Shown here one piece after another: positions 1 to 58,200 of a stretch of 58,200 bases of DNA; the first letter of the stretch is position 1; each line of letters starts with the position of its first letter. A program made the position numbers and the translations under genes. The DNA is taken from NCBI GenBank assembly GCA_025354985.1, contig JANXLU010000046.1, positions 1-58,200 on the forward strand. Reading direction: 5' to 3'. This DNA is from Chloroflexota bacterium. GTDB taxonomy: Bacteria > Chloroflexota > Anaerolineae > J036 > Brachytrichaceae. The notes below the pieces were generated by a model that made no database searches, was not told the origin of the DNA, and saw nothing but the letters and a program-made list of their open reading frames with translations.

Positions 1-2056
1 CGCGTTTCCGTACCGCACCTAGTTCCAGTTCGGCTTGCCATTCCGATAATTTCAGCAACCTACGAATGCGAGGTAGCTCAGCAAATTCTTTAGCAACGCT
101 CAAATCGGTTTCATTCTTGTCCCCATTAGCCACGCTCATAAAGATAAATTCGCCAAACTTTTTGACGAAGTTCTCGAACATCAAACTCGAATCGCTGATC
201 CGAAACTCAGTAACCGCACCCTGAGATTCTTCAAACAAGGTTTCATAGCGCGTCTGCCTCTGGGTCAGATGCAATTCTGGAGTCAGTTGCACCGCACCTA
301 ATCCATAAGGTTTGCCCATGCCTAAGCGATGTGCATGGTTACCCGTACGAGAAACCTGCAATGCCCATGCCAATGCGCCCAGCTCTTCGTCGGTCAAGTT
401 CTCAAACCAAACTTTGAAGGTAAACGATTTGCCTGCACGAACGGGTCGCATTTGCGTGTGCTGCGTGCTGTTGGTTTTAACCACATAATGCCCTTCGCTA
501 TCTCGAACCAAATTACCATTGCTATCCGCTTCAAACAAACTTTTGGATTCTTCTCCACTTGGTTGCGCTTGTAACTTATCGGGTTTCACGTTGCCCTTGG
601 CCCAATATCGTTTGTATCCCTGCATCTCAGGCTTTTTGTCATAGTGACTAAGGTTGGCTTTGCCATCAGCACTTTGCACCAAGTAATGCGCAAAGGCCGT
701 CGGCTTAGGCGATGCCAAAACTTGGGGCACCAATGCTGGCTGATTCGGGTCAATCAACCAAATGTCAGATTGACGTTCGGGCGAAAGCATCGCATCTGAG
801 AAAAAGACACGCCCGGAGTAGGCACGCTCTTTATCGCCTTGCACAAAGGCTTTTTTTGTCTTTTCATCGCTACGCACATAGCCAAACATTGCTTCAGTCA
901 TGTCACACAGCGCCGGGTCAGACAGATTTGCTGGTCGAAGGTCAATAGGTCGAATAGCTTTACCCTTGAAAAGGGCAGGTATTCGAAAATTTGGGGTATG
1001 CCCAAAGTACTGCACCGACTTGCCATTTGCCACGTAGAAAACCGGGCGACCATCCATCAGAATGCCTCGTGATTTGTCAAACAGGGGGCCTTCTTGCTCA
1101 AAATCAGTCAACGCATCTTGGTAGTCTTGGACTGCCACAGGGTTCAGCGTGAATGGTTTTGCGTCGGGGTCTTTCTCTAATACCAACACAAACATTCTGC
1201 GTTTGCTTTGGTGTGCATCCTTTGCACCGGTTGCCATATTTCCAGTACAGACCAATTCACCCTTAAATGTTTTTGACTTGAGTGATTCAGGATCATCTAC
1301 AAAAAGATAGTGCTTGCCTTGCGTGTTGCGTTCAACCACCGACCGAAGTGAAACGCTATGAACACTTGGATGATAATTTGCTGAGCGAAAACTCTTGATG
1401 CCCGGTACCTGATTGGCTAAGCCTTTTGTGTCGCGAACCCATACAAACCCTCGCGTAACCTCAGGAAAGTCGCGGTGCTTGATTTGTGCAGGATAGATTT
1501 CCCAACCCTTTTCAGTTTTATGCAAGTACCCTGCGCACACATTCTTGCCAAACCGGCCTAATGCGTTTGAATAAGTTTGACCAAGCGAATCATAGTTTCC
1601 CGCCGCCACCGCACGATAAAACACTTTGCTACCGTCACTCATTGGCCCAAACTTTCCGTAGGTAGCAATTTCGATCAGGCTGCGAACCATGCCACGTAAG
1701 CTGCTGCCAGGAATTACGGGCAAGCTATCAGGTCGCGTAGAAAAGAAGATCGCTGTATTCTTCATCAGGTTGCGAAATGGCACATCTCTCGAGTCAGCAT
1801 TTTGCTGCTCTTGTGCCAATTCATATTCAGACTTACCACTCTCTTTGCTTGTTGACAAACCGGCACGAATATAGAGCGGGCTTAGCGTCGTCAGCTTAAC
1901 CTCAAAGTAACCCGTGTGCCGTTCAAGCACGTAACTGTCGTGATCTGGTGGCGGCTCTGCGGCAATAGGCTTTTCGGGTAGAGGCACAAAGTTATACGGG
2001 GCGCTTGCTGCCTTGAAACTCATGTTGGTCGCACGAACCTGCCTTGTTAAGCTCAT
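1..2056 (-). CDS. TIGR03986-type CRISPR RAMP protein (Cas7-like), 3' end cut by window edge
   Basis: Partial gene; about 685 residues are visible and the stop lies left of base 1. The ATG at 2056 follows a strong AAGGAG ribosome site and lies 1 base after the csx19 stop. The N-terminal part has the RAMP signature: a strand reading LTTLSPLYIRAG, an insertion of about 50 residues, then VIPGSSLRGMVRSL, as in Cas7 proteins. A second RAMP-like segment near the end reads HRLGMGKPYGLGAVQL, a glycine-rich loop. The family usually sits in type III-D loci as an inserted or atypical Cas7 backbone subunit of the crRNA-guided RNA-targeting complex. The residue matching the catalytic Asp of Csm3 (about 14 before IPGSS) appears to be Thr, so this subunit is probably structural. 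It is the last visible gene of the cas operon. The family name is from recognition of the sequence, not a search. Confidence 0.85.
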   Translation of the reverse strand, partial: MSLTRQVRATNMSFKAASAPYNFVPLPEKPIAAEPPPDHDSYVLERHTGYFEVKLTTLSPLYIRAGLSTSKESGKSEYELAQEQQNADSRDVPFRNLMKNTAIFFSTRPDSLPVIPGSSLRGMVRSLIEIATYGKFGPMSDGSKVFYRAVAAGNYDSLGQTYSNALGRFGKNVCAGYLHKTEKGWEIYPAQIKHRDFPEVTRGFVWVRDTKGLANQVPGIKSFRSANYHPSVHSVSLRSVVERNTQGKHYLFVDDPESLKSKTFKGELVCTGNMATGAKDAHQSKRRMFVLVLEKDPDAKPFTLNPVAVQDYQDALTDFEQEGPLFDKSRGILMDGRPVFYVANGKSVQYFGHTPNFRIPALFKGKAIRPIDLRPANLSDPALCDMTEAMFGYVRSDEKTKKAFVQGDKERAYSGRVFFSDAMLSPERQSDIWLIDPNQPALVPQVLASPKPTAFAHYLVQSADGKANLSHYDKKPEMQGYKRYWAKGNVKPDKLQAQPSGEESKSLFEADSNGNLVRDSEGHYVVKTNSTQHTQMRPVRAGKSFTFKVWFENLTDEELGALAWALQVSRTGNHAHRLGMGKPYGLGAVQLTPELHLTQRQTRYETLFEESQGAVTEFRISDSSLMFENFVKKFGEFIFMSVANGDKNETDLSVAKEFAELPRIRRLLKLSEWQAELELGAVRKR

Positions 2057-2057
2057 G

Positions 2058-2693
2058 TTAGTTATCTCCTTTGAATGTCACACTCACCACCCGCGCCGCC
2101 GCCACCCGCGCCAACGTTTCGCCCTTTGCCAGATATTGGCGCACCACCAGATGCGCGCGGTGTTGGCGGTCTGCTTTTTGCACAGCAATGGGCAACACAT
2201 GCACCAGTTCTGCGCTGCCTTCGCGCATGCGCGTAAATCCAGTCGCGCCCACCGGCGCGCCTTCGCTGCCCAGCAGCAACTGGTCTTCATCAAAACATTG
2301 CACAAACTGTGCCTCGCCAGCGGCCTCGTCACAAATAACCCGTGCATGCCATGTCGCGTCTGGTATACCTTGTTCACGCCACAACAGCACCTCAGCGTTA
2401 CCGCCAAACAAACGCGCTTGCCACAAGGTGACTGGATTTAGAGCCGCGCTGAAGAATACTGGGCTCTTTTCACTGGCTTCGGCTTCATATCCGGTCATGA
2501 GTGTGGCATTACCTGGGGTTGTTTCAAATCTGCCCCAAGTCACGCCATCTTCAGCATGTGCCAGCAAGGTAGTGCAGCCGAATCTTAGGGCTTGTTCCTC
2601 TAGCCACGCCTTCAACTGTTTGGTTGTATCCAACATTGCTACCGAAATAGACTGCACATTGGTCGTACAGTTTTTTAGTGCCCTTTTGCTCAC
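2058..2693 (-). CDS. csx19: Csx19-like type III-D CRISPR protein (TIGR03984 type)
   Basis: A 211-residue protein starting at GTG, which overlaps the stop of the preceding cas7 gene (GTGA). A GGAGG site lies 7 bases upstream. A shorter start at Met20 is possible. Visible features fit the small Csx19 (TIGR03984) family: WGRFETTPG, an alternating strand region around LFGGNAEVLLWREQ, a middle TWHARVICDE segment, and a C-terminal HLVVRQYLA helix before an Arg/Ala-rich strand. Csx19 is a type III-D marker and a subunit of the effector complex; its exact role is poorly defined. Position between the double Cas7 and the TIGR03986 protein is the usual III-D arrangement. No catalytic motif is evident. 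Identification rests on the short motifs plus context. Confidence 0.75.
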   Translation of the reverse strand: MSKRALKNCTTNVQSISVAMLDTTKQLKAWLEEQALRFGCTTLLAHAEDGVTWGRFETTPGNATLMTGYEAEASEKSPVFFSAALNPVTLWQARLFGGNAEVLLWREQGIPDATWHARVICDEAAGEAQFVQCFDEDQLLLGSEGAPVGATGFTRMREGSAELVHVLPIAVQKADRQHRAHLVVRQYLAKGETLARVAAARVVSVTFKGDN

Positions 2694-4213
2694 GCTGTTA
2701 CCTCCATCAATTGCACCTTCAGCGCCTTCACAAAATTATTCAATTGAGTTGCACGTGCTGCGTTTATGGGTTGTAGCGCATCACCCTGAGCCAAAATTGT
2801 GCAATCAACGCCCTTCGCCTTCCAGAGCAATGTTGCTTCCTTGCCCTTGAGCCGCCCACGCCCCACGCTGATCTCGCCGCCCAGCGGCAAATCGCCTGTC
2901 CACAAATCTTTTAGCAACAGCAACAACAAACCGACTTCGCCTTCTGTCGGGTTAATCAGTTTTACGAACACAGATACCTCGGTTTGGTCGCCACCAAAGA
3001 CGGGCTGCTCGGTAAACAATGCCGTGTCCAGCGCACCACCGGTAAAGCGATCAATCGCCACGCGCGATTGCACCAGATCAAACCGGCCACCGCCAGCAAC
3101 ACCCGGTTGCAGATGTACCTTATGTTCCTCCACCCAAACGCGGCTGGCAGTGGGCTGGGGTCGGTATGCGCCTGCGCTGACGGCCCGGTGCATGTCGCGC
3201 CCGAACAGACCATCTATAAGTTCGTCTGCCCGCCCGCGTTCACTCGCCAGCGTATTCACAATCTTGCTCGCGCGGGCGCGCAAGGCTCCGGCCAGGCTGG
3301 TACCCGGCAAAATGGGTATGCCGTTTGAGGCCACCTGCACCATGTCTGGCTCAACATCATCTCGGCCACCGCCAGAACGCACCAGCAGCGAGCCATCCAA
3401 CCAGAATTTGGCTTTCAGCTCAAACAGATTACGCTTCTCGTCCGGCAAAATGGCGGCCTTGTTCAGCGCTTCGCCCAGATCTCCAACAAGTTTGCTGCTC
3501 AGTGTTGCTGCGCCGTGCGCCAGCCAAGCCACCAACCCTTCGGGTGTCTTTAGGTCAAATTGCTTCACCCGCCACGCCGACACTGCCACCCGCCCAAACC
3601 CGCGAGATTTGCGCGCGCCGAGAGTGATGCCGCCATTGACGAAGCCTTGTAACGCTGTCGCCAATGCGCTCAACAAAGCCGCCGCGTCGTCACCTTCACG
3701 AACCAGCAACTCAAAACGCAGGGGGAAAGTTGTGCCCGCCTGCCAAGCCTCCAGGTTAAACAGCGCGTTGTCTTGCGCCGTGCGGCTGCGCGCATTCAGC
3801 TTTACTCCATTTCGGGTTTCAATTTTGCCGAGCGTGCCATACGCATCCTCCACAATCAGTGGGCTTTGCAGCCCTTCGTCATCGCCTTTGGCCCCGCCAA
3901 ACAAACTTACCGCCGCACTTTCGCGCTCTTTCGTTTGCTTGTCTACCTTTACGCGGTAGCCCAACTGGTGGCTGCGCAAATAAGCGCGTAACGCGCCAGC
4001 GATGCTGGCTCCTGTCAGCAACGGCGTCTTGTCGTCATCGGGTGCTTTCAACAAGGGCATATCGGTCATGTCGGCAGCATCGCCATTTCCAAAATGGGCG
4101 GGGGTTTGCAACTCCAAATCCCCTTCAACCACCCAGCGTGCCAAAATTTTGCGCGAACGCGCCCCAGACCAGAATGGCTCGCCAGATGTCTTGTCTTCAC
4201 GTTGTTCAACCAT
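2690..4213 (-). CDS. Tandem Cas7 (Csm3-like) fusion, type III-D backbone
   Basis: A 507-residue protein built from two RAMP/Cas7 units. The chosen ATG at 4213 overlaps the csx10 stop (ATGA) and has AAGGAG 6 bases upstream; a GTG 21 bases earlier is less likely. Unit 1 (about 25-225) has LLTGASIAGALR and a glycine-rich loop GARKSRGFGRV. Unit 2 (about 260-500) has ILPGTSLAGALRAR and GGEISVGRGRLKG. In each unit an Asp (about D51 and D290) aligns with the catalytic Asp33 of streptococcal Csm3, counted back from the PGxSLxG motif, so both units should be able to cut bound target RNA. The arrangement resembles the Cas7-2x subunit of type III-Dv complexes. It is translationally coupled to csx10 upstream and csx19 downstream. 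Confidence 0.88.
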   Translation of the reverse strand: MVEQREDKTSGEPFWSGARSRKILARWVVEGDLELQTPAHFGNGDAADMTDMPLLKAPDDDKTPLLTGASIAGALRAYLRSHQLGYRVKVDKQTKERESAAVSLFGGAKGDDEGLQSPLIVEDAYGTLGKIETRNGVKLNARSRTAQDNALFNLEAWQAGTTFPLRFELLVREGDDAAALLSALATALQGFVNGGITLGARKSRGFGRVAVSAWRVKQFDLKTPEGLVAWLAHGAATLSSKLVGDLGEALNKAAILPDEKRNLFELKAKFWLDGSLLVRSGGGRDDVEPDMVQVASNGIPILPGTSLAGALRARASKIVNTLASERGRADELIDGLFGRDMHRAVSAGAYRPQPTASRVWVEEHKVHLQPGVAGGGRFDLVQSRVAIDRFTGGALDTALFTEQPVFGGDQTEVSVFVKLINPTEGEVGLLLLLLKDLWTGDLPLGGEISVGRGRLKGKEATLLWKAKGVDCTILAQGDALQPINAARATQLNNFVKALKVQLMEVTA

Positions 4214-5925
4214 CACGCGCTCTCCTTCTGGCACTCTTTGGCTGCGCGAGATAACGCCGCCTTTAAATAGCGCAGCGTAAATTCCACCCGCAACGCCGAA
4301 GTCGGCTTCACCAACAACGCACCAATTTGGCTATTGAATCCATCGCTTAGCCCCAACCGCCCGTACCAGCCGTCCTCACCCGCCGCTGCAACCAGATCCA
4401 TTACCCATTCAGACAACTGCTTGCCATCCAAATGAGCCTGCGCAAATTGCTTGCCCGCTTTTTTATTCTTAATGTCCGTCATGTAGTTGCTGATTCGATC
4501 TATTTCAAACGCAGGCTGCATCAGCGCATCGCGGGTGATGGCGCGCAGGCGTTGCAACTGCGAAGGTTTTAATCGTCCAGGCTTGAAGCCAGCATCAAAC
4601 AATTGGTTCACAGCCGCCCCAATCTGTTCATTCAATTGCATGCGCACCAAACGGTCGCGCATGCGCTCGGCCATCGCCAGCGCCGCAGCATCTTCTATTT
4701 TGGGCAAGCCGTTGAGCTCAACTTTCACCTTTGGTTCAGGAATGACCGTGAGCGCTTCACCCAACCAGTCGTTTACCGCCACCCGGCCAAACCCCTCAGC
4801 TCGACGCTCGCCCAGGCCAGCCCGTTCTAACAGTTGGATGTGTTCGGCAGCGGGTGCATCCGATGGCACATTTGGCACATCACACACCAGCACCGTGCCC
4901 ATGCTCAGCACTTGAATCTGTGGCACAGGCAAGCCCCAGGTTTGGTTAAACCCACCCAATATACTGACATTGGCAAAGGCATCGGCGATCTTTAGGTCAT
5001 TGCAATTCAACGCTTTGCGTAGTGCCACTTGCATAGCTTCCAGGGCGGGTGTGCTCACACCCAATGCGCTATCTCGCAAAACCACATCGCTCAACAGCGT
5101 GATTAATAGCTTTTTGGATTGCGTGCTTTGCGGCAAGGTTTTTTGTGCAGATGCTTTGCTGCCCTTCACAATGGCGGTAGCGACTTCATCCCAGGCTTGC
5201 GCATCATGGATGTCACTCTCGGCAGAGAAGCTGAACCTCACCCGCCCATACCCCGCGCTGCGCGAACCACCCAGCGCATACTCGCCATTTAGCAGGCTGG
5301 CGATTTTTTCTGCTGCGCTGTCATCATCACAGAGCACTACCCCTGCAAAAGCCTGCCCTTTTGCCAACGCATCATAGCGATACACCGCGCCATCTTGTGG
5401 CATGGCGCGGCCATGTGGGCGGCTGCGTTGCGTGTGAATCTTGATGCTGCGTTGAGACGTGTGCTGGCTTATCTGCTGCCCCGCAGCGCACACATAGAAG
5501 TTGCCGCGCACCCCTTTCCACTGCGCGTTGGGGTCATTGCGCGTCTTCGCATCCATCAAGGCCAGATCGTGGGTGATCTTTGGCTTGCCTTCTTGGCGGC
5601 GCGCTTCTTTGGTTTGGTGCCAACTCAGCGGCACGGGCAAGCTGCGCCGCAGCTCTTTTGTCTCTGAGTGCGTTACAACCAAATAGGCATTTAGAAAGCG
5701 CGTGCTGCCGTCAAAAAACAAAGGTTTGATGTCTTTGGCGCTCGCCCCAGCCAACAAGCCATTCTGATCAATTTTGTGTTTCTGGCAGTAACGGTGCAGC
5801 AGCGCCCCGCGCAACACACTGCCCGGCAAAAAATTGAATGCCACCGCGCTGTTTGGGTCGCCGTCCAACGCCGACACCAGCACCGGTTGCAACAATTCGA
5901 TGCGATACGTGAGAACCTTGCTCAT
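4213..5925 (-). CDS. csx10: Csx10-type RAMP protein (Cas5-like) with long helical C-terminal extension
   Basis: A 570-residue RAMP protein starting at an ATG that overlaps the stop of the upstream cas7 (ATGA). It begins with a RAMP strand (TYRIELLQPVLVSALDG), then FLPGSVLRGALLHRY, the PGSxLRG loop of Cas5/Cas7 proteins. Two glycine-rich loops are visible, GGSRSAGYGRVRF (about 219-231) and GERRAEGFGRVAV (about 372-384), so two ferredoxin-like folds are present. Residues about 411-570 have no RAMP motif and read as amphipathic helices (for example AERMRDRLVRMQ and the final LRYLKAALSRAAKEC). Csx10 is the Cas5-like subunit of type III-D complexes and caps the crRNA 5' end. The helical tail could stand in for the small subunit Cas11, which has no separate gene here; that is inference. 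Confidence 0.85.
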   Translation of the reverse strand: MSKVLTYRIELLQPVLVSALDGDPNSAVAFNFLPGSVLRGALLHRYCQKHKIDQNGLLAGASAKDIKPLFFDGSTRFLNAYLVVTHSETKELRRSLPVPLSWHQTKEARRQEGKPKITHDLALMDAKTRNDPNAQWKGVRGNFYVCAAGQQISQHTSQRSIKIHTQRSRPHGRAMPQDGAVYRYDALAKGQAFAGVVLCDDDSAAEKIASLLNGEYALGGSRSAGYGRVRFSFSAESDIHDAQAWDEVATAIVKGSKASAQKTLPQSTQSKKLLITLLSDVVLRDSALGVSTPALEAMQVALRKALNCNDLKIADAFANVSILGGFNQTWGLPVPQIQVLSMGTVLVCDVPNVPSDAPAAEHIQLLERAGLGERRAEGFGRVAVNDWLGEALTVIPEPKVKVELNGLPKIEDAAALAMAERMRDRLVRMQLNEQIGAAVNQLFDAGFKPGRLKPSQLQRLRAITRDALMQPAFEIDRISNYMTDIKNKKAGKQFAQAHLDGKQLSEWVMDLVAAAGEDGWYGRLGLSDGFNSQIGALLVKPTSALRVEFTLRYLKAALSRAAKECQKESA

Positions 5926-6605
5926 GCCGTCACCCCCATCAACCTCTTGAATAATCCGAAAAAGTCGTCTGTCATATCTTTAGGCATGCCGTTTTCCAGT
6001 CGCATTAAGCGCACCCGCAAACGCCCGCGCCCTCGGTTGCGCCCCGTCCCGCCGCGCCGCAGGGCCAACAAACACGCAGCCAACAGTGCCTGTTGTGGGT
6101 CGGTCAAATCGCCACTGCTCACTCCCAATGGCGCGGTGAACACCGTGCCACGCAGCACCACCCGCATAGTGCGCAGCGAGCCTTCTTCCGGCGCACCGGT
6201 CTCTTCATTCACCGCTGTCTGGCGGCGTAGCGCCGTCAGCGAATCCAGCACGGAGGCCGGGCTAAGCACATTGGCGCGAATGCTTGCAGTTACTGCCTCG
6301 CTCAACTCAGCAGGTAACTCGGCATCGCCAATGTTTAACAGGGATTGCTTGGACTTGCTGCCGGGGTTGCCAAACAACACCGCCGCCGCAGGTGCAAAGA
6401 CCGCACAGTGGCTGTCATTCAACCCATACAGCACATTGGCGCATTCCTCGGTCAACAAGCCTTTGAGCACGCGGCCACGAATAAAGGGCAGACCACTGGC
6501 CTCGTCATAGTCCACTTCTTCGTCTATTAATCCGGCCACGCCATCGCCTCGCCCAAATGTGGCATCGCTGAGTAACGTAATTTGTAGTTGAAAGCTACTG
6601 GGCAT
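5922..6605 (-). CDS. Cas7 (Csm3-like) RAMP subunit, type III-D
   Basis: A 227-residue Cas7 protein. The start at 6605 is chosen because GGAGG lies 10 bases upstream and the RAMP fold begins at once (SSFQLQITLLSDATFGRGDG); 21 more codons upstream are open but overlap cas10 further. The segment GLIDEEVDYD, then GLPFIRGRVLKGLL, aligns with the Csm3 stretch that holds Asp33, placing the likely catalytic Asp at D28. A glycine-rich RNA-contact loop GGTGRNRGRGRLRVRL follows near 185-200. The protein should be one of the crRNA-binding backbone subunits that cut target RNA at regular intervals. Its start overlaps the cas10 end by 11 bases and its stop overlaps the csx10 start. Confidence 0.88.
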   Translation of the reverse strand: MPSSFQLQITLLSDATFGRGDGVAGLIDEEVDYDEASGLPFIRGRVLKGLLTEECANVLYGLNDSHCAVFAPAAAVLFGNPGSKSKQSLLNIGDAELPAELSEAVTASIRANVLSPASVLDSLTALRRQTAVNEETGAPEEGSLRTMRVVLRGTVFTAPLGVSSGDLTDPQQALLAACLLALRRGGTGRNRGRGRLRVRLMRLENGMPKDMTDDFFGLFKRLMGVTA

Positions 6606-8439
6606 AAGTTTTGGCCTCCTGTGCTTGTGTTTGCGGTTTGGGTTGGGAAGATGGATTCGATGCAGCATGAATCGGGATATACAAATCCATTAGCTCTAGC
6701 GCATCAAAATAACCGCTGTAATGTTTCTCGCAGTCGGGATCATGCCGAGCGGTCGTCCACCCGCTTTCTCGCCAAGACAATGAATTGGGCAAGCCACCCA
6801 CATCGGGCAACTGTCGGCTAGATGCCTTGTCGCGCAGATACTTCTCGCAGAAAGTTTTGATTGCGTCTGGGCCACCGCGCAGCGCATCTCGCAGCGCCTT
6901 CGATTTGTTGCGCTGATTTATCCAATCTGACTGAAACGCGGTCAGGCCTTTTTCAACCACCGACCACGTTCGCCGCGCATCCGGCACGTTGTCGCTCAGC
7001 GCCACAGGCCGTAGCGTCAAAGACCCAGCAGGCACGGTGTATTCTCGGTCTCGAATTTCACCAATGCCCCCAAATAAGCCACTCAAGGCATAGTGCCAAT
7101 CCAGCGTGCTGCCTTCCCAATTTTCTGATTTGTCGCGAAAGTGAGTGCGCAGTTTCTTGGCATCGTCGCACAAATCCTCGGCCAACCCGTAGGCACGCGC
7201 AAATGGATAGTGCGTTTTTACGATGGCGATTCCCGCCGCAGCCGTGGCACCCTTTACAACAAACTGTTTTGTCAGCGCATCCCAATCCAGCAGCCCAATC
7301 TGCGGGACCTTGGCGCACGCTTCAAATTGATTGAGATATTCGATGGCAAGTGAAACACCCAGTCGTCCATCGCACACAAAGGTGACGTCGTCTCCCCCAA
7401 ACACAATGGGGCGAAAGGGTAAAAAGTAGTTTTGAGAAACATTGGGATACAAGGCTCGATCTACTTGTTTGAGCGTAACTGTCGCCAATTTATCGCCCTT
7501 TGAATTGAGATGGACGAGTTTTTCATAGCGGTCACTTTCACCTGGCAGGTCTGCCTGCACCACTCGCTCGACCAGCGTATGCAGCGTAGCTTGCAATGCT
7601 TTGCCTGCGCAATCGTTCATGCGCTTCGAGAATTCGCGCATTTTATCCACATACGCGCGGTTCTTGTCGGGTGTATCAAACTTTTCTGCCAACTGCAACA
7701 CCCGTTTACCAATGCCATTGCCATCGGCATGTATGACGGCAATAAAACTGTTGTCACCTGCCTCGCGCCCCAGGTTATCCAGATCGTAGGGAAAGGCGTA
7801 GTACCTACTCGCGTCACCCATTGCATCTTCAAGCTCCTGGCGCAAGGCCTTGTTTGCATCATTAAGCGCATCGTGCTTGGCCAACACATCAGCCGAGACA
7901 GGGTATTGGTTTGCAGGGTCTGCGTCCGAACCGGCGTAGGCAACAGCGGGCAACCCGGTAGATTGACACGGCAGCGTTACGCCCAGGCTTAGCGGCGGCG
8001 TGGAATGTTGACGATTGCGCTTGAGTAGACTAAGTTTTTCAAACGTGCTTTGCTGCACATGGGTCAACATATCCAGCTTCCAATCGAACTCATCTGAAAG
8101 CGCCAGCAAGAGAGAGAGACCCGGAGCTTCGCATAACACCTGCTGAGACAGCGTCCGCATGTAGGCTTTGGCGGTGTCCTCATCTTTAAAAAGGACGACG
8201 ACGTTGCCGCCCCCACTGTAGATCACTTCAGCAGCCGCACCCTTTTCGATAGGCAGTTGCTTCGCCAGATTATTTTCATCTGGACCAACCTGAAGTTTTG
8301 CGGCTGCTTTTACCGCGTTCAGCGCCCACGCCCCAGTAGCTTGCTTAACCAAGTGTGATGCGCCGATATTTTCGCGCAAGCGGTTGCTCCCAAAAATGTA
8401 GGTCTGAATGCCGCTGGTGTCGGCTGCGACTAAATACAT
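6595..8439 (-). CDS. cas10: Cas10 of type III-D, GGDD palm present, HD nuclease domain absent
   Basis: A 614-residue large subunit. The start at 8439 is preceded by AGGAAGGAG; the 21 open codons upstream lack a ribosome site. The protein opens directly with LVAADTSGIQTYIF, the first palm domain, so there is no N-terminal HD nuclease. Palm 1 has SGGGNVVVLF (about 75-84); the CQSTGLPA segment follows near 158-165. Palm 2 opens with IHADGNGIGK (about 236-245) and carries FGGDDVTF with GGDD at 348-351, the catalytic motif for making cyclic oligoadenylate from ATP. The expected role is target-RNA-triggered second-messenger synthesis without ssDNA cleavage. First gene of the cas operon, about 160 bases downstream of the CARF-HTH gene. 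Confidence 0.93.
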   Translation of the reverse strand: MYLVAADTSGIQTYIFGSNRLRENIGASHLVKQATGAWALNAVKAAAKLQVGPDENNLAKQLPIEKGAAAEVIYSGGGNVVVLFKDEDTAKAYMRTLSQQVLCEAPGLSLLLALSDEFDWKLDMLTHVQQSTFEKLSLLKRNRQHSTPPLSLGVTLPCQSTGLPAVAYAGSDADPANQYPVSADVLAKHDALNDANKALRQELEDAMGDASRYYAFPYDLDNLGREAGDNSFIAVIHADGNGIGKRVLQLAEKFDTPDKNRAYVDKMREFSKRMNDCAGKALQATLHTLVERVVQADLPGESDRYEKLVHLNSKGDKLATVTLKQVDRALYPNVSQNYFLPFRPIVFGGDDVTFVCDGRLGVSLAIEYLNQFEACAKVPQIGLLDWDALTKQFVVKGATAAAGIAIVKTHYPFARAYGLAEDLCDDAKKLRTHFRDKSENWEGSTLDWHYALSGLFGGIGEIRDREYTVPAGSLTLRPVALSDNVPDARRTWSVVEKGLTAFQSDWINQRNKSKALRDALRGGPDAIKTFCEKYLRDKASSRQLPDVGGLPNSLSWRESGWTTARHDPDCEKHYSGYFDALELMDLYIPIHAASNPSSQPKPQTQAQEAKTYAQ

Positions 8440-8602
8440 ATGTTGCTCCTTCCTATTTGCAGATTGTGCAGGTCTGCTGTTAATAATACCGTCGGATTTC
8501 AAGCCCGACTACAGACAGTCCTCCCCAAAAACAGTCTCGAACCTCTGATGCGCCAAGTTGTATTTGCGCGCAAGGTATGTCCCAAATAAATCGGTGGTGT
8601 CG
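8440..8602 (-). promoter_or_regulatory. Leader/promoter region of the cas10 operon
   Basis: Gene-free stretch between the CARF-HTH stop and cas10. Read on the minus strand it has a TATTAT hexamer (8488 to 8483) about 45 bases before the cas10 ATG and a good ribosome site. No convincing -35 box is spaced correctly. An imperfect inverted repeat GTCGG...CCGAC (8491-8509) and GTGGTG-TCGT-CACCAC (8594-8609, over the CARF gene stop) are candidate operator or hairpin sites. It may hold a promoter for the cas operon that the adjacent CARF-HTH protein controls; this is inference. Confidence 0.35.
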
Positions 8603-9565
8603 TCACCACAACGATGAGGTGTCCACCAATCCCCCAAACTTCTCGCGCAAAAAGGGATGTGTCACTCTATAGTCGTTTGGCAACTTCCAAACCACACGGC
8701 AAATCTCAAACACTTTGGTCTTGTATTGATTCACTGTTTTATGGCTCAAGCTCATCTGAGCGGCAACGGCGGCCACCGTTTGCCCACCCGCAGCGAACAA
8801 CCGCACCACCTCACGCTCACGCGGGGTCAACTGCTGCAAGACCTCTTTACAGCGCGCCATCTCTTCAGCATCTATCCATTGGCGGCCCGCCCCCACGATA
8901 TCCTGGGGTGTGGCCTGCGCCGCGCTTTGCAACCCCGGCGAGATCATGCCCATCGGCAACAACGGCACGTCAATCAGCTTTATGCCAGATTCGGCAGGCA
9001 CATGCAGGATGGCCCCCTCGCCCGCCTCTGCACGCACGTTCGGTGGGGTAAACAAGTGATAACAGCGATCCCGCCGCCGAAACAACAACGAGGCAACCGA
9101 AATCGCCTGCAAGCTAATCAAGCGGGGCCCACCGGTGACGCACAACAAGACGGTGTATCCGGCATCTTGCAAGGCGCGAATCAGATGATGCGTCGTCATC
9201 CAAATAGCATCCGACGCAGCGGGATGATCAATGTCGCCAATGGCGTGGCCCGCCATCGCACTGTGCAGCGCGATCAACGAGTCCGGTGGATTGTCGCGGA
9301 TCACAACCGAATCAAAATGAATTTGTTGGGTCGCCTGACGATAGCCAGCGTGCTTTCCAAAATCGGTGCGGAGCTGATTCAGCGCACGGCTCACCCGAAG
9401 ATCGGTGGGGGCCAGGTGCAACGCAAACGCACGCGTGATGGGCAAACCTTGATTGAGCAAACAATCCAGCGGGAAGGTGAAATTTTGCGCCTTGCCACCG
9501 AGCGTAGCAATAAGCGCACATTGCGCGGCGTTAGGCAGGCTATGAGACAGGTTATATGATGACAC
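8603..9565 (-). CDS. CARF-type (NE0113/Csx14-like family) sensor fused to LuxR-type HTH
   Basis: A 320-residue protein starting at GTG. The N-terminal half matches the CRISPR NE0113 family, a CARF-like fold: ALIATLGGKAQNFTFPLDCLL (18-37 region) and, in the second half of the fold, VTGGPRLISLQAISVASLL (143-161) followed by RRDRCYHLF. The latter corresponds to the family's AGGRKTM...GR..D...HVLV segment, with Arg-Lys changed to Pro-Arg. Residues 246-290 form a textbook GerE/LuxR helix-turn-helix: LTPREREVVRLFAAG, then VAAVAAQMSLSHKTVNQYKT. The expected role is a transcription factor whose DNA binding responds to a cyclic oligoadenylate made by the neighbouring Cas10. It lies directly upstream of cas10 on the same strand and diverges from the P-loop/Csx3-like gene. 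No nuclease domain is seen. Confidence 0.82.
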   Translation of the reverse strand: MSSYNLSHSLPNAAQCALIATLGGKAQNFTFPLDCLLNQGLPITRAFALHLAPTDLRVSRALNQLRTDFGKHAGYRQATQQIHFDSVVIRDNPPDSLIALHSAMAGHAIGDIDHPAASDAIWMTTHHLIRALQDAGYTVLLCVTGGPRLISLQAISVASLLFRRRDRCYHLFTPPNVRAEAGEGAILHVPAESGIKLIDVPLLPMGMISPGLQSAAQATPQDIVGAGRQWIDAEEMARCKEVLQQLTPREREVVRLFAAGGQTVAAVAAQMSLSHKTVNQYKTKVFEICRVVWKLPNDYRVTHPFLREKFGGLVDTSSLW

Positions 9566-9603
9566 TACTACGAACTACTCCCGTGCATATGCATCGGAGA
9601 ACC

Positions 9604-10737
9604 ATGAACCTACTTCCTGCGATCTTGATTGGCGGGCCACCCAACTCTGGAAAGTCCATCTTATTTTACGGCCTCACGCGCGCACTAGAGCGGCTGGTTT
9701 TGCCATCGTTCTATGCCTTGCGTGCTGCACCGGATGGCGAAGGCCATTGGACGCACGAGATCACCCCGGATGCGCGTTACGGGTTGCGCTTCAAAGGGCA
9801 ATGGAACCAACGTTGGGTTGATGTGACCTGCCGCGATCTGGCCGCACGCACCATGCCTACGCTTGTGGATGTAGGTGGCTTGCCCACCGCAGAACAAGAG
9901 GTGATCTTTGATCAGTGCAACTACGCCATTTTGCTCACCCGTGTTGGAGCCAACGCCGAGCGCGAGCATTGGCGGCAGTTGATGATGAAACATGGTCTGC
10001 CGATCTTGGCCGATGTGCAATCGGATTTAGCGGGCGAAAATCATTACGTCATTAATCCAGATGGATCGGTGGGTGGAACGCTGGCTGGGTTGCAGCGTGT
10101 TTCAGGCCGTGTTGCAAATGGCCCGGCCTTCGATGCAATCGTGGAGCGTGTTCACAGTGTTTTTGATTTACCTCAGGATGATATTGATGGCCTTAATATT
10201 GCCGCCGCGCCCAAGGACTCATTCGTTGTGGATTACGCCGCATTAACGCGCAGTTGGTATGGCGCAGGTGTGCACTGGCCCGAATCCGATGTGAGCCGAC
10301 TGGTGGAAGCAACGCCAGCAAATAGGTCGTTAGCCGTTTATGGGGCGAAGCCTTCGTGGCTCTGCACGGCATTGGGGGCAAGACGCACGGTGGGTTATGT
10401 GTTCGATGTGCGGCAGGGCTGGGTTAAACCGCCTGCTATCTCGGTGGGTTTACCCAATGATGAACGCTGGAAGACACACCCACAACTTGAATTGAGCATT
10501 GAATGGCTGGGCCATCAACGTGCGCGCTTACGTATGAAGAAGCGCCCCGAATTCTATTACCTAGATTACGATTCTTTTCATGGCAGCGTCTTTCCGCATC
10601 TGCCTGCTGAAACCCTTCTCTCGTTGTACGGCCCAATGCCCCTGTGGTTGTTTGCCAGCTTAGGGCAAGCCTACCGCCATCTGCGAGGCGTGATTGGCGA
10701 GCAGGGCGGCGAGACATCAAATACCCAAAAGCCGTGA
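9604..10737 (+). CDS. P-loop NTPase with two Csx3-like segments
   Basis: A 377-residue protein. The ATG at 9604 follows GGAGAACC; 16 open codons upstream overlap the divergent CARF-HTH gene and are probably untranslated. Residues 10-18 form a Walker A motif (GGPPNSGKS), with a Walker B-like MPTLVDVGG at about 85-92. The C-terminal half holds two segments resembling Csx3 (Crn3), the cA4 ring nuclease: VYGAKPSWLCTALG...VFDVRQGWV (245-274) and LYGPMPLWLFASLGQAYRHL (341-360). In the archaeal Csx3 as I remember it, the first segment has His residues after the GxxPxWL motif; here they are Cys and Gly, while the Asp of FDxRxG is kept. Csx3-AAA fusions are known near type III systems. It may bind or clear cyclic oligoadenylate. 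Ring-nuclease activity is uncertain. Confidence 0.72.
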   Translation: MNLLPAILIGGPPNSGKSILFYGLTRALERLVLPSFYALRAAPDGEGHWTHEITPDARYGLRFKGQWNQRWVDVTCRDLAARTMPTLVDVGGLPTAEQEVIFDQCNYAILLTRVGANAEREHWRQLMMKHGLPILADVQSDLAGENHYVINPDGSVGGTLAGLQRVSGRVANGPAFDAIVERVHSVFDLPQDDIDGLNIAAAPKDSFVVDYAALTRSWYGAGVHWPESDVSRLVEATPANRSLAVYGAKPSWLCTALGARRTVGYVFDVRQGWVKPPAISVGLPNDERWKTHPQLELSIEWLGHQRARLRMKKRPEFYYLDYDSFHGSVFPHLPAETLLSLYGPMPLWLFASLGQAYRHLRGVIGEQGGETSNTQKP

Positions 10738-11118
10738 CTTCATATTTTGAAGAAGGTTCTTCATTCCGACTGCTTGAGATTCGCCAAGACCACACTCACC
10801 TTCACGCCACCTCCCCGGCCCTCACCCCAGCCCTCTCCCAAAGGAGAGGGGGCCAGCACCCACACCAGCCCTCTCCACGGCCCCCACACCAGCCCTCACA
10901 CCGGCCCTCTCCCAACGGAGAGGGGGCCGACCTCGCACGCGATGCGATTGGAAGTGGGTTTGAAGCGATTGCCCGCAACATAAAGGCGGCGTGTGATCGG
11001 CAGGGCAATGTCCAGGCAGGCGGTGATGGACCTTTGAGTTCACGCAGGGTGAGAACGGCGGGAGGGGCCCTCACCCCAGCCCTCTCCCAACGGAGAGGGA
11101 GCTGGGCGGGTGCAGCCC
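10738..11118. repeat. Intergenic block of REP-like palindromes
   Basis: A 380-base gap without a credible gene. It holds three copies of a REP-like element: 10817-10854, 10891-10928 and about 11065-11102. Each reads GGCCCTCACCCCAG, then the palindrome CCCTCTCCCAA(A/C)GGAGAGGG. A degenerate fourth piece lies near 10865-10884. Each copy can fold as a short GC-rich hairpin. The same family recurs at 46077-46159 and 57900-58150. The block separates the CRISPR locus from the metabolic region and might act as a transcription end for both flanking genes, which converge on it. Confidence 0.85.
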
Positions 11119-12096
11119 TCACATGCTCAGCATAAACTGAAAGATATCATCGCGCATGCCGGGTAGGCCGGGTTCATGACCGAAATCCGGATACGTGAGC
11201 ATGCGCTTGGTGGACGTGACCTTGTTATAGGCGGCGTATTGGGTGGACGGCGGGCACACCGTGTCCATGAGCGCGATCGTCCACAGCACCTCCGCCCGGA
11301 TGCGCGGGGCCAGATGCTGCACATCGATGTAACCCAAGTTCATAAATACGGCGTCCTCGTGCGCGTGGCGCGGATCGTGTCGGCGGAAGAAATCCTTCAG
11401 TTCCTCATAGGCATCCTTGGCCTGATCCATCTGCCATACCCGCAGATAGTCGCTGAGGAAGGGGAAGACGGGCGCGGCCCGACGGATGCGTGGTTCCAGC
11501 GCCGCGCAGGCAACCGTCAGCCCGCCGCCCTGGCTCATGCCGGTTACGCCGACGCGCGCCGGGTCCACATCGGGCATGGCCAGCACAATGCCGGCGAGTT
11601 GCGCCGCATCCAGATAGATCTGCCGGAACAGCAGCTTTTGCGGTGCACCGTGAATCGCATCATTCAGCCCGCGGATGATGTGGCCGCGCACGGTGTTGCC
11701 GTGGGTGCCGCCAACGTCTTGTGACAGACCCGCCTGACCGCGACAATCCAGCGCGACCACGGTGAAGCCCTGCGCCACATAGCCGAGCTTTTCATACCAA
11801 TCACCCGAGTCAGCATGGTAGCCGTGCAGCATGACGAGCGCCGGGCCGGGCGCGGGGCGATGGGCCGGTCTGAGCAGCTTGGCATGAATTCGTGCGCCAC
11901 CCACACCGGTGAAATACAGGTGCCTGCAATCGACACCGGGCGCCTTGAAATCCGCCGGCGAAAGCTCCACCCGGGCATCCAGCGCGCGCATCTCGGCCAG
12001 ACCGGCGTCCCAATACGCATCAAAATCGGCCGGGCGCGGATTGATGCCCTGATAGGTTTGCAGTTTGTCAAGCGGGAAATCAAAAGTTAATGGCAT
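11119..12096 (-). CDS. Acetyl-xylan-esterase / cephalosporin-C-deacetylase family hydrolase
   Basis: A 325-residue alpha/beta hydrolase of the AXE1 family (usual length about 320). Visible: PALVMLHGYHADSGDW (oxyanion-side strand), ALDCRGQAGLS, the nucleophile elbow VGVTGMSQGGG, the acid IALMDTVCPPS and the catalytic His in YPDFGHEP. Family members remove acetyl groups from xylan oligomers or other small esters in the cytoplasm. No signal peptide is seen. A TAAGAT hexamer on the minus strand ends 6 bases before the ATG, suggesting a leaderless transcript. It diverges from the MFS gene, and the sugar-acid genes nearby fit a plant-polysaccharide diet. The exact substrate cannot be read from sequence. 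Confidence 0.9.
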   Translation of the reverse strand: MPLTFDFPLDKLQTYQGINPRPADFDAYWDAGLAEMRALDARVELSPADFKAPGVDCRHLYFTGVGGARIHAKLLRPAHRPAPGPALVMLHGYHADSGDWYEKLGYVAQGFTVVALDCRGQAGLSQDVGGTHGNTVRGHIIRGLNDAIHGAPQKLLFRQIYLDAAQLAGIVLAMPDVDPARVGVTGMSQGGGLTVACAALEPRIRRAAPVFPFLSDYLRVWQMDQAKDAYEELKDFFRRHDPRHAHEDAVFMNLGYIDVQHLAPRIRAEVLWTIALMDTVCPPSTQYAAYNKVTSTKRMLTYPDFGHEPGLPGMRDDIFQFMLSM

Positions 12097-12185
12097 GGGG
12101 TTATCTTACCCAATTTCAGCGCCAGCGGGTCTCGCCACAACCGCTTGATAATGGGAGGGAGCGGTTAAACGTTCGCTCTTTGACG

Positions 12186-13418
12186 ATGCTACGCACATTT
12201 GGCCGAAACACCTGGTTGATCATGACTGTTTTTGCAGTGAGTGGTTTCGGATATTTCGGCATTCAGGCGGTGCTGTTTAACCTGTATTTGCTGCGCCTGG
12301 GGTATGACGCGCAGTTTATCGGTACATTGATCGGGGGTGGTCAATTGGTGTGGGCGGCGATGGCGCTGCCCGCCGGGGCGCTGGGGCGACGTCTAGGCAG
12401 CCGCCAGGCCCTGATGTTGTGGCACAGTCTGCACGGATTGGGTTTTTCAATCATCCTGTGCGCCGAGTTCCTTCCGCCGGCCTGGTGGACCGCGTGCATC
12501 GCACTTGGGTGGATGGTGTATTGGACGGGTGGCGCGTTTGGAGGCGCCAACTCCACGCCCTACCTCGTGGCCGAGGCCCCCCGGGAGGCGCTTAATCACG
12601 TTTTTTCAACCCAGGTGGCGCTGATGGCGATCATGGGTTTTGTGGGCAGCTTAGTGGCGGGCGCGTTGCCGGCCATGCTGACCACGCTCACCGGAGCCGG
12701 CGCGGCGGCGGCCGAGCCGTATCGACTGGCGCTGATCCTAGTGCCGATTTGCCACTTCACCTGCTCGCTCATCCTCAGCCGATTGTCGCGTTCCTCCCGG
12801 CCCCAGGAGCTGGTATCGGACCCGGCCGAATCGCGGCCGCTGCGCTTGCTCGTATTCTGGGGCGTGCTGATGTTTCTGCTCACCTCCAGCGAAGGCTCGG
12901 TGCGCGCGTTTTTCAATGTATATCTCGACAAGCAACTGCTAATGTCGACCGCAGACATCGGCCGGGTGTTTGGCCTGGCACAGTTCATGTCGATCCTGAG
13001 CGCATTTAGCGCGCCGATGTTGCTGCGCCGGCTGGGCGCGTCGCGGGTAATTTTCATCACCACATTGGGCAGCTCCCTCGTGCTGTTGGTGCTGGCCACG
13101 CTGCAAAACGTGACCGCGGCCAGCACGGCATACGTGGGCGTGCTGCTGCTCGCGGCCGTGTCGGGTGCCGCCCGCAGCATCCTCAGCCAACAGCTGGTGC
13201 AGGTGCGGTGGCGCACGATCATCTCGGCTGTGCAAACGGTGGGTCAGGGCCTGGGTTGGGCCAGCGCGGCCGCGATTGGAGGCGCGCTGGTGGTGGCCTT
13301 TGGATTCTCCACCTACTTCTCCATCAGCGCCGGGCTTTCGGCGCTGGCGGCGTGTCTGCTGGCGGTGTTTATCCGCCGCCGCGGCGCGGCGCCCGTGACC
13401 CGGCCGCGGGCAATTTGA
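12186..13418 (+). CDS. MFS transporter
   Basis: A 410-residue membrane protein with about 12 hydrophobic segments, beginning MLRTFGRNTWLIMTVFAVSGFGYFGIQAV. The loop after helix 2 (AGALGRRLGSRQALML) matches the conserved MFS GxxxDRxGRR loop in relaxed form. The ATG at 12186 is preferred because the first helix begins right after it; the frame is open 32 codons further but that part looks noncoding. It ends in an Arg-rich tail. Substrate unknown; sugar or drug export are both possible. It lies upstream of the RidA-like and dehydrogenase genes on the same strand. Confidence 0.85.
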   Translation: MLRTFGRNTWLIMTVFAVSGFGYFGIQAVLFNLYLLRLGYDAQFIGTLIGGGQLVWAAMALPAGALGRRLGSRQALMLWHSLHGLGFSIILCAEFLPPAWWTACIALGWMVYWTGGAFGGANSTPYLVAEAPREALNHVFSTQVALMAIMGFVGSLVAGALPAMLTTLTGAGAAAAEPYRLALILVPICHFTCSLILSRLSRSSRPQELVSDPAESRPLRLLVFWGVLMFLLTSSEGSVRAFFNVYLDKQLLMSTADIGRVFGLAQFMSILSAFSAPMLLRRLGASRVIFITTLGSSLVLLVLATLQNVTAASTAYVGVLLLAAVSGAARSILSQQLVQVRWRTIISAVQTVGQGLGWASAAAIGGALVVAFGFSTYFSISAGLSALAACLLAVFIRRRGAAPVTRPRAI

Positions 13419-13459
13419 AGGTATAACAAAGTAGCTGAACAATGATTGGAGAACTCAAT

Positions 13460-14218
13460 ATGACACCAAACTTTATCGAACGCAATGAAGGCAACTACCG
13501 ATATGTGGCGGGGCATGGCACCTACTGCAACGACGTGGTGCCAGGTCCGGGTCACGCCGTGGCTCATGCGGTGTTTGCAACCGCGCAGCCGCTGGCACGC
13601 GGGCTGGAATTCATCCAGAGTTATCTCGCGGGGCTGGGCCGCCCGATGGCCGCGCTGTGTGGTGCGGAACTGCGCATTCGCGAGGCGCTCTCGTTTGCCG
13701 GCTTTGCCGCACTAAACGCCACATATATCGCGCTGCTTGACACATACAACCTGCGCCAAAACGGTCTGGGCACGATGACCCGCACAAACGTCGCGCCCGA
13801 GGTGGCGGCCGCGAAACCGACCGAGCCGGGCATCTTTGGCTTTAGCTATATCGTGCCGGGCGCGCCAACCGGGCGCAGGACCTTTGTCTCCAGCGGCAGC
13901 GGCGAGCTGGCAGGCGAGGGCCGCGAAGGGATCGTGCGGCTGGGTGATAGTTCCGTGGATGGGATGCGTGAGAAGACGCGCTGGGTGATGCGGGCCATCA
14001 GTTCGCGGCTGCCCGGGTTGGGCGTGTCGATTGAGGACGTGACACACGTGAACCTGTATACGGTGCGACCGCTCGACGCGATTCTCGAACACGAAGTGCT
14101 GGATGTGTTGGGTGCGCGCGCCGGGATGGGCGTGCACTGGCACTATGCACGGCCGCCGATCGTGGAGCTTGAGTTCGAAGCAGATCTCAAGGGTGTGCTG
14201 CACGAGGCCTATTTGTGA
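13460..14218 (+). CDS. RidA-like family protein
   Basis: A 252-residue protein. The ATG at 13460 has GGAG 8 bases upstream and sits about 25 bases after a likely transcription start (TATAAC at 13422-13427); an in-frame ATG at 13442 is less likely. The C-terminal half has the pattern of RidA/YjgF proteins: GVSIEDVTHVNLYTVRPLDAIL and a final Glu-rich strand. The N-terminal half (ALCGAELRIREALSF...) resembles longer RidA-like proteins that may bind imines or other reactive intermediates. Its stop overlaps the GTG start of the next dehydrogenase, so the two are probably made together. The specific reaction is unknown. Confidence 0.6.
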   Translation: MTPNFIERNEGNYRYVAGHGTYCNDVVPGPGHAVAHAVFATAQPLARGLEFIQSYLAGLGRPMAALCGAELRIREALSFAGFAALNATYIALLDTYNLRQNGLGTMTRTNVAPEVAAAKPTEPGIFGFSYIVPGAPTGRRTFVSSGSGELAGEGREGIVRLGDSSVDGMREKTRWVMRAISSRLPGLGVSIEDVTHVNLYTVRPLDAILEHEVLDVLGARAGMGVHWHYARPPIVELEFEADLKGVLHEAYL

Positions 14219-15228
14219 TCGGCAGGCGCCTGCTGTTTCATCCAAACGCGCGCATCGAGATTGAGAACTTTGAAGTGCCACGGCCGGTGGACCGGCAGAT
14301 TTTGGTGGCGGTCACGCGCAGCCAGGTGAGCGCCGGCTCGGAGCTGAACTTCATTCGCGGCGGACCACAGGCCTATGGCATTGTGCAGGCGGACCCGGCG
14401 CGCGGCTACCCGATCGGGTATATGGCCGTCGGGCGCGTCATACAGCTGGGCGCGGGCGCGACCGGCTTTGCGCCGGGTGACCGCGTGCTCACGGGCGGGC
14501 ATCATGCCAGCCACTGGTTGGTGGATCCCGCTCAACCCGGTGGTCACATTTACCATGTGCCGGACGAGGTTGGGGATGACGCGGCCGGTTTTGCGATTCT
14601 GGGGGATGTGGCGCTGCACGGGGTGCGCCGCGCCCAATTGCAGATCGATCAGTCTGTGGCCGTGTTTGGCATGGGCATGGTCGGGCAACTAACGCTGCAA
14701 CTCGCGCGGCTGTCCGGCGCGCATCCGTTGATCGCGGTTGACCTGTCAGACATGCGGTTGGAGCGGGCGCGGCTGAGCGGGGCCACCCACCTCATCAATG
14801 CCGCGCGTGAAGACGCGGTGGCGCGCATCCGTGCGATCACCGCGGGCGCGGGCGCCGAGGCGATCTTTCACTGCACGCCGGCCGCCAGTATTTTGCAACA
14901 GTTACTCGCGGCGTGTGCGGATCGCGGCCGGGTAGTGCTCACGGGAAGCGCGCCGGGTACGGCGACCATTGGGTTGCAGGAGGACCTGCTGCGACGCGAA
15001 ATCACGATCACGGGCATCTATGAGACGCGCCTGGATGAGGCACATCCCTACTGGCCGTGGACGCGCGCGCGCAACCGGCGTGCGTGTTTGCGCCTGATGG
15101 CCGAAGAACGGCTGCAGGTGGATGGCCTGATCACCCACGTGGTGCCGGTTGGTCAGACGCAAGCCATGTTCGAGACCATGGTCCGCGGCACTGACGACTG
15201 GCTGGGCGTGGTGGTGGATTGGAGTTAG
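14215..15228 (+). CDS. Zinc-binding alcohol-dehydrogenase-like oxidoreductase (MDR family)
   Basis: A 337-residue medium-chain dehydrogenase starting at GTG inside the RidA-like stop (GTGA overlap). The N-terminal GroES-like part has TRSQVSAGSELNFIRGG and YMAVGRVIQLG. The Rossmann motif is VFGMGMVGQLTLQLAR followed by an acidic strand end (IAVDLSD), favouring NAD(H). The canonical catalytic Cys/His zinc ligands are not obvious: the usual GICGSD is replaced by VSAGSELN, so it may not bind catalytic zinc. Such proteins oxidise sugar alcohols or reduce quinones and enoyl compounds. Translational coupling to the RidA-like gene suggests a shared pathway. Confidence 0.82.
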   Translation: MIGRRLLFHPNARIEIENFEVPRPVDRQILVAVTRSQVSAGSELNFIRGGPQAYGIVQADPARGYPIGYMAVGRVIQLGAGATGFAPGDRVLTGGHHASHWLVDPAQPGGHIYHVPDEVGDDAAGFAILGDVALHGVRRAQLQIDQSVAVFGMGMVGQLTLQLARLSGAHPLIAVDLSDMRLERARLSGATHLINAAREDAVARIRAITAGAGAEAIFHCTPAASILQQLLAACADRGRVVLTGSAPGTATIGLQEDLLRREITITGIYETRLDEAHPYWPWTRARNRRACLRLMAEERLQVDGLITHVVPVGQTQAMFETMVRGTDDWLGVVVDWS

Positions 15229-15246
15229 CGCACTATACTCGCGCAC

Positions 15247-16140
15247 ATGCCCAACCCGCCGGCCAGCGAGGCGAAAAACTGGCTCTCGTTTATCCTGCTC
15301 TCGATCATCTGGGGGGCATCGTTCTTCTGGCAAAAATACGGCCGGGTGGAGCTGGGCCCGTCGACGCTGGTCGCCGCCAGGTTCACGCTGGCGCTGCTCA
15401 TCATGCTGGTGGTGATGGCCGCGCGCGGGCTCAGCTTCCCGCGCAGCGCGAACACCTGGCTGCGATTTTTTTTGCTGAGCATCGTGTATTCCTCGGTGCC
15501 GGTGTTTCTCAGTTCCTGGGCGGGCAGCCGCATCGACACCACGGTCGGCAACGTGCTCAGTTCCACCTCGCCGCTGTTCACGGTGGTGTTCGCCACCCTG
15601 GTCTTTAACGATGAGAAGGCCACGCGCGCCAAGACGCTGGGCACGGTGGTGGGCTTCGCCGGCATGCTGGTGATTGTGCTGGCCAGCGCAACTGATCTGG
15701 CGCTGGGTTCAAACGAGCCGCTGGGCGTGCTCGCGCAGATTGGTACGGCGATTTGTTATGCGCTGGCGCCGATTGCCTCGCGCAAGCTGTTGCGTGACGA
15801 GCCAATCATTGTGCAGAGCACCGCGCTTGCCGGGCTGGCCGGGGGCACGATGTGGATCGCCGCTGCGGTGAGCGAGCCGATCAACCTACCGACCGCGCCG
15901 GCCACCTGGGCGGCGCTGTTGTGGCTGGGTGCGCTATCCTCGGCGGCGGCCAATCTGCTGTATTTCTCGCTGTTGCGGTCATGGGGCAGCACGCGGTCGT
16001 CGCTGATCAGCTACACCTCGCCGATCATCGGCGTGGCTCTGGGCGCGCTGCTGCTGGGCGAGCACATCAACACCGGCTTTGTCGCGGGCGCGGCGCTCAT
16101 TCTGGCCGGGGTGTATGTGGCAAACCGGTCGGAGGCATGA
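15247..16140 (+). CDS. EamA/DMT family permease
   Basis: A 297-residue membrane protein with about 10 hydrophobic helices in two EamA repeats. The first repeat starts SFILLSIIWGASFFWQKYG, and the second includes AQIGTAICYALAPIASRKLL and SLISYTSPIIGVALGALLLG, the usual final pair. Drug/metabolite transporters export amino acids or other metabolites; no substrate can be assigned. TATACT at 15234-15239 ends 7 bases before the ATG, indicating a probable leaderless mRNA separate from the upstream gene. Confidence 0.9.
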   Translation: MPNPPASEAKNWLSFILLSIIWGASFFWQKYGRVELGPSTLVAARFTLALLIMLVVMAARGLSFPRSANTWLRFFLLSIVYSSVPVFLSSWAGSRIDTTVGNVLSSTSPLFTVVFATLVFNDEKATRAKTLGTVVGFAGMLVIVLASATDLALGSNEPLGVLAQIGTAICYALAPIASRKLLRDEPIIVQSTALAGLAGGTMWIAAAVSEPINLPTAPATWAALLWLGALSSAAANLLYFSLLRSWGSTRSSLISYTSPIIGVALGALLLGEHINTGFVAGAALILAGVYVANRSEA

Positions 16141-16158
16141 CGGGGTGATGCTATGGTC

Positions 16159-17496
16159 TCACGACCACAGTCGGTCCCAGCTCCGGACGGTGTCCCACTG
16201 CGTGGTCGGGTCAAAGAAGCCCGGCTCCGCCGGTACCAAGTGCTCGCGCATCACATCTTCGTTGATCTCGAAGCCAAGCCCCGGCGACTCCGGGACCGCG
16301 ATGTATCCGTCCTGGATCACCGGCCCGCTGCGCCCGCGGATGCTGATAAAGTCACTCCAGAACGGCACCTCGGTAAAGTGATGCTCCAAGGCGATGAAGT
16401 TCTCGGTGGCCGCCGCGCAGTGCACCGCTGCCATCGTGCTTATCGGCGTCCCGGCCATGTGGATGGCCATGCTCACCCCATAGCCCTCGGCCAGGTCGCC
16501 GATCTTCTTGGTCTCCAATATCCCGCCGCTCGATGCGATATCCGGGTGAATGATGTTTACCGCGCGCTGTTCCAGCAGCGGCATAAAGCCCTCTTTCAGG
16601 AATATGTCTTCGCCGGTGCACACCGGGGTCTGCAGCGCACGCTCAAGCTGCACCCACTGGTCGGTGTATTCCCACGGCACCAGGTCTTCCAGCCACGCCA
16701 GGTTGTATGACTCCAGGGCCTGACCCAACCGCATGCACTCATCGATCCCAATATGGCCAAAGTGATCGGCCGCGATCGGCACCTCGTCGCCCACCTCCGC
16801 GCGCACATCCGCCACATATTCGCAGATCAGGTCAATGCCCTTTTGGGTCAGCCGGACATGGGTAAACGGGTGCTTGATCCCGTGGATGTTCAGCATCCGA
16901 TCGAGACGGGTGCCGTCGTTTGTCTTTAGCATTCCCGCGGGCCAGCTCAGCGCGTTCTTGACCCCGATCAGGGGCTGAATCCCAACGTCCATCTTCAGCA
17001 TGGTGAAGCCCTTCTTCATCCGCCCCTTGAGCTTCTTGCCCATGGCCTTGCCGGTGGGCTCGTTTGGCGTGTCGCAATACATTCGAATCGAATCGCGAAA
17101 CTTGCCGCCCGCAAGCGCGTAGGCCGGCACGCCATAGGCCTTGCCCGCCAAATCCATCAGCGCCATTTCCACCCCGCACACGCCGCCGGCCTGACGCCCG
17201 TGGTGACCAAACTGCTTGATCTTCTTAAACAGCTTGTCCACGTTGCACGGGTTCTCACCGATGAGCTGCCGCTTCAGCGCAAGCGCGTACACACCGCTTG
17301 CGCCATCGCGGACTTCGCCGTAGCCCACCAATCCCTGATTGGTCTCAAGCCGGATGATTGGGAAGCGCCAGTTATCCCACCCAACCGTGGCGATGCGCAT
17401 GTCGGTGATCTTGAGGTCGCTTGGCCGCGATCCGGTGGAGATGTGGTCTTCGGGTGCGGGTGTTTGTTTAGTCGTTGGTTTGGTGTTTTTTTTCAT
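16159..17496 (-). CDS. Enolase-superfamily sugar-acid dehydratase (mandelate racemase/MLE type)
   Basis: A 445-residue protein whose ATG overlaps the stop of the SDR gene. The barrel shows FTMLKMDVG (general-base Lys), PIAADHFGH (metal-binding Asp), WLEDLVPWE and TGEDIF (metal Glu residues), and SMAIHMAGTP (His). This is the ligand set of mandelate racemase/muconate lactonizing enzymes that dehydrate sugar acids. The N-terminus has a low-complexity Lys/Thr-rich stretch of about 25 residues that is probably disordered. Third gene of a coupled operon with a mannonate-dehydratase homologue and an SDR enzyme, so a hexuronate- or aldonate-breakdown role is likely. Exact substrate unknown. Confidence 0.88.
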   Translation of the reverse strand: MKKNTKPTTKQTPAPEDHISTGSRPSDLKITDMRIATVGWDNWRFPIIRLETNQGLVGYGEVRDGASGVYALALKRQLIGENPCNVDKLFKKIKQFGHHGRQAGGVCGVEMALMDLAGKAYGVPAYALAGGKFRDSIRMYCDTPNEPTGKAMGKKLKGRMKKGFTMLKMDVGIQPLIGVKNALSWPAGMLKTNDGTRLDRMLNIHGIKHPFTHVRLTQKGIDLICEYVADVRAEVGDEVPIAADHFGHIGIDECMRLGQALESYNLAWLEDLVPWEYTDQWVQLERALQTPVCTGEDIFLKEGFMPLLEQRAVNIIHPDIASSGGILETKKIGDLAEGYGVSMAIHMAGTPISTMAAVHCAAATENFIALEHHFTEVPFWSDFISIRGRSGPVIQDGYIAVPESPGLGFEINEDVMREHLVPAEPGFFDPTTQWDTVRSWDRLWS

Positions 17497-18323
17497 GGCA
17501 GATCGTGTTTCCAGCCAAGCAAGCGTTCGGCCTTGGATGAATCAAAGAAGCTCTTGTGACCGCTGAGGTCGCCGGTGACGGGAACGTCGGGCCAGTGTTT
17601 GGCGGCAAGCTCAACCGAGGGCGTTTGGGAAATACTGTCGGGCCCGATGATGTAGAAAGCCTCATGGCCGCGAAAGCTGGCCGTCACAGATTGCAGACAC
17701 GAGCGGGCAGCCGCGTTGATCTCGGTATAGCCCCACAGCTGGCGCACGCTCATATCGCCCATCTGCGTCGCGCGCGCCCGGGCGGTGGCGGCATCGGGCA
17801 CCACCATGTGAAAGCGCAGCGTGCTGATGGTCATGCGTTCATATCGGCGGGCAAACGAATCCGCCTGCTGTTCGCAAATCCATTTGCTCAGGCTGTACGG
17901 ATCCTCGTTATAGGTTCTGTGCGTTTCGTTTAGCGGGAAGAAGTCAAAATGTGGCTTGCGGCTAAAGGCCAGGCCGGTGGCGTTTACGCTGCTGGCCAGG
18001 CAAACCCGCATGATATTGAGCCGCGCCGCCGCGCTAAGCGCGTTATAGCTGCCGGTCACGTTGTTGTTGTGCACCACGTGATCGGGGTAGCCAAAGGGCG
18101 AAATGATCGCCCCCAGATGGATCAGCGCCTGGCAACCCCACAGGGCGCGCTCGAAATCGTCATAGTTTGTGGTGTTCGCCTGCACGTGCGTGATTGCGTC
18201 TTCGGCCGCGTCCACGGGCACCGGGGTCTGGTCGATGTTCACCACGGTGTGCCCCTGAGCCACCGCGAGCGCGGCGGTCACGTGGCCAATCCGCCCGCGC
18301 CCGCCCGTTATGGCGATCCTCAT
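17493..18323 (-). CDS. NAD-dependent epimerase/dehydratase (uronate-dehydrogenase-like SDR)
   Basis: A 276-residue extended short-chain dehydrogenase. It has the nucleotide motif [11 protein letters not shown] at the N-terminus, the Ser of LASSVNATG, and the catalytic pair in YSLSKW (YxxxK). Length and the [15 protein letters not shown] region resemble uronate dehydrogenases and related sugar oxidoreductases. Both ends overlap neighbours by 4 bases (ATGA), so it is translated with the mannonate-dehydratase homologue and the enolase-type dehydratase. It probably oxidises or reduces a sugar (acid) in the same pathway. Confidence 0.85.
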
Positions 18324-19291
18324 GCATACACCGCCTGGCGCAGGCCGCGAATGTATCCTATCGCATACAACCGCCCAAATGCCGAATATCCGGCGTTGTC
18401 GTTGCTGTCGCCTTCCACGGTGGGCACGTGATCGGGGCGGAGCACGCCCTCAAAGCCAATATCTTTGTAGGCTTTCATACACGCCAACATGTCCGTCTTG
18501 CCGTCATCATGCCACGTCTCCTCAAACTTTTCCGCCGTGCCGCGCACATCCCGAAAGTGGACAAAGCTGATCGCCTTCTGCGCGCCAAATTTGCGAATGA
18601 CGGCGGGCAGGTCGTCGGTCATCAGCGTGAAGTTCCCCTGGCACAGCGTGATCGAGTTGTATGCGCTGGGCGCCAGATCCAGCAAGCGCTGGTAGTTCTC
18701 CACGCTGCGCATGATCCGACCCACGCCGCGGATGGGCGAGAGCGGCGGGTCATCCGGGTGCATGGAGAGCTTCACCCCGGCCTTTTCGGCGACCGGCAGC
18801 ACCCGCTGCAGAAAGTGCGTCAGCGTCTCCCACAGCTTCTCCTCGCTGATGGCCCCACCCTCGACGGGCGGCGCGTTTAGCATGGCGCTGTGGTCATAGC
18901 TGGTCACCATCGAGCCGCCGCGACTGGGCGTGGTTGTGCTGGTGCGCATCCAGTTCATGCTGCACATCCATTCATAGCAATATACCGGGATGCCCAGCCG
19001 ACCCATGTTCTCAACCAGGGTGCACACCGTGTCGATTTCCTCCTCGCCACCGGGCAACCCGCGCTTGGCTTTTTCAAGGGGTGGCCGGCTCTCAATCACC
19101 ACGAGCTTGAAGCCGGCATCTTCATAACGCTTCTTTGTTCGCAACAGCGGCATGTAATCCCACGGCTGATCGGTGCCATTGGTTGGATCGTTAAACGGCA
19201 GACCACCCACGACGTAATCAACCCCGCACTGTTTGGCGAGTTTCCACACCCGCGACGGGGTGGTCGGCAACACTTCGGCTATTTGAATCAT
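18320..19291 (-). CDS. Mannonate dehydratase-like protein (UxuA family), copy 1
   Basis: A 323-residue TIM-barrel protein. It shows family-like stretches [12 protein letters not shown] (His/Asp metal-side), [23 protein letters not shown] and the C-terminal [11 protein letters not shown], matching the UxuA pattern of H-P-D-D-P, C-x-G, H-x-R-D and D-H. UxuA turns D-mannonate into 2-keto-3-deoxygluconate during glucuronate breakdown; E. coli UxuA is about 394 residues, so this is a shorter form. First gene of the minus-strand operon. A minus-strand TATCAT (19304 to 19299) ends 7 bases before the ATG, indicating a leaderless start next to the shared operator. Confidence 0.85.
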
Positions 19292-19298
19292 GTCGTAT

Positions 19299-19335
19299 AT
19301 GATAGCTTGACAACAACTTGTTGCGAGACTACACT
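19299..19335. promoter_or_regulatory. Divergent promoters with palindromic operator candidate
   Basis: Plus strand: TTGACA (19307-19312), 17-base spacer, TACACT (19330-19335), a near-consensus sigma-70 promoter facing the ABC importer. Minus strand: TATCAT (19304 to 19299) facing the mannonate-dehydratase operon. The exact palindrome CAACAA-C-TTGTTG (19311-19323) lies in the plus-strand spacer and directly upstream of the minus-strand -10, so one bound repressor could block both. Its size fits a LacI- or GntR-type site; no such regulator gene is in the window. Confidence 0.6.
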
Positions 19336-19347
19336 CCTTGTTTGCGA

Positions 19348-19530
19348 ATGAAGATCACCAGGTTGTACCGTACCTTTATTCAGGCGCTGCCTGGCGCAAC
19401 CATGTGCACGATTGGTGCGCCAAACAGCGCATATCGCGCCCGGCCCGGCACGCCAATTGCCATTAGCATTGATGAATCCCGCCTGTATTTGTTTGATGAT
19501 GGATCGGGCAGGGCAATTGCAGAAGCATAA
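19348..19530 (+). pseudogene. C-terminal fragment resembling a sugar ABC transporter ATPase (TOBE end)
   Basis: A 60-codon open frame in the leader of the ABC importer. Its second half, ARPGTPIAISIDESRLYLFD then DGSGRAIAEA, looks like the end of MsmK/UgpC-type ATPases (PGxPI.L.ID..RLYLFD..SG.AI). Nothing upstream encodes the rest of the ATPase, and the frame begins only about 6 bases after the predicted transcription start, without a ribosome site. Most likely a remnant left when the ATPase gene was deleted or moved; expression as a free small protein cannot be excluded. Confidence 0.5.
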
Positions 19531-19597
19531 AACAGAACAATAATCCAAACCTTACACCCAACGCATAAAAAAACCAAAGAGACAGGGGAGATAAATT

Positions 19598-20962
19598 ATG
19601 AGCAATCAAAACCATGAGAGTCGTTTCGTAAAAGTTATCGGCGCATTGGCGCTGCTGGCCGCGTGCACCGCACCCGCCACGCCGCCCGCGGCCGCGCCAA
19701 CCGCCGCGCCCAAGGCGGCCGAGCCAACCAAGGCGCCCGCACCGGCCCAGGTCGCCGGCGGCGGCATCACCTACTGGGGCGGATTGATCTTCTCCGACGA
19801 GGCCAACAAAATGCTTGAAGATCGCGTCAAGGCATGGGGCGCGGCCAAAAACGTCCCGGTCACTGTGGTCATGATCAATCAGAACGAAACCACTCAGAAG
19901 GTGTCGGCGGCCATCGAGGCCGGCAACATGCCGGATGCCCTGGATATGGGTCGTGACCTGATGTTGCTGCTCAGCAAGAACAGCCGACTTGAGCCGCTTG
20001 ACGATTTGTTCAAGTCGGTGGGGGATGCCCATGGCGGCTGGATGGACTCGACCAAGCTGGCCACCGATGCCAAGGACTTTGGCGGAAAGATCTATGGCGT
20101 GCCTTTTGGCCAAAGCGGCAACCTGCTAAACCGCCGCGATGACGTATTGAGCAAGGCCGGTTACAAAGACGCCCCCAAGACCTGGGACGAGCTTGTTGAA
20201 ATGAGCAAGAAGGTAAACGCCCCGCCCAAGCTGTTTGCCATGGGTTTTGCCCTGAGCAATGTAGGTGATGCCAACGTCCAGGTGGAGGTGCTCCGCTCCT
20301 TTGGTGGGCGGATCGCCGATGACGCGGGCAAAACCTGCACGATCGACACCCCGGAGACGCGCACGTATATGAAGTGGGTCACCGATGCGTTTGGCGCCAA
20401 CCTGTTCCCTGCAGGTGTGACCACCTGGGATGGCGCGGGAGACAACAACGCCTACCAGTCCGGTCAGGCCGTGTTTATCGCCAACCCCGGTAGTGTTTAC
20501 TTGAATATATTGAAGAACGATGCCGAGCTGGCCAAGGGCAGCAAATACAGCGCGCTGCCGGGCGGCCCCAAGCTGCGGACCGCGCCAACCGGTCTGAATT
20601 ACCGCGTCATCCCTGTCAGCAGCAAGAACAAGGAATTGGCCAAGGATCTGATCGCGTTTATGGCCGATGACAAGTTTATGGCCGACTACTATTCAAAAGC
20701 GATCTATGGCCCGGTCGCCAAGAACCAGATGACCGCGCCGATATTCAAGGACAGCGTGTTGCATGCCGGGTTGCTTGATCTCTCGCTAAACGGCACCCCG
20801 CCAAACTATCCCGACAAGGACAATATCGCCATTGCCGAGGTCAACAACAACTTCCTGATCCCCAAGATGGTTCAACGGGTCGTGGTGGACAAGAAGAGTA
20901 TCGAAGACGCCATCAAGGAAGCCCAGACAAGCTGCCAGCAGGTTTACGATAAATATAAATAG
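19598..20962 (+). CDS. Sugar ABC transporter substrate-binding lipoprotein
   Basis: A 454-residue family-1 extracellular solute-binding protein. AGGGGAG lies 7 bases before the ATG. The signal peptide ends at a lipobox (ALLAAC, Cys23), followed by an Ala/Pro linker (about 24-50) and the binding domain starting GGITYWGGLIFSDEANKM. Later segments NMPDALDMGRDLMLL, GKIYGVPFGQSGNLLNRRDD and KTWDELVEMSKKV are typical of sugar-binding proteins. It should capture a sugar or oligosaccharide outside the cell for the two permeases downstream. A strong hairpin follows the stop and may keep its expression above that of the permeases. Confidence 0.93.
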   Translation: MSNQNHESRFVKVIGALALLAACTAPATPPAAAPTAAPKAAEPTKAPAPAQVAGGGITYWGGLIFSDEANKMLEDRVKAWGAAKNVPVTVVMINQNETTQKVSAAIEAGNMPDALDMGRDLMLLLSKNSRLEPLDDLFKSVGDAHGGWMDSTKLATDAKDFGGKIYGVPFGQSGNLLNRRDDVLSKAGYKDAPKTWDELVEMSKKVNAPPKLFAMGFALSNVGDANVQVEVLRSFGGRIADDAGKTCTIDTPETRTYMKWVTDAFGANLFPAGVTTWDGAGDNNAYQSGQAVFIANPGSVYLNILKNDAELAKGSKYSALPGGPKLRTAPTGLNYRVIPVSSKNKELAKDLIAFMADDKFMADYYSKAIYGPVAKNQMTAPIFKDSVLHAGLLDLSLNGTPPNYPDKDNIAIAEVNNNFLIPKMVQRVVVDKKSIEDAIKEAQTSCQQVYDKYK

Positions 20963-20988
20963 CCCGGCCACCACGCTTCCGCATACGG

Positions 20989-21026
20989 CATGGAACATCG
21001 GCGCACTAGTGCGCCGGTGTTCCATG
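20989..21026 (+). terminator. Long inverted repeat between binding protein and permease genes
   Basis: A 38-base inverted repeat with 19-base arms (left arm starts CATGGAACATCGGCGCACT), no spacer and one T/G mismatch that still pairs as U-G in RNA. No run of T follows, so it is more likely an mRNA-stabilising or attenuating hairpin than a full terminator. Its place after the binding-protein gene is a common way to make more binding protein than permease. Confidence 0.7.
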
Positions 21027-21034
21027 CAAAAATT

Positions 21035-21904
21035 ATGACGCTTGCCGCCCGAAACGCCCGTCTTGGCCTTGCCTTGGTCGCGCCCGTGCTCCTGTGCCTG
21101 CTGGTGCTGGTTGTGTATCCGTTTGCGTTTGCGGTCTACATCAGCTTCACCGACCGCACCGTTGGGGCACAGGTGGTGAACTTTGTGGGCTTCAAGAACT
21201 TCGAATATATCTTCGCCCAGCTGAGTTTTCAGAAGAGCGTTCGAAATACGATCACCCTGGTGGTTGGTCTGCAATCGCTCAAACTGGTGCTTGGGTTGGG
21301 GTGCGCCTCGCTGCTGAACCAGGCAATTCGTGGGCGCACTGCGTTTCGTGCCCTGATTCTGCTGCCCTGGGCCATGCCCGCGTTTGTGGCCTACCTGTTG
21401 TGGAAGTTTATGTATGACCCCACCCAGGGTGGCGCGTTTAACATGATCCTTACGGGTCTGTTTGGCGTGCAGCTGGATTTCCTCAGCACCCGGGAGTTGG
21501 CGATGCCCAGCGTCATCGTGGCGTCGTTTTGGCGCGGATTTCCGTTCTGGGTTATTTCCTTTCTGGCAGGTATGCAGGGCATTTCCCCAGAGCTATATGA
21601 AGCCGCGGCCATGGACGGCGCGACGCCCTGGCAACGCTTTCGCAATGTCACCATCCCGGGCATCCGCCATGTGATCCTGGTCGTGGTGCTGCTGAGCACT
21701 ATCTGGACCACCAACGGGTTCGAAAATGTCTGGCTGCTCACGCAAGGCGGGCCCAGCGATGCGACCATGACCTTTCCGGTGCTCGCCTACTTTGGTCTGC
21801 AAAATCTGCGTCTGGGCGAGGCGTCCGCCGTTTCGGTGTCCATGCTGCCGGTCTTTGCCGTGCTTGCGGTGGTTGCCGTGCGCCTGTTGCAGCGTGAGGA
21901 CTAG
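21035..21904 (+). CDS. Sugar ABC transporter permease (MalF/UgpA type)
   Basis: A 289-residue inner-membrane protein beginning MTLAARNARLGLALVAPVLL, with about 6 membrane helices. The EAA loop (ELYEAAAMDGATPWQRFRNV) contacts the ATPase. The ATG at 21035 is chosen because the in-frame start 45 bases upstream lies inside the hairpin. It forms the membrane channel with the next permease. No ATPase gene is present; a shared MsmK-like ATPase encoded elsewhere would be needed. Confidence 0.92.
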   Translation: MTLAARNARLGLALVAPVLLCLLVLVVYPFAFAVYISFTDRTVGAQVVNFVGFKNFEYIFAQLSFQKSVRNTITLVVGLQSLKLVLGLGCASLLNQAIRGRTAFRALILLPWAMPAFVAYLLWKFMYDPTQGGAFNMILTGLFGVQLDFLSTRELAMPSVIVASFWRGFPFWVISFLAGMQGISPELYEAAAMDGATPWQRFRNVTIPGIRHVILVVVLLSTIWTTNGFENVWLLTQGGPSDATMTFPVLAYFGLQNLRLGEASAVSVSMLPVFAVLAVVAVRLLQRED

Positions 21905-21935
21905 CTCGCGGGCGCCTCATTTGGGCTTTTGATTT

Positions 21936-22769
21936 ATGGTCGCAAAACTGTCTCTCCCAAATCGCATCCTGGCCTATGGTTTGCTGATTCTGCTTGCCGC
22001 GTTCATCCTATTCCCAATTTACTTTATGGGTATCACCTCGCTGAAGAGCGTACGCGACATCTATCGGCTGCCATCGCTGCTCCCGGTGAACCCGACCACC
22101 CTAAACTATGTCCAGCTTGTCGACACTTGGAAGTTTCTCGATGCGATTCGCAACAGCGTGATCGTGGCCGGGCTCACCACGGTCATTTCAGTGTTTATCA
22201 GCAGCCTGGCCGCCTACAGCCTGGTACGCATGAAGTTTTTGTTGCGTGATTGGGCCGGGCGCCTGATCTTGTTCTCGTATCTCACGCCCTCGTCACTGTT
22301 GTTTATCCCGCTCGCGGTCATCATCGCCCAGCTTGGCCTGGCCGATACCCACCGCGGTCTGATCTTTGTGTATCTGACATTTGCCGCGCCGCTCAGTACC
22401 TGGCTGCTTATGGGTTACTTCCGCAGCATCCCGTTTGACTTGGATGAGCAGGCCATGGTCGATGGCGCCACGCGATTGGAGGCGTTGTTTCGCGTTGTGT
22501 TGCCAATCGCCACCCCGGGGTTGATCGCCTGCGCGGTCTTTACCTTTACCGGGGCCTGGAATGAACTCTTACTGGGTTTAATCTTTATCACCACGCCCGC
22601 GCTGCGCACCGTACCAGTGGCCATGTCCTACCTCATCACCGGCGACACCGTGCGCATGGGGCTCGTCATGGCCGCAGCAGTGGTATCTGCGCTGCCGGTC
22701 ATGGTGTTGTATTTCGTTGCCCAGCGCTTTGTGGTGCAAGGCCTGGGCGCAGGGAGTGTAAAAGCATAG
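21936..22769 (+). CDS. Sugar ABC transporter permease (MalG/UgpE type)
   Basis: A 277-residue partner permease with 6 membrane helices, starting VAKLSLPNRILAYGLLILLA. The EAA loop is LDEQAMVDGATRLEALFRVV. The segment FTGAWNELLLGLIFI is typical of MalG-type subunits. It follows the first permease by 31 bases and precedes the second mannonate-dehydratase homologue by 14, so all belong to one operon with the binding protein. Confidence 0.92.
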   Translation: MVAKLSLPNRILAYGLLILLAAFILFPIYFMGITSLKSVRDIYRLPSLLPVNPTTLNYVQLVDTWKFLDAIRNSVIVAGLTTVISVFISSLAAYSLVRMKFLLRDWAGRLILFSYLTPSSLLFIPLAVIIAQLGLADTHRGLIFVYLTFAAPLSTWLLMGYFRSIPFDLDEQAMVDGATRLEALFRVVLPIATPGLIACAVFTFTGAWNELLLGLIFITTPALRTVPVAMSYLITGDTVRMGLVMAAAVVSALPVMVLYFVAQRFVVQGLGAGSVKA

Positions 22770-22783
22770 ACAGCATAAATACC

Positions 22784-23779
22784 ATGATTGACATCAAACA
22801 ATTACCGATGCGCATTGGAATTGGTCAGGTGAATGAACTGACCGATGAGTTCCTAACGTTCGCCACCCAGCTGGGGTTGCAGGACGTTCAAATGAATCTC
22901 TACAATCTGCCCGAGGGCATGGCGGACACCGGGCGTCTGGAGTTTGAGTCCTTGCTGCGTCTGCGCTCACGCGCCGAAGAGCGCGGCTTGCGGTTGATCG
23001 CGATCGAGAACGTACCCATCCGTTTCTATGACCGGATCATGATGGGTGGCGAGGGTCGCGAGCGCCAGCTCGCGAACATGCAGGAGACCATCCGCAACAT
23101 GGGTCGCGCGGGCATCCCGGTCTTTGGCTATCACTTTATCGCCACCGGTGTTTGGCGCACTGGGTGGGACACGCCGGTGCGCGGCGGGGCGATCTCCAAT
23201 TCGTTTAAATATGAGCTGGCACGGCACGCACCGCTTGCGTATGACCGTGCGTATAGCGAAGACGAGATGTGGGAAAACTACGACTGGTATATGCAGCGGA
23301 TTCTTCCGGTGGCCGAGGAGTTTAATGTGCGCATGGCGCTTCACCCGGATGACCCGCCCGTCGCCAGCCTGGGTGGGGTTCCCCGCCTGTTTCGCAACTT
23401 TGAGAATTTCAAGCGCGCCATGGACAGCCATCCCAGCCCGATGCACGGGCTCGACTTCTGCCATGGTTGCTGGAGCGAGATGCGCGCGGGTGCCGGCGTG
23501 CTGGAGGCGATTGCCCACTTTGGCGGTCAGGGCCGGTTGTTCTATCTTCACATGCGTGACGTCCAGGGCGGTGGCGACACCTTTACTGAGTGCTTTATCG
23601 ATGAGGGCAACAGCAACATCCTCCATGTAATGCAAAAACTGCACGACGTCGGGTTTAACGGATTCATCATCGACGATCACGTTCCGCACCTGGTCAATGA
23701 CTCGCCATGGGGTCACCGTGGCCGGGCCTATGCCACCGGTTATCTGCGCGCGATGTTGGATGCCGTGGTCAAAAAATAG
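22784..23779 (+). CDS. Mannonate dehydratase-like protein (UxuA family), copy 2
   Basis: A 331-residue TIM-barrel enzyme sharing the copy-1 motif set: NVRMALHPDDPP, GLDFCHGCWSEM, LFYLHMRDVQG and IIDDHVPHL. It differs from copy 1 by having DFCHG rather than TLCQG and a GAISNSFKYELA segment. UxuA enzymes dehydrate D-mannonate to 2-keto-3-deoxygluconate. Its place at the end of the importer operon suggests that it acts on the imported sugar or its oxidation product. Whether the two copies have the same substrate is unclear. Confidence 0.85.
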   Translation: MIDIKQLPMRIGIGQVNELTDEFLTFATQLGLQDVQMNLYNLPEGMADTGRLEFESLLRLRSRAEERGLRLIAIENVPIRFYDRIMMGGEGRERQLANMQETIRNMGRAGIPVFGYHFIATGVWRTGWDTPVRGGAISNSFKYELARHAPLAYDRAYSEDEMWENYDWYMQRILPVAEEFNVRMALHPDDPPVASLGGVPRLFRNFENFKRAMDSHPSPMHGLDFCHGCWSEMRAGAGVLEAIAHFGGQGRLFYLHMRDVQGGGDTFTECFIDEGNSNILHVMQKLHDVGFNGFIIDDHVPHLVNDSPWGHRGRAYATGYLRAMLDAVVKK

Positions 23780-23781
23780 TC

Positions 23782-24222
23782 ATGAGTTGGAAAACGCTTG
23801 AAGCGCAACAACCCGAGCTGGCCACCTTTGGCGTCGCACGGCTGCATGGGAAGGTGTCATATCTGGCGACCATACGTGCGGATGGATCGCCACGTCTGCA
23901 CCCGATGACCCCGATCATCGGGGCCGGGCGCTTGTTTGTGTTTATGGAGCCCACGTCGCCCAAAGGGCTGGATTTGCAGCGCGATGGACGGTATGCCATT
24001 CAGTGTGCAGTGAGCGACAACTCGGGTGAAAGCGGAGAATTTGGCATTACCGGTCGCGCGCAGCTGACGTCCGGCGCTGAAACACGGCAGGTTGCCGTAG
24101 CGCACGCCACCTACCCGGTCGCTGACCGGTATGTCTTATATGAATTCGAAATTGCCAGTGCCTCGGCCACGACTTATCCCGATGGCAAGGCGCTGAGGAG
24201 GAATTGGAAGGTCGCAGTCTAG
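23782..24222 (+). CDS. Pyridoxamine 5'-phosphate oxidase-like (split-barrel flavin/F420) protein
   Basis: A 146-residue protein starting at the ATG 2 bases after the mannonate-dehydratase stop; an upstream in-frame extension lies inside that gene and is rejected. The fold shows GVARLHGKVSYLATIRADGSPRLHPMTPII, a typical PNPOx-like split-barrel entry with the RxDGSPR..P pattern, then KGLDLQRDGRYAIQ. Family members bind FMN, F420 or heme-like ligands and reduce small molecules. The link to sugar-acid breakdown is unclear and it may be a passenger in the operon. Confidence 0.8.
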   Translation: MSWKTLEAQQPELATFGVARLHGKVSYLATIRADGSPRLHPMTPIIGAGRLFVFMEPTSPKGLDLQRDGRYAIQCAVSDNSGESGEFGITGRAQLTSGAETRQVAVAHATYPVADRYVLYEFEIASASATTYPDGKALRRNWKVAV

Positions 24223-24388
24223 CAGGCGGGGACAACTTCACCCCGCTAGCAGGGTCGCTTCGTCCTTCGGCGCCGCTCAGGACCGCTCAGCGACCGAGTT
24301 ACGCAGCGTGGTCCAGTTTACGGGTCTTATACCTATACGCCAGATCACGTACGTATATAAGGTTCGTGAGCGGCGACATCGGTTGAAA
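24223..24388. other. Short gap between convergent genes
   Basis: 165 bases between the split-barrel gene and the CGNR gene, whose ends face each other. It contains a near-palindromic ACGTACGT (24348-24355) but no clear terminator hairpin with a T run, and no gene that I can support. Confidence 0.4.
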
Positions 24389-24961
24389 CTAGCCCCGCCT
24401 GCGCTCGTTATACGAGCGCATCTTCACGTGCACCCCGCAACTATCCATCGAGCACCACCGCCGGCTGTGGTTGCGACTGGTATCGAGAAACAACCAATCA
24501 CACATCGCACACGCCTTCACGCACGCCAGCTGATCTCCAGTGATCACGTGTGCCATCGACAGTGCCACCCGATCAAGGATCATGTCAAGTGTCCCACCGG
24601 TGTTGGATTGCCACTCAAAGCCCGAACTATGCTGTCGAAGGTGCTGTCTCGACCGGGCGGCGTTGATCGAAGAGGTGAACGCGGTCAGCAGGCTGTCCGG
24701 TATTGGCTGTCCACCATGCAGGAACGTAAAAAATGTGATGACTTCATCCCGAAGTTGCACCGCGCGCGTCACATCACGCTCCGTCAGACCGGCCGTTTCA
24801 GTCTGAGCGATGCCGGCCAGGCCAGCCCACTCCGCCAGTCTTCCCGGGGTTTCAAGCATCTCAATTCGTTTGCTCCGCGGCCACTGAATCGTGTTTGCAA
24901 AATCAAGACAGAGCTCACCCCCGCGAAACCTGAAAACCTTTGCGTAGGTTTTGTTGGTCAT
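24389..24961 (-). CDS. CGNR-type zinc-finger protein with ABATE domain (putative regulator)
   Basis: About 190 residues; start either the ATG at 24961 or the GTG at 24964. The N-terminal ABATE-like part reads GGELCLDFANTI, and the C-terminus carries CAMCDWLFLDTSRNHSRRWC followed by SMDSCG, the four-Cys zinc ribbon of CGNR proteins. The namesake CGNR is CGVH here, so two of the four residues differ. These proteins are thought to be transcription regulators. The start directly follows the stop of the cupredoxin lipoprotein gene, so the two are co-transcribed. Confidence 0.85.
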   Translation of the reverse strand: MTNKTYAKVFRFRGGELCLDFANTIQWPRSKRIEMLETPGRLAEWAGLAGIAQTETAGLTERDVTRAVQLRDEVITFFTFLHGGQPIPDSLLTAFTSSINAARSRQHLRQHSSGFEWQSNTGGTLDMILDRVALSMAHVITGDQLACVKACAMCDWLFLDTSRNHSRRWCSMDSCGVHVKMRSYNERRRG

Positions 24962-24964
24962 CAC

Positions 24965-25447
24965 CTATTGCACAATCAGCACACCCCGCATCGCACCATG
25001 CCGGGGTGCCGTACAAATATAGGGATACCGACCAGGCGCCGGAGCGGTAAACGTGACCTCGCTGGTTTGCGAGCCCACCACGGACGTCGTGAACGCAATC
25101 ACCCGTGAATCGCCCCTGGCGATAAAGTCATCCGCCAGGGTCTGGTTGGGCGCATCCTTTAGCACCGCCTCCTCCTGGCCGGGTTGCACCAACACCCAGT
25201 TCTGCATCACACGTTCCCCGCGCGAGGTGCTGTTGCGAAAATCGAGCACCACCCGCGTGCCAGCCGGCACCATCATCTCGGGCTTGTCGAATCGGGTTTC
25301 ATCACCCACTGATTCAATTGACAATGTCACCACGGGCAGGTTTGGTGTCGGGGTCGGAGGCGGCGACGCAGGATTGGGTGCGCAAGCGCACAGAACCACG
25401 GCCACAATGGCGGTGAGCACACCTTTCAAGTAATAATGGTTGTTCAT
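24965..25447 (-). CDS. Cupredoxin-like lipoprotein
   Basis: A 160-residue secreted lipoprotein. The ATG at 25447 overlaps the stop of the small upstream gene (ATGA). Lipobox VLCAC (Cys22), then a Pro/Thr-rich linker and a cupredoxin sandwich: VPAGTRVVLDFRNS, QNWVLVQPGQEEAVL and YICTAPRHGAMRG. The last gives Cys, His and Met copper ligands as in auracyanin-like proteins. The first His, normally next to the Asn of xHNWVL, is Gln here, and the Met comes one residue earlier than usual. Copper binding may therefore be altered or lost. Confidence 0.85.
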   Translation of the reverse strand: MNNHYYLKGVLTAIVAVVLCACAPNPASPPPTPTPNLPVVTLSIESVGDETRFDKPEMMVPAGTRVVLDFRNSTSRGERVMQNWVLVQPGQEEAVLKDAPNQTLADDFIARGDSRVIAFTTSVVGSQTSEVTFTAPAPGRYPYICTAPRHGAMRGVLIVQ

Positions 25448-25683
25448 ATTTGTACCCAAAAATCATACTTGACTTCCGGCTTTCCCGCGCCGGCCACAGG
25501 TCGTTCCACCACGATCGCAAAAGTGAAGGCCGCAAACCCGGCCGGCGCGTCACCGATCGTAAACGCCGCGCGGATGGCGCCGTGCAAATCCATCCCGTTC
25601 ATCTGGGCGGCAACCCGGCTCTGGGCAACGGCGCGAATCGCCTTACCAAGTTTGGCATGTCTCACAAACACATGGTGAACCAC
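25444..25683 (-). CDS. Small conserved-looking hypothetical protein
   Basis: A 79-residue protein starting at GTG 25683, with AAGGAGG ending 5 bases before it. Another GTG two codons earlier is too close to that site. The sequence is balanced and protein-like (ending PEVKYDFWVQI), without a signal peptide or known motif. Its stop overlaps the cupredoxin ATG by 4 bases, so it is the first gene of a three-gene operon with the cupredoxin and the CGNR protein. Function unknown. Confidence 0.6.
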   Translation of the reverse strand: MVHHVFVRHAKLGKAIRAVAQSRVAAQMNGMDLHGAIRAAFTIGDAPAGFAAFTFAIVVERPVAGAGKPEVKYDFWVQI

Positions 25684-25785
25684 CGCCACCTCCTTGATGT
25701 CACAGTTGAAGGTTTACCAGCTAATGTTATTTTATCGGTAAAAAAAGAAAGCCGAACCTGGCTGAGATTGGGCGGGTTGCTCAAA

Positions 25786-25798
25786 TACAATTGACAAC
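25786..25798 (+). promoter_or_regulatory. -10 box of pyrB, probable leaderless start
   Basis: TACAAT at 25786-25791 ends 7 bases before the pyrB ATG, placing the expected transcription start at or next to the start codon. No ribosome site is visible. No good -35 box is found 17 bases upstream. A second possible promoter (TTGAAG 25706-25711 with TATTTT 25728-25733) lies further upstream. Confidence 0.45.
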
Positions 25799-26785
25799 AT
25801 GGCAAAGCCCCCCAAGAGCGAATTGCCCTCGCATTTGCCGCTAGGCGAAAAAAGCGAAGGCCGGTTTTATCGAAAACACATCCTCAGCGTTAAACAATTT
25901 ACCCGGTCGGATGTGGAGTACATCTTCACCATCGCCGAGGAAATGCGCACGATGGTTGAGCGCGTGGGCACGTTTGATCTGCTGAAGGGCAAGGTCCTGG
26001 CGAATTTGTTCTACGAACCAAGCACCCGCACGGCATCATCATTTACCGCGGCAATGGAGCGCCTGGGTGGCAGCGTGATCCCCATCAATGAGGTGCGTTA
26101 CAGCTCGGTCAGCAAGGGCGAGAGCCTGCCGGATACCGTGCGCACCCTGGAGTGCTATAGCGACGTCATCGTGCTGCGCCACAACGAAACGGGCGCTGCC
26201 GCGACCGCAGCCAAATATTTGCGCAAGCCGCTTATAAATGCCGGCGACGGCGCGGGTGAGCATCCCACGCAAGCGCTTCTTGATCTTTTTACGATCAAAG
26301 AGGAGATCGGCACTATTGATGGCCTGACCATCACCATGCTGGGTGATCTCAAATATGGGCGCACCGTTCACTCGCTTTCACGCCTGCTGCAGATGTTCAA
26401 CGTCAAGGTCCGCTACGTGTCACCCGAGTTGCTCCGCGTTCCCGAACACCTGCGCGAAGAATTGTTGGCGGGCAACCTTCCATTTTCCGAGCATGCCAAT
26501 CTGGATGAGGTGCTGGCCGAATCGGACGTGCTATATGTAACCCGCGTCCAGAAGGAACGATTTACCGACATGGCGGAATATGAAAGCGTGAAGGATGCCT
26601 ACGTGATTACCCCCGAGACGCTGACGAAGGCGAAGGAGCAGATGGTGCTGATGCATCCGCTCCCGCGCGTGGGCGAGATCAGCATGGACGTGGACGCCGA
26701 CCCGCGTGCCGCGTATTTCCGCCAGATGGAATATGGCATGTATGTCCGAATGGCGCTCCTGGCGATGGTTCTTGGCAAGGCGTAG
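25799..26785 (+). CDS. pyrB: Aspartate carbamoyltransferase catalytic chain
   Basis: A 328-residue enzyme that joins carbamoyl phosphate and aspartate, the first committed step of pyrimidine synthesis. Motifs: [12 protein letters not shown] (carbamoyl-phosphate loop), [31 protein letters not shown] and [12 protein letters not shown], the last typical of aspartate-specific enzymes. The N-terminus has about 20 extra polar residues before the first helix. It is followed after 8 bases by the pyrF-pyrE fusion, forming a two-gene pyrimidine operon without pyrC or pyrI nearby. Confidence 0.97.
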
Positions 26786-26793
26786 CGTTATCC

Positions 26794-28179
26794 ATGAAAA
26801 CACTCCTTGAAGCATCCGTAACCGCCAAGAATTCGCTGCTGTGCATCGGCCTTGATCCGCGTTCCAAAACGGCCATTGAGGCCGCGCAAGAGTGCATGGC
26901 ACTCGTGGATGCCACACATGATGTTGCCGCGGTGTACAAGCCAAACAGCGCCTTCTTTGAACAATTTGGGTCGTTGGGCTTTGCCGCACTGAAGGTTGTC
27001 GTGGATTACATTCGCAAAGAAGCCCCCGGCACGCTCATCCTGCTGGATGCCAAACGCGGCGACATAGGGGACACCAGTGTCGCCTATGCCCATGCCGCCT
27101 TTGACGAAATCGGCGTTGACGCAATTACGGTAGCGCCTTATATGGGTCGCGATAGCGTTGCTCCGTTTATTGATCGAGCCGACCACGGTGCATTCGTGCT
27201 GTGCAAAACAAGCAACCCCGGGTCAAACGAATTTCAGACGCTGGATGTGGGCGGTCAGGCACTGTTTGAACGGGTCGCCCGACAAGCCCAGCACTGGAGC
27301 ACGCACGGTAATGTCGGGTTGGTAGTTGGCGCCACCGATCCAGAAGCGATCCGAAAGGTGCGTGCGCAGGCGCCGGAAGCGTGGCTTCTAATTCCCGGTG
27401 TCGGTGCTCAAGGTGGTGATTTAGCCTCCTCCGTGAACGCAGCGTTACGACAGGACGGGATGGGCGCGCTGCTCTCGGTAAGCCGAAGCATTGCCCAAGC
27501 GACAGACCCGCATGCGGAAGCGCTGCGCTTGCGCGACGAGATCAACGCAATCCGAAGCGGGCCCCGGGCGAATAACCCGGTTGTTGTTGATGAGCAAACC
27601 ACACTGGCCATGGACCTGTTGCGCATTGGCGCGGTCAAGTTTGGTCAATTTACACTTAAAAGTGGCGCGGTGTCGCCCTTGTATATGGACTTACGCGTAA
27701 TGGTCACCCATCCAAACGTGCTCAAGCGCGCGGCCAAGTCATACGCCCGACTGCTCGCGGGGCTAACCTTTGATCGCCTGGCCGGCATCCCATATGCCGC
27801 GTTGCCAATCGGCACCGCAGTCAGCCTGGAGATGGAACGTCCGCTGATTTATCCGCGCAAGGAAGCAAAGGAATATGGCACCAAGGCTGCAATTGAAGGT
27901 GACTATGCCGCCGGCGAAACCGTTGCAGTAATTGATGACCTTATCAGCAGTGGTGGCAGCAAGTTTGAGGCAATTGAGAAGCTCGAAAGCGCCGGGCTCA
28001 AGGTTCGTGACGTCGTGGTTTTAATTGATCGATCAAAGAATGCCACCGAACTGTTGGCGGCCAGGGGGTATGCCCTGCATTCGGTCGTCAGCATTCATTC
28101 ATTGCTACCCATATGGCGGAATGCGGGCTCAATCAGCCAAGCCCAATTCGATGACGCAACGCAGTTTCTAACTGCATAA
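26794..28179 (+). CDS. pyrF-pyrE: Fused orotidine-5'-phosphate decarboxylase and orotate phosphoribosyltransferase
   Basis: A 461-residue bifunctional enzyme. Residues about 1-265 are a type-2 OMP decarboxylase (LCIGLDPRS, AVYKPNSAFFEQ, LLDAKRGDIGDTSVAY with the catalytic Asp-Lys-Asp set, and LIPGVGAQGGD). After a linker near 265-280, residues 280-461 are orotate phosphoribosyltransferase: FGQFTLKSGAVSPLYMD, LIYPRKEAKEYGTK and the PRPP site VAVIDDLISSGGSK. The order decarboxylase then transferase is the reverse of animal UMP synthase. Together the halves turn orotate into UMP. The downstream half is complete, so the fusion looks functional. Confidence 0.96.
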   Translation: MKTLLEASVTAKNSLLCIGLDPRSKTAIEAAQECMALVDATHDVAAVYKPNSAFFEQFGSLGFAALKVVVDYIRKEAPGTLILLDAKRGDIGDTSVAYAHAAFDEIGVDAITVAPYMGRDSVAPFIDRADHGAFVLCKTSNPGSNEFQTLDVGGQALFERVARQAQHWSTHGNVGLVVGATDPEAIRKVRAQAPEAWLLIPGVGAQGGDLASSVNAALRQDGMGALLSVSRSIAQATDPHAEALRLRDEINAIRSGPRANNPVVVDEQTTLAMDLLRIGAVKFGQFTLKSGAVSPLYMDLRVMVTHPNVLKRAAKSYARLLAGLTFDRLAGIPYAALPIGTAVSLEMERPLIYPRKEAKEYGTKAAIEGDYAAGETVAVIDDLISSGGSKFEAIEKLESAGLKVRDVVVLIDRSKNATELLAARGYALHSVVSIHSLLPIWRNAGSISQAQFDDATQFLTA

Positions 28180-28241
28180 CCCACATTACATAGACCTCAC
28201 GCACGGGCCACCTACAGTCCTCGTATTTCATTAGTATCACC

Positions 28242-29342
28242 ATGAACAACGAACATTCATTCAACGGTCTTGGTTCGCATCTTGGAAATTTGTCGCGGCT
28301 TTCAGCTGCACAAACACGCAGCATTTCTCCCGAGAATTTTAATGGCGCCAAGGGTGCCGGTGGCATGGCGCTGGAGGGCACTGGCGCCCCGCATGCCGAG
28401 GGACTTGGCCGCGGATGGAAAATCTCGCCATCGGTGCGCATCGCCCCGGGTGCAACGTTTACCCTGGCAGACATCGCCGGGCCGGGCGCCATTCAGCATA
28501 TCTGGCTAACGACGCATCCGGACAAGTGGCGTCGTTCTGTGATCCGAATGTTTTGGGATGGTGAGGAGCCCCCATCTGTCGAGACGCCACTGGGAGATTT
28601 TTTCTGCAATGGTTGGGGGGTGCGCAGCAACGTCAGCTCGCTTGCGATTTGCGCCAACCCGGCAGGCGGGTTTAACAGCTACTGGGAGTTGCCATTTCGA
28701 GCACATGCACGCATCACCATCGAGAATCTGGATGATACGCCCATGACGCTGTATTTCCAGGTAACGTATACCCTGACGCCGGTGCCCGACGATGCGGGCT
28801 ATTTTCATGCGCAGTGGCGTCGCAGCAATCCGCTGCCGCATCGCACCGACCACATGCTCCTGGATGGGGTGCGCGGCCAGGGTCATTACGTTGGCACGTA
28901 TCTGGCTTGGGGCGTGCATAACAACGGCTGGTGGGGCGAGGGAGAAATCAAATTCTTCATGGATGGCGATACACAATGGCCCACGATTTGCGGGACGGGC
29001 ACCGAAGATTACTTCGGTGGCGCCTGGAACTTTGAACAACCCAAGGGGGAGTATTGCGTCTTTTCAACGCCCTATTCCGGGCTGTCCCAGGTGATCAAAC
29101 CCGACGGGCTGTATCAAAGCCAACAGCGCTTTGGCATGTATCGCTGGCACATCGTCGATCCTGTACGCTTTTCGCAAGATCTCCGCGTGACCATCCAGGC
29201 CATAGGCTGGAGACCCGGTGCACAGGTAAAGGCATATCTGCCACTGCAGGATGACATCGCTTCCACCTCGTTCTGGTATCAATCCGAACCGCACGCAGCC
29301 TTCCCGGCGCTCCCGAACTCTGATGTACTCGACGTAATCTAG
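28242..29342 (+). CDS. DUF2961 / glycoside hydrolase family 172 protein
   Basis: A 366-residue cytoplasmic-looking protein with the GH172 (DUF2961) pattern: GPGAIQHIWLTTHP, VIRMFWDGEEPPSVETPLGDFF, DGDTQWPTICGTGTEDYFGGAW and a jelly-roll C-terminus. The Glu residues of GTGTEDYF and of EPPSVETPLGDFF are the likely catalytic or metal-side acids in this family. GH172 members act on difructose dianhydride, fructofuranosides or D-arabinofuranosides. It stands alone between pyrimidine and glycan genes, so the substrate is unknown. Confidence 0.9.
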   Translation: MNNEHSFNGLGSHLGNLSRLSAAQTRSISPENFNGAKGAGGMALEGTGAPHAEGLGRGWKISPSVRIAPGATFTLADIAGPGAIQHIWLTTHPDKWRRSVIRMFWDGEEPPSVETPLGDFFCNGWGVRSNVSSLAICANPAGGFNSYWELPFRAHARITIENLDDTPMTLYFQVTYTLTPVPDDAGYFHAQWRRSNPLPHRTDHMLLDGVRGQGHYVGTYLAWGVHNNGWWGEGEIKFFMDGDTQWPTICGTGTEDYFGGAWNFEQPKGEYCVFSTPYSGLSQVIKPDGLYQSQQRFGMYRWHIVDPVRFSQDLRVTIQAIGWRPGAQVKAYLPLQDDIASTSFWYQSEPHAAFPALPNSDVLDVI

Positions 29343-29348
29343 CGTGGG

Positions 29349-30299
29349 TCAGGCCGGCCCAGACATACGCGCCGGCACGTTCCACGGCCAGGCAAGCCGT
29401 GCGAATGGCACGCGTTTTGACGCGCTCAAATAGTCGGACCGAAATTCCCGCAAGCGTTTCACGGCCTCAAACCGCCCGGCGGCATGGCTCCATTCCCGAC
29501 GCGAGACGCCCGCCCACGCAACGGCCAGAGCATCATAAAGTGCAATCACCGGCCAATCGGTCATGGGTGCATTCTTGGCACACATCCACAGTTTGTTACG
29601 ACCCAGGAGCTTGTTCTTAAACGGCGAGCCCGCGACGCTGGTCGCGCTGGTCTGATGGCGCACGCGCGCGCCAGGCACGTAGGTGCAGCCCCAGCCGGTG
29701 CGCTGCGCACGCCAGGCCAGGTCCACATCCTCGAGATAAGCAAAGAAGCGCTCGTCAAACAGCCCGATTTGGTCCAGCATGGACTGGCGATAAAGCGCCG
29801 CGCCCCCGCTCGCCCCAAAAATCTGCATCGCACTTCCAATCTCAGGCGCATTTGCCAAATGCCCTCCGAAGCGATCCCACGCGATTCCGGCTCGATCCAT
29901 GCATATCCCCGCACTTTGAACCATAGTGGGATCATGATCAAACAGCATTAGGCTGGACCACGCGCCAACATTGTCCGCCTGGTCATGTGTTGCGGCGTTC
30001 AGCAGTGCTTCCAACCAGTTTGGCTCGGCAAAAGCATCGTCGTTGATCAGCGCGACAAATGGCGTGGTGGAGGCGCGAATTCCCTGATTGCAGGCGGTTG
30101 CAAACCCATTGTTGTGCTCGTTCCGAATAGCTCGGACATCAGCCTGCGCAGCCAGCCACGCAGCGGTGCCATCCGTGCTGGCGTTGTCAATCACGACTAT
30201 TTCAAAGTCCCGCCGGGTCTGCGCCCGCAGCGCATCAACACACCGTGGCAGCCGGTCTCGCGCGCGCAACGTGGGGATGACGACCGTGACCGCAGGCAT
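29349..30299 (-). CDS. Family 2 glycosyltransferase
   Basis: A 316-residue GT2 enzyme: AVTVVIPTLRARDRLPRCV, VVIDNASTDGT, LINDDAFAEPNWLE (the DxD-type site) and YLEDVDLAWRAQRTGW (ED of the acceptor site). It resembles rhamnosyl- or other sugar transferases of surface polysaccharides. A minus-strand TATACT (30314 to 30309) ends 9 bases before the ATG, pointing to a leaderless transcript. Similar to the GT2 at 37760, and divergent from the next glycosyltransferase. Confidence 0.92.
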   Translation of the reverse strand: MPAVTVVIPTLRARDRLPRCVDALRAQTRRDFEIVVIDNASTDGTAAWLAAQADVRAIRNEHNNGFATACNQGIRASTTPFVALINDDAFAEPNWLEALLNAATHDQADNVGAWSSLMLFDHDPTMVQSAGICMDRAGIAWDRFGGHLANAPEIGSAMQIFGASGGAALYRQSMLDQIGLFDERFFAYLEDVDLAWRAQRTGWGCTYVPGARVRHQTSATSVAGSPFKNKLLGRNKLWMCAKNAPMTDWPVIALYDALAVAWAGVSRREWSHAAGRFEAVKRLREFRSDYLSASKRVPFARLAWPWNVPARMSGPA

Positions 30300-30362
30300 G
30301 CTCGCACGAGTATATCGGGTGCAGCAATGTCAATCCATTCCGGCCACGTACAATGCGCTGTA
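30300..30362. promoter_or_regulatory. Divergent pair of leaderless-type promoters
   Basis: Only 63 bases separate two divergent glycosyltransferase genes. Minus strand: TATACT (30314 to 30309), 9 bases before the GT2 ATG. Plus strand: TACAAT (30349-30354), 8 bases before the next ATG. Neither gene has a ribosome site in the gap. Confidence 0.55.
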
Positions 30363-31790
30363 ATGCTGGCAGAAACGGAACCTGACACGGTGGAAAGCAA
30401 GCCGCACGTTTTGATCATCAGCCCGGATTTGATTGCCAGAAAAATGGCGGGACCGGGAATCCGCTATTTTCAGTTTGCCTGTGAATTAGCCAGACATGTC
30501 CACACAACGCTGGCGGTGCCCAATACTCCAGATGCCATCACATTAGGTCAAGCCTTTGAGGTGAGGCAATATACGGTTCAGAAGTGGGATTCCATCAGAG
30601 CGCTTGCAACCGAGGCAAACATCATCATACTTTCTCCCGATGTCGCAAGTTGGTTTCCAGCATTAGCCGACGTCAAGGCGTCGCGCGTCATCGATAGCTA
30701 TGACCCACTGTGGGCGGAGTGGCTTGAAATCGAAGGCTGGCGAGAACCTGATGAACAGGCACGAATCATGGGAGCGCGCCTGACGTCCCTACTTCCACAG
30801 TTTCTGTTGGGTGACTTCTTTATTTGTGCCAGCGAACGACAGCGGGATTGGTTGCTTGGTCAGTTGGAGGCCTATGGTCGCATAACGCCTCACGTTTATC
30901 GGCGGGATCGCTCGTTGCGTAACCTGGTTGACGTTGTGCCGTATGGAATTCCAAAAACCCGTCCCGTTTCTACGGGACCCGTAATCAAGGGCAAATGGCC
31001 GGGCATTTCAGGTTCGGATAAATTGATCTTGTGGGGAGGCGGACTATGGCCATGGCTGGACCCATTGTCAGCAATTAGAGCGGTTGTCAAAGCCTCGGAA
31101 TCGAGGTCGGATTTGCGACTGGTTTTTCCAGGATCCCTGCATCCAAATCCGCAGCTTGAAGGTATGAAGACCCTCTTAAATGCGGCCCGGTCACTTGCAA
31201 CTGAGTTGGGGGTTATTGATAAAGTCGTCTATTTTGGCGATTGGGTTCCTTACGAACTTTGGCCCAGTGTATTGATGGAATCAGACTTGGCACTTTCTTT
31301 TGATCGGGACACTTATGAAACCCACCTTGCGTATCGGGCTCGTATCCTTGACTGCATTTGGGCGGGTCTGCCGGTAGTTACCACGGGAAGCGATGTCCTG
31401 AGCGTCTTGGTGGAACAAAATAAGATTGGTTCGAGAATTTCCCTTGCTGACGGAAATATCGAACACGTGACGACTGAAATGCTCCAATGGCTGTCTTTGC
31501 CGCGTGCGTTATTGGAGCCCAAATTTGCTCGGGTTCGCGAGGCCCTGTCATGGGAAGCCTGTATAGCGCCGCTCGTTTCGTACTGCAGGGCATGGCATCG
31601 GCAATCCGGAACGCCTGAAATGGAAGTCATCGCAAAGAATTCCCACAAAGTGATGGTTTCCCCTGAACAAATCATGCTTCTGGAAAACGAACGGGCACGC
31701 TTGCAGGAAACCATCAGGGCAATTCAGGCGGGTCGGTATATGCGGTTGATGGCCGGGTTAAAGCGTTTCTTTAGCCCACGGTCCAAATAG
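30363..31790 (+). CDS. Glycosyltransferase (GT4-like, GT-B fold)
   Basis: A 475-residue protein; the frame is open far upstream, but that part overlaps the divergent GT2 gene, so the ATG at 30363 is used. It begins KPHVLIISPDLIARKMAGPGIRYFQFACEL, as in GT-B transferases acting on surface glycans. A nucleotide-sugar domain follows (LILWGGGLWPWLDPLSAIRAV, LRLVFPGS) with ESDLALSFDRDTYETHLAYR and DCIWAGLPVVTTG near the donor site. A C-terminal coiled coil (about 435-460) ends in Lys/Arg-rich residues that may sit at the membrane. It is probably in one operon with the WbsX/RgpF protein 15 bases later. Confidence 0.85.
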   Translation: MLAETEPDTVESKPHVLIISPDLIARKMAGPGIRYFQFACELARHVHTTLAVPNTPDAITLGQAFEVRQYTVQKWDSIRALATEANIIILSPDVASWFPALADVKASRVIDSYDPLWAEWLEIEGWREPDEQARIMGARLTSLLPQFLLGDFFICASERQRDWLLGQLEAYGRITPHVYRRDRSLRNLVDVVPYGIPKTRPVSTGPVIKGKWPGISGSDKLILWGGGLWPWLDPLSAIRAVVKASESRSDLRLVFPGSLHPNPQLEGMKTLLNAARSLATELGVIDKVVYFGDWVPYELWPSVLMESDLALSFDRDTYETHLAYRARILDCIWAGLPVVTTGSDVLSVLVEQNKIGSRISLADGNIEHVTTEMLQWLSLPRALLEPKFARVREALSWEACIAPLVSYCRAWHRQSGTPEMEVIAKNSHKVMVSPEQIMLLENERARLQETIRAIQAGRYMRLMAGLKRFFSPRSK

Positions 31791-31805
31791 CGCAATCAAG
31801 GTGTG

Positions 31806-34238
31806 ATGCAATTACCCGGACGACTTGTGAAGGTTCTGCAGGATAGATTTGGTCTTGAGCAGCTCGCATCCTGGAGCCACGCCCTGCGCACACGGTCATT
31901 GAACTTTCGTGTTGCCTGGGACTATCCCATCCCCAACCAGGTGATGCACGAAAACCTGATTGAAATTGAGGGTTGGGCATTTCATCGCACTATTGATGTC
32001 ATGACCGTCACGGTCGTCGCATCGCAGCGTGGGCGAACCATCGCGCAAGCAGAGTTGACCTGCAGATTATCACGTCCGGATGTGCTGAACACTTTTCAGC
32101 AGGCCCCAATTGACGCTGGATTTAGTGGACAGCTGCAATTGGCGAATTTTGATGCACGACGGTCTATTAAGCTGGAGTTGATTGTCACAGCCAAAGACTT
32201 CAGTTCAGTGCGTCTCTCTCGTGATATTCGGATACAAGATATTCGAGCCGGCATGGCGTGGCTCTACTCGGCAGAAAAAATGGCAAAACGCGATTACGTT
32301 GCGGAAGGCGTTGCTGCGTTGCCGCCAGCCAAGATTGGAGAACCACTAATCATTGCCTTGTACCTCCCACAATTCCATGAAATACCTGAAAATAATGACT
32401 GGTGGGGGAAGGGATTTACAGAGTGGACAAATGTTGCGCGAGGGCTACCCTATTTCAAGGGTCACTATCAGCCTCACATTCCGGCTGATCTCGGCTTTTA
32501 TGACTTGTCCAATCCGGCAACGATTGCCAGGCAGGCTGATCTTGCGAGGCAATATGGAATCTCGGGATTTTGCATTTATTACTATTGGTTTAGCGGCAAA
32601 CGGTTGCTAAATACACCCCTGGATTTGTTGCTACAGCATCATGAAATTGAAATCGACTTTTGCGTTTGCTGGGCAAACGAAAATTGGTCACGCAAATGGG
32701 ATGGTTTGGAATCCGACGTATTGATTGCACAACGCAATCTGCCAGGCGATTATGAGAACTTTATCGCAGATGTAGCACCCATGTTTGCCGATCCCCGCTA
32801 CATTCGCGTCAATAGTCGACCACTGCTCGTTGTGTACCGTGTGGATCAGCTTGATGATCCGGTGCAATTTTCCAACACGTGTAGAACCTACGCAACTAAT
32901 CATGGCTATGGCAATCCCTATATGGTGATGGCACAGACGTTTGGCAGCATTGATCCCAAACAATACGGATTTGATGCCGCTCTTGGTATTCCACCCCATC
33001 AAATCGGACAACTTGCCCCAGATCACGATATTACGGGCAAGGTTCAACTGTTAAATCAAGAGTTTTCGGGCTACATAAGTGACTATCAGAAAGTCGTCGA
33101 CCGCGTGGAATCATCGACGGAGCAGCGACCATACCCATTTATACCGGGTGTAATGCCTGGCTGGGACAACACCGCCCGCAAGCAGCAGCGCGCCCACATT
33201 TTTGCGCATGCAAGCCCGGCTTCGTATCGCACGTGGCTTGCTCATACGCTTGCGCAGGTAAGATTCTCACCGGCCGACCATCCGAAGCTTGTTTTCGTCA
33301 ATGCATGGAATGAGTGGGCCGAAGGGGCTCACCTCGAGCCGGATCGGCGTTATGGTCACGCATTTCTTCAAGCGACAGCCGAAGCACTTTTGGAAGCCAG
33401 GAAGGAGGTTCATGCTCTTCCGAAACTGGAAACTGCGGTAATGCCTGCACCCCGTTCCAAAATTGCAGTTGCTTTACATTTGCACTACCCGGAATTGTGG
33501 AATGAAGTTAGCGGCTATTTGCGCAACCTGGCTGCTCCTTTCGATTTGTACGTGACATTTTCATGTGACCACAGCCAATATGCAACGTATCAAATTCAAG
33601 CACAATTCCCGCTTGCTCATATCTTTGAGGTTGAAAATGCGGGTCGCGATGTCCTGCCATTTGTCAAACTCCTTCCGCACCTTATCTCATGTGGATACGA
33701 TGCCGTTTGCAAAATACACGGAAAGAAATCTTTGTACTTGGCCGATGGGACAGCCTGGCGCAACGGACTTCTATTGGATCTATTGGGCTCGACAGACCGC
33801 GTGTCAGCTATCACGCACGCCTTTGAAACCCAACCGGAATTGGGTGTCGTGGGATCAAAACAATTTCTTTTTGAACCTCGCTTGGATGGCGGTTCAAATT
33901 TGCGAAACATGAAGGAGCTCAGAGGGCGATTACAAAAGTCTGGACTGAGCGCGGACTTTGCCCCCTACTTCGCAGGAACAATGTTTTGGTTTCGGCCAGC
34001 CGCTTTAAAGCCGCTAGCCGATTTACATCTGCAAACACGTGACTTTGAAACTCAGAAAGAGTCAAATGATGGCACAATTGCCCATGCGATTGAACGAATG
34101 ATAAATACATTCGCGATGAGTTCCGGATTCCGGTATGCCGACACGCTGTTTGTGACAGGAGCAACTGATACCGTTGCCCTGCCTATCGTCGAGCCCCGGA
34201 ATTTGCGTTTAGGGAATGCCTCAGAAATTTTGAAATGA
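31806..34238 (+). CDS. WbsX-like glycan protein fused to rhamnan-synthesis F (RgpF-like) domain
   Basis: About 810 residues. After an N-terminal beta-rich part (1-170), residues about 180-530 form a WbsX domain (GH99-like): IALYLPQFHEIPENNDWWGK, FTEWTNVARGLPYFKGHYQP, SGFCIYYYWFSGKRLL, CWANENWSRKWDG and VFVNAWNEWAEGAHLEP. Residues about 555-790 match RgpF-type rhamnan synthesis proteins: IAVALHLHYPELWNEV, VENAGRDVLPFVKLL and CKIHGKKSLYL. Such fusions occur in O-antigen and exopolysaccharide loci. The last 56 bases overlap the end of the methyltransferase gene on the other strand. Confidence 0.9.
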   Translation: MQLPGRLVKVLQDRFGLEQLASWSHALRTRSLNFRVAWDYPIPNQVMHENLIEIEGWAFHRTIDVMTVTVVASQRGRTIAQAELTCRLSRPDVLNTFQQAPIDAGFSGQLQLANFDARRSIKLELIVTAKDFSSVRLSRDIRIQDIRAGMAWLYSAEKMAKRDYVAEGVAALPPAKIGEPLIIALYLPQFHEIPENNDWWGKGFTEWTNVARGLPYFKGHYQPHIPADLGFYDLSNPATIARQADLARQYGISGFCIYYYWFSGKRLLNTPLDLLLQHHEIEIDFCVCWANENWSRKWDGLESDVLIAQRNLPGDYENFIADVAPMFADPRYIRVNSRPLLVVYRVDQLDDPVQFSNTCRTYATNHGYGNPYMVMAQTFGSIDPKQYGFDAALGIPPHQIGQLAPDHDITGKVQLLNQEFSGYISDYQKVVDRVESSTEQRPYPFIPGVMPGWDNTARKQQRAHIFAHASPASYRTWLAHTLAQVRFSPADHPKLVFVNAWNEWAEGAHLEPDRRYGHAFLQATAEALLEARKEVHALPKLETAVMPAPRSKIAVALHLHYPELWNEVSGYLRNLAAPFDLYVTFSCDHSQYATYQIQAQFPLAHIFEVENAGRDVLPFVKLLPHLISCGYDAVCKIHGKKSLYLADGTAWRNGLLLDLLGSTDRVSAITHAFETQPELGVVGSKQFLFEPRLDGGSNLRNMKELRGRLQKSGLSADFAPYFAGTMFWFRPAALKPLADLHLQTRDFETQKESNDGTIAHAIERMINTFAMSSGFRYADTLFVTGATDTVALPIVEPRNLRLGNASEILK

Positions 34239-34839
34239 GGCGATTATGAATCCGGGCACTGCCCACGCGCGTCCCGCCCCGAAAACAAACAGCCCACGGC
34301 GTCACAAAACTCACGTCGTTGCGATTGTCAACACGGAAGCCGTATGCGGCAAATTTCTCAACCCAATATTCTTTTGATTGAACGTTGATGTGAGTAGGCT
34401 CTAGCGTGTCATCAGGCGTGGACGAAAAGATGATTGTGTCGGCGTGCGAACACATCTGAGCGATGGCGCGGTCGCCTTCCCCGGCGGCCATGTGCTCCAG
34501 CACCTCGATGCATGTGATGACGTCATAATGCCGGGCAATTGCGGCCGGCCACTCGTCGGACAATGAGCCAGCGACGCAAAATGGGCGCGCAGCCTTGACG
34601 CGATGTTCCTCGGCGTAGCGCGAAATATCAATACCCCAGGCCTGCACACCGCGTTGCCGAAACTCGCCGATGAGCAAACCAAGCGCACAGCCCGCATCCA
34701 GGAGCGTGCGCGGCGCAAACTTTGCGGAGATGTTGTCTGCAAAGCTCCGGGCCAGCGCCGCCCATTCCGGGCCCTGTCCATATGGGATGGGGCCGCAGCC
34801 AGTGCGGTAATAGGCCTCGTCAAACACGTCGTTACTCAT
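34183..34839 (-). CDS. Class I SAM-dependent methyltransferase
   Basis: A 218-residue protein. The ATG at 34839 is preferred over one 51 bases upstream: a minus-strand TAAAAT (34852 to 34847) ends 7 bases before it. Motif I is LLDAGCALGLLIGEF, motif II region VQAWGIDISRYAEEH, and motif III-like DVITCIEVLEHMAAGEG, typical of UbiE/Methyltransf_11/23 enzymes. It probably methylates a sugar or lipid in the surrounding glycan set; the substrate is unknown. The 3' end overlaps the convergent WbsX gene, which suggests a recent loss of the original stop. Confidence 0.88.
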   Translation of the reverse strand: MSNDVFDEAYYRTGCGPIPYGQGPEWAALARSFADNISAKFAPRTLLDAGCALGLLIGEFRQRGVQAWGIDISRYAEEHRVKAARPFCVAGSLSDEWPAAIARHYDVITCIEVLEHMAAGEGDRAIAQMCSHADTIIFSSTPDDTLEPTHINVQSKEYWVEKFAAYGFRVDNRNDVSFVTPWAVCFRGGTRVGSARIHNRLISKFLRHSLNANSGARR

Positions 34840-34868
34840 CGGTTTGATTTTACCGGTTGGGTGTTTTG

Positions 34869-34880
34869 TATACTCTTGAA
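34869..34880 (+). promoter_or_regulatory. -10 box of the M23 peptidase gene
   Basis: TATACT (34869-34874) ends 6 bases before the ATG at 34881, again leaderless in layout. It lies only 16 bases from the oppositely directed TAAAAT of the methyltransferase gene. Confidence 0.5.
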
Positions 34881-35591
34881 ATGATCGCAAGCGAACTCAG
34901 ACGAACGATACCCGCGATGGTTGCAGCAGCCATTTTGGGTATGACCTCGTCCAGCGCGTTCGCCGCGCCAATCGAGCAAAAAGCCGTCTTCGGTCTGCCG
35001 TTCGCTTCCGCCCCGGGACCGACAACATGGCTGATGGGCCAGAGCTATGGCAATACGACCGGTGCGTTTGCACGCAGGCGGGAGTGGTATCTGGCCGGTC
35101 AGGGCATTCATTTTGGGATTGACTTTAGCGCCCGGTGCGGCACGCAAATCGTGAGCGTTGGAGATGGCACCGTCATTCAGGTTGACAATCTTGGATTGGG
35201 CTCCGCACCGCACAACCTGGCGATTCAGCACGCCAATGGCTATGTGTCGTTCTATGGTCACTTGCTTGAGCGTCCCGGGCTTCAGCCGGGTCAGCATGTG
35301 ACGCGGGGCGAACCAATTGCAAAGACAGGGGACCCCGACCTCACGTGCACGTCGCGACCGCATCTGCATCTTGAAATTCGCGACGTAACACTATCGCGCG
35401 CCTATAACGGTCATGTCTTGATCGACACGGATTGGAACGCACTTGCGCTTGCGGGTGGATTTGGTCGCGGGTTTCAACGAAACCTGGACAATCCGCGGCA
35501 GTGGCAGTTGCTCCAGGATCAGCCCGATATTCAATTTGGCGGCCCGCTGATCAACGAATTCCCACACACCTTTCCACAGGATTGGCGATGA
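34881..35591 (+). CDS. Secreted M23 (LytM) peptidase
   Basis: A 236-residue exported protein. A signal peptide spans about residues 1-29 (RRTIPAMVAAAILGMTSSSAFAAP, Ala-x-Ala cleavage). The M23 zinc site is complete: HFGIDFSARCG (HxxxD), YVSFYGHL and HLHLEI (HxH). M23 enzymes cut peptidoglycan cross-links or act as scaffolds. The C-terminus is a unique tail of about 45 residues. Its stop overlaps the start of the PD40 lipoprotein gene (ATGA), so the two are coupled. Confidence 0.9.
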   Translation: MIASELRRTIPAMVAAAILGMTSSSAFAAPIEQKAVFGLPFASAPGPTTWLMGQSYGNTTGAFARRREWYLAGQGIHFGIDFSARCGTQIVSVGDGTVIQVDNLGLGSAPHNLAIQHANGYVSFYGHLLERPGLQPGQHVTRGEPIAKTGDPDLTCTSRPHLHLEIRDVTLSRAYNGHVLIDTDWNALALAGGFGRGFQRNLDNPRQWQLLQDQPDIQFGGPLINEFPHTFPQDWR

Positions 35592-36811
35592 AACTGCAGT
35601 GTGCAGCCCTTCTCGTCTCCGCGATTGTTCTTGAAGCCTGCGTGCAGGCTCCGGTAACCCCGGTGGCCGTCCCATCGGCACAACCGCCCAGTCCCATAGC
35701 AGCAACCACAATTACCGCGGTAACCGCCGAGCCCACAAAAGCGTCGGCAGCCGTACCAACACTCGTGCCAACAAGCCTGGCGCTGAGCGCGCCAACGTCA
35801 ACACCCATCCCCAAAATTGCATTTACACAAGTTGCCGCCGGCGGTTGTTGCATGCAACCATTTTTCTCACCCGATGGCGCCAGAGTCATGTTTCTGGACA
35901 AGCCAGGTGCCGGCGCTGCGACCGGAATATATGCCGTGGCGCTTGATAACCCCCTTAGCCCACCCCAATTCTTTAATGCGCATCCCGGCCCATACAACCA
36001 GGATATGACACTTGCGATTGATCTGGTCAATGGCGCGACCACGGTTCGCCGACTTGCAGCCAAGACCGGGTTTTCGGTCAACAACGGCGGGCGTTTTATC
36101 AGCTTTTCGCCAGACGGGAAACGGATGCTCTGGATGGTTGGCGAGGATGCCGGTGGCTTCGATGTTCGAAAGTCTGATATCACGCTTGCAAACGCGGATG
36201 GAACGACACCCCAGGTGATTGCCAGCCGTTATGGCGGCGGTGCGGTTGCCTGGTTTGCGGACTCCGAGCATTTGTTGCTCACGGGGCGTTCCAGCCGTGC
36301 CGACAAGACCTCCCGGTTCAGCGTCCTAAATATCACCGATAAATCGGTGCGTGATCTGGTCGCCGTGGAGCGCGCGCGCAGCGTCCAACTATCGCCCGAT
36401 GATAAATGGCTGCTGTATCTTGTAGCGCAGGCGCAAGATGAGGCAAGTGACGGCACGTTTATCGTGTCCACCAACGAGCAAAGCTCCCAACCTCGACGAT
36501 TGCCGCTTTTTGGGTCATTTAGGTGGTGCAGCCCGGACAAGCTGCTGTTTGTACCGCTGAACTTGAACGCGCCAAGCAATGAGCTTTGGGTGGTGGACGC
36601 TCCCACCGGCGCCCAAACACAATTGTTGTCCGCGAGCGCAGATTCGCCCTTCAAAATCCTCAACGGCGACTGGACGGTGGACACCCACGGGTCACCGCAC
36701 ATTGCGTTTGTGAATTCCCAGGACAAAAACATCTGGGTGGCCGCGCTCGGTAATGCCTGCTCCCAGCGGGCGCTGCAACGTGACGACGGCAGATCGCAGG
36801 ATGCGAACTGA
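35588..36811 (+). CDS. PD40/WD40-type beta-propeller lipoprotein
   Basis: A 407-residue secreted lipoprotein starting at the ATG that overlaps the M23 stop; the open frame upstream is a shadow. Lipobox IVLEAC (Cys18), then a Pro/Ala/Thr linker to about residue 75. PD40-like blades follow: PFFSPDGARVMFLDKPG, FISFSPDGKRMLWMVGED and VQLSPDDKWLLYLVAQ, with the SPDG(R/K) signature of TolB-type propellers. The role is likely binding or cell-envelope sensing; no catalytic residues are seen. Confidence 0.85.
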   Translation: MKLQCAALLVSAIVLEACVQAPVTPVAVPSAQPPSPIAATTITAVTAEPTKASAAVPTLVPTSLALSAPTSTPIPKIAFTQVAAGGCCMQPFFSPDGARVMFLDKPGAGAATGIYAVALDNPLSPPQFFNAHPGPYNQDMTLAIDLVNGATTVRRLAAKTGFSVNNGGRFISFSPDGKRMLWMVGEDAGGFDVRKSDITLANADGTTPQVIASRYGGGAVAWFADSEHLLLTGRSSRADKTSRFSVLNITDKSVRDLVAVERARSVQLSPDDKWLLYLVAQAQDEASDGTFIVSTNEQSSQPRRLPLFGSFRWCSPDKLLFVPLNLNAPSNELWVVDAPTGAQTQLLSASADSPFKILNGDWTVDTHGSPHIAFVNSQDKNIWVAALGNACSQRALQRDDGRSQDAN

Positions 36812-36867
36812 CGTGTGACCAAGTCTCGCAACCAGGGCCATCAAACGAGAATCACGCACTGGCACTG

Positions 36868-36881
36868 TACACTGGGGTTCT
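36868..36881 (+). promoter_or_regulatory. -10 box of the DUF4230 gene
   Basis: TACACT (36868-36873) ends 8 bases before the ATG, and no ribosome site lies between, which fits a leaderless mRNA. Confidence 0.4.
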
Positions 36882-37745
36882 ATGTTCATCGTGCGCGCGG
36901 TTCGCAGCTCCTGGTCGGTTATAAGGCGGCATGGGCGAGACTTCTCCTCCTGGCTGGCGTTTCTAATCTCCAGTGTTTCCATCATTTTCGTTGCGGCCAC
37001 GTTGGGCAGGGAGGATTCACGCGCACTGCTCAGTGCCATCGTTGTTTTTCTTGGTCTGCTGGCACTATTCTTAATGGCACGAAAGCCGGTTGTGCACTAT
37101 GAGCGCGCGGTCGAATCGCCCGCCCCGGTCACCACGATCTCGCCGCGGCTTATCGTGAATGAGGTGCGCATGGCCGCGCTGATCAGCTACGGACAAATTG
37201 GCACGGTGCAGGTGCGCCAAGAGCGACGCAAATCTCAGGGGGATTTTAAGGATGTCATCAACCCCTTCATTGGTGAAGAGCTGGTGATGGATGTGGGCGT
37301 GCGGGTGGTCGCCGGTGTAAATCTCAAACATTTGCGCGAGGAAGATGTGCGCATTGACAAGGATGGCAAAGGTGGTGAGATCACCCTGCCGCCAACCAAG
37401 GTCATGATGGTGTATGTGGATGAATCCCTGACCCAAATTGTGAGCCATAAGAAAGGATGGCTGTCGCGCCGTGACATCTCCCTGATGGATTCGGCTCGGC
37501 GTGAGGCCATGGAAAGCATGGTGAACGCCGCGATTGACAAGGGCTTGTTGGAAAAGGCCGGCGAGCAGGCTGCGGCCACGGTCGCGGGTATTGCGCGGGG
37601 AATGGGGTTGGAAGGTATAAAGGTCATCCCAACGCTGCCCCCAGTGGGCGCCCACTTTGAAGAGTTGCAAAACGCCGACGATGTCGCCAAGGTTCGCGCC
37701 TTGCCCGCAGCACGGGATTCAGCGCCCATGCTTAGTGACGAATAG
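36882..37745 (+). CDS. DUF4230 domain membrane protein
   Basis: A 287-residue protein with two N-terminal membrane helices (about 22-41 and 48-66), then a DUF4230 region: EVRMAALISYGQIGTVQVRQ, ELVMDVGVRVVAGVNLKHL and EITLPPTKVMMVYVDES. The Arg/Lys-rich segment between helices and domain puts the domain on one fixed side of the membrane. The family's function is unknown. The C-terminal 40 residues have a Gly-rich piece then a polar tail. Confidence 0.85.
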   Translation: MFIVRAVRSSWSVIRRHGRDFSSWLAFLISSVSIIFVAATLGREDSRALLSAIVVFLGLLALFLMARKPVVHYERAVESPAPVTTISPRLIVNEVRMAALISYGQIGTVQVRQERRKSQGDFKDVINPFIGEELVMDVGVRVVAGVNLKHLREEDVRIDKDGKGGEITLPPTKVMMVYVDESLTQIVSHKKGWLSRRDISLMDSARREAMESMVNAAIDKGLLEKAGEQAAATVAGIARGMGLEGIKVIPTLPPVGAHFEELQNADDVAKVRALPAARDSAPMLSDE

Positions 37746-37759
37746 CGCCACGCCCGATC

Positions 37760-38698
37760 TTGCTAATTTCCATAGTCATTCCCACCTTTAATGGCGTGCA
37801 GCATTTGCCCGTTTGTTTGACTGCGCTGCGCCGCCAAACGCTTCCGCCGCATCAGGTTATTGTGGTCGACAATGCCTCGACCGACGCCACGCGTGACGTC
37901 ATTACGCGTGATTACCCCGAGGTCACGTTTATCCGTTTGCCCGAAAACCGGTTATTTACGGGCGCGTGCAACACGGGTATTCGGGCGAGCACCGGTGAAG
38001 CGATTGCCCTGCTAAACAATGACACCGAAGCCGATGAACGCTGGCTTGAAAATATTGGCGCGGCACTGATCAGCCATCCGGAAGCCGGGTTGGTCGCCAG
38101 CAAGCTGCGACTCTTTGATCAACGCGACCGCTTGCATAGCGCCGGTGACACCTACAGTGTCCGGGGTTTGCCGGCCAACCGTGGCGTGTGGCAAAAGGAC
38201 GCCGGGCAGTTTGATACCGAGTACGTATTTGGCGCCTGTGGCGCGGCAAGCGTCTATCGCCGCTCAATGTTGGACAAGATCGGGTTGCTGGACGAGGCGT
38301 TTCAATTTAGTTGCGAGGATGTGGACATGAGTTGGCGCGCCGCGCTGGCCGGCTACAAGTGTGTGTTTGCCCACCATGCCATCGTGTATCACAAGGTGAG
38401 CGCGACGGGCGGCGGGGTGCTCAACAGCTATTACGATGGGCGAAACTTTATCTGGCTGATAGCCAAGGACATGCCGGCCGGTCTGATTCGTCAAAACCTG
38501 GGCGCCATCCTGGGTGCGCAGGTTCGCATCGCCTGGAGCGCAGTGCGAGCCTGGCGCGGTCAGGCGGCCCGGAACCGCCTGAAGGGGCAGCTCACCGGCA
38601 TCGTCACCCTGCCAAGGATGCTGCGCAAACGCCGCGCGGTACAAGCCACGCGCGTCATTGGGATTAAAGAGCTCACGGCAATGCTTGAGCCGCGATAG
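37760..38698 (+). CDS. Family 2 glycosyltransferase
   Basis: A 312-residue GT2 enzyme, probably starting at TTG because the family begins at this residue (LISIVIPTFNGVQHL). Motifs: VIVVDNASTDATRDV, LLNNDTEADERWLE and FSCEDVDMSWRAALAG. Rhamnosyltransferase-like spacing. It is close in type to the GT2 at 29349. The last 26 bases overlap the 3' end of trpA on the other strand. Confidence 0.9.
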   Translation: MLISIVIPTFNGVQHLPVCLTALRRQTLPPHQVIVVDNASTDATRDVITRDYPEVTFIRLPENRLFTGACNTGIRASTGEAIALLNNDTEADERWLENIGAALISHPEAGLVASKLRLFDQRDRLHSAGDTYSVRGLPANRGVWQKDAGQFDTEYVFGACGAASVYRRSMLDKIGLLDEAFQFSCEDVDMSWRAALAGYKCVFAHHAIVYHKVSATGGGVLNSYYDGRNFIWLIAKDMPAGLIRQNLGAILGAQVRIAWSAVRAWRGQAARNRLKGQLTGIVTLPRMLRKRRAVQATRVIGIKELTAMLEPR

Positions 38699-39482
38699 GA
38701 TTTAGACCCTTGACAAACTCATACGCCGACCGGGCCGGGTCGGCGGCGTCACCGGCGTGACGGACCAGTGCACTTCCCACAATTGCACCATCGGCAAACG
38801 TGCCGATCTCGCGCACATGTTGCGCGGTGCTTACGCCAAAACCCACCGCGACAGGCTTGTCCAGAGCCGCCTGTTTGACGCGCCCAACGTATTCGCGCAA
38901 TCCGTCCGCCAGATCGATGCGTCCGCCCGTGACGCCCGTAACCTGCACGATGTAGATAAATCCACTGGCGTGGTCTGCGCAAAGCTTTAATCGCGCGGGT
39001 GTGCTGGTAGGGGCCACCATTTGCACCAACGCCATGTGACGCGCGGCACACAAAGCGCCCAATTCACCGCTCTCCTCAGGCGGTAAATCCGGCAGGATCA
39101 ACCCGTCCACGCCGGCCGCGTGCCAATCGGCAACGTAGCGCGCCTCGCCATATGCCATCACCGGGTTCATGTATCCCATGGCAAACATGGGAATAGTGCA
39201 TCCTGCTGCACGCAGCCTGGCCGCAAGCACCATACAACCCGCCACTGTAATTCCATTGGCCAATGCAATTTGGGATGCTCGCTGGTTCACCACGCCATCC
39301 GCCAATGGGTCGCTAAACGGCACGCCGAGCTCGATCATATCGGCCCCGGCCCGCGCAATGGCGAGGACTACATCGAGCGATAGCTCGCTGGTCGGGTAGC
39401 CCAGGGGCCAATAGGGCATGAGCGCCGGACGGTTGTGCGACCGCGCGCGCGCAAACGCAGCGGCAATGTTCTCAAGTCCCAT
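38673..39482 (-). CDS. trpA: Tryptophan synthase alpha chain
   Basis: A 269-residue TIM barrel. The active-site acids are present: MIELGVPFSDPLADG gives Glu51 and Asp62. Other family marks are FAMGYMNPVMAYG, LILPDLPPEESGEL and the phosphate-site GFGVSTAQHV. It cleaves indole-3-glycerol phosphate to indole for TrpB. No trpB or other trp gene is nearby, which is unusual since the subunits work as a complex. The flavin reductase gene lies 15 bases upstream on the same strand. Confidence 0.95.
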   Translation of the reverse strand: MGLENIAAAFARARSHNRPALMPYWPLGYPTSELSLDVVLAIARAGADMIELGVPFSDPLADGVVNQRASQIALANGITVAGCMVLAARLRAAGCTIPMFAMGYMNPVMAYGEARYVADWHAAGVDGLILPDLPPEESGELGALCAARHMALVQMVAPTSTPARLKLCADHASGFIYIVQVTGVTGGRIDLADGLREYVGRVKQAALDKPVAVGFGVSTAQHVREIGTFADGAIVGSALVRHAGDAADPARSAYEFVKGLNPIAAQALP

Positions 39483-39497
39483 ATTTTTGGCAGGTGA

Positions 39498-39986
39498 TCA
39501 TGCTACTTTGTCGCCCAACATGTGATACGCACCAGAGTAGTACATCAAGGGCCCATCATCCGCATGCATGAGCGCCCCGGCAAGCACTTCGCCGATAAAA
39601 ATCGTGTGGTCGCCGCCAACGTGGGAGTCCACGATTTTGCAGTCCAGAAAAGCCAGAGCATCATCCAACACGGGCGATCCAGTCGCCACCGGGTGGTGCG
39701 CAAGCCCGGCAAAACGCTCAACATCCGGCATGCGGCCGGCGAAGCGATCACTTATGGACGTCATTTCCGGCGTCAGAAAGTTTACGCAAAAAACGCCGCT
39801 GGCCGCCACCAGGCCATGGGTGCGGGACTTGCCATTTATGCAAACAAAGACGGTTGGCGGACTTATGCCAAGCGATGAAAACGCCGTCGCGGTCAAACCG
39901 TAAATTTGCTCGTCGGCCTTGGTTGTAATAATCGTGACGGTGCTGGCCCAGCGGCGCATCACGGATTTGAAATCATCCACGTTCAT
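39498..39986 (-). CDS. Flavin reductase-like FMN-binding protein
   Basis: A 162-residue split-barrel flavin reductase: FKSVMRRWASTVTIITTKAD, LTATAFSSLGISPPTVFVCI (FMN-binding), TFCVNFLT-like VFCVNFLTPEM and a final MYYSGAYH. Family members give reduced flavin to monooxygenases using NAD(P)H. No partner oxygenase is in the window. Directly upstream of trpA on the same strand. Confidence 0.88.
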   Translation of the reverse strand: MNVDDFKSVMRRWASTVTIITTKADEQIYGLTATAFSSLGISPPTVFVCINGKSRTHGLVAASGVFCVNFLTPEMTSISDRFAGRMPDVERFAGLAHHPVATGSPVLDDALAFLDCKIVDSHVGGDHTIFIGEVLAGALMHADDGPLMYYSGAYHMLGDKVA

Positions 39987-40029
39987 AACTATTGTGCGGA
40001 GTACACCACAGGTGTGGCGGTGCCCTGAC

Positions 40030-41100
40030 CTAGACCTCGATCTTCATGGTCCAGCCATAAGGATCCGCGACACGACCGTACTGGATATCCGTGAGCGACT
40101 TGTACAAGTGTTTGGCCACGGGACCGGCGGCGTTCCCGCCCACCACATATTCCTTGTCCATAAAGCCAAACCGCCCGATCGGTGCAATCACGGCCGCCGT
40201 GCCCGCGCCAAATGCCTCGGTGATGGCCCCGCTGGCGATGTCGCGCAGAATGTCGTGTGCGTCGATTCGTTCTTCCGTTATCGGATATCCCAGATCAGGC
40301 GCCAGCCGCAGCAGGCTATCGCGGGTGATACCTTCCAAAATACTGCCACTAAGCAGCGGCGTCTTGATGGTCTTGCCGCCATAGACAAAGCAAACATTCA
40401 TGGCGCCCACTTCCTCCACATAGCGCTGTTCCACACCGTCAAGCCAGAGCACCTGTTGATAGCCCTTGGCGGCGGCCAGGTCGCCGGCGATCATGCTGGC
40501 GGCATAGTTGCCACCAGTCTTGGCCGCGCCCGTGCCGCCGCGCACGGCACGCACGTATTCATCTGCAATGAGCACACCCACCGGGTTAAACCCACCGGCA
40601 AAATATGCGCCCGCCGGGCCCACGATAATGAAGTGCAGATAGCTGCCGCTGGCGTGCACACCAAGCGCGGCCTCGGTCGCAATGAGCGTCGGGCGAATAT
40701 AGAGCGAGCTGCCATCGGCAGTGGGCACCCATTCATGTTCCAACCGAACCAGCTCGGCGATGGCTTCCACGTGGCTTTCAGGGTCCACGCCCTGCATGGC
40801 CATGCGCTTGGCGCTGCGGTTAAAGCGCGCGGCGTTTTCCCATGGGCGAAACAAATTTATGTGCCCATCCGCGCGCCGGTAGGCCTTGGTGCCTTCGAAT
40901 ATCTCCTGCCCATAATGAAAGACAGCCGAGCTCGGGTCCAACACAATCGGCTTGTAGGGTCCAATCTCCGCGTCATGCCAGCCCTTGTCCACGGTCCACT
41001 TCTGACTGTACATGCGGTTGCTAAATACTTTTCCAAATGCGGATGAGGTCACCACAGGCTTGGTTTGTTCCGGCGTCAGCGGTTGGATCGAGATATTCAT
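40030..41100 (-). CDS. ilvE: Branched-chain amino acid aminotransferase
   Basis: A 356-residue fold-type IV PLP enzyme of the long BCAT form. Seen: FHYGQEIFEGTKAYRRADG, NRSAKRMAMQG, GTGAAKTGGNYAASM (the PLP-binding Lys), EVGAMNVCFVYGG and SGSILEGITRDSLL. It makes leucine, isoleucine and valine from their keto acids. A minus-strand GATAAT (41114 to 41109) ends 8 bases before the ATG, so a leaderless mRNA is likely. Divergent from hisG. Confidence 0.95.
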   Translation of the reverse strand: MNISIQPLTPEQTKPVVTSSAFGKVFSNRMYSQKWTVDKGWHDAEIGPYKPIVLDPSSAVFHYGQEIFEGTKAYRRADGHINLFRPWENAARFNRSAKRMAMQGVDPESHVEAIAELVRLEHEWVPTADGSSLYIRPTLIATEAALGVHASGSYLHFIIVGPAGAYFAGGFNPVGVLIADEYVRAVRGGTGAAKTGGNYAASMIAGDLAAAKGYQQVLWLDGVEQRYVEEVGAMNVCFVYGGKTIKTPLLSGSILEGITRDSLLRLAPDLGYPITEERIDAHDILRDIASGAITEAFGAGTAAVIAPIGRFGFMDKEYVVGGNAAGPVAKHLYKSLTDIQYGRVADPYGWTMKIEV

Positions 41101-41148
41101 GACGGGCGATTATCGCGCATTTGAGATAATCGAAACCCAACCACCATC

Positions 41149-42165
41149 ATGACCCGCACCGATGTTCGTCTCGCCCTGCCCAGCAAGGGCCGCCTGCAGG
41201 AAGCAACCATGCGCTTTCTCGCGCAATGCGGCTTTGAAATACGGATTAGCGCAACGCGCAGTTATACCGCCACCATCCCGGCGCTTCCGGACGTGACCGT
41301 TGTTTTTCAACGCCCACGCGACATCACCATCAGCGTGGCAAATGGTGGCGTGGATTTTGGAATCACCGGTCTGGATGTGGTGCACGAGGCAGGCGTGGCC
41401 GGCAAGGTGAGCATTATTCATGATGCGCTGGGATATGGCAAATGCAAACTCGTGGTGGCTGTGCCGGATGCCTGGACGGATGTCCGGGATATTGACCATT
41501 TGCGTGCGCGGGCCGTGGCAGCCGAGGCTCCCGTGCGCGTTGCAACCGTGTTTCCACATCTGACTCGAAAGTTCCTGGATCTTACCCAAATACGACACGA
41601 GATTGTGGAGGCCGAAGGCTCGCTCGAGGTAATGCCCGAAATAGGCTCGGCGGACATCATTTGTGACCTGGTGGAGACCGGCAACACGCTGATCCAAAAT
41701 AGATTGCGGATGATCACGGGCGGCACGGTCATTGAAACACAGAGCGTGCTGCTGGCCAATAGGGCCAACCTTGCCCGCCCCGAGGCGATGCAGATCGCCG
41801 TGCTCTTGATTGAAGCCATTGAGGCACACCTGCGTGCGCAGGGGCGCCTGATGATTTGGGCGAACGTACGGGGTGATTCGTTCGAGGATGTGGGCAAAAC
41901 CATGGCTCTGCGCACATCATTGGGCGGGTTGCAAGGACCCACGATTTCGCCCATTTATCCCAACTCGCACACCGAACTTGGCAACCCATCCGTAAACTGG
42001 TATAGCGTAAGCATCGCGGTCAACCGGAGCGAGTTGCAGGATGCAATCAACCAGCTTCGTGGCATTGGGGCCAGCGGTGTCGTGGTTACACCGATAACCT
42101 ATATATTTGAAGAGCAGCCGTCCCGGGTGCTCGCGCTAAAACAGCAATTTCCAGCCGCACAATAA
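41149..42165 (+). CDS. hisG: ATP phosphoribosyltransferase (long form)
   Basis: A 338-residue HisG, longer than the usual 290. The N-terminal domain begins VRLALPSKGRLQEATMRFL and has DFGITGLDVVHE, EVMPEIGSADIICDLVETGNTL (the PRPP site). The C-terminal part (about 235-325) is the regulatory ACT-like domain (SVSIAVNRSELQDAINQLRGIGASGVVVTPI), so histidine feedback is expected. It catalyses the first step of histidine synthesis. No other his gene is adjacent. Confidence 0.94.
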   Translation: MTRTDVRLALPSKGRLQEATMRFLAQCGFEIRISATRSYTATIPALPDVTVVFQRPRDITISVANGGVDFGITGLDVVHEAGVAGKVSIIHDALGYGKCKLVVAVPDAWTDVRDIDHLRARAVAAEAPVRVATVFPHLTRKFLDLTQIRHEIVEAEGSLEVMPEIGSADIICDLVETGNTLIQNRLRMITGGTVIETQSVLLANRANLARPEAMQIAVLLIEAIEAHLRAQGRLMIWANVRGDSFEDVGKTMALRTSLGGLQGPTISPIYPNSHTELGNPSVNWYSVSIAVNRSELQDAINQLRGIGASGVVVTPITYIFEEQPSRVLALKQQFPAAQ

Positions 42166-42170
42166 ACACC

Positions 42171-43703
42171 ATGCATGTAATTCCACAGCCCAATCATGTG
42201 ATCCCCACTCAAGGTAGTTTTGAGTTGACCAATGCCACCGTGATCGTAGCCGAAGGAGCGGCCATGGCCAAGGCCGAGCAGTTGGCCTCGTGGTTGCGTC
42301 CGGCGACGGGATTCAGGTTGCCAATTCAACCTGCGACCGAGTCAACCTCAACCATCGCGCTCGTGTTGCGCGAACCGCGACTGCCGAGCGAGGCCTATGA
42401 GTTGGCCGTGGCACCCGGGCGCATCCAACTGACCGCGGCATCGGAAGCGGGTCTGTTCTATGCGGGGCAAACCCTGCGACAGCTGCTCCCGGTGGAGATA
42501 TTTGATCAGGATCACCACGCGATGGACTGGACGATTCCGTGTGTGCACATCACCGATGCGCCGCGGTTTGGCTGGCGCGGCGCGCACCTGGATGTCGCCC
42601 GCCACTTTATGCCCATGGCTTTTCTAAAAAAGTTTGTCGATGGTCTGGCGCTGCACAAATACAATGTCTTTCATTTGCATTTGACGGAGGACCAGGGCTG
42701 GCGCATACAGATAAAGAAATATCCATTGCTGACTGAATTGGGCGCCTGGCGTGAAACCACCCGCACCGGCCACGAGCGGGATGCGGATCGAAGCTTTGAC
42801 AACAAGCGACATGGTGGCTTCTATACGGCCGATCAACTGCGCGAGCTTGTGGCCTATGCCGCTGCGCGACACATCACGATCGTGCCGGAGATTGAAATGC
42901 CCGGTCACGCCCAGGCTGCCATCGCCGCCCACCCCGAGCTGGGCAACGTGCCTGAAGAGCTGGATGTGATGCCAAACTGGGGCATAAGCAAGCATGTGTT
43001 TAATGCCGAGGAAGGCACCATCCTGTTTCTCCAAGACGTACTCGCAGAGGTTCTGGATATCTTCCCGGGCAAATACATTCATATCGGTGGTGATGAATGC
43101 CCAAAGGATGAATGGAAATCCAGCCCGAAGATGCAGGCGCGCATTAAGGAGTTGGGGCTGGGTGATGAATACGAGTTGCAAAGCTATTTCATCCGCCGCA
43201 TGGACACGTGGCTTGGCGCACGCGGGCGCGTGCTGGTTGGATGGGATGAAATTCTGGAAGGGGGCTTGGCGGATTCTGCCACGGTCATGAGCTGGCGCGG
43301 CGAAGCTGGCGGGATTGCGGCCGCCCGAGCCGGGCATGACGTGGTGATGGCGCCAAACACGTATACGTATTTTGACTATTTGCAGAGTGTTGACAAGGCA
43401 TCCGAGCCGCTCGCCATCGGGGGGTTTCTTCCGCTTGAAACAGTCCATGGCTATGAACCAATCCCGAAAGAACTCACGCCCCAAGAGGCGTCGCACGTGC
43501 TTGGAACCCAGTTTCAATTGTGGACCGAATACATGCCGGTTCCGGAGCATGTGGAATATATGACCTATCCGCGCGCGTGTGCGCTGGCCGAAGTAGCCTG
43601 GAGCATGCAATCACGCCCGTCCTATGCCGATTTCCTCCAGCGCCTCGCCGTCCATGAGGCACGCCTTGACAAACTTGGAATGAAGCGCCGCCGCACCATA
43701 TAA
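42171..43703 (+). CDS. Beta-N-acetylhexosaminidase (GH20)
   Basis: A 510-residue GH20 enzyme. The N-terminal GH20b domain (1-120) is followed by the catalytic barrel: RFGWRGAHLDVARHFMP, KYNVFHLHLTEDQGWRIQI, IVPEIEMPGHAQAAIAAHPE and YIHIGGDECPKDEWK, with the catalytic Asp-Glu pair. It removes terminal GlcNAc or GalNAc. No signal peptide is seen, so it may work on imported chitobiose or recycled glycans. It starts 5 bases after hisG. Confidence 0.93.
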   Translation: MHVIPQPNHVIPTQGSFELTNATVIVAEGAAMAKAEQLASWLRPATGFRLPIQPATESTSTIALVLREPRLPSEAYELAVAPGRIQLTAASEAGLFYAGQTLRQLLPVEIFDQDHHAMDWTIPCVHITDAPRFGWRGAHLDVARHFMPMAFLKKFVDGLALHKYNVFHLHLTEDQGWRIQIKKYPLLTELGAWRETTRTGHERDADRSFDNKRHGGFYTADQLRELVAYAAARHITIVPEIEMPGHAQAAIAAHPELGNVPEELDVMPNWGISKHVFNAEEGTILFLQDVLAEVLDIFPGKYIHIGGDECPKDEWKSSPKMQARIKELGLGDEYELQSYFIRRMDTWLGARGRVLVGWDEILEGGLADSATVMSWRGEAGGIAAARAGHDVVMAPNTYTYFDYLQSVDKASEPLAIGGFLPLETVHGYEPIPKELTPQEASHVLGTQFQLWTEYMPVPEHVEYMTYPRACALAEVAWSMQSRPSYADFLQRLAVHEARLDKLGMKRRRTI

Positions 43704-43712
43704 TCTCTGCGC
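43699..43712 (+). promoter_or_regulatory. -10 box of the ECF sigma factor gene
   Basis: A perfect TATAAT (43699-43704) straddles the GH20 stop and ends 8 bases before the GTG start. There is no ribosome site between, so the sigma factor mRNA is probably leaderless. Confidence 0.6.
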
Positions 43713-44243
43713 GTGCCAACAGACCTCGAATTGCTAGCCGCAATCCGCCTGCGCGACGCCGAGGCGTTGGCCACGCTTTACGATAAATACGGAACAAAGG
43801 TGTTTTCGTTGTCGGTGGCGATTGTCGGCGAAGGGATGGCCGCGCAGGAAGCCACCCAGGATACGTTCCTGAAGGTTTGGGCGCAGGTTGAAAAATATCG
43901 CCATGATGCCATTCCGTTTAGCGCCTGGATCATGATGATCGCCCGCCAGACCGCGATTGACCGGCTGCGGTATGAGCGCCGGCGGACGGATAACAATGAT
44001 GCCCTGGAGGGCGAGGGTGTGCTGGAGCATCGCGATGTGCTGGCCGAAAACAACGCGCGCTGGCAGGATTTGCGCATGGTGCTGGATGACTTGCCAACCG
44101 ATCAACGGGTTGTATTGCTGCTGGCCTATTACCGCGGTCTGAGCCAGAGCGAGATTGCGGAGCATTTGAAGATGCCCTTGGGAACGGTGAAAACGCGGAC
44201 GCGGGCCGCGCTGATCAAGCTGCGTGACATGCTGGAAAGGTGA
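43713..44243 (+). CDS. ECF-type RNA polymerase sigma factor
   Basis: A 176-residue sigma-70 family factor starting at GTG. Region 2 is AQEATQDTFLKVW with the following RQTAIDRLRYERRR; region 4 is LDDLPTDQRVVLLLAYYRGLSQSEIAEHL then GTVKTRTRAALIKL. It is followed after 55 bases by an anti-sigma factor, and together they form a stress-response switch. What signal opens it is not visible. Confidence 0.92.
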   Translation: MPTDLELLAAIRLRDAEALATLYDKYGTKVFSLSVAIVGEGMAAQEATQDTFLKVWAQVEKYRHDAIPFSAWIMMIARQTAIDRLRYERRRTDNNDALEGEGVLEHRDVLAENNARWQDLRMVLDDLPTDQRVVLLLAYYRGLSQSEIAEHLKMPLGTVKTRTRAALIKLRDMLER

Positions 44244-44298
44244 TGAATGTCACCCATCCGAAACGGGTTGCCAATACGTTAATTAAGTGCAGGTAATA

Positions 44299-45093
44299 AT
44301 GAGGTTGCAAGACCAACAAGCAATGGCGTGCGAAAAAGTCACAGAGTTGCTGCCGGAGTATATTCTCGGGCAGACCTCGGCAGAACAGGATGCCGAGCTG
44401 CGCGCTCATTTTTCCACATGCGCCGCGTGCGCGCAAGCTCTGGCCGAATTTGTCGCCGTGAGTGCCCGGATCGCGCAGGCTGTACCCCAGGTTGCACCAC
44501 CAACCCAACTAAAAGCAGCCTTGATGGCGCGTGTCGCAGCCTCGGGCGCACCAGTGACGCGGCAGGATGTGCAGCCCAAGCGCTCCCTGTCACGCCTTTT
44601 CACTTTTGCGCGGTTGGGGCTTGCCGTGATAATTGGACTGCTGGCGATGCAGTCCGTGCGCCTTTGGCGCGAAGCCCAAACCGTGGCCCAAGAGGCCGAC
44701 CGCCAACGCGCCGCGGTGGTGGATATTTCGCAGAACCCGCGGAGCGTGGCACTGAACGCCACCGCCGATGGTGGCAAGAGCAGCGGCTGGATGAAATTTA
44801 GCCCGGATGCGCAAACGGGCGTGCTCACGGTTGCGAACATGCCGGCGCTACCCGCATCACAGGCCTATCAACTTTGGCTGGTGTTGCCGGATGGCACCCG
44901 GGATGATGGCGGCGTGCTGTATACACCCGCCACCGATGGTGAACAGCGCTTGTTTGTGATTAATGCACCGCGGCCGTTTGGCGCCTATAACCGGTGTGGT
45001 TTCTCGCGCGAACCCGTGACGGGCAGCCCGGCGCCAACGGGCCCGGGCATCCTGCGGTCGGATGCCACGGATTGGGCGGCTTACAAGAGCTGA
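44299..45093 (+). CDS. RskA-type zinc-finger anti-sigma factor
   Basis: About 264 residues; start at ATG 44299, with GTG 44287 or ATG 44323 (MACEKVTELLPEYILG, a typical ZAS opening) also possible. The zinc finger is HFSTCAAC (HxxxCxxC). A membrane helix lies near residues 108-127 (FARLGLAVIIGLLAMQSVRL), then an extracellular RskA domain: KFSPDAQTGVLTVANMP, YQLWLVLPDG. It should hold the upstream ECF sigma factor at the membrane until proteolysis. Confidence 0.88.
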   Translation: MRLQDQQAMACEKVTELLPEYILGQTSAEQDAELRAHFSTCAACAQALAEFVAVSARIAQAVPQVAPPTQLKAALMARVAASGAPVTRQDVQPKRSLSRLFTFARLGLAVIIGLLAMQSVRLWREAQTVAQEADRQRAAVVDISQNPRSVALNATADGGKSSGWMKFSPDAQTGVLTVANMPALPASQAYQLWLVLPDGTRDDGGVLYTPATDGEQRLFVINAPRPFGAYNRCGFSREPVTGSPAPTGPGILRSDATDWAAYKS

Positions 45094-45126
45094 GGGCGGG
45101 TCGGTTTGCCGACCGACCCAACGACG

Positions 45127-45990
45127 TTATCCGAGAAGCAACTGCGGAATGTCGGTCACCAGCGTGGCGACTTTGATGCCGGCCTCGCGCATGGCTTCCA
45201 GCTTGCTCTCTGCGGTGCCCTTGCCGCCTTCCACGATCGCGCCCGCGTGACCCATGCGGCGGCCCGGGGGGGCGCTCACACCGGCGATAAAACCAGCCAC
45301 CGGCTTGCGCACGTGGGCCTTGATGTATTCACAGGCTTTTTCTTCGTCGCTGCCACCAATCTCGCCCAGCATCGCGATCATCTCGGTGTCGGGGTCCTCG
45401 TTAAACAGCTTGATCACGTCAAGAAAATCCACGCCATGTACCGGATCACCACCAATGCCGACGATCGTGCTTTGACCAAGACCGGCAAGCGTCAATGAAT
45501 TCACGGCTTCATAGGTCAGCGTGCCGCTGCGGCTTACCACGCCCACCTTGCCGATCTTTGCAATGCTTGCGGGAATAATGCCGATCTTGGCAGCGCCGGG
45601 CGTCAGCAGCCCCGGACAATTGGGGCCGAGCAGCGTGGTTCCACGCGCATCCAGATATGCACGCACGCGGATCATATCCACCGTCGCCAAGCCTTCGGTA
45701 ATGCAGACAACCAGCTTGATACCCGCATCTGCGGCTTCAGTGATGGCATCCGGGGCAAATTTTGCCGGGACATAGATGACCGAGGTATCCGCACCGGTTG
45801 CGCGGACTGCGGCGCCCACCGTATCAAACACCGGCACGCCAAAGTCAGTCGTCAGGCCACCCTTGCCGGGCGTTACCCCGCCCACGATGATGGGCGAATA
45901 CGCCTGCATCTGGCGCGCGTGATAGTCGCCCTCGCGACCGGTAATCCCCTGAACGATAAGGCGGGTGCTTTTGTTTGCAAGAATGGACAT
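45127..45990 (-). CDS. sucD: Succinyl-CoA ligase alpha chain
   Basis: A 287-residue protein starting at the ATG at 45990; extra upstream codons belong to the intergenic sequence. It opens [14 protein letters not shown], with [30 protein letters not shown] and the phospho-His site [14 protein letters not shown]. With SucC it makes ATP or GTP from succinyl-CoA in the TCA cycle. No sucC gene is adjacent. A minus-strand TACAAT (46007 to 46002) ends 11 bases before the ATG. Confidence 0.96.
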
Positions 45991-46076
45991 GGTGTGGGCG
46001 CAATTGTACTTGGGGCGCGGCTGTGGACGCAAACGTTGCCGGCGAGATGGTGAGAGATAGGTCGGGGTGCGTCAAA

Positions 46077-46159
46077 GAGGCCCTCACCCCAACCCTCTCC
46101 CAAGGGGAGAGGGGGCCGAACTCCCTCTCCCGGAGGGAGCGGGCTGGGGTGAGGGCCTC
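46077..46159. repeat. REP-like composite palindrome
   Basis: An 83-base composite: GAGGCCCTCACCCC at the left, two inner hairpins (CCCTCTCCCAAGGGGAGAGGG and CTCCCTCTCCCGGAGGGAG), and CTGGGGTGAGGGCCTC at the right, so the whole folds on itself. It is the same element family as at 10817-11102 and 57900-58150. It lies between divergent genes (sucD and the beta-helix protein). Confidence 0.85.
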
Positions 46160-46190
46160 ACTGGCCGTGTCAGGTGTAGTATTCACCAAC

Positions 46191-48737
46191 ATGCAAACGC
46201 GGATGCAAAGCGGGTTGGTGGTGCTCATGGGTGCGCTACTCCTGGCTGCTGCAGCGGCCGCGGCCGGAACGGGGGCGGCACAGGTGGTGCAGACAAGTCG
46301 GAACTATCCCGGCCCATCGCCGTGCAACACCACGCTTCAGGCGTGCATAAGCGCCAGCGCCGACGGCGACTCGGTGGTCATCACCGCCAGCACGTATATC
46401 ACCAGCGTCACCATCACCCGTGCGGTCAACCTGATCGGCTCGGTCGTCGGCGGCGTCACCACGACGTTGAGCGCGCCGGTCGGTCAGCACGCCATCACCA
46501 TCACAAATGGCATCACCCGCCCCTTCATCCTGGCGAACCTGATCATTAAACGGACGAGTGCGGCCACGCCAAGCGGCGTCCAGATTGACGGCTCGGTGGT
46601 CGCGCCGCCGCTGTTCAGCGCCGTCATCATCAGTAACTTTGTCGGTGGCAATGGCGGCGGAATCAGCAGCTTTGGGCCGGGCACGTTGCGGCTGATCAAT
46701 GCGCAAATCCTCGGTAATTCCGCAACAGTTGAAGGCGGGGGAATCTGGTCGGCCGGATCGGTGGTGATCACCTCATCCACGCTCATGAGCAACAGCGCGG
46801 GCCAATCTGGCGGAGCCATCCATGCGCAGGGTGGCGTGGTGCTCTCGGCCACCGACTTCACGGGCAACACCAGCGGCGGCGACGGCGGCGCGGTGTATTC
46901 AACGGGTGTGATATCCGATACGGGCGGAAACTATTTCCTAAACAAATCCGTAGCCGGTGGCGGAGCGCTGCGGTCGAGCACCGCCTGGCTGAACAATGTC
47001 TACCTCACGGCCAATCACGCCGCCCTGGACGGCGGTGCGGTGTATGCTGACGTCGCGGTCGCCGACACGGGTGGCAGCTATGTTTCCAACACCGCCGATA
47101 AAAATGGTGGCGCGATTGCCAGCGGTGGCACGGTGGTGATGACTGGCACGAACTTCACCGTAAATCTCGCCAGCTCGGGCGGAGCGGTGTTTGCCACCGG
47201 TTCGGTCACCGCCACCCGGGGCGTTTTTCAGCTCAACCAGGCTTACACCTACACTGGCGCCAGCTCGGCGGGCGCGCTGCTGGGCGCCGGGGTTTGGGTC
47301 AGCGGCACGTTCTTTTTGCAAAACAGCGCCAACGGGATTGGCGGCGCCATTGTGGCAACGGACGCGGCCACCGTGATCAACGCCACGATTTCTGGAAACG
47401 CGGCGCTGCCACCGGTGGGGGGCTCGTCGCTTGGCGGTGGGATCAGCGTAAACAATTCGCTGGTGATGATCGACACGTTAGTCAGCCATAACACCGCCGA
47501 CCTCGGATGTGGTGTGGAGATGGATGGACCACTTGCCCCGCTCAGCATCACGGGCGGCACCTTTGATCAAAATGGATCCAGCACGTGCAGTTTAGGTGGT
47601 GCGATCTATCAAAGGTATGGCCCGATCACCATCAGCGGCACCACGTTTTCCGCCAACCGGGCATCGGCGGGCGGCGGGGCCATCTCCACGGTTGGGCCAA
47701 TTTCGCTGACAGGCGCCTCGTTCTTTAGCAACACGGCGAGCGCCAACACTTCTACCGGCGGTGCACTGGCCGACTATGGACAAGGGGCGTCGATCGCGCG
47801 CACGCTGTTTATCAGCAACACCGCCGGCCAGGGCGGGGCCGTGGCCATTGTGAACACCCAGGCGGCGGATACGTCGATCGTGAACTCATTATTTGCGCGC
47901 AACAATGCCACTGCGGGCGGCGCGGACGTGGATGCCAGCTTGATTGGCTCGCTGACCATGTTGCACAATACCTTTGCAGATGTGGGTCGGGTAAATCCGC
48001 TCCCGGCGATCAACCTGACCACCACGCTGGCCAACAAGCCGGTGGTGACCATCACCAACAACATTTTCACCAGCCACACCGTGGCCATCTCGCGCTCGCT
48101 TGCGGTCACCGGGTCGCTGCCAGCGCACAATTTGCTTTTTGGCGTGGCCACGCCCTCCGTTGGTGGCAGCGCGTTGTCCTACACGTATAACAAGTATGGC
48201 GACCCGGTCTTTGTAAACCCGGCTGCGAACGATTTCCACCTGGGCCCGGGCACTGCGGCAGCCGACGCTGGAGCGGCGGTGGGGGTCCTGGTCGACATCG
48301 ATGGTCAGACAAGACCCGGCGTGTATGCGTTCGGATATCCCGATATAGGCTATGACGAGAGTGCGTTCGTCCTGCCGGTGGTCAGCATTCAGGTCTTTCG
48401 CGATTTAAATCGCGATGGTTTGCTTGGACCCGGCGAGCCCGCGTTGCCCGGTGCGGGTATTACGCTCACGTCGTTTATCGCCTGGCCGTATGGATTCCCC
48501 GGCAATGGTTACACCGGAATACAATCCGGATACTCCGATGTGGGCGGGCATTTGAATCTGTCCATGTCAACCGGCGTGGTGTCGCACACGCTGCGCTTGG
48601 TGGCGCCGGGCTATGTGGCCACCACTGCAAGTGTATTTACGTTCACCACGGTCACCGGTAACCCGGTGCCGCTGTTCCAGGTGGGCTTTGCGCCGGCGTT
48701 GGATCGGCGGGTGCGGCTGCCGTTGGTGGTGAAGTAG
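46191..48737 (+). CDS. Secreted right-handed beta-helix protein with SdrD-type B-like domain
   Basis: An 848-residue protein. TAGTAT (46177-46182) ends 8 bases before the ATG; a longer open frame upstream crosses the REP element and is rejected. The signal peptide is LVVLMGALLLAAAAAAAGTG. From about 40 to 690 there are many loosely repeated strands with GGA(I/V) and SxNTA turns (GGGISSFGPG, GGAIHAQGGV, GGAVYSTG, GGALRSS), as in parallel beta-helix or POMP-like proteins. Residues about 735-835 contain FRDLNRDGLLGPGEPALPG, an SdrD/Cna-B-like calcium loop. It ends RRVRLPLVVK, resembling short hydrophobic tails seen on other secreted Chloroflexota proteins (from memory). The role is probably surface adhesion or glycan binding. 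Confidence 0.8.
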   Translation: MQTRMQSGLVVLMGALLLAAAAAAAGTGAAQVVQTSRNYPGPSPCNTTLQACISASADGDSVVITASTYITSVTITRAVNLIGSVVGGVTTTLSAPVGQHAITITNGITRPFILANLIIKRTSAATPSGVQIDGSVVAPPLFSAVIISNFVGGNGGGISSFGPGTLRLINAQILGNSATVEGGGIWSAGSVVITSSTLMSNSAGQSGGAIHAQGGVVLSATDFTGNTSGGDGGAVYSTGVISDTGGNYFLNKSVAGGGALRSSTAWLNNVYLTANHAALDGGAVYADVAVADTGGSYVSNTADKNGGAIASGGTVVMTGTNFTVNLASSGGAVFATGSVTATRGVFQLNQAYTYTGASSAGALLGAGVWVSGTFFLQNSANGIGGAIVATDAATVINATISGNAALPPVGGSSLGGGISVNNSLVMIDTLVSHNTADLGCGVEMDGPLAPLSITGGTFDQNGSSTCSLGGAIYQRYGPITISGTTFSANRASAGGGAISTVGPISLTGASFFSNTASANTSTGGALADYGQGASIARTLFISNTAGQGGAVAIVNTQAADTSIVNSLFARNNATAGGADVDASLIGSLTMLHNTFADVGRVNPLPAINLTTTLANKPVVTITNNIFTSHTVAISRSLAVTGSLPAHNLLFGVATPSVGGSALSYTYNKYGDPVFVNPAANDFHLGPGTAAADAGAAVGVLVDIDGQTRPGVYAFGYPDIGYDESAFVLPVVSIQVFRDLNRDGLLGPGEPALPGAGITLTSFIAWPYGFPGNGYTGIQSGYSDVGGHLNLSMSTGVVSHTLRLVAPGYVATTASVFTFTTVTGNPVPLFQVGFAPALDRRVRLPLVVK

Positions 48738-48845
48738 CGACCACACCGCCCAGGCAACCAAATGGGGAGGTGGACAAGTACCAGGCTGACCACGGCAGTG
48801 GCGTCGGCATGCCCGCTCGCCCGCCAGCGGCGATAATACGCGCCC

Positions 48846-49730
48846 GTGACAGTAGCCGAGCGCAGCCTTAGACCCATTGCAGTTTTGGTCGGCATCAGCC
48901 TGCTGTGGGCGGGCAGCTGGCTGGCGTTTAAGATCGCGGTGCGGGATGTGCCGGCGTTCACGCTGGCCTATGCCAGATTCCTGCTCGCGGTGCCGGTGCT
49001 GGCGGTGATCGCGCGCAGCCGCGGGCTCAGCCTGCCGCGCGGGTGGGCGGTGTGGCGCTGGCTGATCCTTGCCGGGCTCACCGGCTTTGCGCTGAACTAT
49101 CTGCTGGTCTTTTGGGGATCGCAGTTCATCCCGGCCGGGCTCTCGGCGGTGCTACAGAGCACCATCCCGGCGGTCACGTTGCTGATGGCGCGTATCTGGC
49201 TGCCAAATGAGAAGGTGAGCGCGTGGGGCGTGGCAAGCATCATCGCCGGCATCCTGGGCGTGGTCATCATCTTTGGGGATCAACTGCGCATCTCAAGCAC
49301 CGCGGCGCTGTTTGGCTGTGTGGCGCTGGCGCTTACGGCGCTCACCAATGCCGGCGGCGGCATCATTGTCAAACGCAACCTCACCACGCTTAATCCGATC
49401 CTGCTGGCGCTGTTGCAACAAGTGATCGGCCTGTCCGTGCTGCTGGCGGTGGGTCTGTCAATCGACGGCCCGCCCTGGCAACAACATTGGACGCCCGCAG
49501 CCTTGGTGTGCGTGTTGTATATGGCGCTTGGCGGCAGCGTAACCGCCTTTCTTGGATTCTATTGGCTGCTCAGGCGCTGGCCCACGTCGCGCGCCATGTT
49601 GTATGCGATCATCATGCCGGTGCTCACGCTCAGCCTGGGCTGGCTGTTTCTGGGGGAACAGATCACCCCGCTCACGCTGGTCGGGTCGGCCGTGGTGCTG
49701 GTGAGCGTGGTGCTGGCGATCAGGCAATAG
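48846..49730 (+). CDS. EamA/DMT family permease
   Basis: A 294-residue permease starting at GTG. Two EamA repeats with about 10 helices, starting ISLLWAGSWLAFKIAVRDVP and ending MLYAIIMPVLTLSLGWLFLG. GATAAT (48832-48837) ends 8 bases before the GTG, giving another leaderless layout. It is distinct from the EamA protein at 15247. Substrate unknown. Confidence 0.9.
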   Translation: MTVAERSLRPIAVLVGISLLWAGSWLAFKIAVRDVPAFTLAYARFLLAVPVLAVIARSRGLSLPRGWAVWRWLILAGLTGFALNYLLVFWGSQFIPAGLSAVLQSTIPAVTLLMARIWLPNEKVSAWGVASIIAGILGVVIIFGDQLRISSTAALFGCVALALTALTNAGGGIIVKRNLTTLNPILLALLQQVIGLSVLLAVGLSIDGPPWQQHWTPAALVCVLYMALGGSVTAFLGFYWLLRRWPTSRAMLYAIIMPVLTLSLGWLFLGEQITPLTLVGSAVVLVSVVLAIRQ

Positions 49731-49769
49731 GTTCCACCATTCCACCATGTCGAAGGGCTAAAAGCCTGC

Positions 49770-49798
49770 TTGACAAAAGCACAGACTATTGCTAAAGT
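49770..49798 (+). promoter_or_regulatory. Sigma-70-like promoter for the DUF4258-like gene
   Basis: TTGACA (49770-49775), 17-base spacer, TAAAGT (49793-49798). The expected transcript has a leader of about 75 bases and a GGAG ribosome site 8 bases before the ATG at 49882, unlike the leaderless pattern elsewhere. Confidence 0.55.
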
Positions 49799-49881
49799 CC
49801 CTACGTCAACTTCGGATTCAATTCGATACAGCGATGGCTGATGATGGGCAATCCACTATCGTCCGTCAATGGAGACTACTA

Positions 49882-50130
49882 ATGGCACTCACATACACCA
49901 AGCACGCCGAGGATCGCCTTAAAACCAGAAGTGTTACGAAAGAACAATGCGAAGCCGCCGTGAAGGGAGACCCAAACCCATGGGTGACAAAACTAAAGGC
50001 CGGAGATCACATGCGGTTCTATCACGACTCCAGCCAGGTTACCGTCATCACGGATAAGAGTAAATCAACGGTGATCACGGTCTTCAAGGGCAACCCGGGC
50101 GGATGGGGGCCTGAGCAGGAAGGACTCTAG
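49882..50130 (+). CDS. Small DUF4258-like protein
   Basis: An 82-residue protein; the ATG at 49882 has GGAG upstream and the extra upstream codons are poor. The sequence TYTKHAEDRLKTRSVTKEQCEAAVKGDPNPWV is the DUF4258 pattern (HAxxRxxxR.I), with a C-terminal ITVFKGNPGG. DUF4258 proteins resemble toxin-like RelE-fold proteins in some loci, but no antitoxin partner is next to it. Function unknown. Confidence 0.7.
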   Translation: MALTYTKHAEDRLKTRSVTKEQCEAAVKGDPNPWVTKLKAGDHMRFYHDSSQVTVITDKSKSTVITVFKGNPGGWGPEQEGL

Positions 50131-50145
50131 CGCAGGCGCTGATAA

Positions 50146-50865
50146 TTAAAAGCCGGCCACCCCGGACAGCAGCATGGTCGCGCCCAGCGCAATTATCAGC
50201 ACGTATACCAGCCGCCCAAACAGCTCGTGCAGGATGCGCCGGCCATTAAGTACGGCCGCCACGGTCAGAGGCACCGAGAACGCGAACAGTTGCAACACCT
50301 CGGGCGTCCACAAACCCGACAGCCTCTGACCGGCGGCAATCGCGAGGTTTGCAAAGGCAAACACGCCCTGCAGGGTGGCGCGAAACTGCGCGGGCGGCCA
50401 GCGCCGCAGCGTGCCATAGATCATCAGTGGCGGGGCGTTGGTGTTATAGGCGCCACCCAACACACCCGAACCAAACCCAAACGCCAGCGCGAGCAGATTG
50501 CTGTTGCTCCAGGGCAGGCGCGCGCGCGAGAGGCTGTAGATGCCATAGCTGATCAGTAGCGTGCCCAGCCCAACCTTCATCAGCGGCTCGGGCATCACCC
50601 GCAACAGAAGAAGGCCAAAGGGCACCCCGACCAGCGAGCCCGCGATCAACCATTTGGCCGATCGAAGGTCGACCTGGGCCTGATCCATCAGCAACACCAG
50701 CAGCCCAAGTGCCAGGCTGAAGAGCCCCACGACCGGCGCGGCCACACTTAGGCCCGGCAGCGGCACCAATGCGGGCATAGCCAGGAGCGCGCAGCCAACG
50801 CCAACCATTGACTGAGTGAGACACGCCAGGGTGATGACGAGGAGGGCCAGGACAAAGTGGGCCAT
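50146..50865 (-). CDS. TauE/SafE-type membrane protein
   Basis: A 239-residue membrane protein with about 8 helices. It begins FVLALLVITLACLTQSMVG and has GLLLLRVMPEPLMKVGLG and FGFGSGVLGGAYNTNAPPLMIY, matching the two-repeat TauE family of sulfite/sulfonate or related anion exporters. A minus-strand TATTAT (50882 to 50877) lies 11 bases before its ATG and overlaps the 50880-50897 palindrome. Confidence 0.85.
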   Translation of the reverse strand: MAHFVLALLVITLACLTQSMVGVGCALLAMPALVPLPGLSVAAPVVGLFSLALGLLVLLMDQAQVDLRSAKWLIAGSLVGVPFGLLLLRVMPEPLMKVGLGTLLISYGIYSLSRARLPWSNSNLLALAFGFGSGVLGGAYNTNAPPLMIYGTLRRWPPAQFRATLQGVFAFANLAIAAGQRLSGLWTPEVLQLFAFSVPLTVAAVLNGRRILHELFGRLVYVLIIALGATMLLSGVAGF

Positions 50866-50879
50866 GCTTTAATTGGATA

Positions 50880-50897
50880 ATAGAACAAATGTTCTAT
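50880..50897. promoter_or_regulatory. GAAC-N4-GTTC palindrome (SOS-box-like) between divergent genes
   Basis: The perfect 18-base inverted repeat ATAGAACA-AA-TGTTCTAT contains GAAC-AAAT-GTTC, the form of Gram-positive LexA boxes. It overlaps the -10 of the TauE gene (minus strand) and the -35 position of a plus-strand TACAAT (50905-50910) facing the HTH gene. It fits a repressor operator; LexA binding itself is unproven. Confidence 0.55.
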
Positions 50898-50976
50898 CAT
50901 GTGATACAATCTTTTTTGTTGTAGGGCACGCGGGCCAACACTGGGTTGGGTTGCACCCTGACGACACCACCGCAAC

Positions 50977-51582
50977 ATGGCATCACACGAAGTCTCACTT
51001 GTCCGTGAACAACAAGCATGCTCCTATCGCACGCAGCTTTGGACGCATCAGCGTATTGCAGACGAGATGGGCGTCACCCGCCATGCCGTTGGAGCCATGC
51101 TAAAACGCGTGCGGGAGCGATATGTGGTTGCCCAAGCTGAGCGCATCGAACAGCTCCGCTCCGAGCACACCGCCACGCTGGAGCAGATTGCCGAAATCGC
51201 GCTGCGCGCCTTTAGCGCCGGCGTTGAGCGTGCCGCCGCAAAATCGCCCGGACCGCGGCCTGTCACTGCGTCCCCGGCCGAACCGCCGGGTTCGACGCCG
51301 GAAGCCGGCACGTCGCAAACGCAACCCACCCCGAAGCGGAAATTGAACTGGGCGGCGCGCCCGGACCCACGGCTGCTGGCCGAGGCCCGCGCAGCGCTGG
51401 CCGATATTCGCGAGCTATGGGGCGCGAACGCACCGCCACCAGCCATCACACCTGCGCAACCCGCGCCGGACGCGTGGTCGGTTGCGCACCTCGCCAGCCT
51501 TTCCGACGAAGACCTGGATGCGCTGGCGGGCAACGCAGACGCTATGGCGAAATACTTGTCGCCACCCGAGCCCGTCACCTGA
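50977..51582 (+). CDS. HTH protein resembling a phage terminase small subunit
   Basis: A 201-residue soluble protein with an N-terminal helix-turn-helix (WTHQRIADEMGVTRHAVGAMLKRVRERY, about 22-49), a coiled region, then Pro/Ala/Thr-rich low-complexity stretches (about 88-115 and 150-163) and a short C-terminal helix. The HTH and layout resemble phage terminase small subunits or related DNA-binding proteins. No large terminase is nearby, so it may be a prophage relic or a stand-alone regulator. Confidence 0.5.
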   Translation: MASHEVSLVREQQACSYRTQLWTHQRIADEMGVTRHAVGAMLKRVRERYVVAQAERIEQLRSEHTATLEQIAEIALRAFSAGVERAAAKSPGPRPVTASPAEPPGSTPEAGTSQTQPTPKRKLNWAARPDPRLLAEARAALADIRELWGANAPPPAITPAQPAPDAWSVAHLASLSDEDLDALAGNADAMAKYLSPPEPVT

Positions 51583-51588
51583 TTCCGA

Positions 51589-51873
51589 TTGCTTTTGCGA
51601 ACCACAACAACGATCTTCACTATCCCTACTATCCCCACTATCCCTACTATCCCCACCATCACCGGCATCCCGGCCGCCCACACCGCGCTTGCGCTTGTGC
51701 AGTGGCGGCTAAAGTGTCGCCGTCGGTTGCAGGATGGCCGCACAGCCGATTGTCCGCCACCGTTTATTGCCGAGAGCGCCATCCCGCCGGAGCTGGTTTT
51801 GGATGTGCGCGCCCGGTTGCGCGCGGTGCGCACGGTTGATGAGGTGGCGCGGGCTTTTGCGCTTGTCGCGTAA
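51589..51873 (+). CDS. Possible small protein with Ile-Pro-Thr repeats
   Basis: A 94-codon frame from TTG, exactly in phase with the upstream HTH gene and separated from it by one TGA (51580-51582) and two codons. It begins with five Ile-Pro-Thr-like repeats coded by 9-base repeats, then a protein-like tail (FIAESAIPPELVLDVRARLR). No ribosome site is clear. It is either a separate small gene, a readthrough extension of the HTH protein, or a decayed C-terminus. Confidence 0.35.
   Translation: MLLRTTTTIFTIPTIPTIPTIPTITGIPAAHTALALVQWRLKCRRRLQDGRTADCPPPFIAESAIPPELVLDVRARLRAVRTVDEVARAFALVA
51619..51663 (+). repeat. 9-base tandem repeat (ACTATCCCT/ACTATCCCC)
   Basis: Five tandem 9-base units, alternating ACTATCCCT and ACTATCCCC, the last degenerate (ACCATCACC). 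In the frame of the downstream ORF each unit codes Ile-Pro-Thr-type triplets, so copy-number change would not shift the frame. Confidence 0.85.
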
Positions 51874-51875
51874 CG

Positions 51876-51900
51876 TCAAACGCGCTCGAAGCGCGTTTGA
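51876..51900 (+). terminator. Hairpin after the small ORF
   Basis: Perfect inverted repeat TCAAACGCGC-TCGAA-GCGCGTTTGA directly after the TAA at 51871-51873. The stem is GC-rich and is not followed by a T run, so it may be an imperfect terminator. Confidence 0.6.
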
Positions 51901-52091
51901 TGTTGGGTGCAGTCATGTTCCGGGAAGGCGGCTGGCGTTTGTTAAGTTGCCCACCGTCACCACGTTAATGCTGGGGTAATGCTGTCGGTTATAGTTTGGC
52001 AAGACAGCCCGACCAGCGCCAAATTCACGGCCAACCGGTCCACGCTGTCACCGGGTAATAGTTCAGACAAAGACAAAAAGGAAATAAAGAA

Positions 52092-52898
52092 ATGGCACCA
52101 AAATATCTTGGCGTGATCGTCCCGCAGGACAACTTCGCCAATCGCAGCAAAGTGAACTTCGGGGTGGGAGAAATCCTGCACCTGACCACGCGCGTGGACC
52201 CAACCAACACCCCGCCAACGCCCATGAAATGGACGGTGAAAAGCGGGCCTGCGGTTGCGACCACCGCCGACACCGCCGGAAACGCCACCATCACGTGTGG
52301 TGAGGTGGCCGGCCCGGTCATATTGGAGTTGCACAAGACCACGGGTGGCAATGAGTTGCTCGGCACGCAGCGGTTTCAGGTGGAGGCGCCGACGGGCGCG
52401 GAGTTTCGTCAGATTGGCGCAACCGCCCACGTCCACGGCAAGCCCAGCGTGGGGTTTAAGGGTGACGTGTTCCTGCTGCCCAAGGATGTTTCGTTCAAAT
52501 GGGTGGAAACACGCGAGGGCGCCGCACCCTATGAGGGTTCGGGGTGTTTTGCCAAGGTCGAGGTTTCACGCCGTCAGTTGGATACCAATTCGGCGGTGAT
52601 TCATCCAATCCGGGGTGAATGGATCGATAGCGGGAACGGCAACGCCGCCACTGGCACCGAATCACAGGGGCCGGACACGGTGACCACATATCGCGCCAAC
52701 AACACCGGCGCCGGAACGTTTACCTGGAACATCCCCTGGTATTACAAGGTGGCCGGCAAGAGCACCGAGCATCGGTTCTGCACCGCGGTACATCACGTTG
52801 CGGTTGATGCGGCGGGAACGATGACGATTAGCAAGCTAAACATCAACCTCACCGCGCACATGGCGGACGGGGATTCAAACACCGCACTGTTTGATTAG
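52092..52898 (+). CDS. Hypothetical soluble protein (no family recognised)
   Basis: A 268-residue protein with an AAGGAAA site 8 bases before the ATG, and no signal peptide or membrane helix. It is rich in beta-strand-like Thr/Val/Gly runs: KVNFGVGEILHLTTRVDP, GTFTWNIPWYYKVAGKST and a C-terminal TISKLNINLTAHMAD. The N-terminal region could be an Ig-like or carbohydrate-binding fold. I do not recognise the family. The gene is bracketed by hairpins with related arms (51876-51900 and 52922-52952). Confidence 0.7.
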   Translation: MAPKYLGVIVPQDNFANRSKVNFGVGEILHLTTRVDPTNTPPTPMKWTVKSGPAVATTADTAGNATITCGEVAGPVILELHKTTGGNELLGTQRFQVEAPTGAEFRQIGATAHVHGKPSVGFKGDVFLLPKDVSFKWVETREGAAPYEGSGCFAKVEVSRRQLDTNSAVIHPIRGEWIDSGNGNAATGTESQGPDTVTTYRANNTGAGTFTWNIPWYYKVAGKSTEHRFCTAVHHVAVDAAGTMTISKLNINLTAHMADGDSNTALFD

Positions 52899-52921
52899 GC
52901 GCGTCTCTTAGAACATGGGAA

Positions 52922-52952
52922 CCCGCAAGCGCGCCCGCAGCGCGTTTGCGGG
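52922..52952 (+). terminator. Hairpin after the hypothetical gene
   Basis: CCCGCAAGCGCG and CGCGTTTGCGGG, separated by 7 bases, with one G-T mismatch that can pair in RNA. It starts 24 bases after the stop. The arms share a GCGCGTTTG-like core with the hairpin at 51876-51900. No T run follows. Confidence 0.6.
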
Positions 52953-53146
52953 CTGTCACACGTCATAAATGGCTACATTTATGCGTAATTTGACTATTAT
53001 TCCGCAGAGCGCATGCGCAACGCCGATTACATTGGCGGCTGACATTCTGATGGTCTCGCGTTTCAGACGTGGTGAATCAGAAAACCGCCAACGTCACCAT
53101 AGATGCACTGGTTGAGATGCTCAAACGCGATGGCAGATCCCGATAA
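52953..53146. other. Gap with no supported gene
   Basis: About 190 bases between a hairpin and the end of the amidohydrolase gene on the other strand. A 25-codon open frame (GTG 53069 to TAA 53146) is protein-like but too short and has no ribosome site. Nothing else is seen. Confidence 0.4.
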
Positions 53147-54442
53147 TCAACCCCGCCCTGGCGTCCCGTCGGCGGCCGCGGCGCGCGCACGCGCCACGTC
53201 AAAGCAGGCAAAGGCGTTGTCGCGCATCCATCGGGTCGCCAGCCGGATCGCCTGCGGCTCACTGAGAAAGCCCGAGGAGATCTCGGTCTGTAGCACACGC
53301 GTAAGCCCGCGGCGCGCCTGCCAGGCATAAGCGACCGAAGCGGTTGGCCAGGCGGTGTCACCACCGAAGATAAACAGCTTGTTTGCCGGCGCGGCGTGCA
53401 GATACTGGCGCAGGAATTGTTCGCTGCCGTGCGGGTCAATGCTCCACGCCCAGCACATGTCTGCGTAGACGTTTGTGAAGTGCTTTGCAAGCGCGACCAC
53501 CTCGCCGCCGAATGGATAGGCGGTATGCATTAACACAAAACGGGTCTGTGGATATGTCGCCAGCAACGGGCTGAGGTGGCTGGCGTGGATGCGATCCATC
53601 GGCATTCGATTGTTTCCCGCGTAATAGCCGGTGTGAATCTTGATGGGCAGCCCATGGTGTGCCGCGAGCTCGGCGGCGCAGCCCAGGCACCAGTCCCCCA
53701 GACAAAGCGCCTCGGGTTCGCTGAGTGTTTCGCCCCGCAATGACTTTTGCAATGCCGGCGTGACATCGGCCACGTCGCGCGCCCGCCAGATTAGCGTGCG
53801 GTCATAGGCGTGCTGGGTCTTGACCGCGATTGCCAGCGGCGCGTAACGCGCAAACGCGGCTTCAAACGCGGTGCGGAGCGAAGCCACGTCTGTGACATCA
53901 ACACCGGTGACGGCGAACACATCAGCCGCGTTTACCCGGCCGTTTGTCCACCCGAGCCAGGAAATGTCGTATAGAAAAAAATCGGGACCGCTGTCATCCG
54001 GTGCGACCTCAACGACAAAGTCATCCACCTGCACATGGTCAAGGTTGGCGACCTCGCGCAGCAGACGCAGCCGTTCACCTGGTTTGTGCAGTGCCCGTGC
54101 CATGGGCGCCGCGCGCGCCACCTCGTCCGCGCTAAGCTCCTCGATCCCAAACAGTGATTTTGCGATCCAGCGCACACCTTCGCCATATCCGGTGAACTGG
54201 CACGCCTCCCACGCACTGCGAATGCCCAGGAAGCGACCACGCACGTCGTCATTGTGTTGATCGGTCAGCCGGGCAATCGAATCTGGCGACGCGCCCGCTG
54301 CGACAAGATCGGCAACCGTGTACCAGTCAAACAACGAACTGAGAATATCCGGGCCACCCCCGACAAATTCGATCTCTTTTCTGAGGTGCTCGTGCGTATC
54401 CACCATCGGAGTAGACTGAATATGCAGTTCAAGATCGGTCAT
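53147..54442 (-). CDS. Amidohydrolase-2 family (TIM-barrel) hydrolase
   Basis: About 431 residues. The start is probably the Met codon at 54442 because a minus-strand TATAGT (54454 to 54449) ends 6 bases before it; an ATG two codons earlier touches that box. It begins MVDTHEHLRKEIEF (the HxH metal pair), with LPIKIHTGYYAG and FVLMHTAYPFGGEV (later His ligands), then KLFIFGGDTAWPT (final Asp). This resembles amidohydrolase-2 / uronate-isomerase-like enzymes. Substrate unknown. Confidence 0.85.
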   Translation of the reverse strand: MTDLELHIQSTPMVDTHEHLRKEIEFVGGGPDILSSLFDWYTVADLVAAGASPDSIARLTDQHNDDVRGRFLGIRSAWEACQFTGYGEGVRWIAKSLFGIEELSADEVARAAPMARALHKPGERLRLLREVANLDHVQVDDFVVEVAPDDSGPDFFLYDISWLGWTNGRVNAADVFAVTGVDVTDVASLRTAFEAAFARYAPLAIAVKTQHAYDRTLIWRARDVADVTPALQKSLRGETLSEPEALCLGDWCLGCAAELAAHHGLPIKIHTGYYAGNNRMPMDRIHASHLSPLLATYPQTRFVLMHTAYPFGGEVVALAKHFTNVYADMCWAWSIDPHGSEQFLRQYLHAAPANKLFIFGGDTAWPTASVAYAWQARRGLTRVLQTEISSGFLSEPQAIRLATRWMRDNAFACFDVARARAAAADGTPGRG

Positions 54443-54486
54443 GGTCATACTATAGCGTGCGCAGTCCGTAGTAAGCTACCCGGCCC

Positions 54487-54897
54487 ATGCCCAGACTCTC
54501 GAACATGCTGCCCGCCCTCGTGCTTGCGCTGGCCGGCTGCGCGGCGGGGTCTGATGGCTTTCACCTGGTCTCGGGGATGATCACCACTGGCGGGCCGAGC
54601 ATGCGGGTGGAGGAAGTGCCCATGGATTCCATCCGACTGCGCGACGAGCTGTGGGTGATCACCAAGGTCTCCTGGGAGCCGGAGACCCTGGACACCGGGA
54701 TGCACGCGGTGCAATGGAACGTGAGCACGAGCGCTTCCGTGGTCTACACCGATGCGCTGCGCGTCAATCTCAATCATTCACCCTATGCCATCTGGCATCG
54801 CACGCTGCCGGGCGTGCTGGGCGCGGGGCGCTATTCGGTTGAAGTGCTTATCGATGGCGAGCTTATCGACACCGAGTCATTTGAGATCACGCCCTAG
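54487..54897 (+). CDS. Small hypothetical lipoprotein
   Basis: A 136-residue secreted lipoprotein with a short signal peptide and lipobox ALAGC (Cys18). The rest is beta-strand-rich: ITKVSWEPETLDTGMHAVQW and GVLGAGRYSVEVLIDGELID, like a C-terminal immunoglobulin-like fold. It diverges from the amidohydrolase. The last 21 bases overlap the grpB end on the other strand. Function unknown. Confidence 0.7.
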   Translation: MPRLSNMLPALVLALAGCAAGSDGFHLVSGMITTGGPSMRVEEVPMDSIRLRDELWVITKVSWEPETLDTGMHAVQWNVSTSASVVYTDALRVNLNHSPYAIWHRTLPGVLGAGRYSVEVLIDGELIDTESFEITP

Positions 54898-55443
54898 GGC
54901 CGGCTGCTTGTTGGCGCGTTCAATGGCCGTGCGCTCGGCCTCCGACATGCCGCGCTCGGCCAAGATGCGCACAATCAAGTCGGTCTTGCCGGCAACATAG
55001 CCGTCGATGTCATTTGGGAATCGGGCGGCCAACGCCAGCTTGAGCGCGGCATATTCTCGCGCAACATCCGCGTGCGTGCGCAAATAATCCCGCACGATCA
55101 GATGGTTGGCCAGCGCGGCGCTATTCTGCGGGCACAAATAAAGGTGGTGCGCGGGCAGCCCGGGCGGATTGTCAAATGCCTCGCGGCAGGCGATTCCGCG
55201 GTCGCCGGCGTGGACGTAGCCGAGGCGCGCCAGGCGCTCAATCGCCGCCGGCACCCGTTCCCGCCCGGCGACCACGATGGTCATGTCGATGATCGGCTTG
55301 GCCGCCAACCCGGGTACCGAGGTGCTGCCCACGTGTTCGATGGCAACGGCCACATCACCCACCGCCTCCCATATTGGCGCACGCAGTTCGACAAATAGCC
55401 GCGGCCAATCAAAATCGTAGGGCGTGACTGTGATGGTTGGCAC
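54877..55443 (-). CDS. GrpB family (UPF0157) nucleotidyltransferase-fold protein
   Basis: A 188-residue protein starting at GTG 55443. Core motifs are IEHVGSTSVPGLAAKPIIDM, HHLYLCPQNSAALANHLIVRDYLR and EYAALKLALAARF, the typical GrpB pattern related to nucleotidyltransferase folds. Function is poorly known. A longer frame that continues upstream into the metallopeptidase gene is a shadow of the hemopexin repeats and is rejected. Confidence 0.88.
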   Translation of the reverse strand: MPTITVTPYDFDWPRLFVELRAPIWEAVGDVAVAIEHVGSTSVPGLAAKPIIDMTIVVAGRERVPAAIERLARLGYVHAGDRGIACREAFDNPPGLPAHHLYLCPQNSAALANHLIVRDYLRTHADVAREYAALKLALAARFPNDIDGYVAGKTDLIVRILAERGMSEAERTAIERANKQPALGRDLK

Positions 55444-55465
55444 GGAGGGCAGGCTACGGGTGGCC

Positions 55466-56854
55466 CTATGCGTCAATATCGCTGGCAAACAACCCGGACC
55501 AGTTGGCCGCGATGGGCGCCGGATAACCGGCGTCGGTCGCGTCCGCGGTAATGTCATAGCGGATGTATTGATCCCCGCTGAAGAAGTAGGCCTTGGTGTT
55601 GTTCCACACCACCGCCGAATCAATGTGATTTTGGAACGACGGCGGAAAGCCCGGCCAGTTCCCCGCAATTGGCTTGGGGTAGCCTGGATCGGCCTTGTCG
55701 TTGGCGATGTCATAGCGAATATACTGCGCGCCCCTGAAAAAATAGGCCTTGCCGCTGGGCCACACCACGCCCGCATCGATCCCATCCGGGAACAACCCGG
55801 GCCAATTGCCGGCGATGGTGCGCGGAAAATCATGGTCAACCCGGTCAAACTGAATGCTGTAGCGAATGTATTGGGCGCCCTTGAAGAAGTAGGCTTGGTT
55901 GAGGTTCCACACCACCAGCGCATCCACGCCCGCCTCATATTCGGGAGGAAAACCAGGCCAGTGACCCGCGATGGGCGCGGGGTAGCCCGGGTCGGCCTTG
56001 TCGGCGCGCGCGTCATAGCGAATGTATTGCCCGCCCTTGAAAAAATACGCCTTGCCGTTGGGCCAGATGCTCGTGGGCCAGGTGGCGCCGGGATACACCT
56101 CGCCGGCAAACTGCGCGTCGTTCTGATCGATATCCGTGCCTCCGGGAACGCCAACACCGTCTTTCATGATGCTGCCGGGTAGCGCATAGCACATGATGCT
56201 CAGCGGGTCGGGCTGCTGCGTTTCAACAAGCGCGGATTGATTCAGCGGCGTGAGCACGTTTGAGATCACCTTGTCTCGCGACCAGCCCTGCGTTCTTTGA
56301 AAATACGTAATCGCCTTGGCGGTGTCGATCCGATCGATGATCTCCTTGCGCAAGTGCTCGTGTGGAAACCCAAGCGTGTGCCCGGTCTCGTGGCGCACCA
56401 CCCGATAAAACTCGGAGTCGCGCGTCGTCATGCTGAAGCTGTCCAGGTTCATGGTTGGTTTGGAGGCATCCACGTGCAGAATGTCCGTGCCCAGATTGCT
56501 CCAATATCCGCCACCGGGCGCGCGCGTGATGCGCACCTGCGGGTGGTCGGTGCTCCAGGTAAAGCGCACGTTGCACCAGGATCCCCAGGCGTTCATGTGA
56601 AACAAAATCCGTGTGCGCAGATCGGCCGCCACGCCGTCCAGAAAGTCCACGGTCAGGCGTTTGCCGGCCGGCGGCCAGCGTTTGCCGGTCAGCAACACCA
56701 GGCGGCCGGGAAGGGCTTCGCCGGGTGTGTGCCCTGCAGGCGCGTTGGCCGGGTTTAGCTCAATGGCCCGGGATGCGGCGGCGTGCTGCAATTCCTCGGG
56801 AAGTTCCTTTATGGTGCAACCGATATACGGATGTTCGTGGGTGGCGTGTTCCAT
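55466..56854 (-). CDS. Metzincin zinc peptidase (astacin/matrixin type) with four hemopexin-like repeats
   Basis: A 462-residue protein. A metzincin zinc site (VVRHETGHTLGFPHEHL: HExxHxxGxxHE, astacin-like) lies near residues 153-167, with a Met-turn SIMCY about 55 residues later. Four hemopexin-like units follow, each with KAYFF..(G/A)QYIRY and a DPGYPxPIA(G/A)xWPGF ending. No signal peptide or lipobox is visible, which is odd for a zinc peptidase. TACAGT (56866 to 56861, minus strand) ends 6 bases before the ATG, another leaderless layout. Confidence 0.88.
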   Translation of the reverse strand: MEHATHEHPYIGCTIKELPEELQHAAASRAIELNPANAPAGHTPGEALPGRLVLLTGKRWPPAGKRLTVDFLDGVAADLRTRILFHMNAWGSWCNVRFTWSTDHPQVRITRAPGGGYWSNLGTDILHVDASKPTMNLDSFSMTTRDSEFYRVVRHETGHTLGFPHEHLRKEIIDRIDTAKAITYFQRTQGWSRDKVISNVLTPLNQSALVETQQPDPLSIMCYALPGSIMKDGVGVPGGTDIDQNDAQFAGEVYPGATWPTSIWPNGKAYFFKGGQYIRYDARADKADPGYPAPIAGHWPGFPPEYEAGVDALVVWNLNQAYFFKGAQYIRYSIQFDRVDHDFPRTIAGNWPGLFPDGIDAGVVWPSGKAYFFRGAQYIRYDIANDKADPGYPKPIAGNWPGFPPSFQNHIDSAVVWNNTKAYFFSGDQYIRYDITADATDAGYPAPIAANWSGLFASDIDA

Positions 56855-56972
56855 GCCATAACTGTAGCCAGGTTGCGGGCGCGGTCAATGGGGCGAATGT
56901 ACCGGATTTTGAAAGGTTTTGAGTTGCACGACGGCGTAGACCAAAGCGCACTAATTGGAACGGCATACAGGT

Positions 56973-57011
56973 TTGACGCGTGCGGGGCACCTGATCGCAT
57001 AATATTAGCCA
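56973..57011 (+). promoter_or_regulatory. Promoter of the 3-hydroxyisobutyrate-dehydrogenase-like gene
   Basis: TTGACG (56973-56978), 19-base spacer, CATAAT (56998-57003), then the ATG at 57012 after 8 bases. No ribosome site is present, so a leaderless mRNA is likely. Confidence 0.45.
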
Positions 57012-57899
57012 ATGACCCACACGCCCCTCGGATTTATCGGAATCGGATCAATGGGTGAAGCCATGGCGATGCGCCTGCTGGCCGCGGGCCGCATGCTGAT
57101 CGTCTGGAACAGAACCCCGGAGCGTTGCGCGCCTCTGGCCGCCCTGGGTGCGACCGTTGCGGGCAGCGTCGCGGCGGTGTTCAGCGCGGCCGACACGGTC
57201 ATTATGATGCTCGCAAACGCCGGTGCCATCCACGACGCGCTGGCCATCACGGCCGGCCACACCGCGCTGCAGCTGACGGGCAGGACCATCATCCAGATGG
57301 GCACCATCCGTCCCGCCGAGTCGCTCGCGCTCGCGGCAAGCGTCACGGCCGCGGGCGGTCGCTATATCGAGGCGCCGGTGTCCGGCTCGCGCAAACCCGC
57401 CGAGACCGGGCAGCTGGTGGCGATGGTGGCCGGCCCGGCCGGCGCGTTTGCGTATGTGCAGGAGCTTCTCACGCCGCTGTGCCGGCAGATCGTCGACTGT
57501 GGCGAGGTTCCCCGCGCACTGGCAACCAAGATCAGCGTGAACGTGGTGCTGGTCACCCAGGTGGCCGCGTTTGCCGAAGCCGTGCACCTGGCCCGCGCCA
57601 GCGGCGTTGACCTTGAGGCCCTGCAGCAGGTTCTGCTGGCCGGCCCAATGGCCAACGACCTCATGCGGGTCAAGCTGCCGAAGCTGCTTGCCGATGACCT
57701 GCGCCCACAGGCCGCGGTTCACGATGTGCATTACAACTGTACGCTGATTCTGGATGCCGCGCAGGGCGCCTCCGTAGCCAGCCCGTTGGTCACCGTCTCC
57801 GAGGCGCTGTATCGCGAGGCGGATGCCGCGGGGTTTGGCAATCACGACATGGTGGCGGTGATCCACGCCATCGCCGCGCGTTCTGGCTCCCGGCTCTGA
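57012..57899 (+). CDS. NAD(P)-dependent 3-hydroxyisobutyrate-dehydrogenase-family oxidoreductase
   Basis: A 295-residue enzyme. Rossmann motif LGFIGIGSMGEAMAMRLLAAG, then IEAPVSGSRKPAETGQLVAMVAG (substrate loop) and ATKISVNVVLVTQVAAFAEA with the catalytic Lys. Members reduce or oxidise beta-hydroxy acids, for example tartronate semialdehyde or 3-hydroxyisobutyrate. The 3' end is repeated twice downstream in the noncoding tail (see the next entry). No partner gene is visible. Confidence 0.93.
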   Translation: MTHTPLGFIGIGSMGEAMAMRLLAAGRMLIVWNRTPERCAPLAALGATVAGSVAAVFSAADTVIMMLANAGAIHDALAITAGHTALQLTGRTIIQMGTIRPAESLALAASVTAAGGRYIEAPVSGSRKPAETGQLVAMVAGPAGAFAYVQELLTPLCRQIVDCGEVPRALATKISVNVVLVTQVAAFAEAVHLARASGVDLEALQQVLLAGPMANDLMRVKLPKLLADDLRPQAAVHDVHYNCTLILDAAQGASVASPLVTVSEALYREADAAGFGNHDMVAVIHAIAARSGSRL

Positions 57900-58200
57900 C
57901 TCCCTCTCCTCTGGGAGAGCTGCCGGTCAGTAGACCGGGATGGGGTGAGGGGGAACCGGGGGAGAGGGTTGGAGTGAGGGGGTTTGGCAATCAAGACATG
58001 GTGGCAGTGATCCACGCCAGCGTCCCCGTCTCTGGCTCCCTCTCCTTCGGGAGAGGGATGGGGATGCCGCGGGGTTCGGCAATTAAGACCTGGTGGCGGT
58101 GATCCACGCCATCGGCTCTGGCTCCCTCTCCCGAAGGAGAGGGGGTAGGGGGCAGGGCGAGCGCACGCGCTAGGCAATCAGCGGGCGCGCCGCGCTCCAA
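57900..58200. repeat. Tail with REP-like palindromes and repeated gene 3'-end pieces
   Basis: No supported gene. REP-like palindromes lie at about 57900-57990, 58032-58058 and 58119-58150 (CCCTCTCC...GGAGAGGG). Two degraded copies of the dehydrogenase 3' end (57821-57890) follow: one at about 57981-58040 and one at about 58062-58123, each followed by the CTGGCTCCCTCTCC of a REP element. Both carry base changes (for example CACGACATG to AAGACATG-like and AAGACCTG). Confidence 0.8.

Follow-up and report, generated by a model that had tools for sequence, protein, structure and literature searches.

Csa3, from archaea, is the only closely studied CARF regulator that we found in the literature, and work on type III signalling has dealt mostly with nucleases and other killing effectors. 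Csa3a, a CARF-HTH regulator without the putative catalytic lysine, binds cA4 and leaves it uncleaved; its binding to its own promoter DNA is non-specific and cA4-independent (PMC8699464). Sso1393 is a ring nuclease that joins CARF to a winged HTH (PMC8699464). In Sso2081 (Crn1), motif I (Gly-Thr-Ser) and motif II (Gly-Arg-Lys) act in cA4 binding and cleavage, and a K106 mutant of Sis0455 binds cA4 about 2000-fold worse (PMC10018336). In the Csx3 of A. fulgidus, roles have been assigned to residues H57, H60, D69, and R71, with D69/R71 as a half-site for cA4 (PMC7371418).

A 2014 survey described Csa3 and the NE0113 proteins as having no effector domains and predicted a role for them in regulating transcription (Makarova, PMC4012209), and a 2025 classification includes HTH and transcriptional regulators among the sensor-linked outputs (PMC12669027). 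The protein described here belongs to the same CARF family as the NE0113 proteins (PF09623) of the 2014 survey, the main-text treatment of which does not name the LuxR-type HTH (PMC4012209).

Results

The window, i.e., the whole stretch of DNA analyzed (58,200 nucleotides), encodes a CARF-HTH protein with the following features:

8603–9565, minus strand: CARF-HTH gene (NE0113 CARF and LuxR-type HTH), 320 aa, GTG at 9565, stop at 8603
8957–9520, minus strand: CARF domain, residues about 16–203, Crn1/Sso2081-like fold in the AlphaFold2 model
9491–9499, minus strand: motif I position, Gly-Gly-Lys, residues 23–25 (Gly-Thr-Ser in Sso2081)
9122–9130, minus strand: motif II position, Gly-Pro-Arg, residues 146–148 (Gly-Arg-Lys in Sso2081)
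8705–8842, minus strand: LuxR/GerE-type helix-turn-helix, residues 242–287
8606–8704, minus strand: conserved C-terminal tail 3' of the HTH, with invariant Trp and Phe and a helix at 303–313

Homologs in other Thermoflexales align over the full length at ∼47% identity, and the open reading frame is therefore a real gene. An earlier note, made from the letters alone, had placed the frame at 8603–9565, which holds (on the minus strand), and had read it as a fusion of an NE0113 CARF-like domain with a LuxR-type HTH. Both domains score above their Pfam cut-offs: Cas_NE0113 (PF09623) at 66.9 bits (cut-off 23; residues 29–219) and GerE (PF00196) at 35.2 bits (cut-off 23.5; residues 244–286). The residue ranges proposed earlier (18–37, 143–161, and 246–290) fall within these measured domains or fit them closely. 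Sigma70_r4 profiles likewise exceed their cut-offs, the nearest solved domains by sequence are those of NarL and EL222, and a profile search with Csa3_N gave no match. The HTH is thus LuxR-type, as had been argued, and differs from the winged HTH of Csa3.

The AlphaFold2 model (mean pLDDT 87.5) places a CARF/Rossmann fold in the N-terminal half, the feature on which the earlier note had staked its reading. Residues 16–202 match Sso2081 Crn1 best (Z 17.8, rmsd 2.1 over 153 residues), followed by Cad1 (Z about 17) and Csa3 (Z about 13), so that Crn1 (Sso2081, Sis0455) provides the closest solved CARF fold. Csa3 resembles the CARF-HTH protein in having a CARF sensor, a C-terminal DNA-binding domain and no putative catalytic lysine; it differs in its winged HTH, its archaeal host, its link to type I-A systems and the weaker fold match.

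Whether this fusion had been named before, which the earlier note had left as a question, can be answered in the affirmative. Residues 15–315 match positions 4–286 (of 288) of the PADLOC CARF3 profile PDLC01855 (E 1.6e-74), and the C-terminal 98 residues alone, comprising the HTH region, match positions 201–286 (E 1e-22), so the profile takes in the HTH. The architecture is identical to that of the CARF3 clade (PDLC01855, with PDLC01851), of which this protein is a divergent member, its E-value of 1.6e-74 comparing with values of up to 1e-152 for its relatives. The combination of CARF with a LuxR-type HTH is therefore not new, and belongs to a known, uncharacterized family. What makes the present variant distinct is the conjunction of clade-wide motif loss, a reciprocal and near-obligate pairing, and a partner that has correspondingly lost its metal residues; we claim no priority for the pairing.

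A survey of relatives for the HTH, as had been suggested, found NE0113 in 25/25 aligned relatives and GerE in 24/25. From the genome collection, 80 CARF-HTH loci were retained, nearly all from Chloroflexota, in which the architecture is widespread; PF09623 itself is present in 60 of 400 sampled genomes. Spread beyond Chloroflexota rests on Rhodothermus: a Rhodothermus marinus plasmid encodes a relative with NE0113 and HTH immediately upstream of csm1, labeled in RefSeq as a CRISPR-associated ring nuclease. Two further candidates for wider spread, labeled Terriglobia (L063) and Gammaproteobacteria (L106), lie on short metagenome contigs and were left out because their genes resemble those of Chloroflexota; both carry Chloroflexota-like CARF-HTH and AAA-Csx3 genes, and the contigs are probably mis-binned. 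Separately, tandem-CARF proteins of 416–597 aa, with two NE0113 matches per frame, occur at several sites (G061:C68:4055-5260, G220:C261:1481-3112, G011:C113, G293:C30, and G352:C1:5223771-5225291), some of them near a CARF-HTH gene.

Sso2081 is without an HTH and carries the motifs GTS and GRK, whereas the CARF-HTH protein has an HTH and carries GGK and GPR, so that neither Crn1 motif is kept. In the alignment, ATLGTSPGG of Sso2081 stands over ATLGGKAQN, and TGGRKSMS over TGGPRLIS; this alignment is weak (E 0.016) and is backed by the fold match. The replacement of Arg-Lys by Pro-Arg, already remarked upon in the earlier note, is thus seen in TGGPRLI aligned with TGGRKSM. A motif census was taken from the profile columns of 104 distinct relatives, 96 with the HTH and eight without it. 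The GTS of motif I occurs in none of the 96 HTH-bearing proteins, and the motif II lysine is absent from 92 of them; the Rhodothermus protein is among the four that have it. Among the eight relatives without this HTH, six retain the lysine. On a tree computed with the motif columns excluded, the lysine position shows a single K/R change (branch support 76), while Pro-Arg as found here is present in 24 proteins and accounts for four changes. The earlier suspicion that ligand handling may differ was a sensible one, as judged from motifs altered throughout the clade. By analogy with the Sis0455 mutant, the CARF-HTH protein, having lost its counterparts of R105 and K106, could bind cA4 more weakly. 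Because the cleavage motifs are lost clade-wide, and given the parallel with Csa3a, the HTH-bearing clade is best read as sensors.

Upstream, the gene faces a divergent partner across a short gap:

9566–9603: divergent gap between likely start codons, 38 bp, with the palindrome TGCATATGCA inside
9604–10737, plus strand: AAA-Csx3 (C3a67), P-loop NTPase and tandem Csx3-like repeats, profile match from the ATG at 9604

The partner matches the PADLOC profile C3a67 (E 1.8e-71). Among the 80 loci, 74 pairs were scored as divergent by script, and two more (L065 and L123) were added using likely starts; as two loci begin at a contig edge, the pair is divergent in 76 of 78 testable loci. The exceptions are L134, in which the genes are co-directional, and L121, where no partner gene lies within 10 kb upstream. 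Because a CARF-based search could bias this count, the pairing was rechecked in 400 genomes with the partner profile alone: a divergent NE0113 neighbor was present in 49 of 55 places, the other six being contig-edge genes or weak fragments. Conversely, NE0113 genes stand without an AAA-Csx3 partner in 32/81 places. All six partnerless NE0113 genes with a readable motif II (L041, L042, L045, L046, L048, and L050) have the lysine; L121, outside those six, has neither partner nor lysine.

The N-terminal part of AAA-Csx3 has a full Walker A in 34/34 sequences. By sequence, this NTPase gives only weak AAA matches, and in the model (pLDDT 89.1) its best fits are MinD, ParA, and FleN (Z up to 13.9), so that "AAA" may be a loose label for it. 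In the window (9604–10170), the domain models as MinD/ParA/FleN-like in preference to AAA+, and its Walker A is not of the deviant ParA form. The C-terminal part, which can be aligned with the Csx3 of A. fulgidus (E 2e-12), appears to comprise two repeats. In the first, the ligand-face equivalents of D69 and R71 are kept in 30/34 and 31/34 sequences, respectively; in the second, H57, H60, and D69 are nearly or wholly lost, and the window protein has Q, R, Q, and G at H57, H60, D69, and R71. The metal-face histidines are kept in neither half. AAA-Csx3 thus differs from Csx3/Crn3 in its N-terminal P-loop NTPase, its two repeats and its missing metal-face histidines; judged by these residues, it is unlikely to be a cleaving enzyme and is a possible binder.

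The TGCATATGCA palindrome in the 38-bp gap may be due to chance. Across 52 divergent gaps, the best inverted repeats averaged 5.65 pairs, compared with 5.77 (sd 0.15) in shuffles, and no shared operator was found; in a promoter scan, matches were no commoner than in shuffles. At four loci (L090, L092, L110, and L120), the divergent gap contains a TATAAT-like box not far upstream of the CARF-HTH start, and in some loci this box might be close enough for leaderless transcripts. Beyond the partner gene, a 49-nt G+C-rich repeat (core CCCTCACCCCAGCCCTCTCCCAACGGAGAGGG) is present between genes at 10806–11103 in three imperfect copies.

Downstream of the CARF-HTH gene lies a cas operon:

6595–8502, minus strand: type III-D cas10, GGDD intact (FGGDDV), likely start ATG 8439
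5922–6668, minus strand: type III-D cas7
4213–5925, minus strand: type III-D csx10/cas5
2690–4234, minus strand: cas7-type gene with two RAMP stretches
2058–2693, minus strand: csx19, cas11-like
2–2056, minus strand: additional operon gene, truncated at the contig end, with similar genes at the same place in relatives

The joint presence of Cas10d, Csx10/Cas5, Cas7, and Csx19 identifies the operon as type III-D. No CRISPR array was seen in window positions 1–14000, and the contig edge cuts the cas locus short. Relatives often have a CARF4-PDDEXK nuclease gene between the CARF-HTH gene and cas10 (L062, L070, L072, L077, L080, L082, L089, and L112); in the window, only 100–164 bp separate these two genes. 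In other relatives, Cmr1 of a III-B system adjoins the CARF-HTH gene, and at L065, L068, L074, and L118 the divergent pair sits in type III-B-like loci with the Cmr1 gene after the CARF-HTH gene. As the pair is found in both III-B-like and III-D loci, it moves between III-B and III-D operons.

A single Cas10 and a single NE0113 protein are encoded in the source genome. No CARF4-PDDEXK was found in it, either with PDLC01883 (for which there was no positive control) or with the nearest relative's protein, and no Csx1/Csm6 was found (controls positive). The absence of these effectors is indecisive, since the assembly has a completeness of 95.8% and the contig ends within the operon. Elsewhere in this genome (L145; G000 contig C6, 34–9248) is a type I CRISPR locus, where cas1 was identified by profile match and cas4-, cas6-, cas3-, cas5-, cas7-, and cas8-like genes by eye; three copies of a 37-nt repeat lie at the contig end, and this repeat is absent from the window. 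With a type I system on another contig, cross-regulation of the kind seen with Csa3 is conceivable.

Discussion

On balance, we lean toward the CARF-HTH protein being a cyclic-oligoadenylate-sensing transcription factor of the type III-D system that works with AAA-Csx3. The loss of the motif II lysine, the divergent pairing, and the loss of the partner's metal face together lead us to read it as probably a non-cleaving sensor that serves as a transcription factor alongside an NTPase. Upon target recognition, Cas10 would make cyclic oligoadenylate, probably cA4, which a CARF dimer would bind in a Crn1-like pocket. Because this pocket is without the ring-cleavage residues, the protein would read the signal and leave it undestroyed. 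Ligand binding would then reposition the paired LuxR-type HTHs, whose target may be the divergent promoter region that separates the CARF-HTH and AAA-Csx3 genes; through it they would control (whether up or down) both the downstream cas operon and the partner. AAA-Csx3, with its NTPase and a half-intact cA4-binding Csx3 repeat, would probably be a signal-dependent co-regulator. Weighing against this reading are the failure to find an operator in the 52 divergent gaps, the possibly weakened cA4 binding, and the non-specific, cA4-independent promoter binding of Csa3a.

We hold it as decidedly doubtful that the two proteins go further and form, as two disarmed ring nucleases, a self-contained head-to-head module, in which one sensor of the Crn1 type, joined to a LuxR HTH, and another of the Crn3/Csx3 type, joined to a MinD/ParA-like NTPase, would read the same cyclic oligoadenylate, act jointly on DNA, and possibly constitute the genome's main type III output.

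Among the alternatives, it is rather unlikely that the protein is a regulator whose ligand is not cA4 (cA3, cA6, SAM-AMP, or none) and which keeps expression of the locus steady, perhaps as an autorepressor. The altered pocket motifs would then reflect the other ligand, and autoregulators are typically placed head-to-head in this way; however, AAA-Csx3 retains the Csx3-type D69/R71 half-site known for cA4, and the loci of relatives hold Can2/Card1-like CARF4 nucleases, a cA4-activated type.

It is improbable that the RefSeq name is right and that the protein is, like Sso1393, an HTH-bearing ring nuclease that degrades cA4 and so ends the alarm. The best fold match is indeed to Crn1/Sso2081, Sso1393 sets a precedent with its winged HTH (PMC8699464), and the Rhodothermus marinus relative bears this very name, but that relative sits in the GRK-keeping group, and the two motifs important in Sso2081 read GGK and GPR here and are altered clade-wide. 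Very improbable is an effector role, in which a cA4-loaded DNA-binding protein and a MinD/ParA-like NTPase would act on phage or host DNA and not on a promoter: the near-obligate pairing, the MinD/ParA/FleN-like model, the lack of a nuclease effector between the CARF-HTH gene and cas10 in the window, and the failure to find either searched effector type in the source genome speak for it, yet FleN, which has the NTPase fold too, acts together with a transcription regulator (FleQ-FleN), the missing effectors may reflect an incomplete assembly, a locus at the contig edge and a PDLC01883 search without a positive control, and relatives hold both the pair and a nuclease effector.

If the CARF-HTH protein is a sensing transcription factor, this bacterial clade, in which a LuxR-type HTH goes together with disabled cleavage motifs and a near-fixed partner, would offer a clean, testable case of alarm-controlled transcription. 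The findings also suggest that ring-nuclease folds have become pure sensors twice within one gene pair, and they carry a warning: the family-derived name, CRISPR-associated ring nuclease, may be wrong for the HTH-bearing clade.
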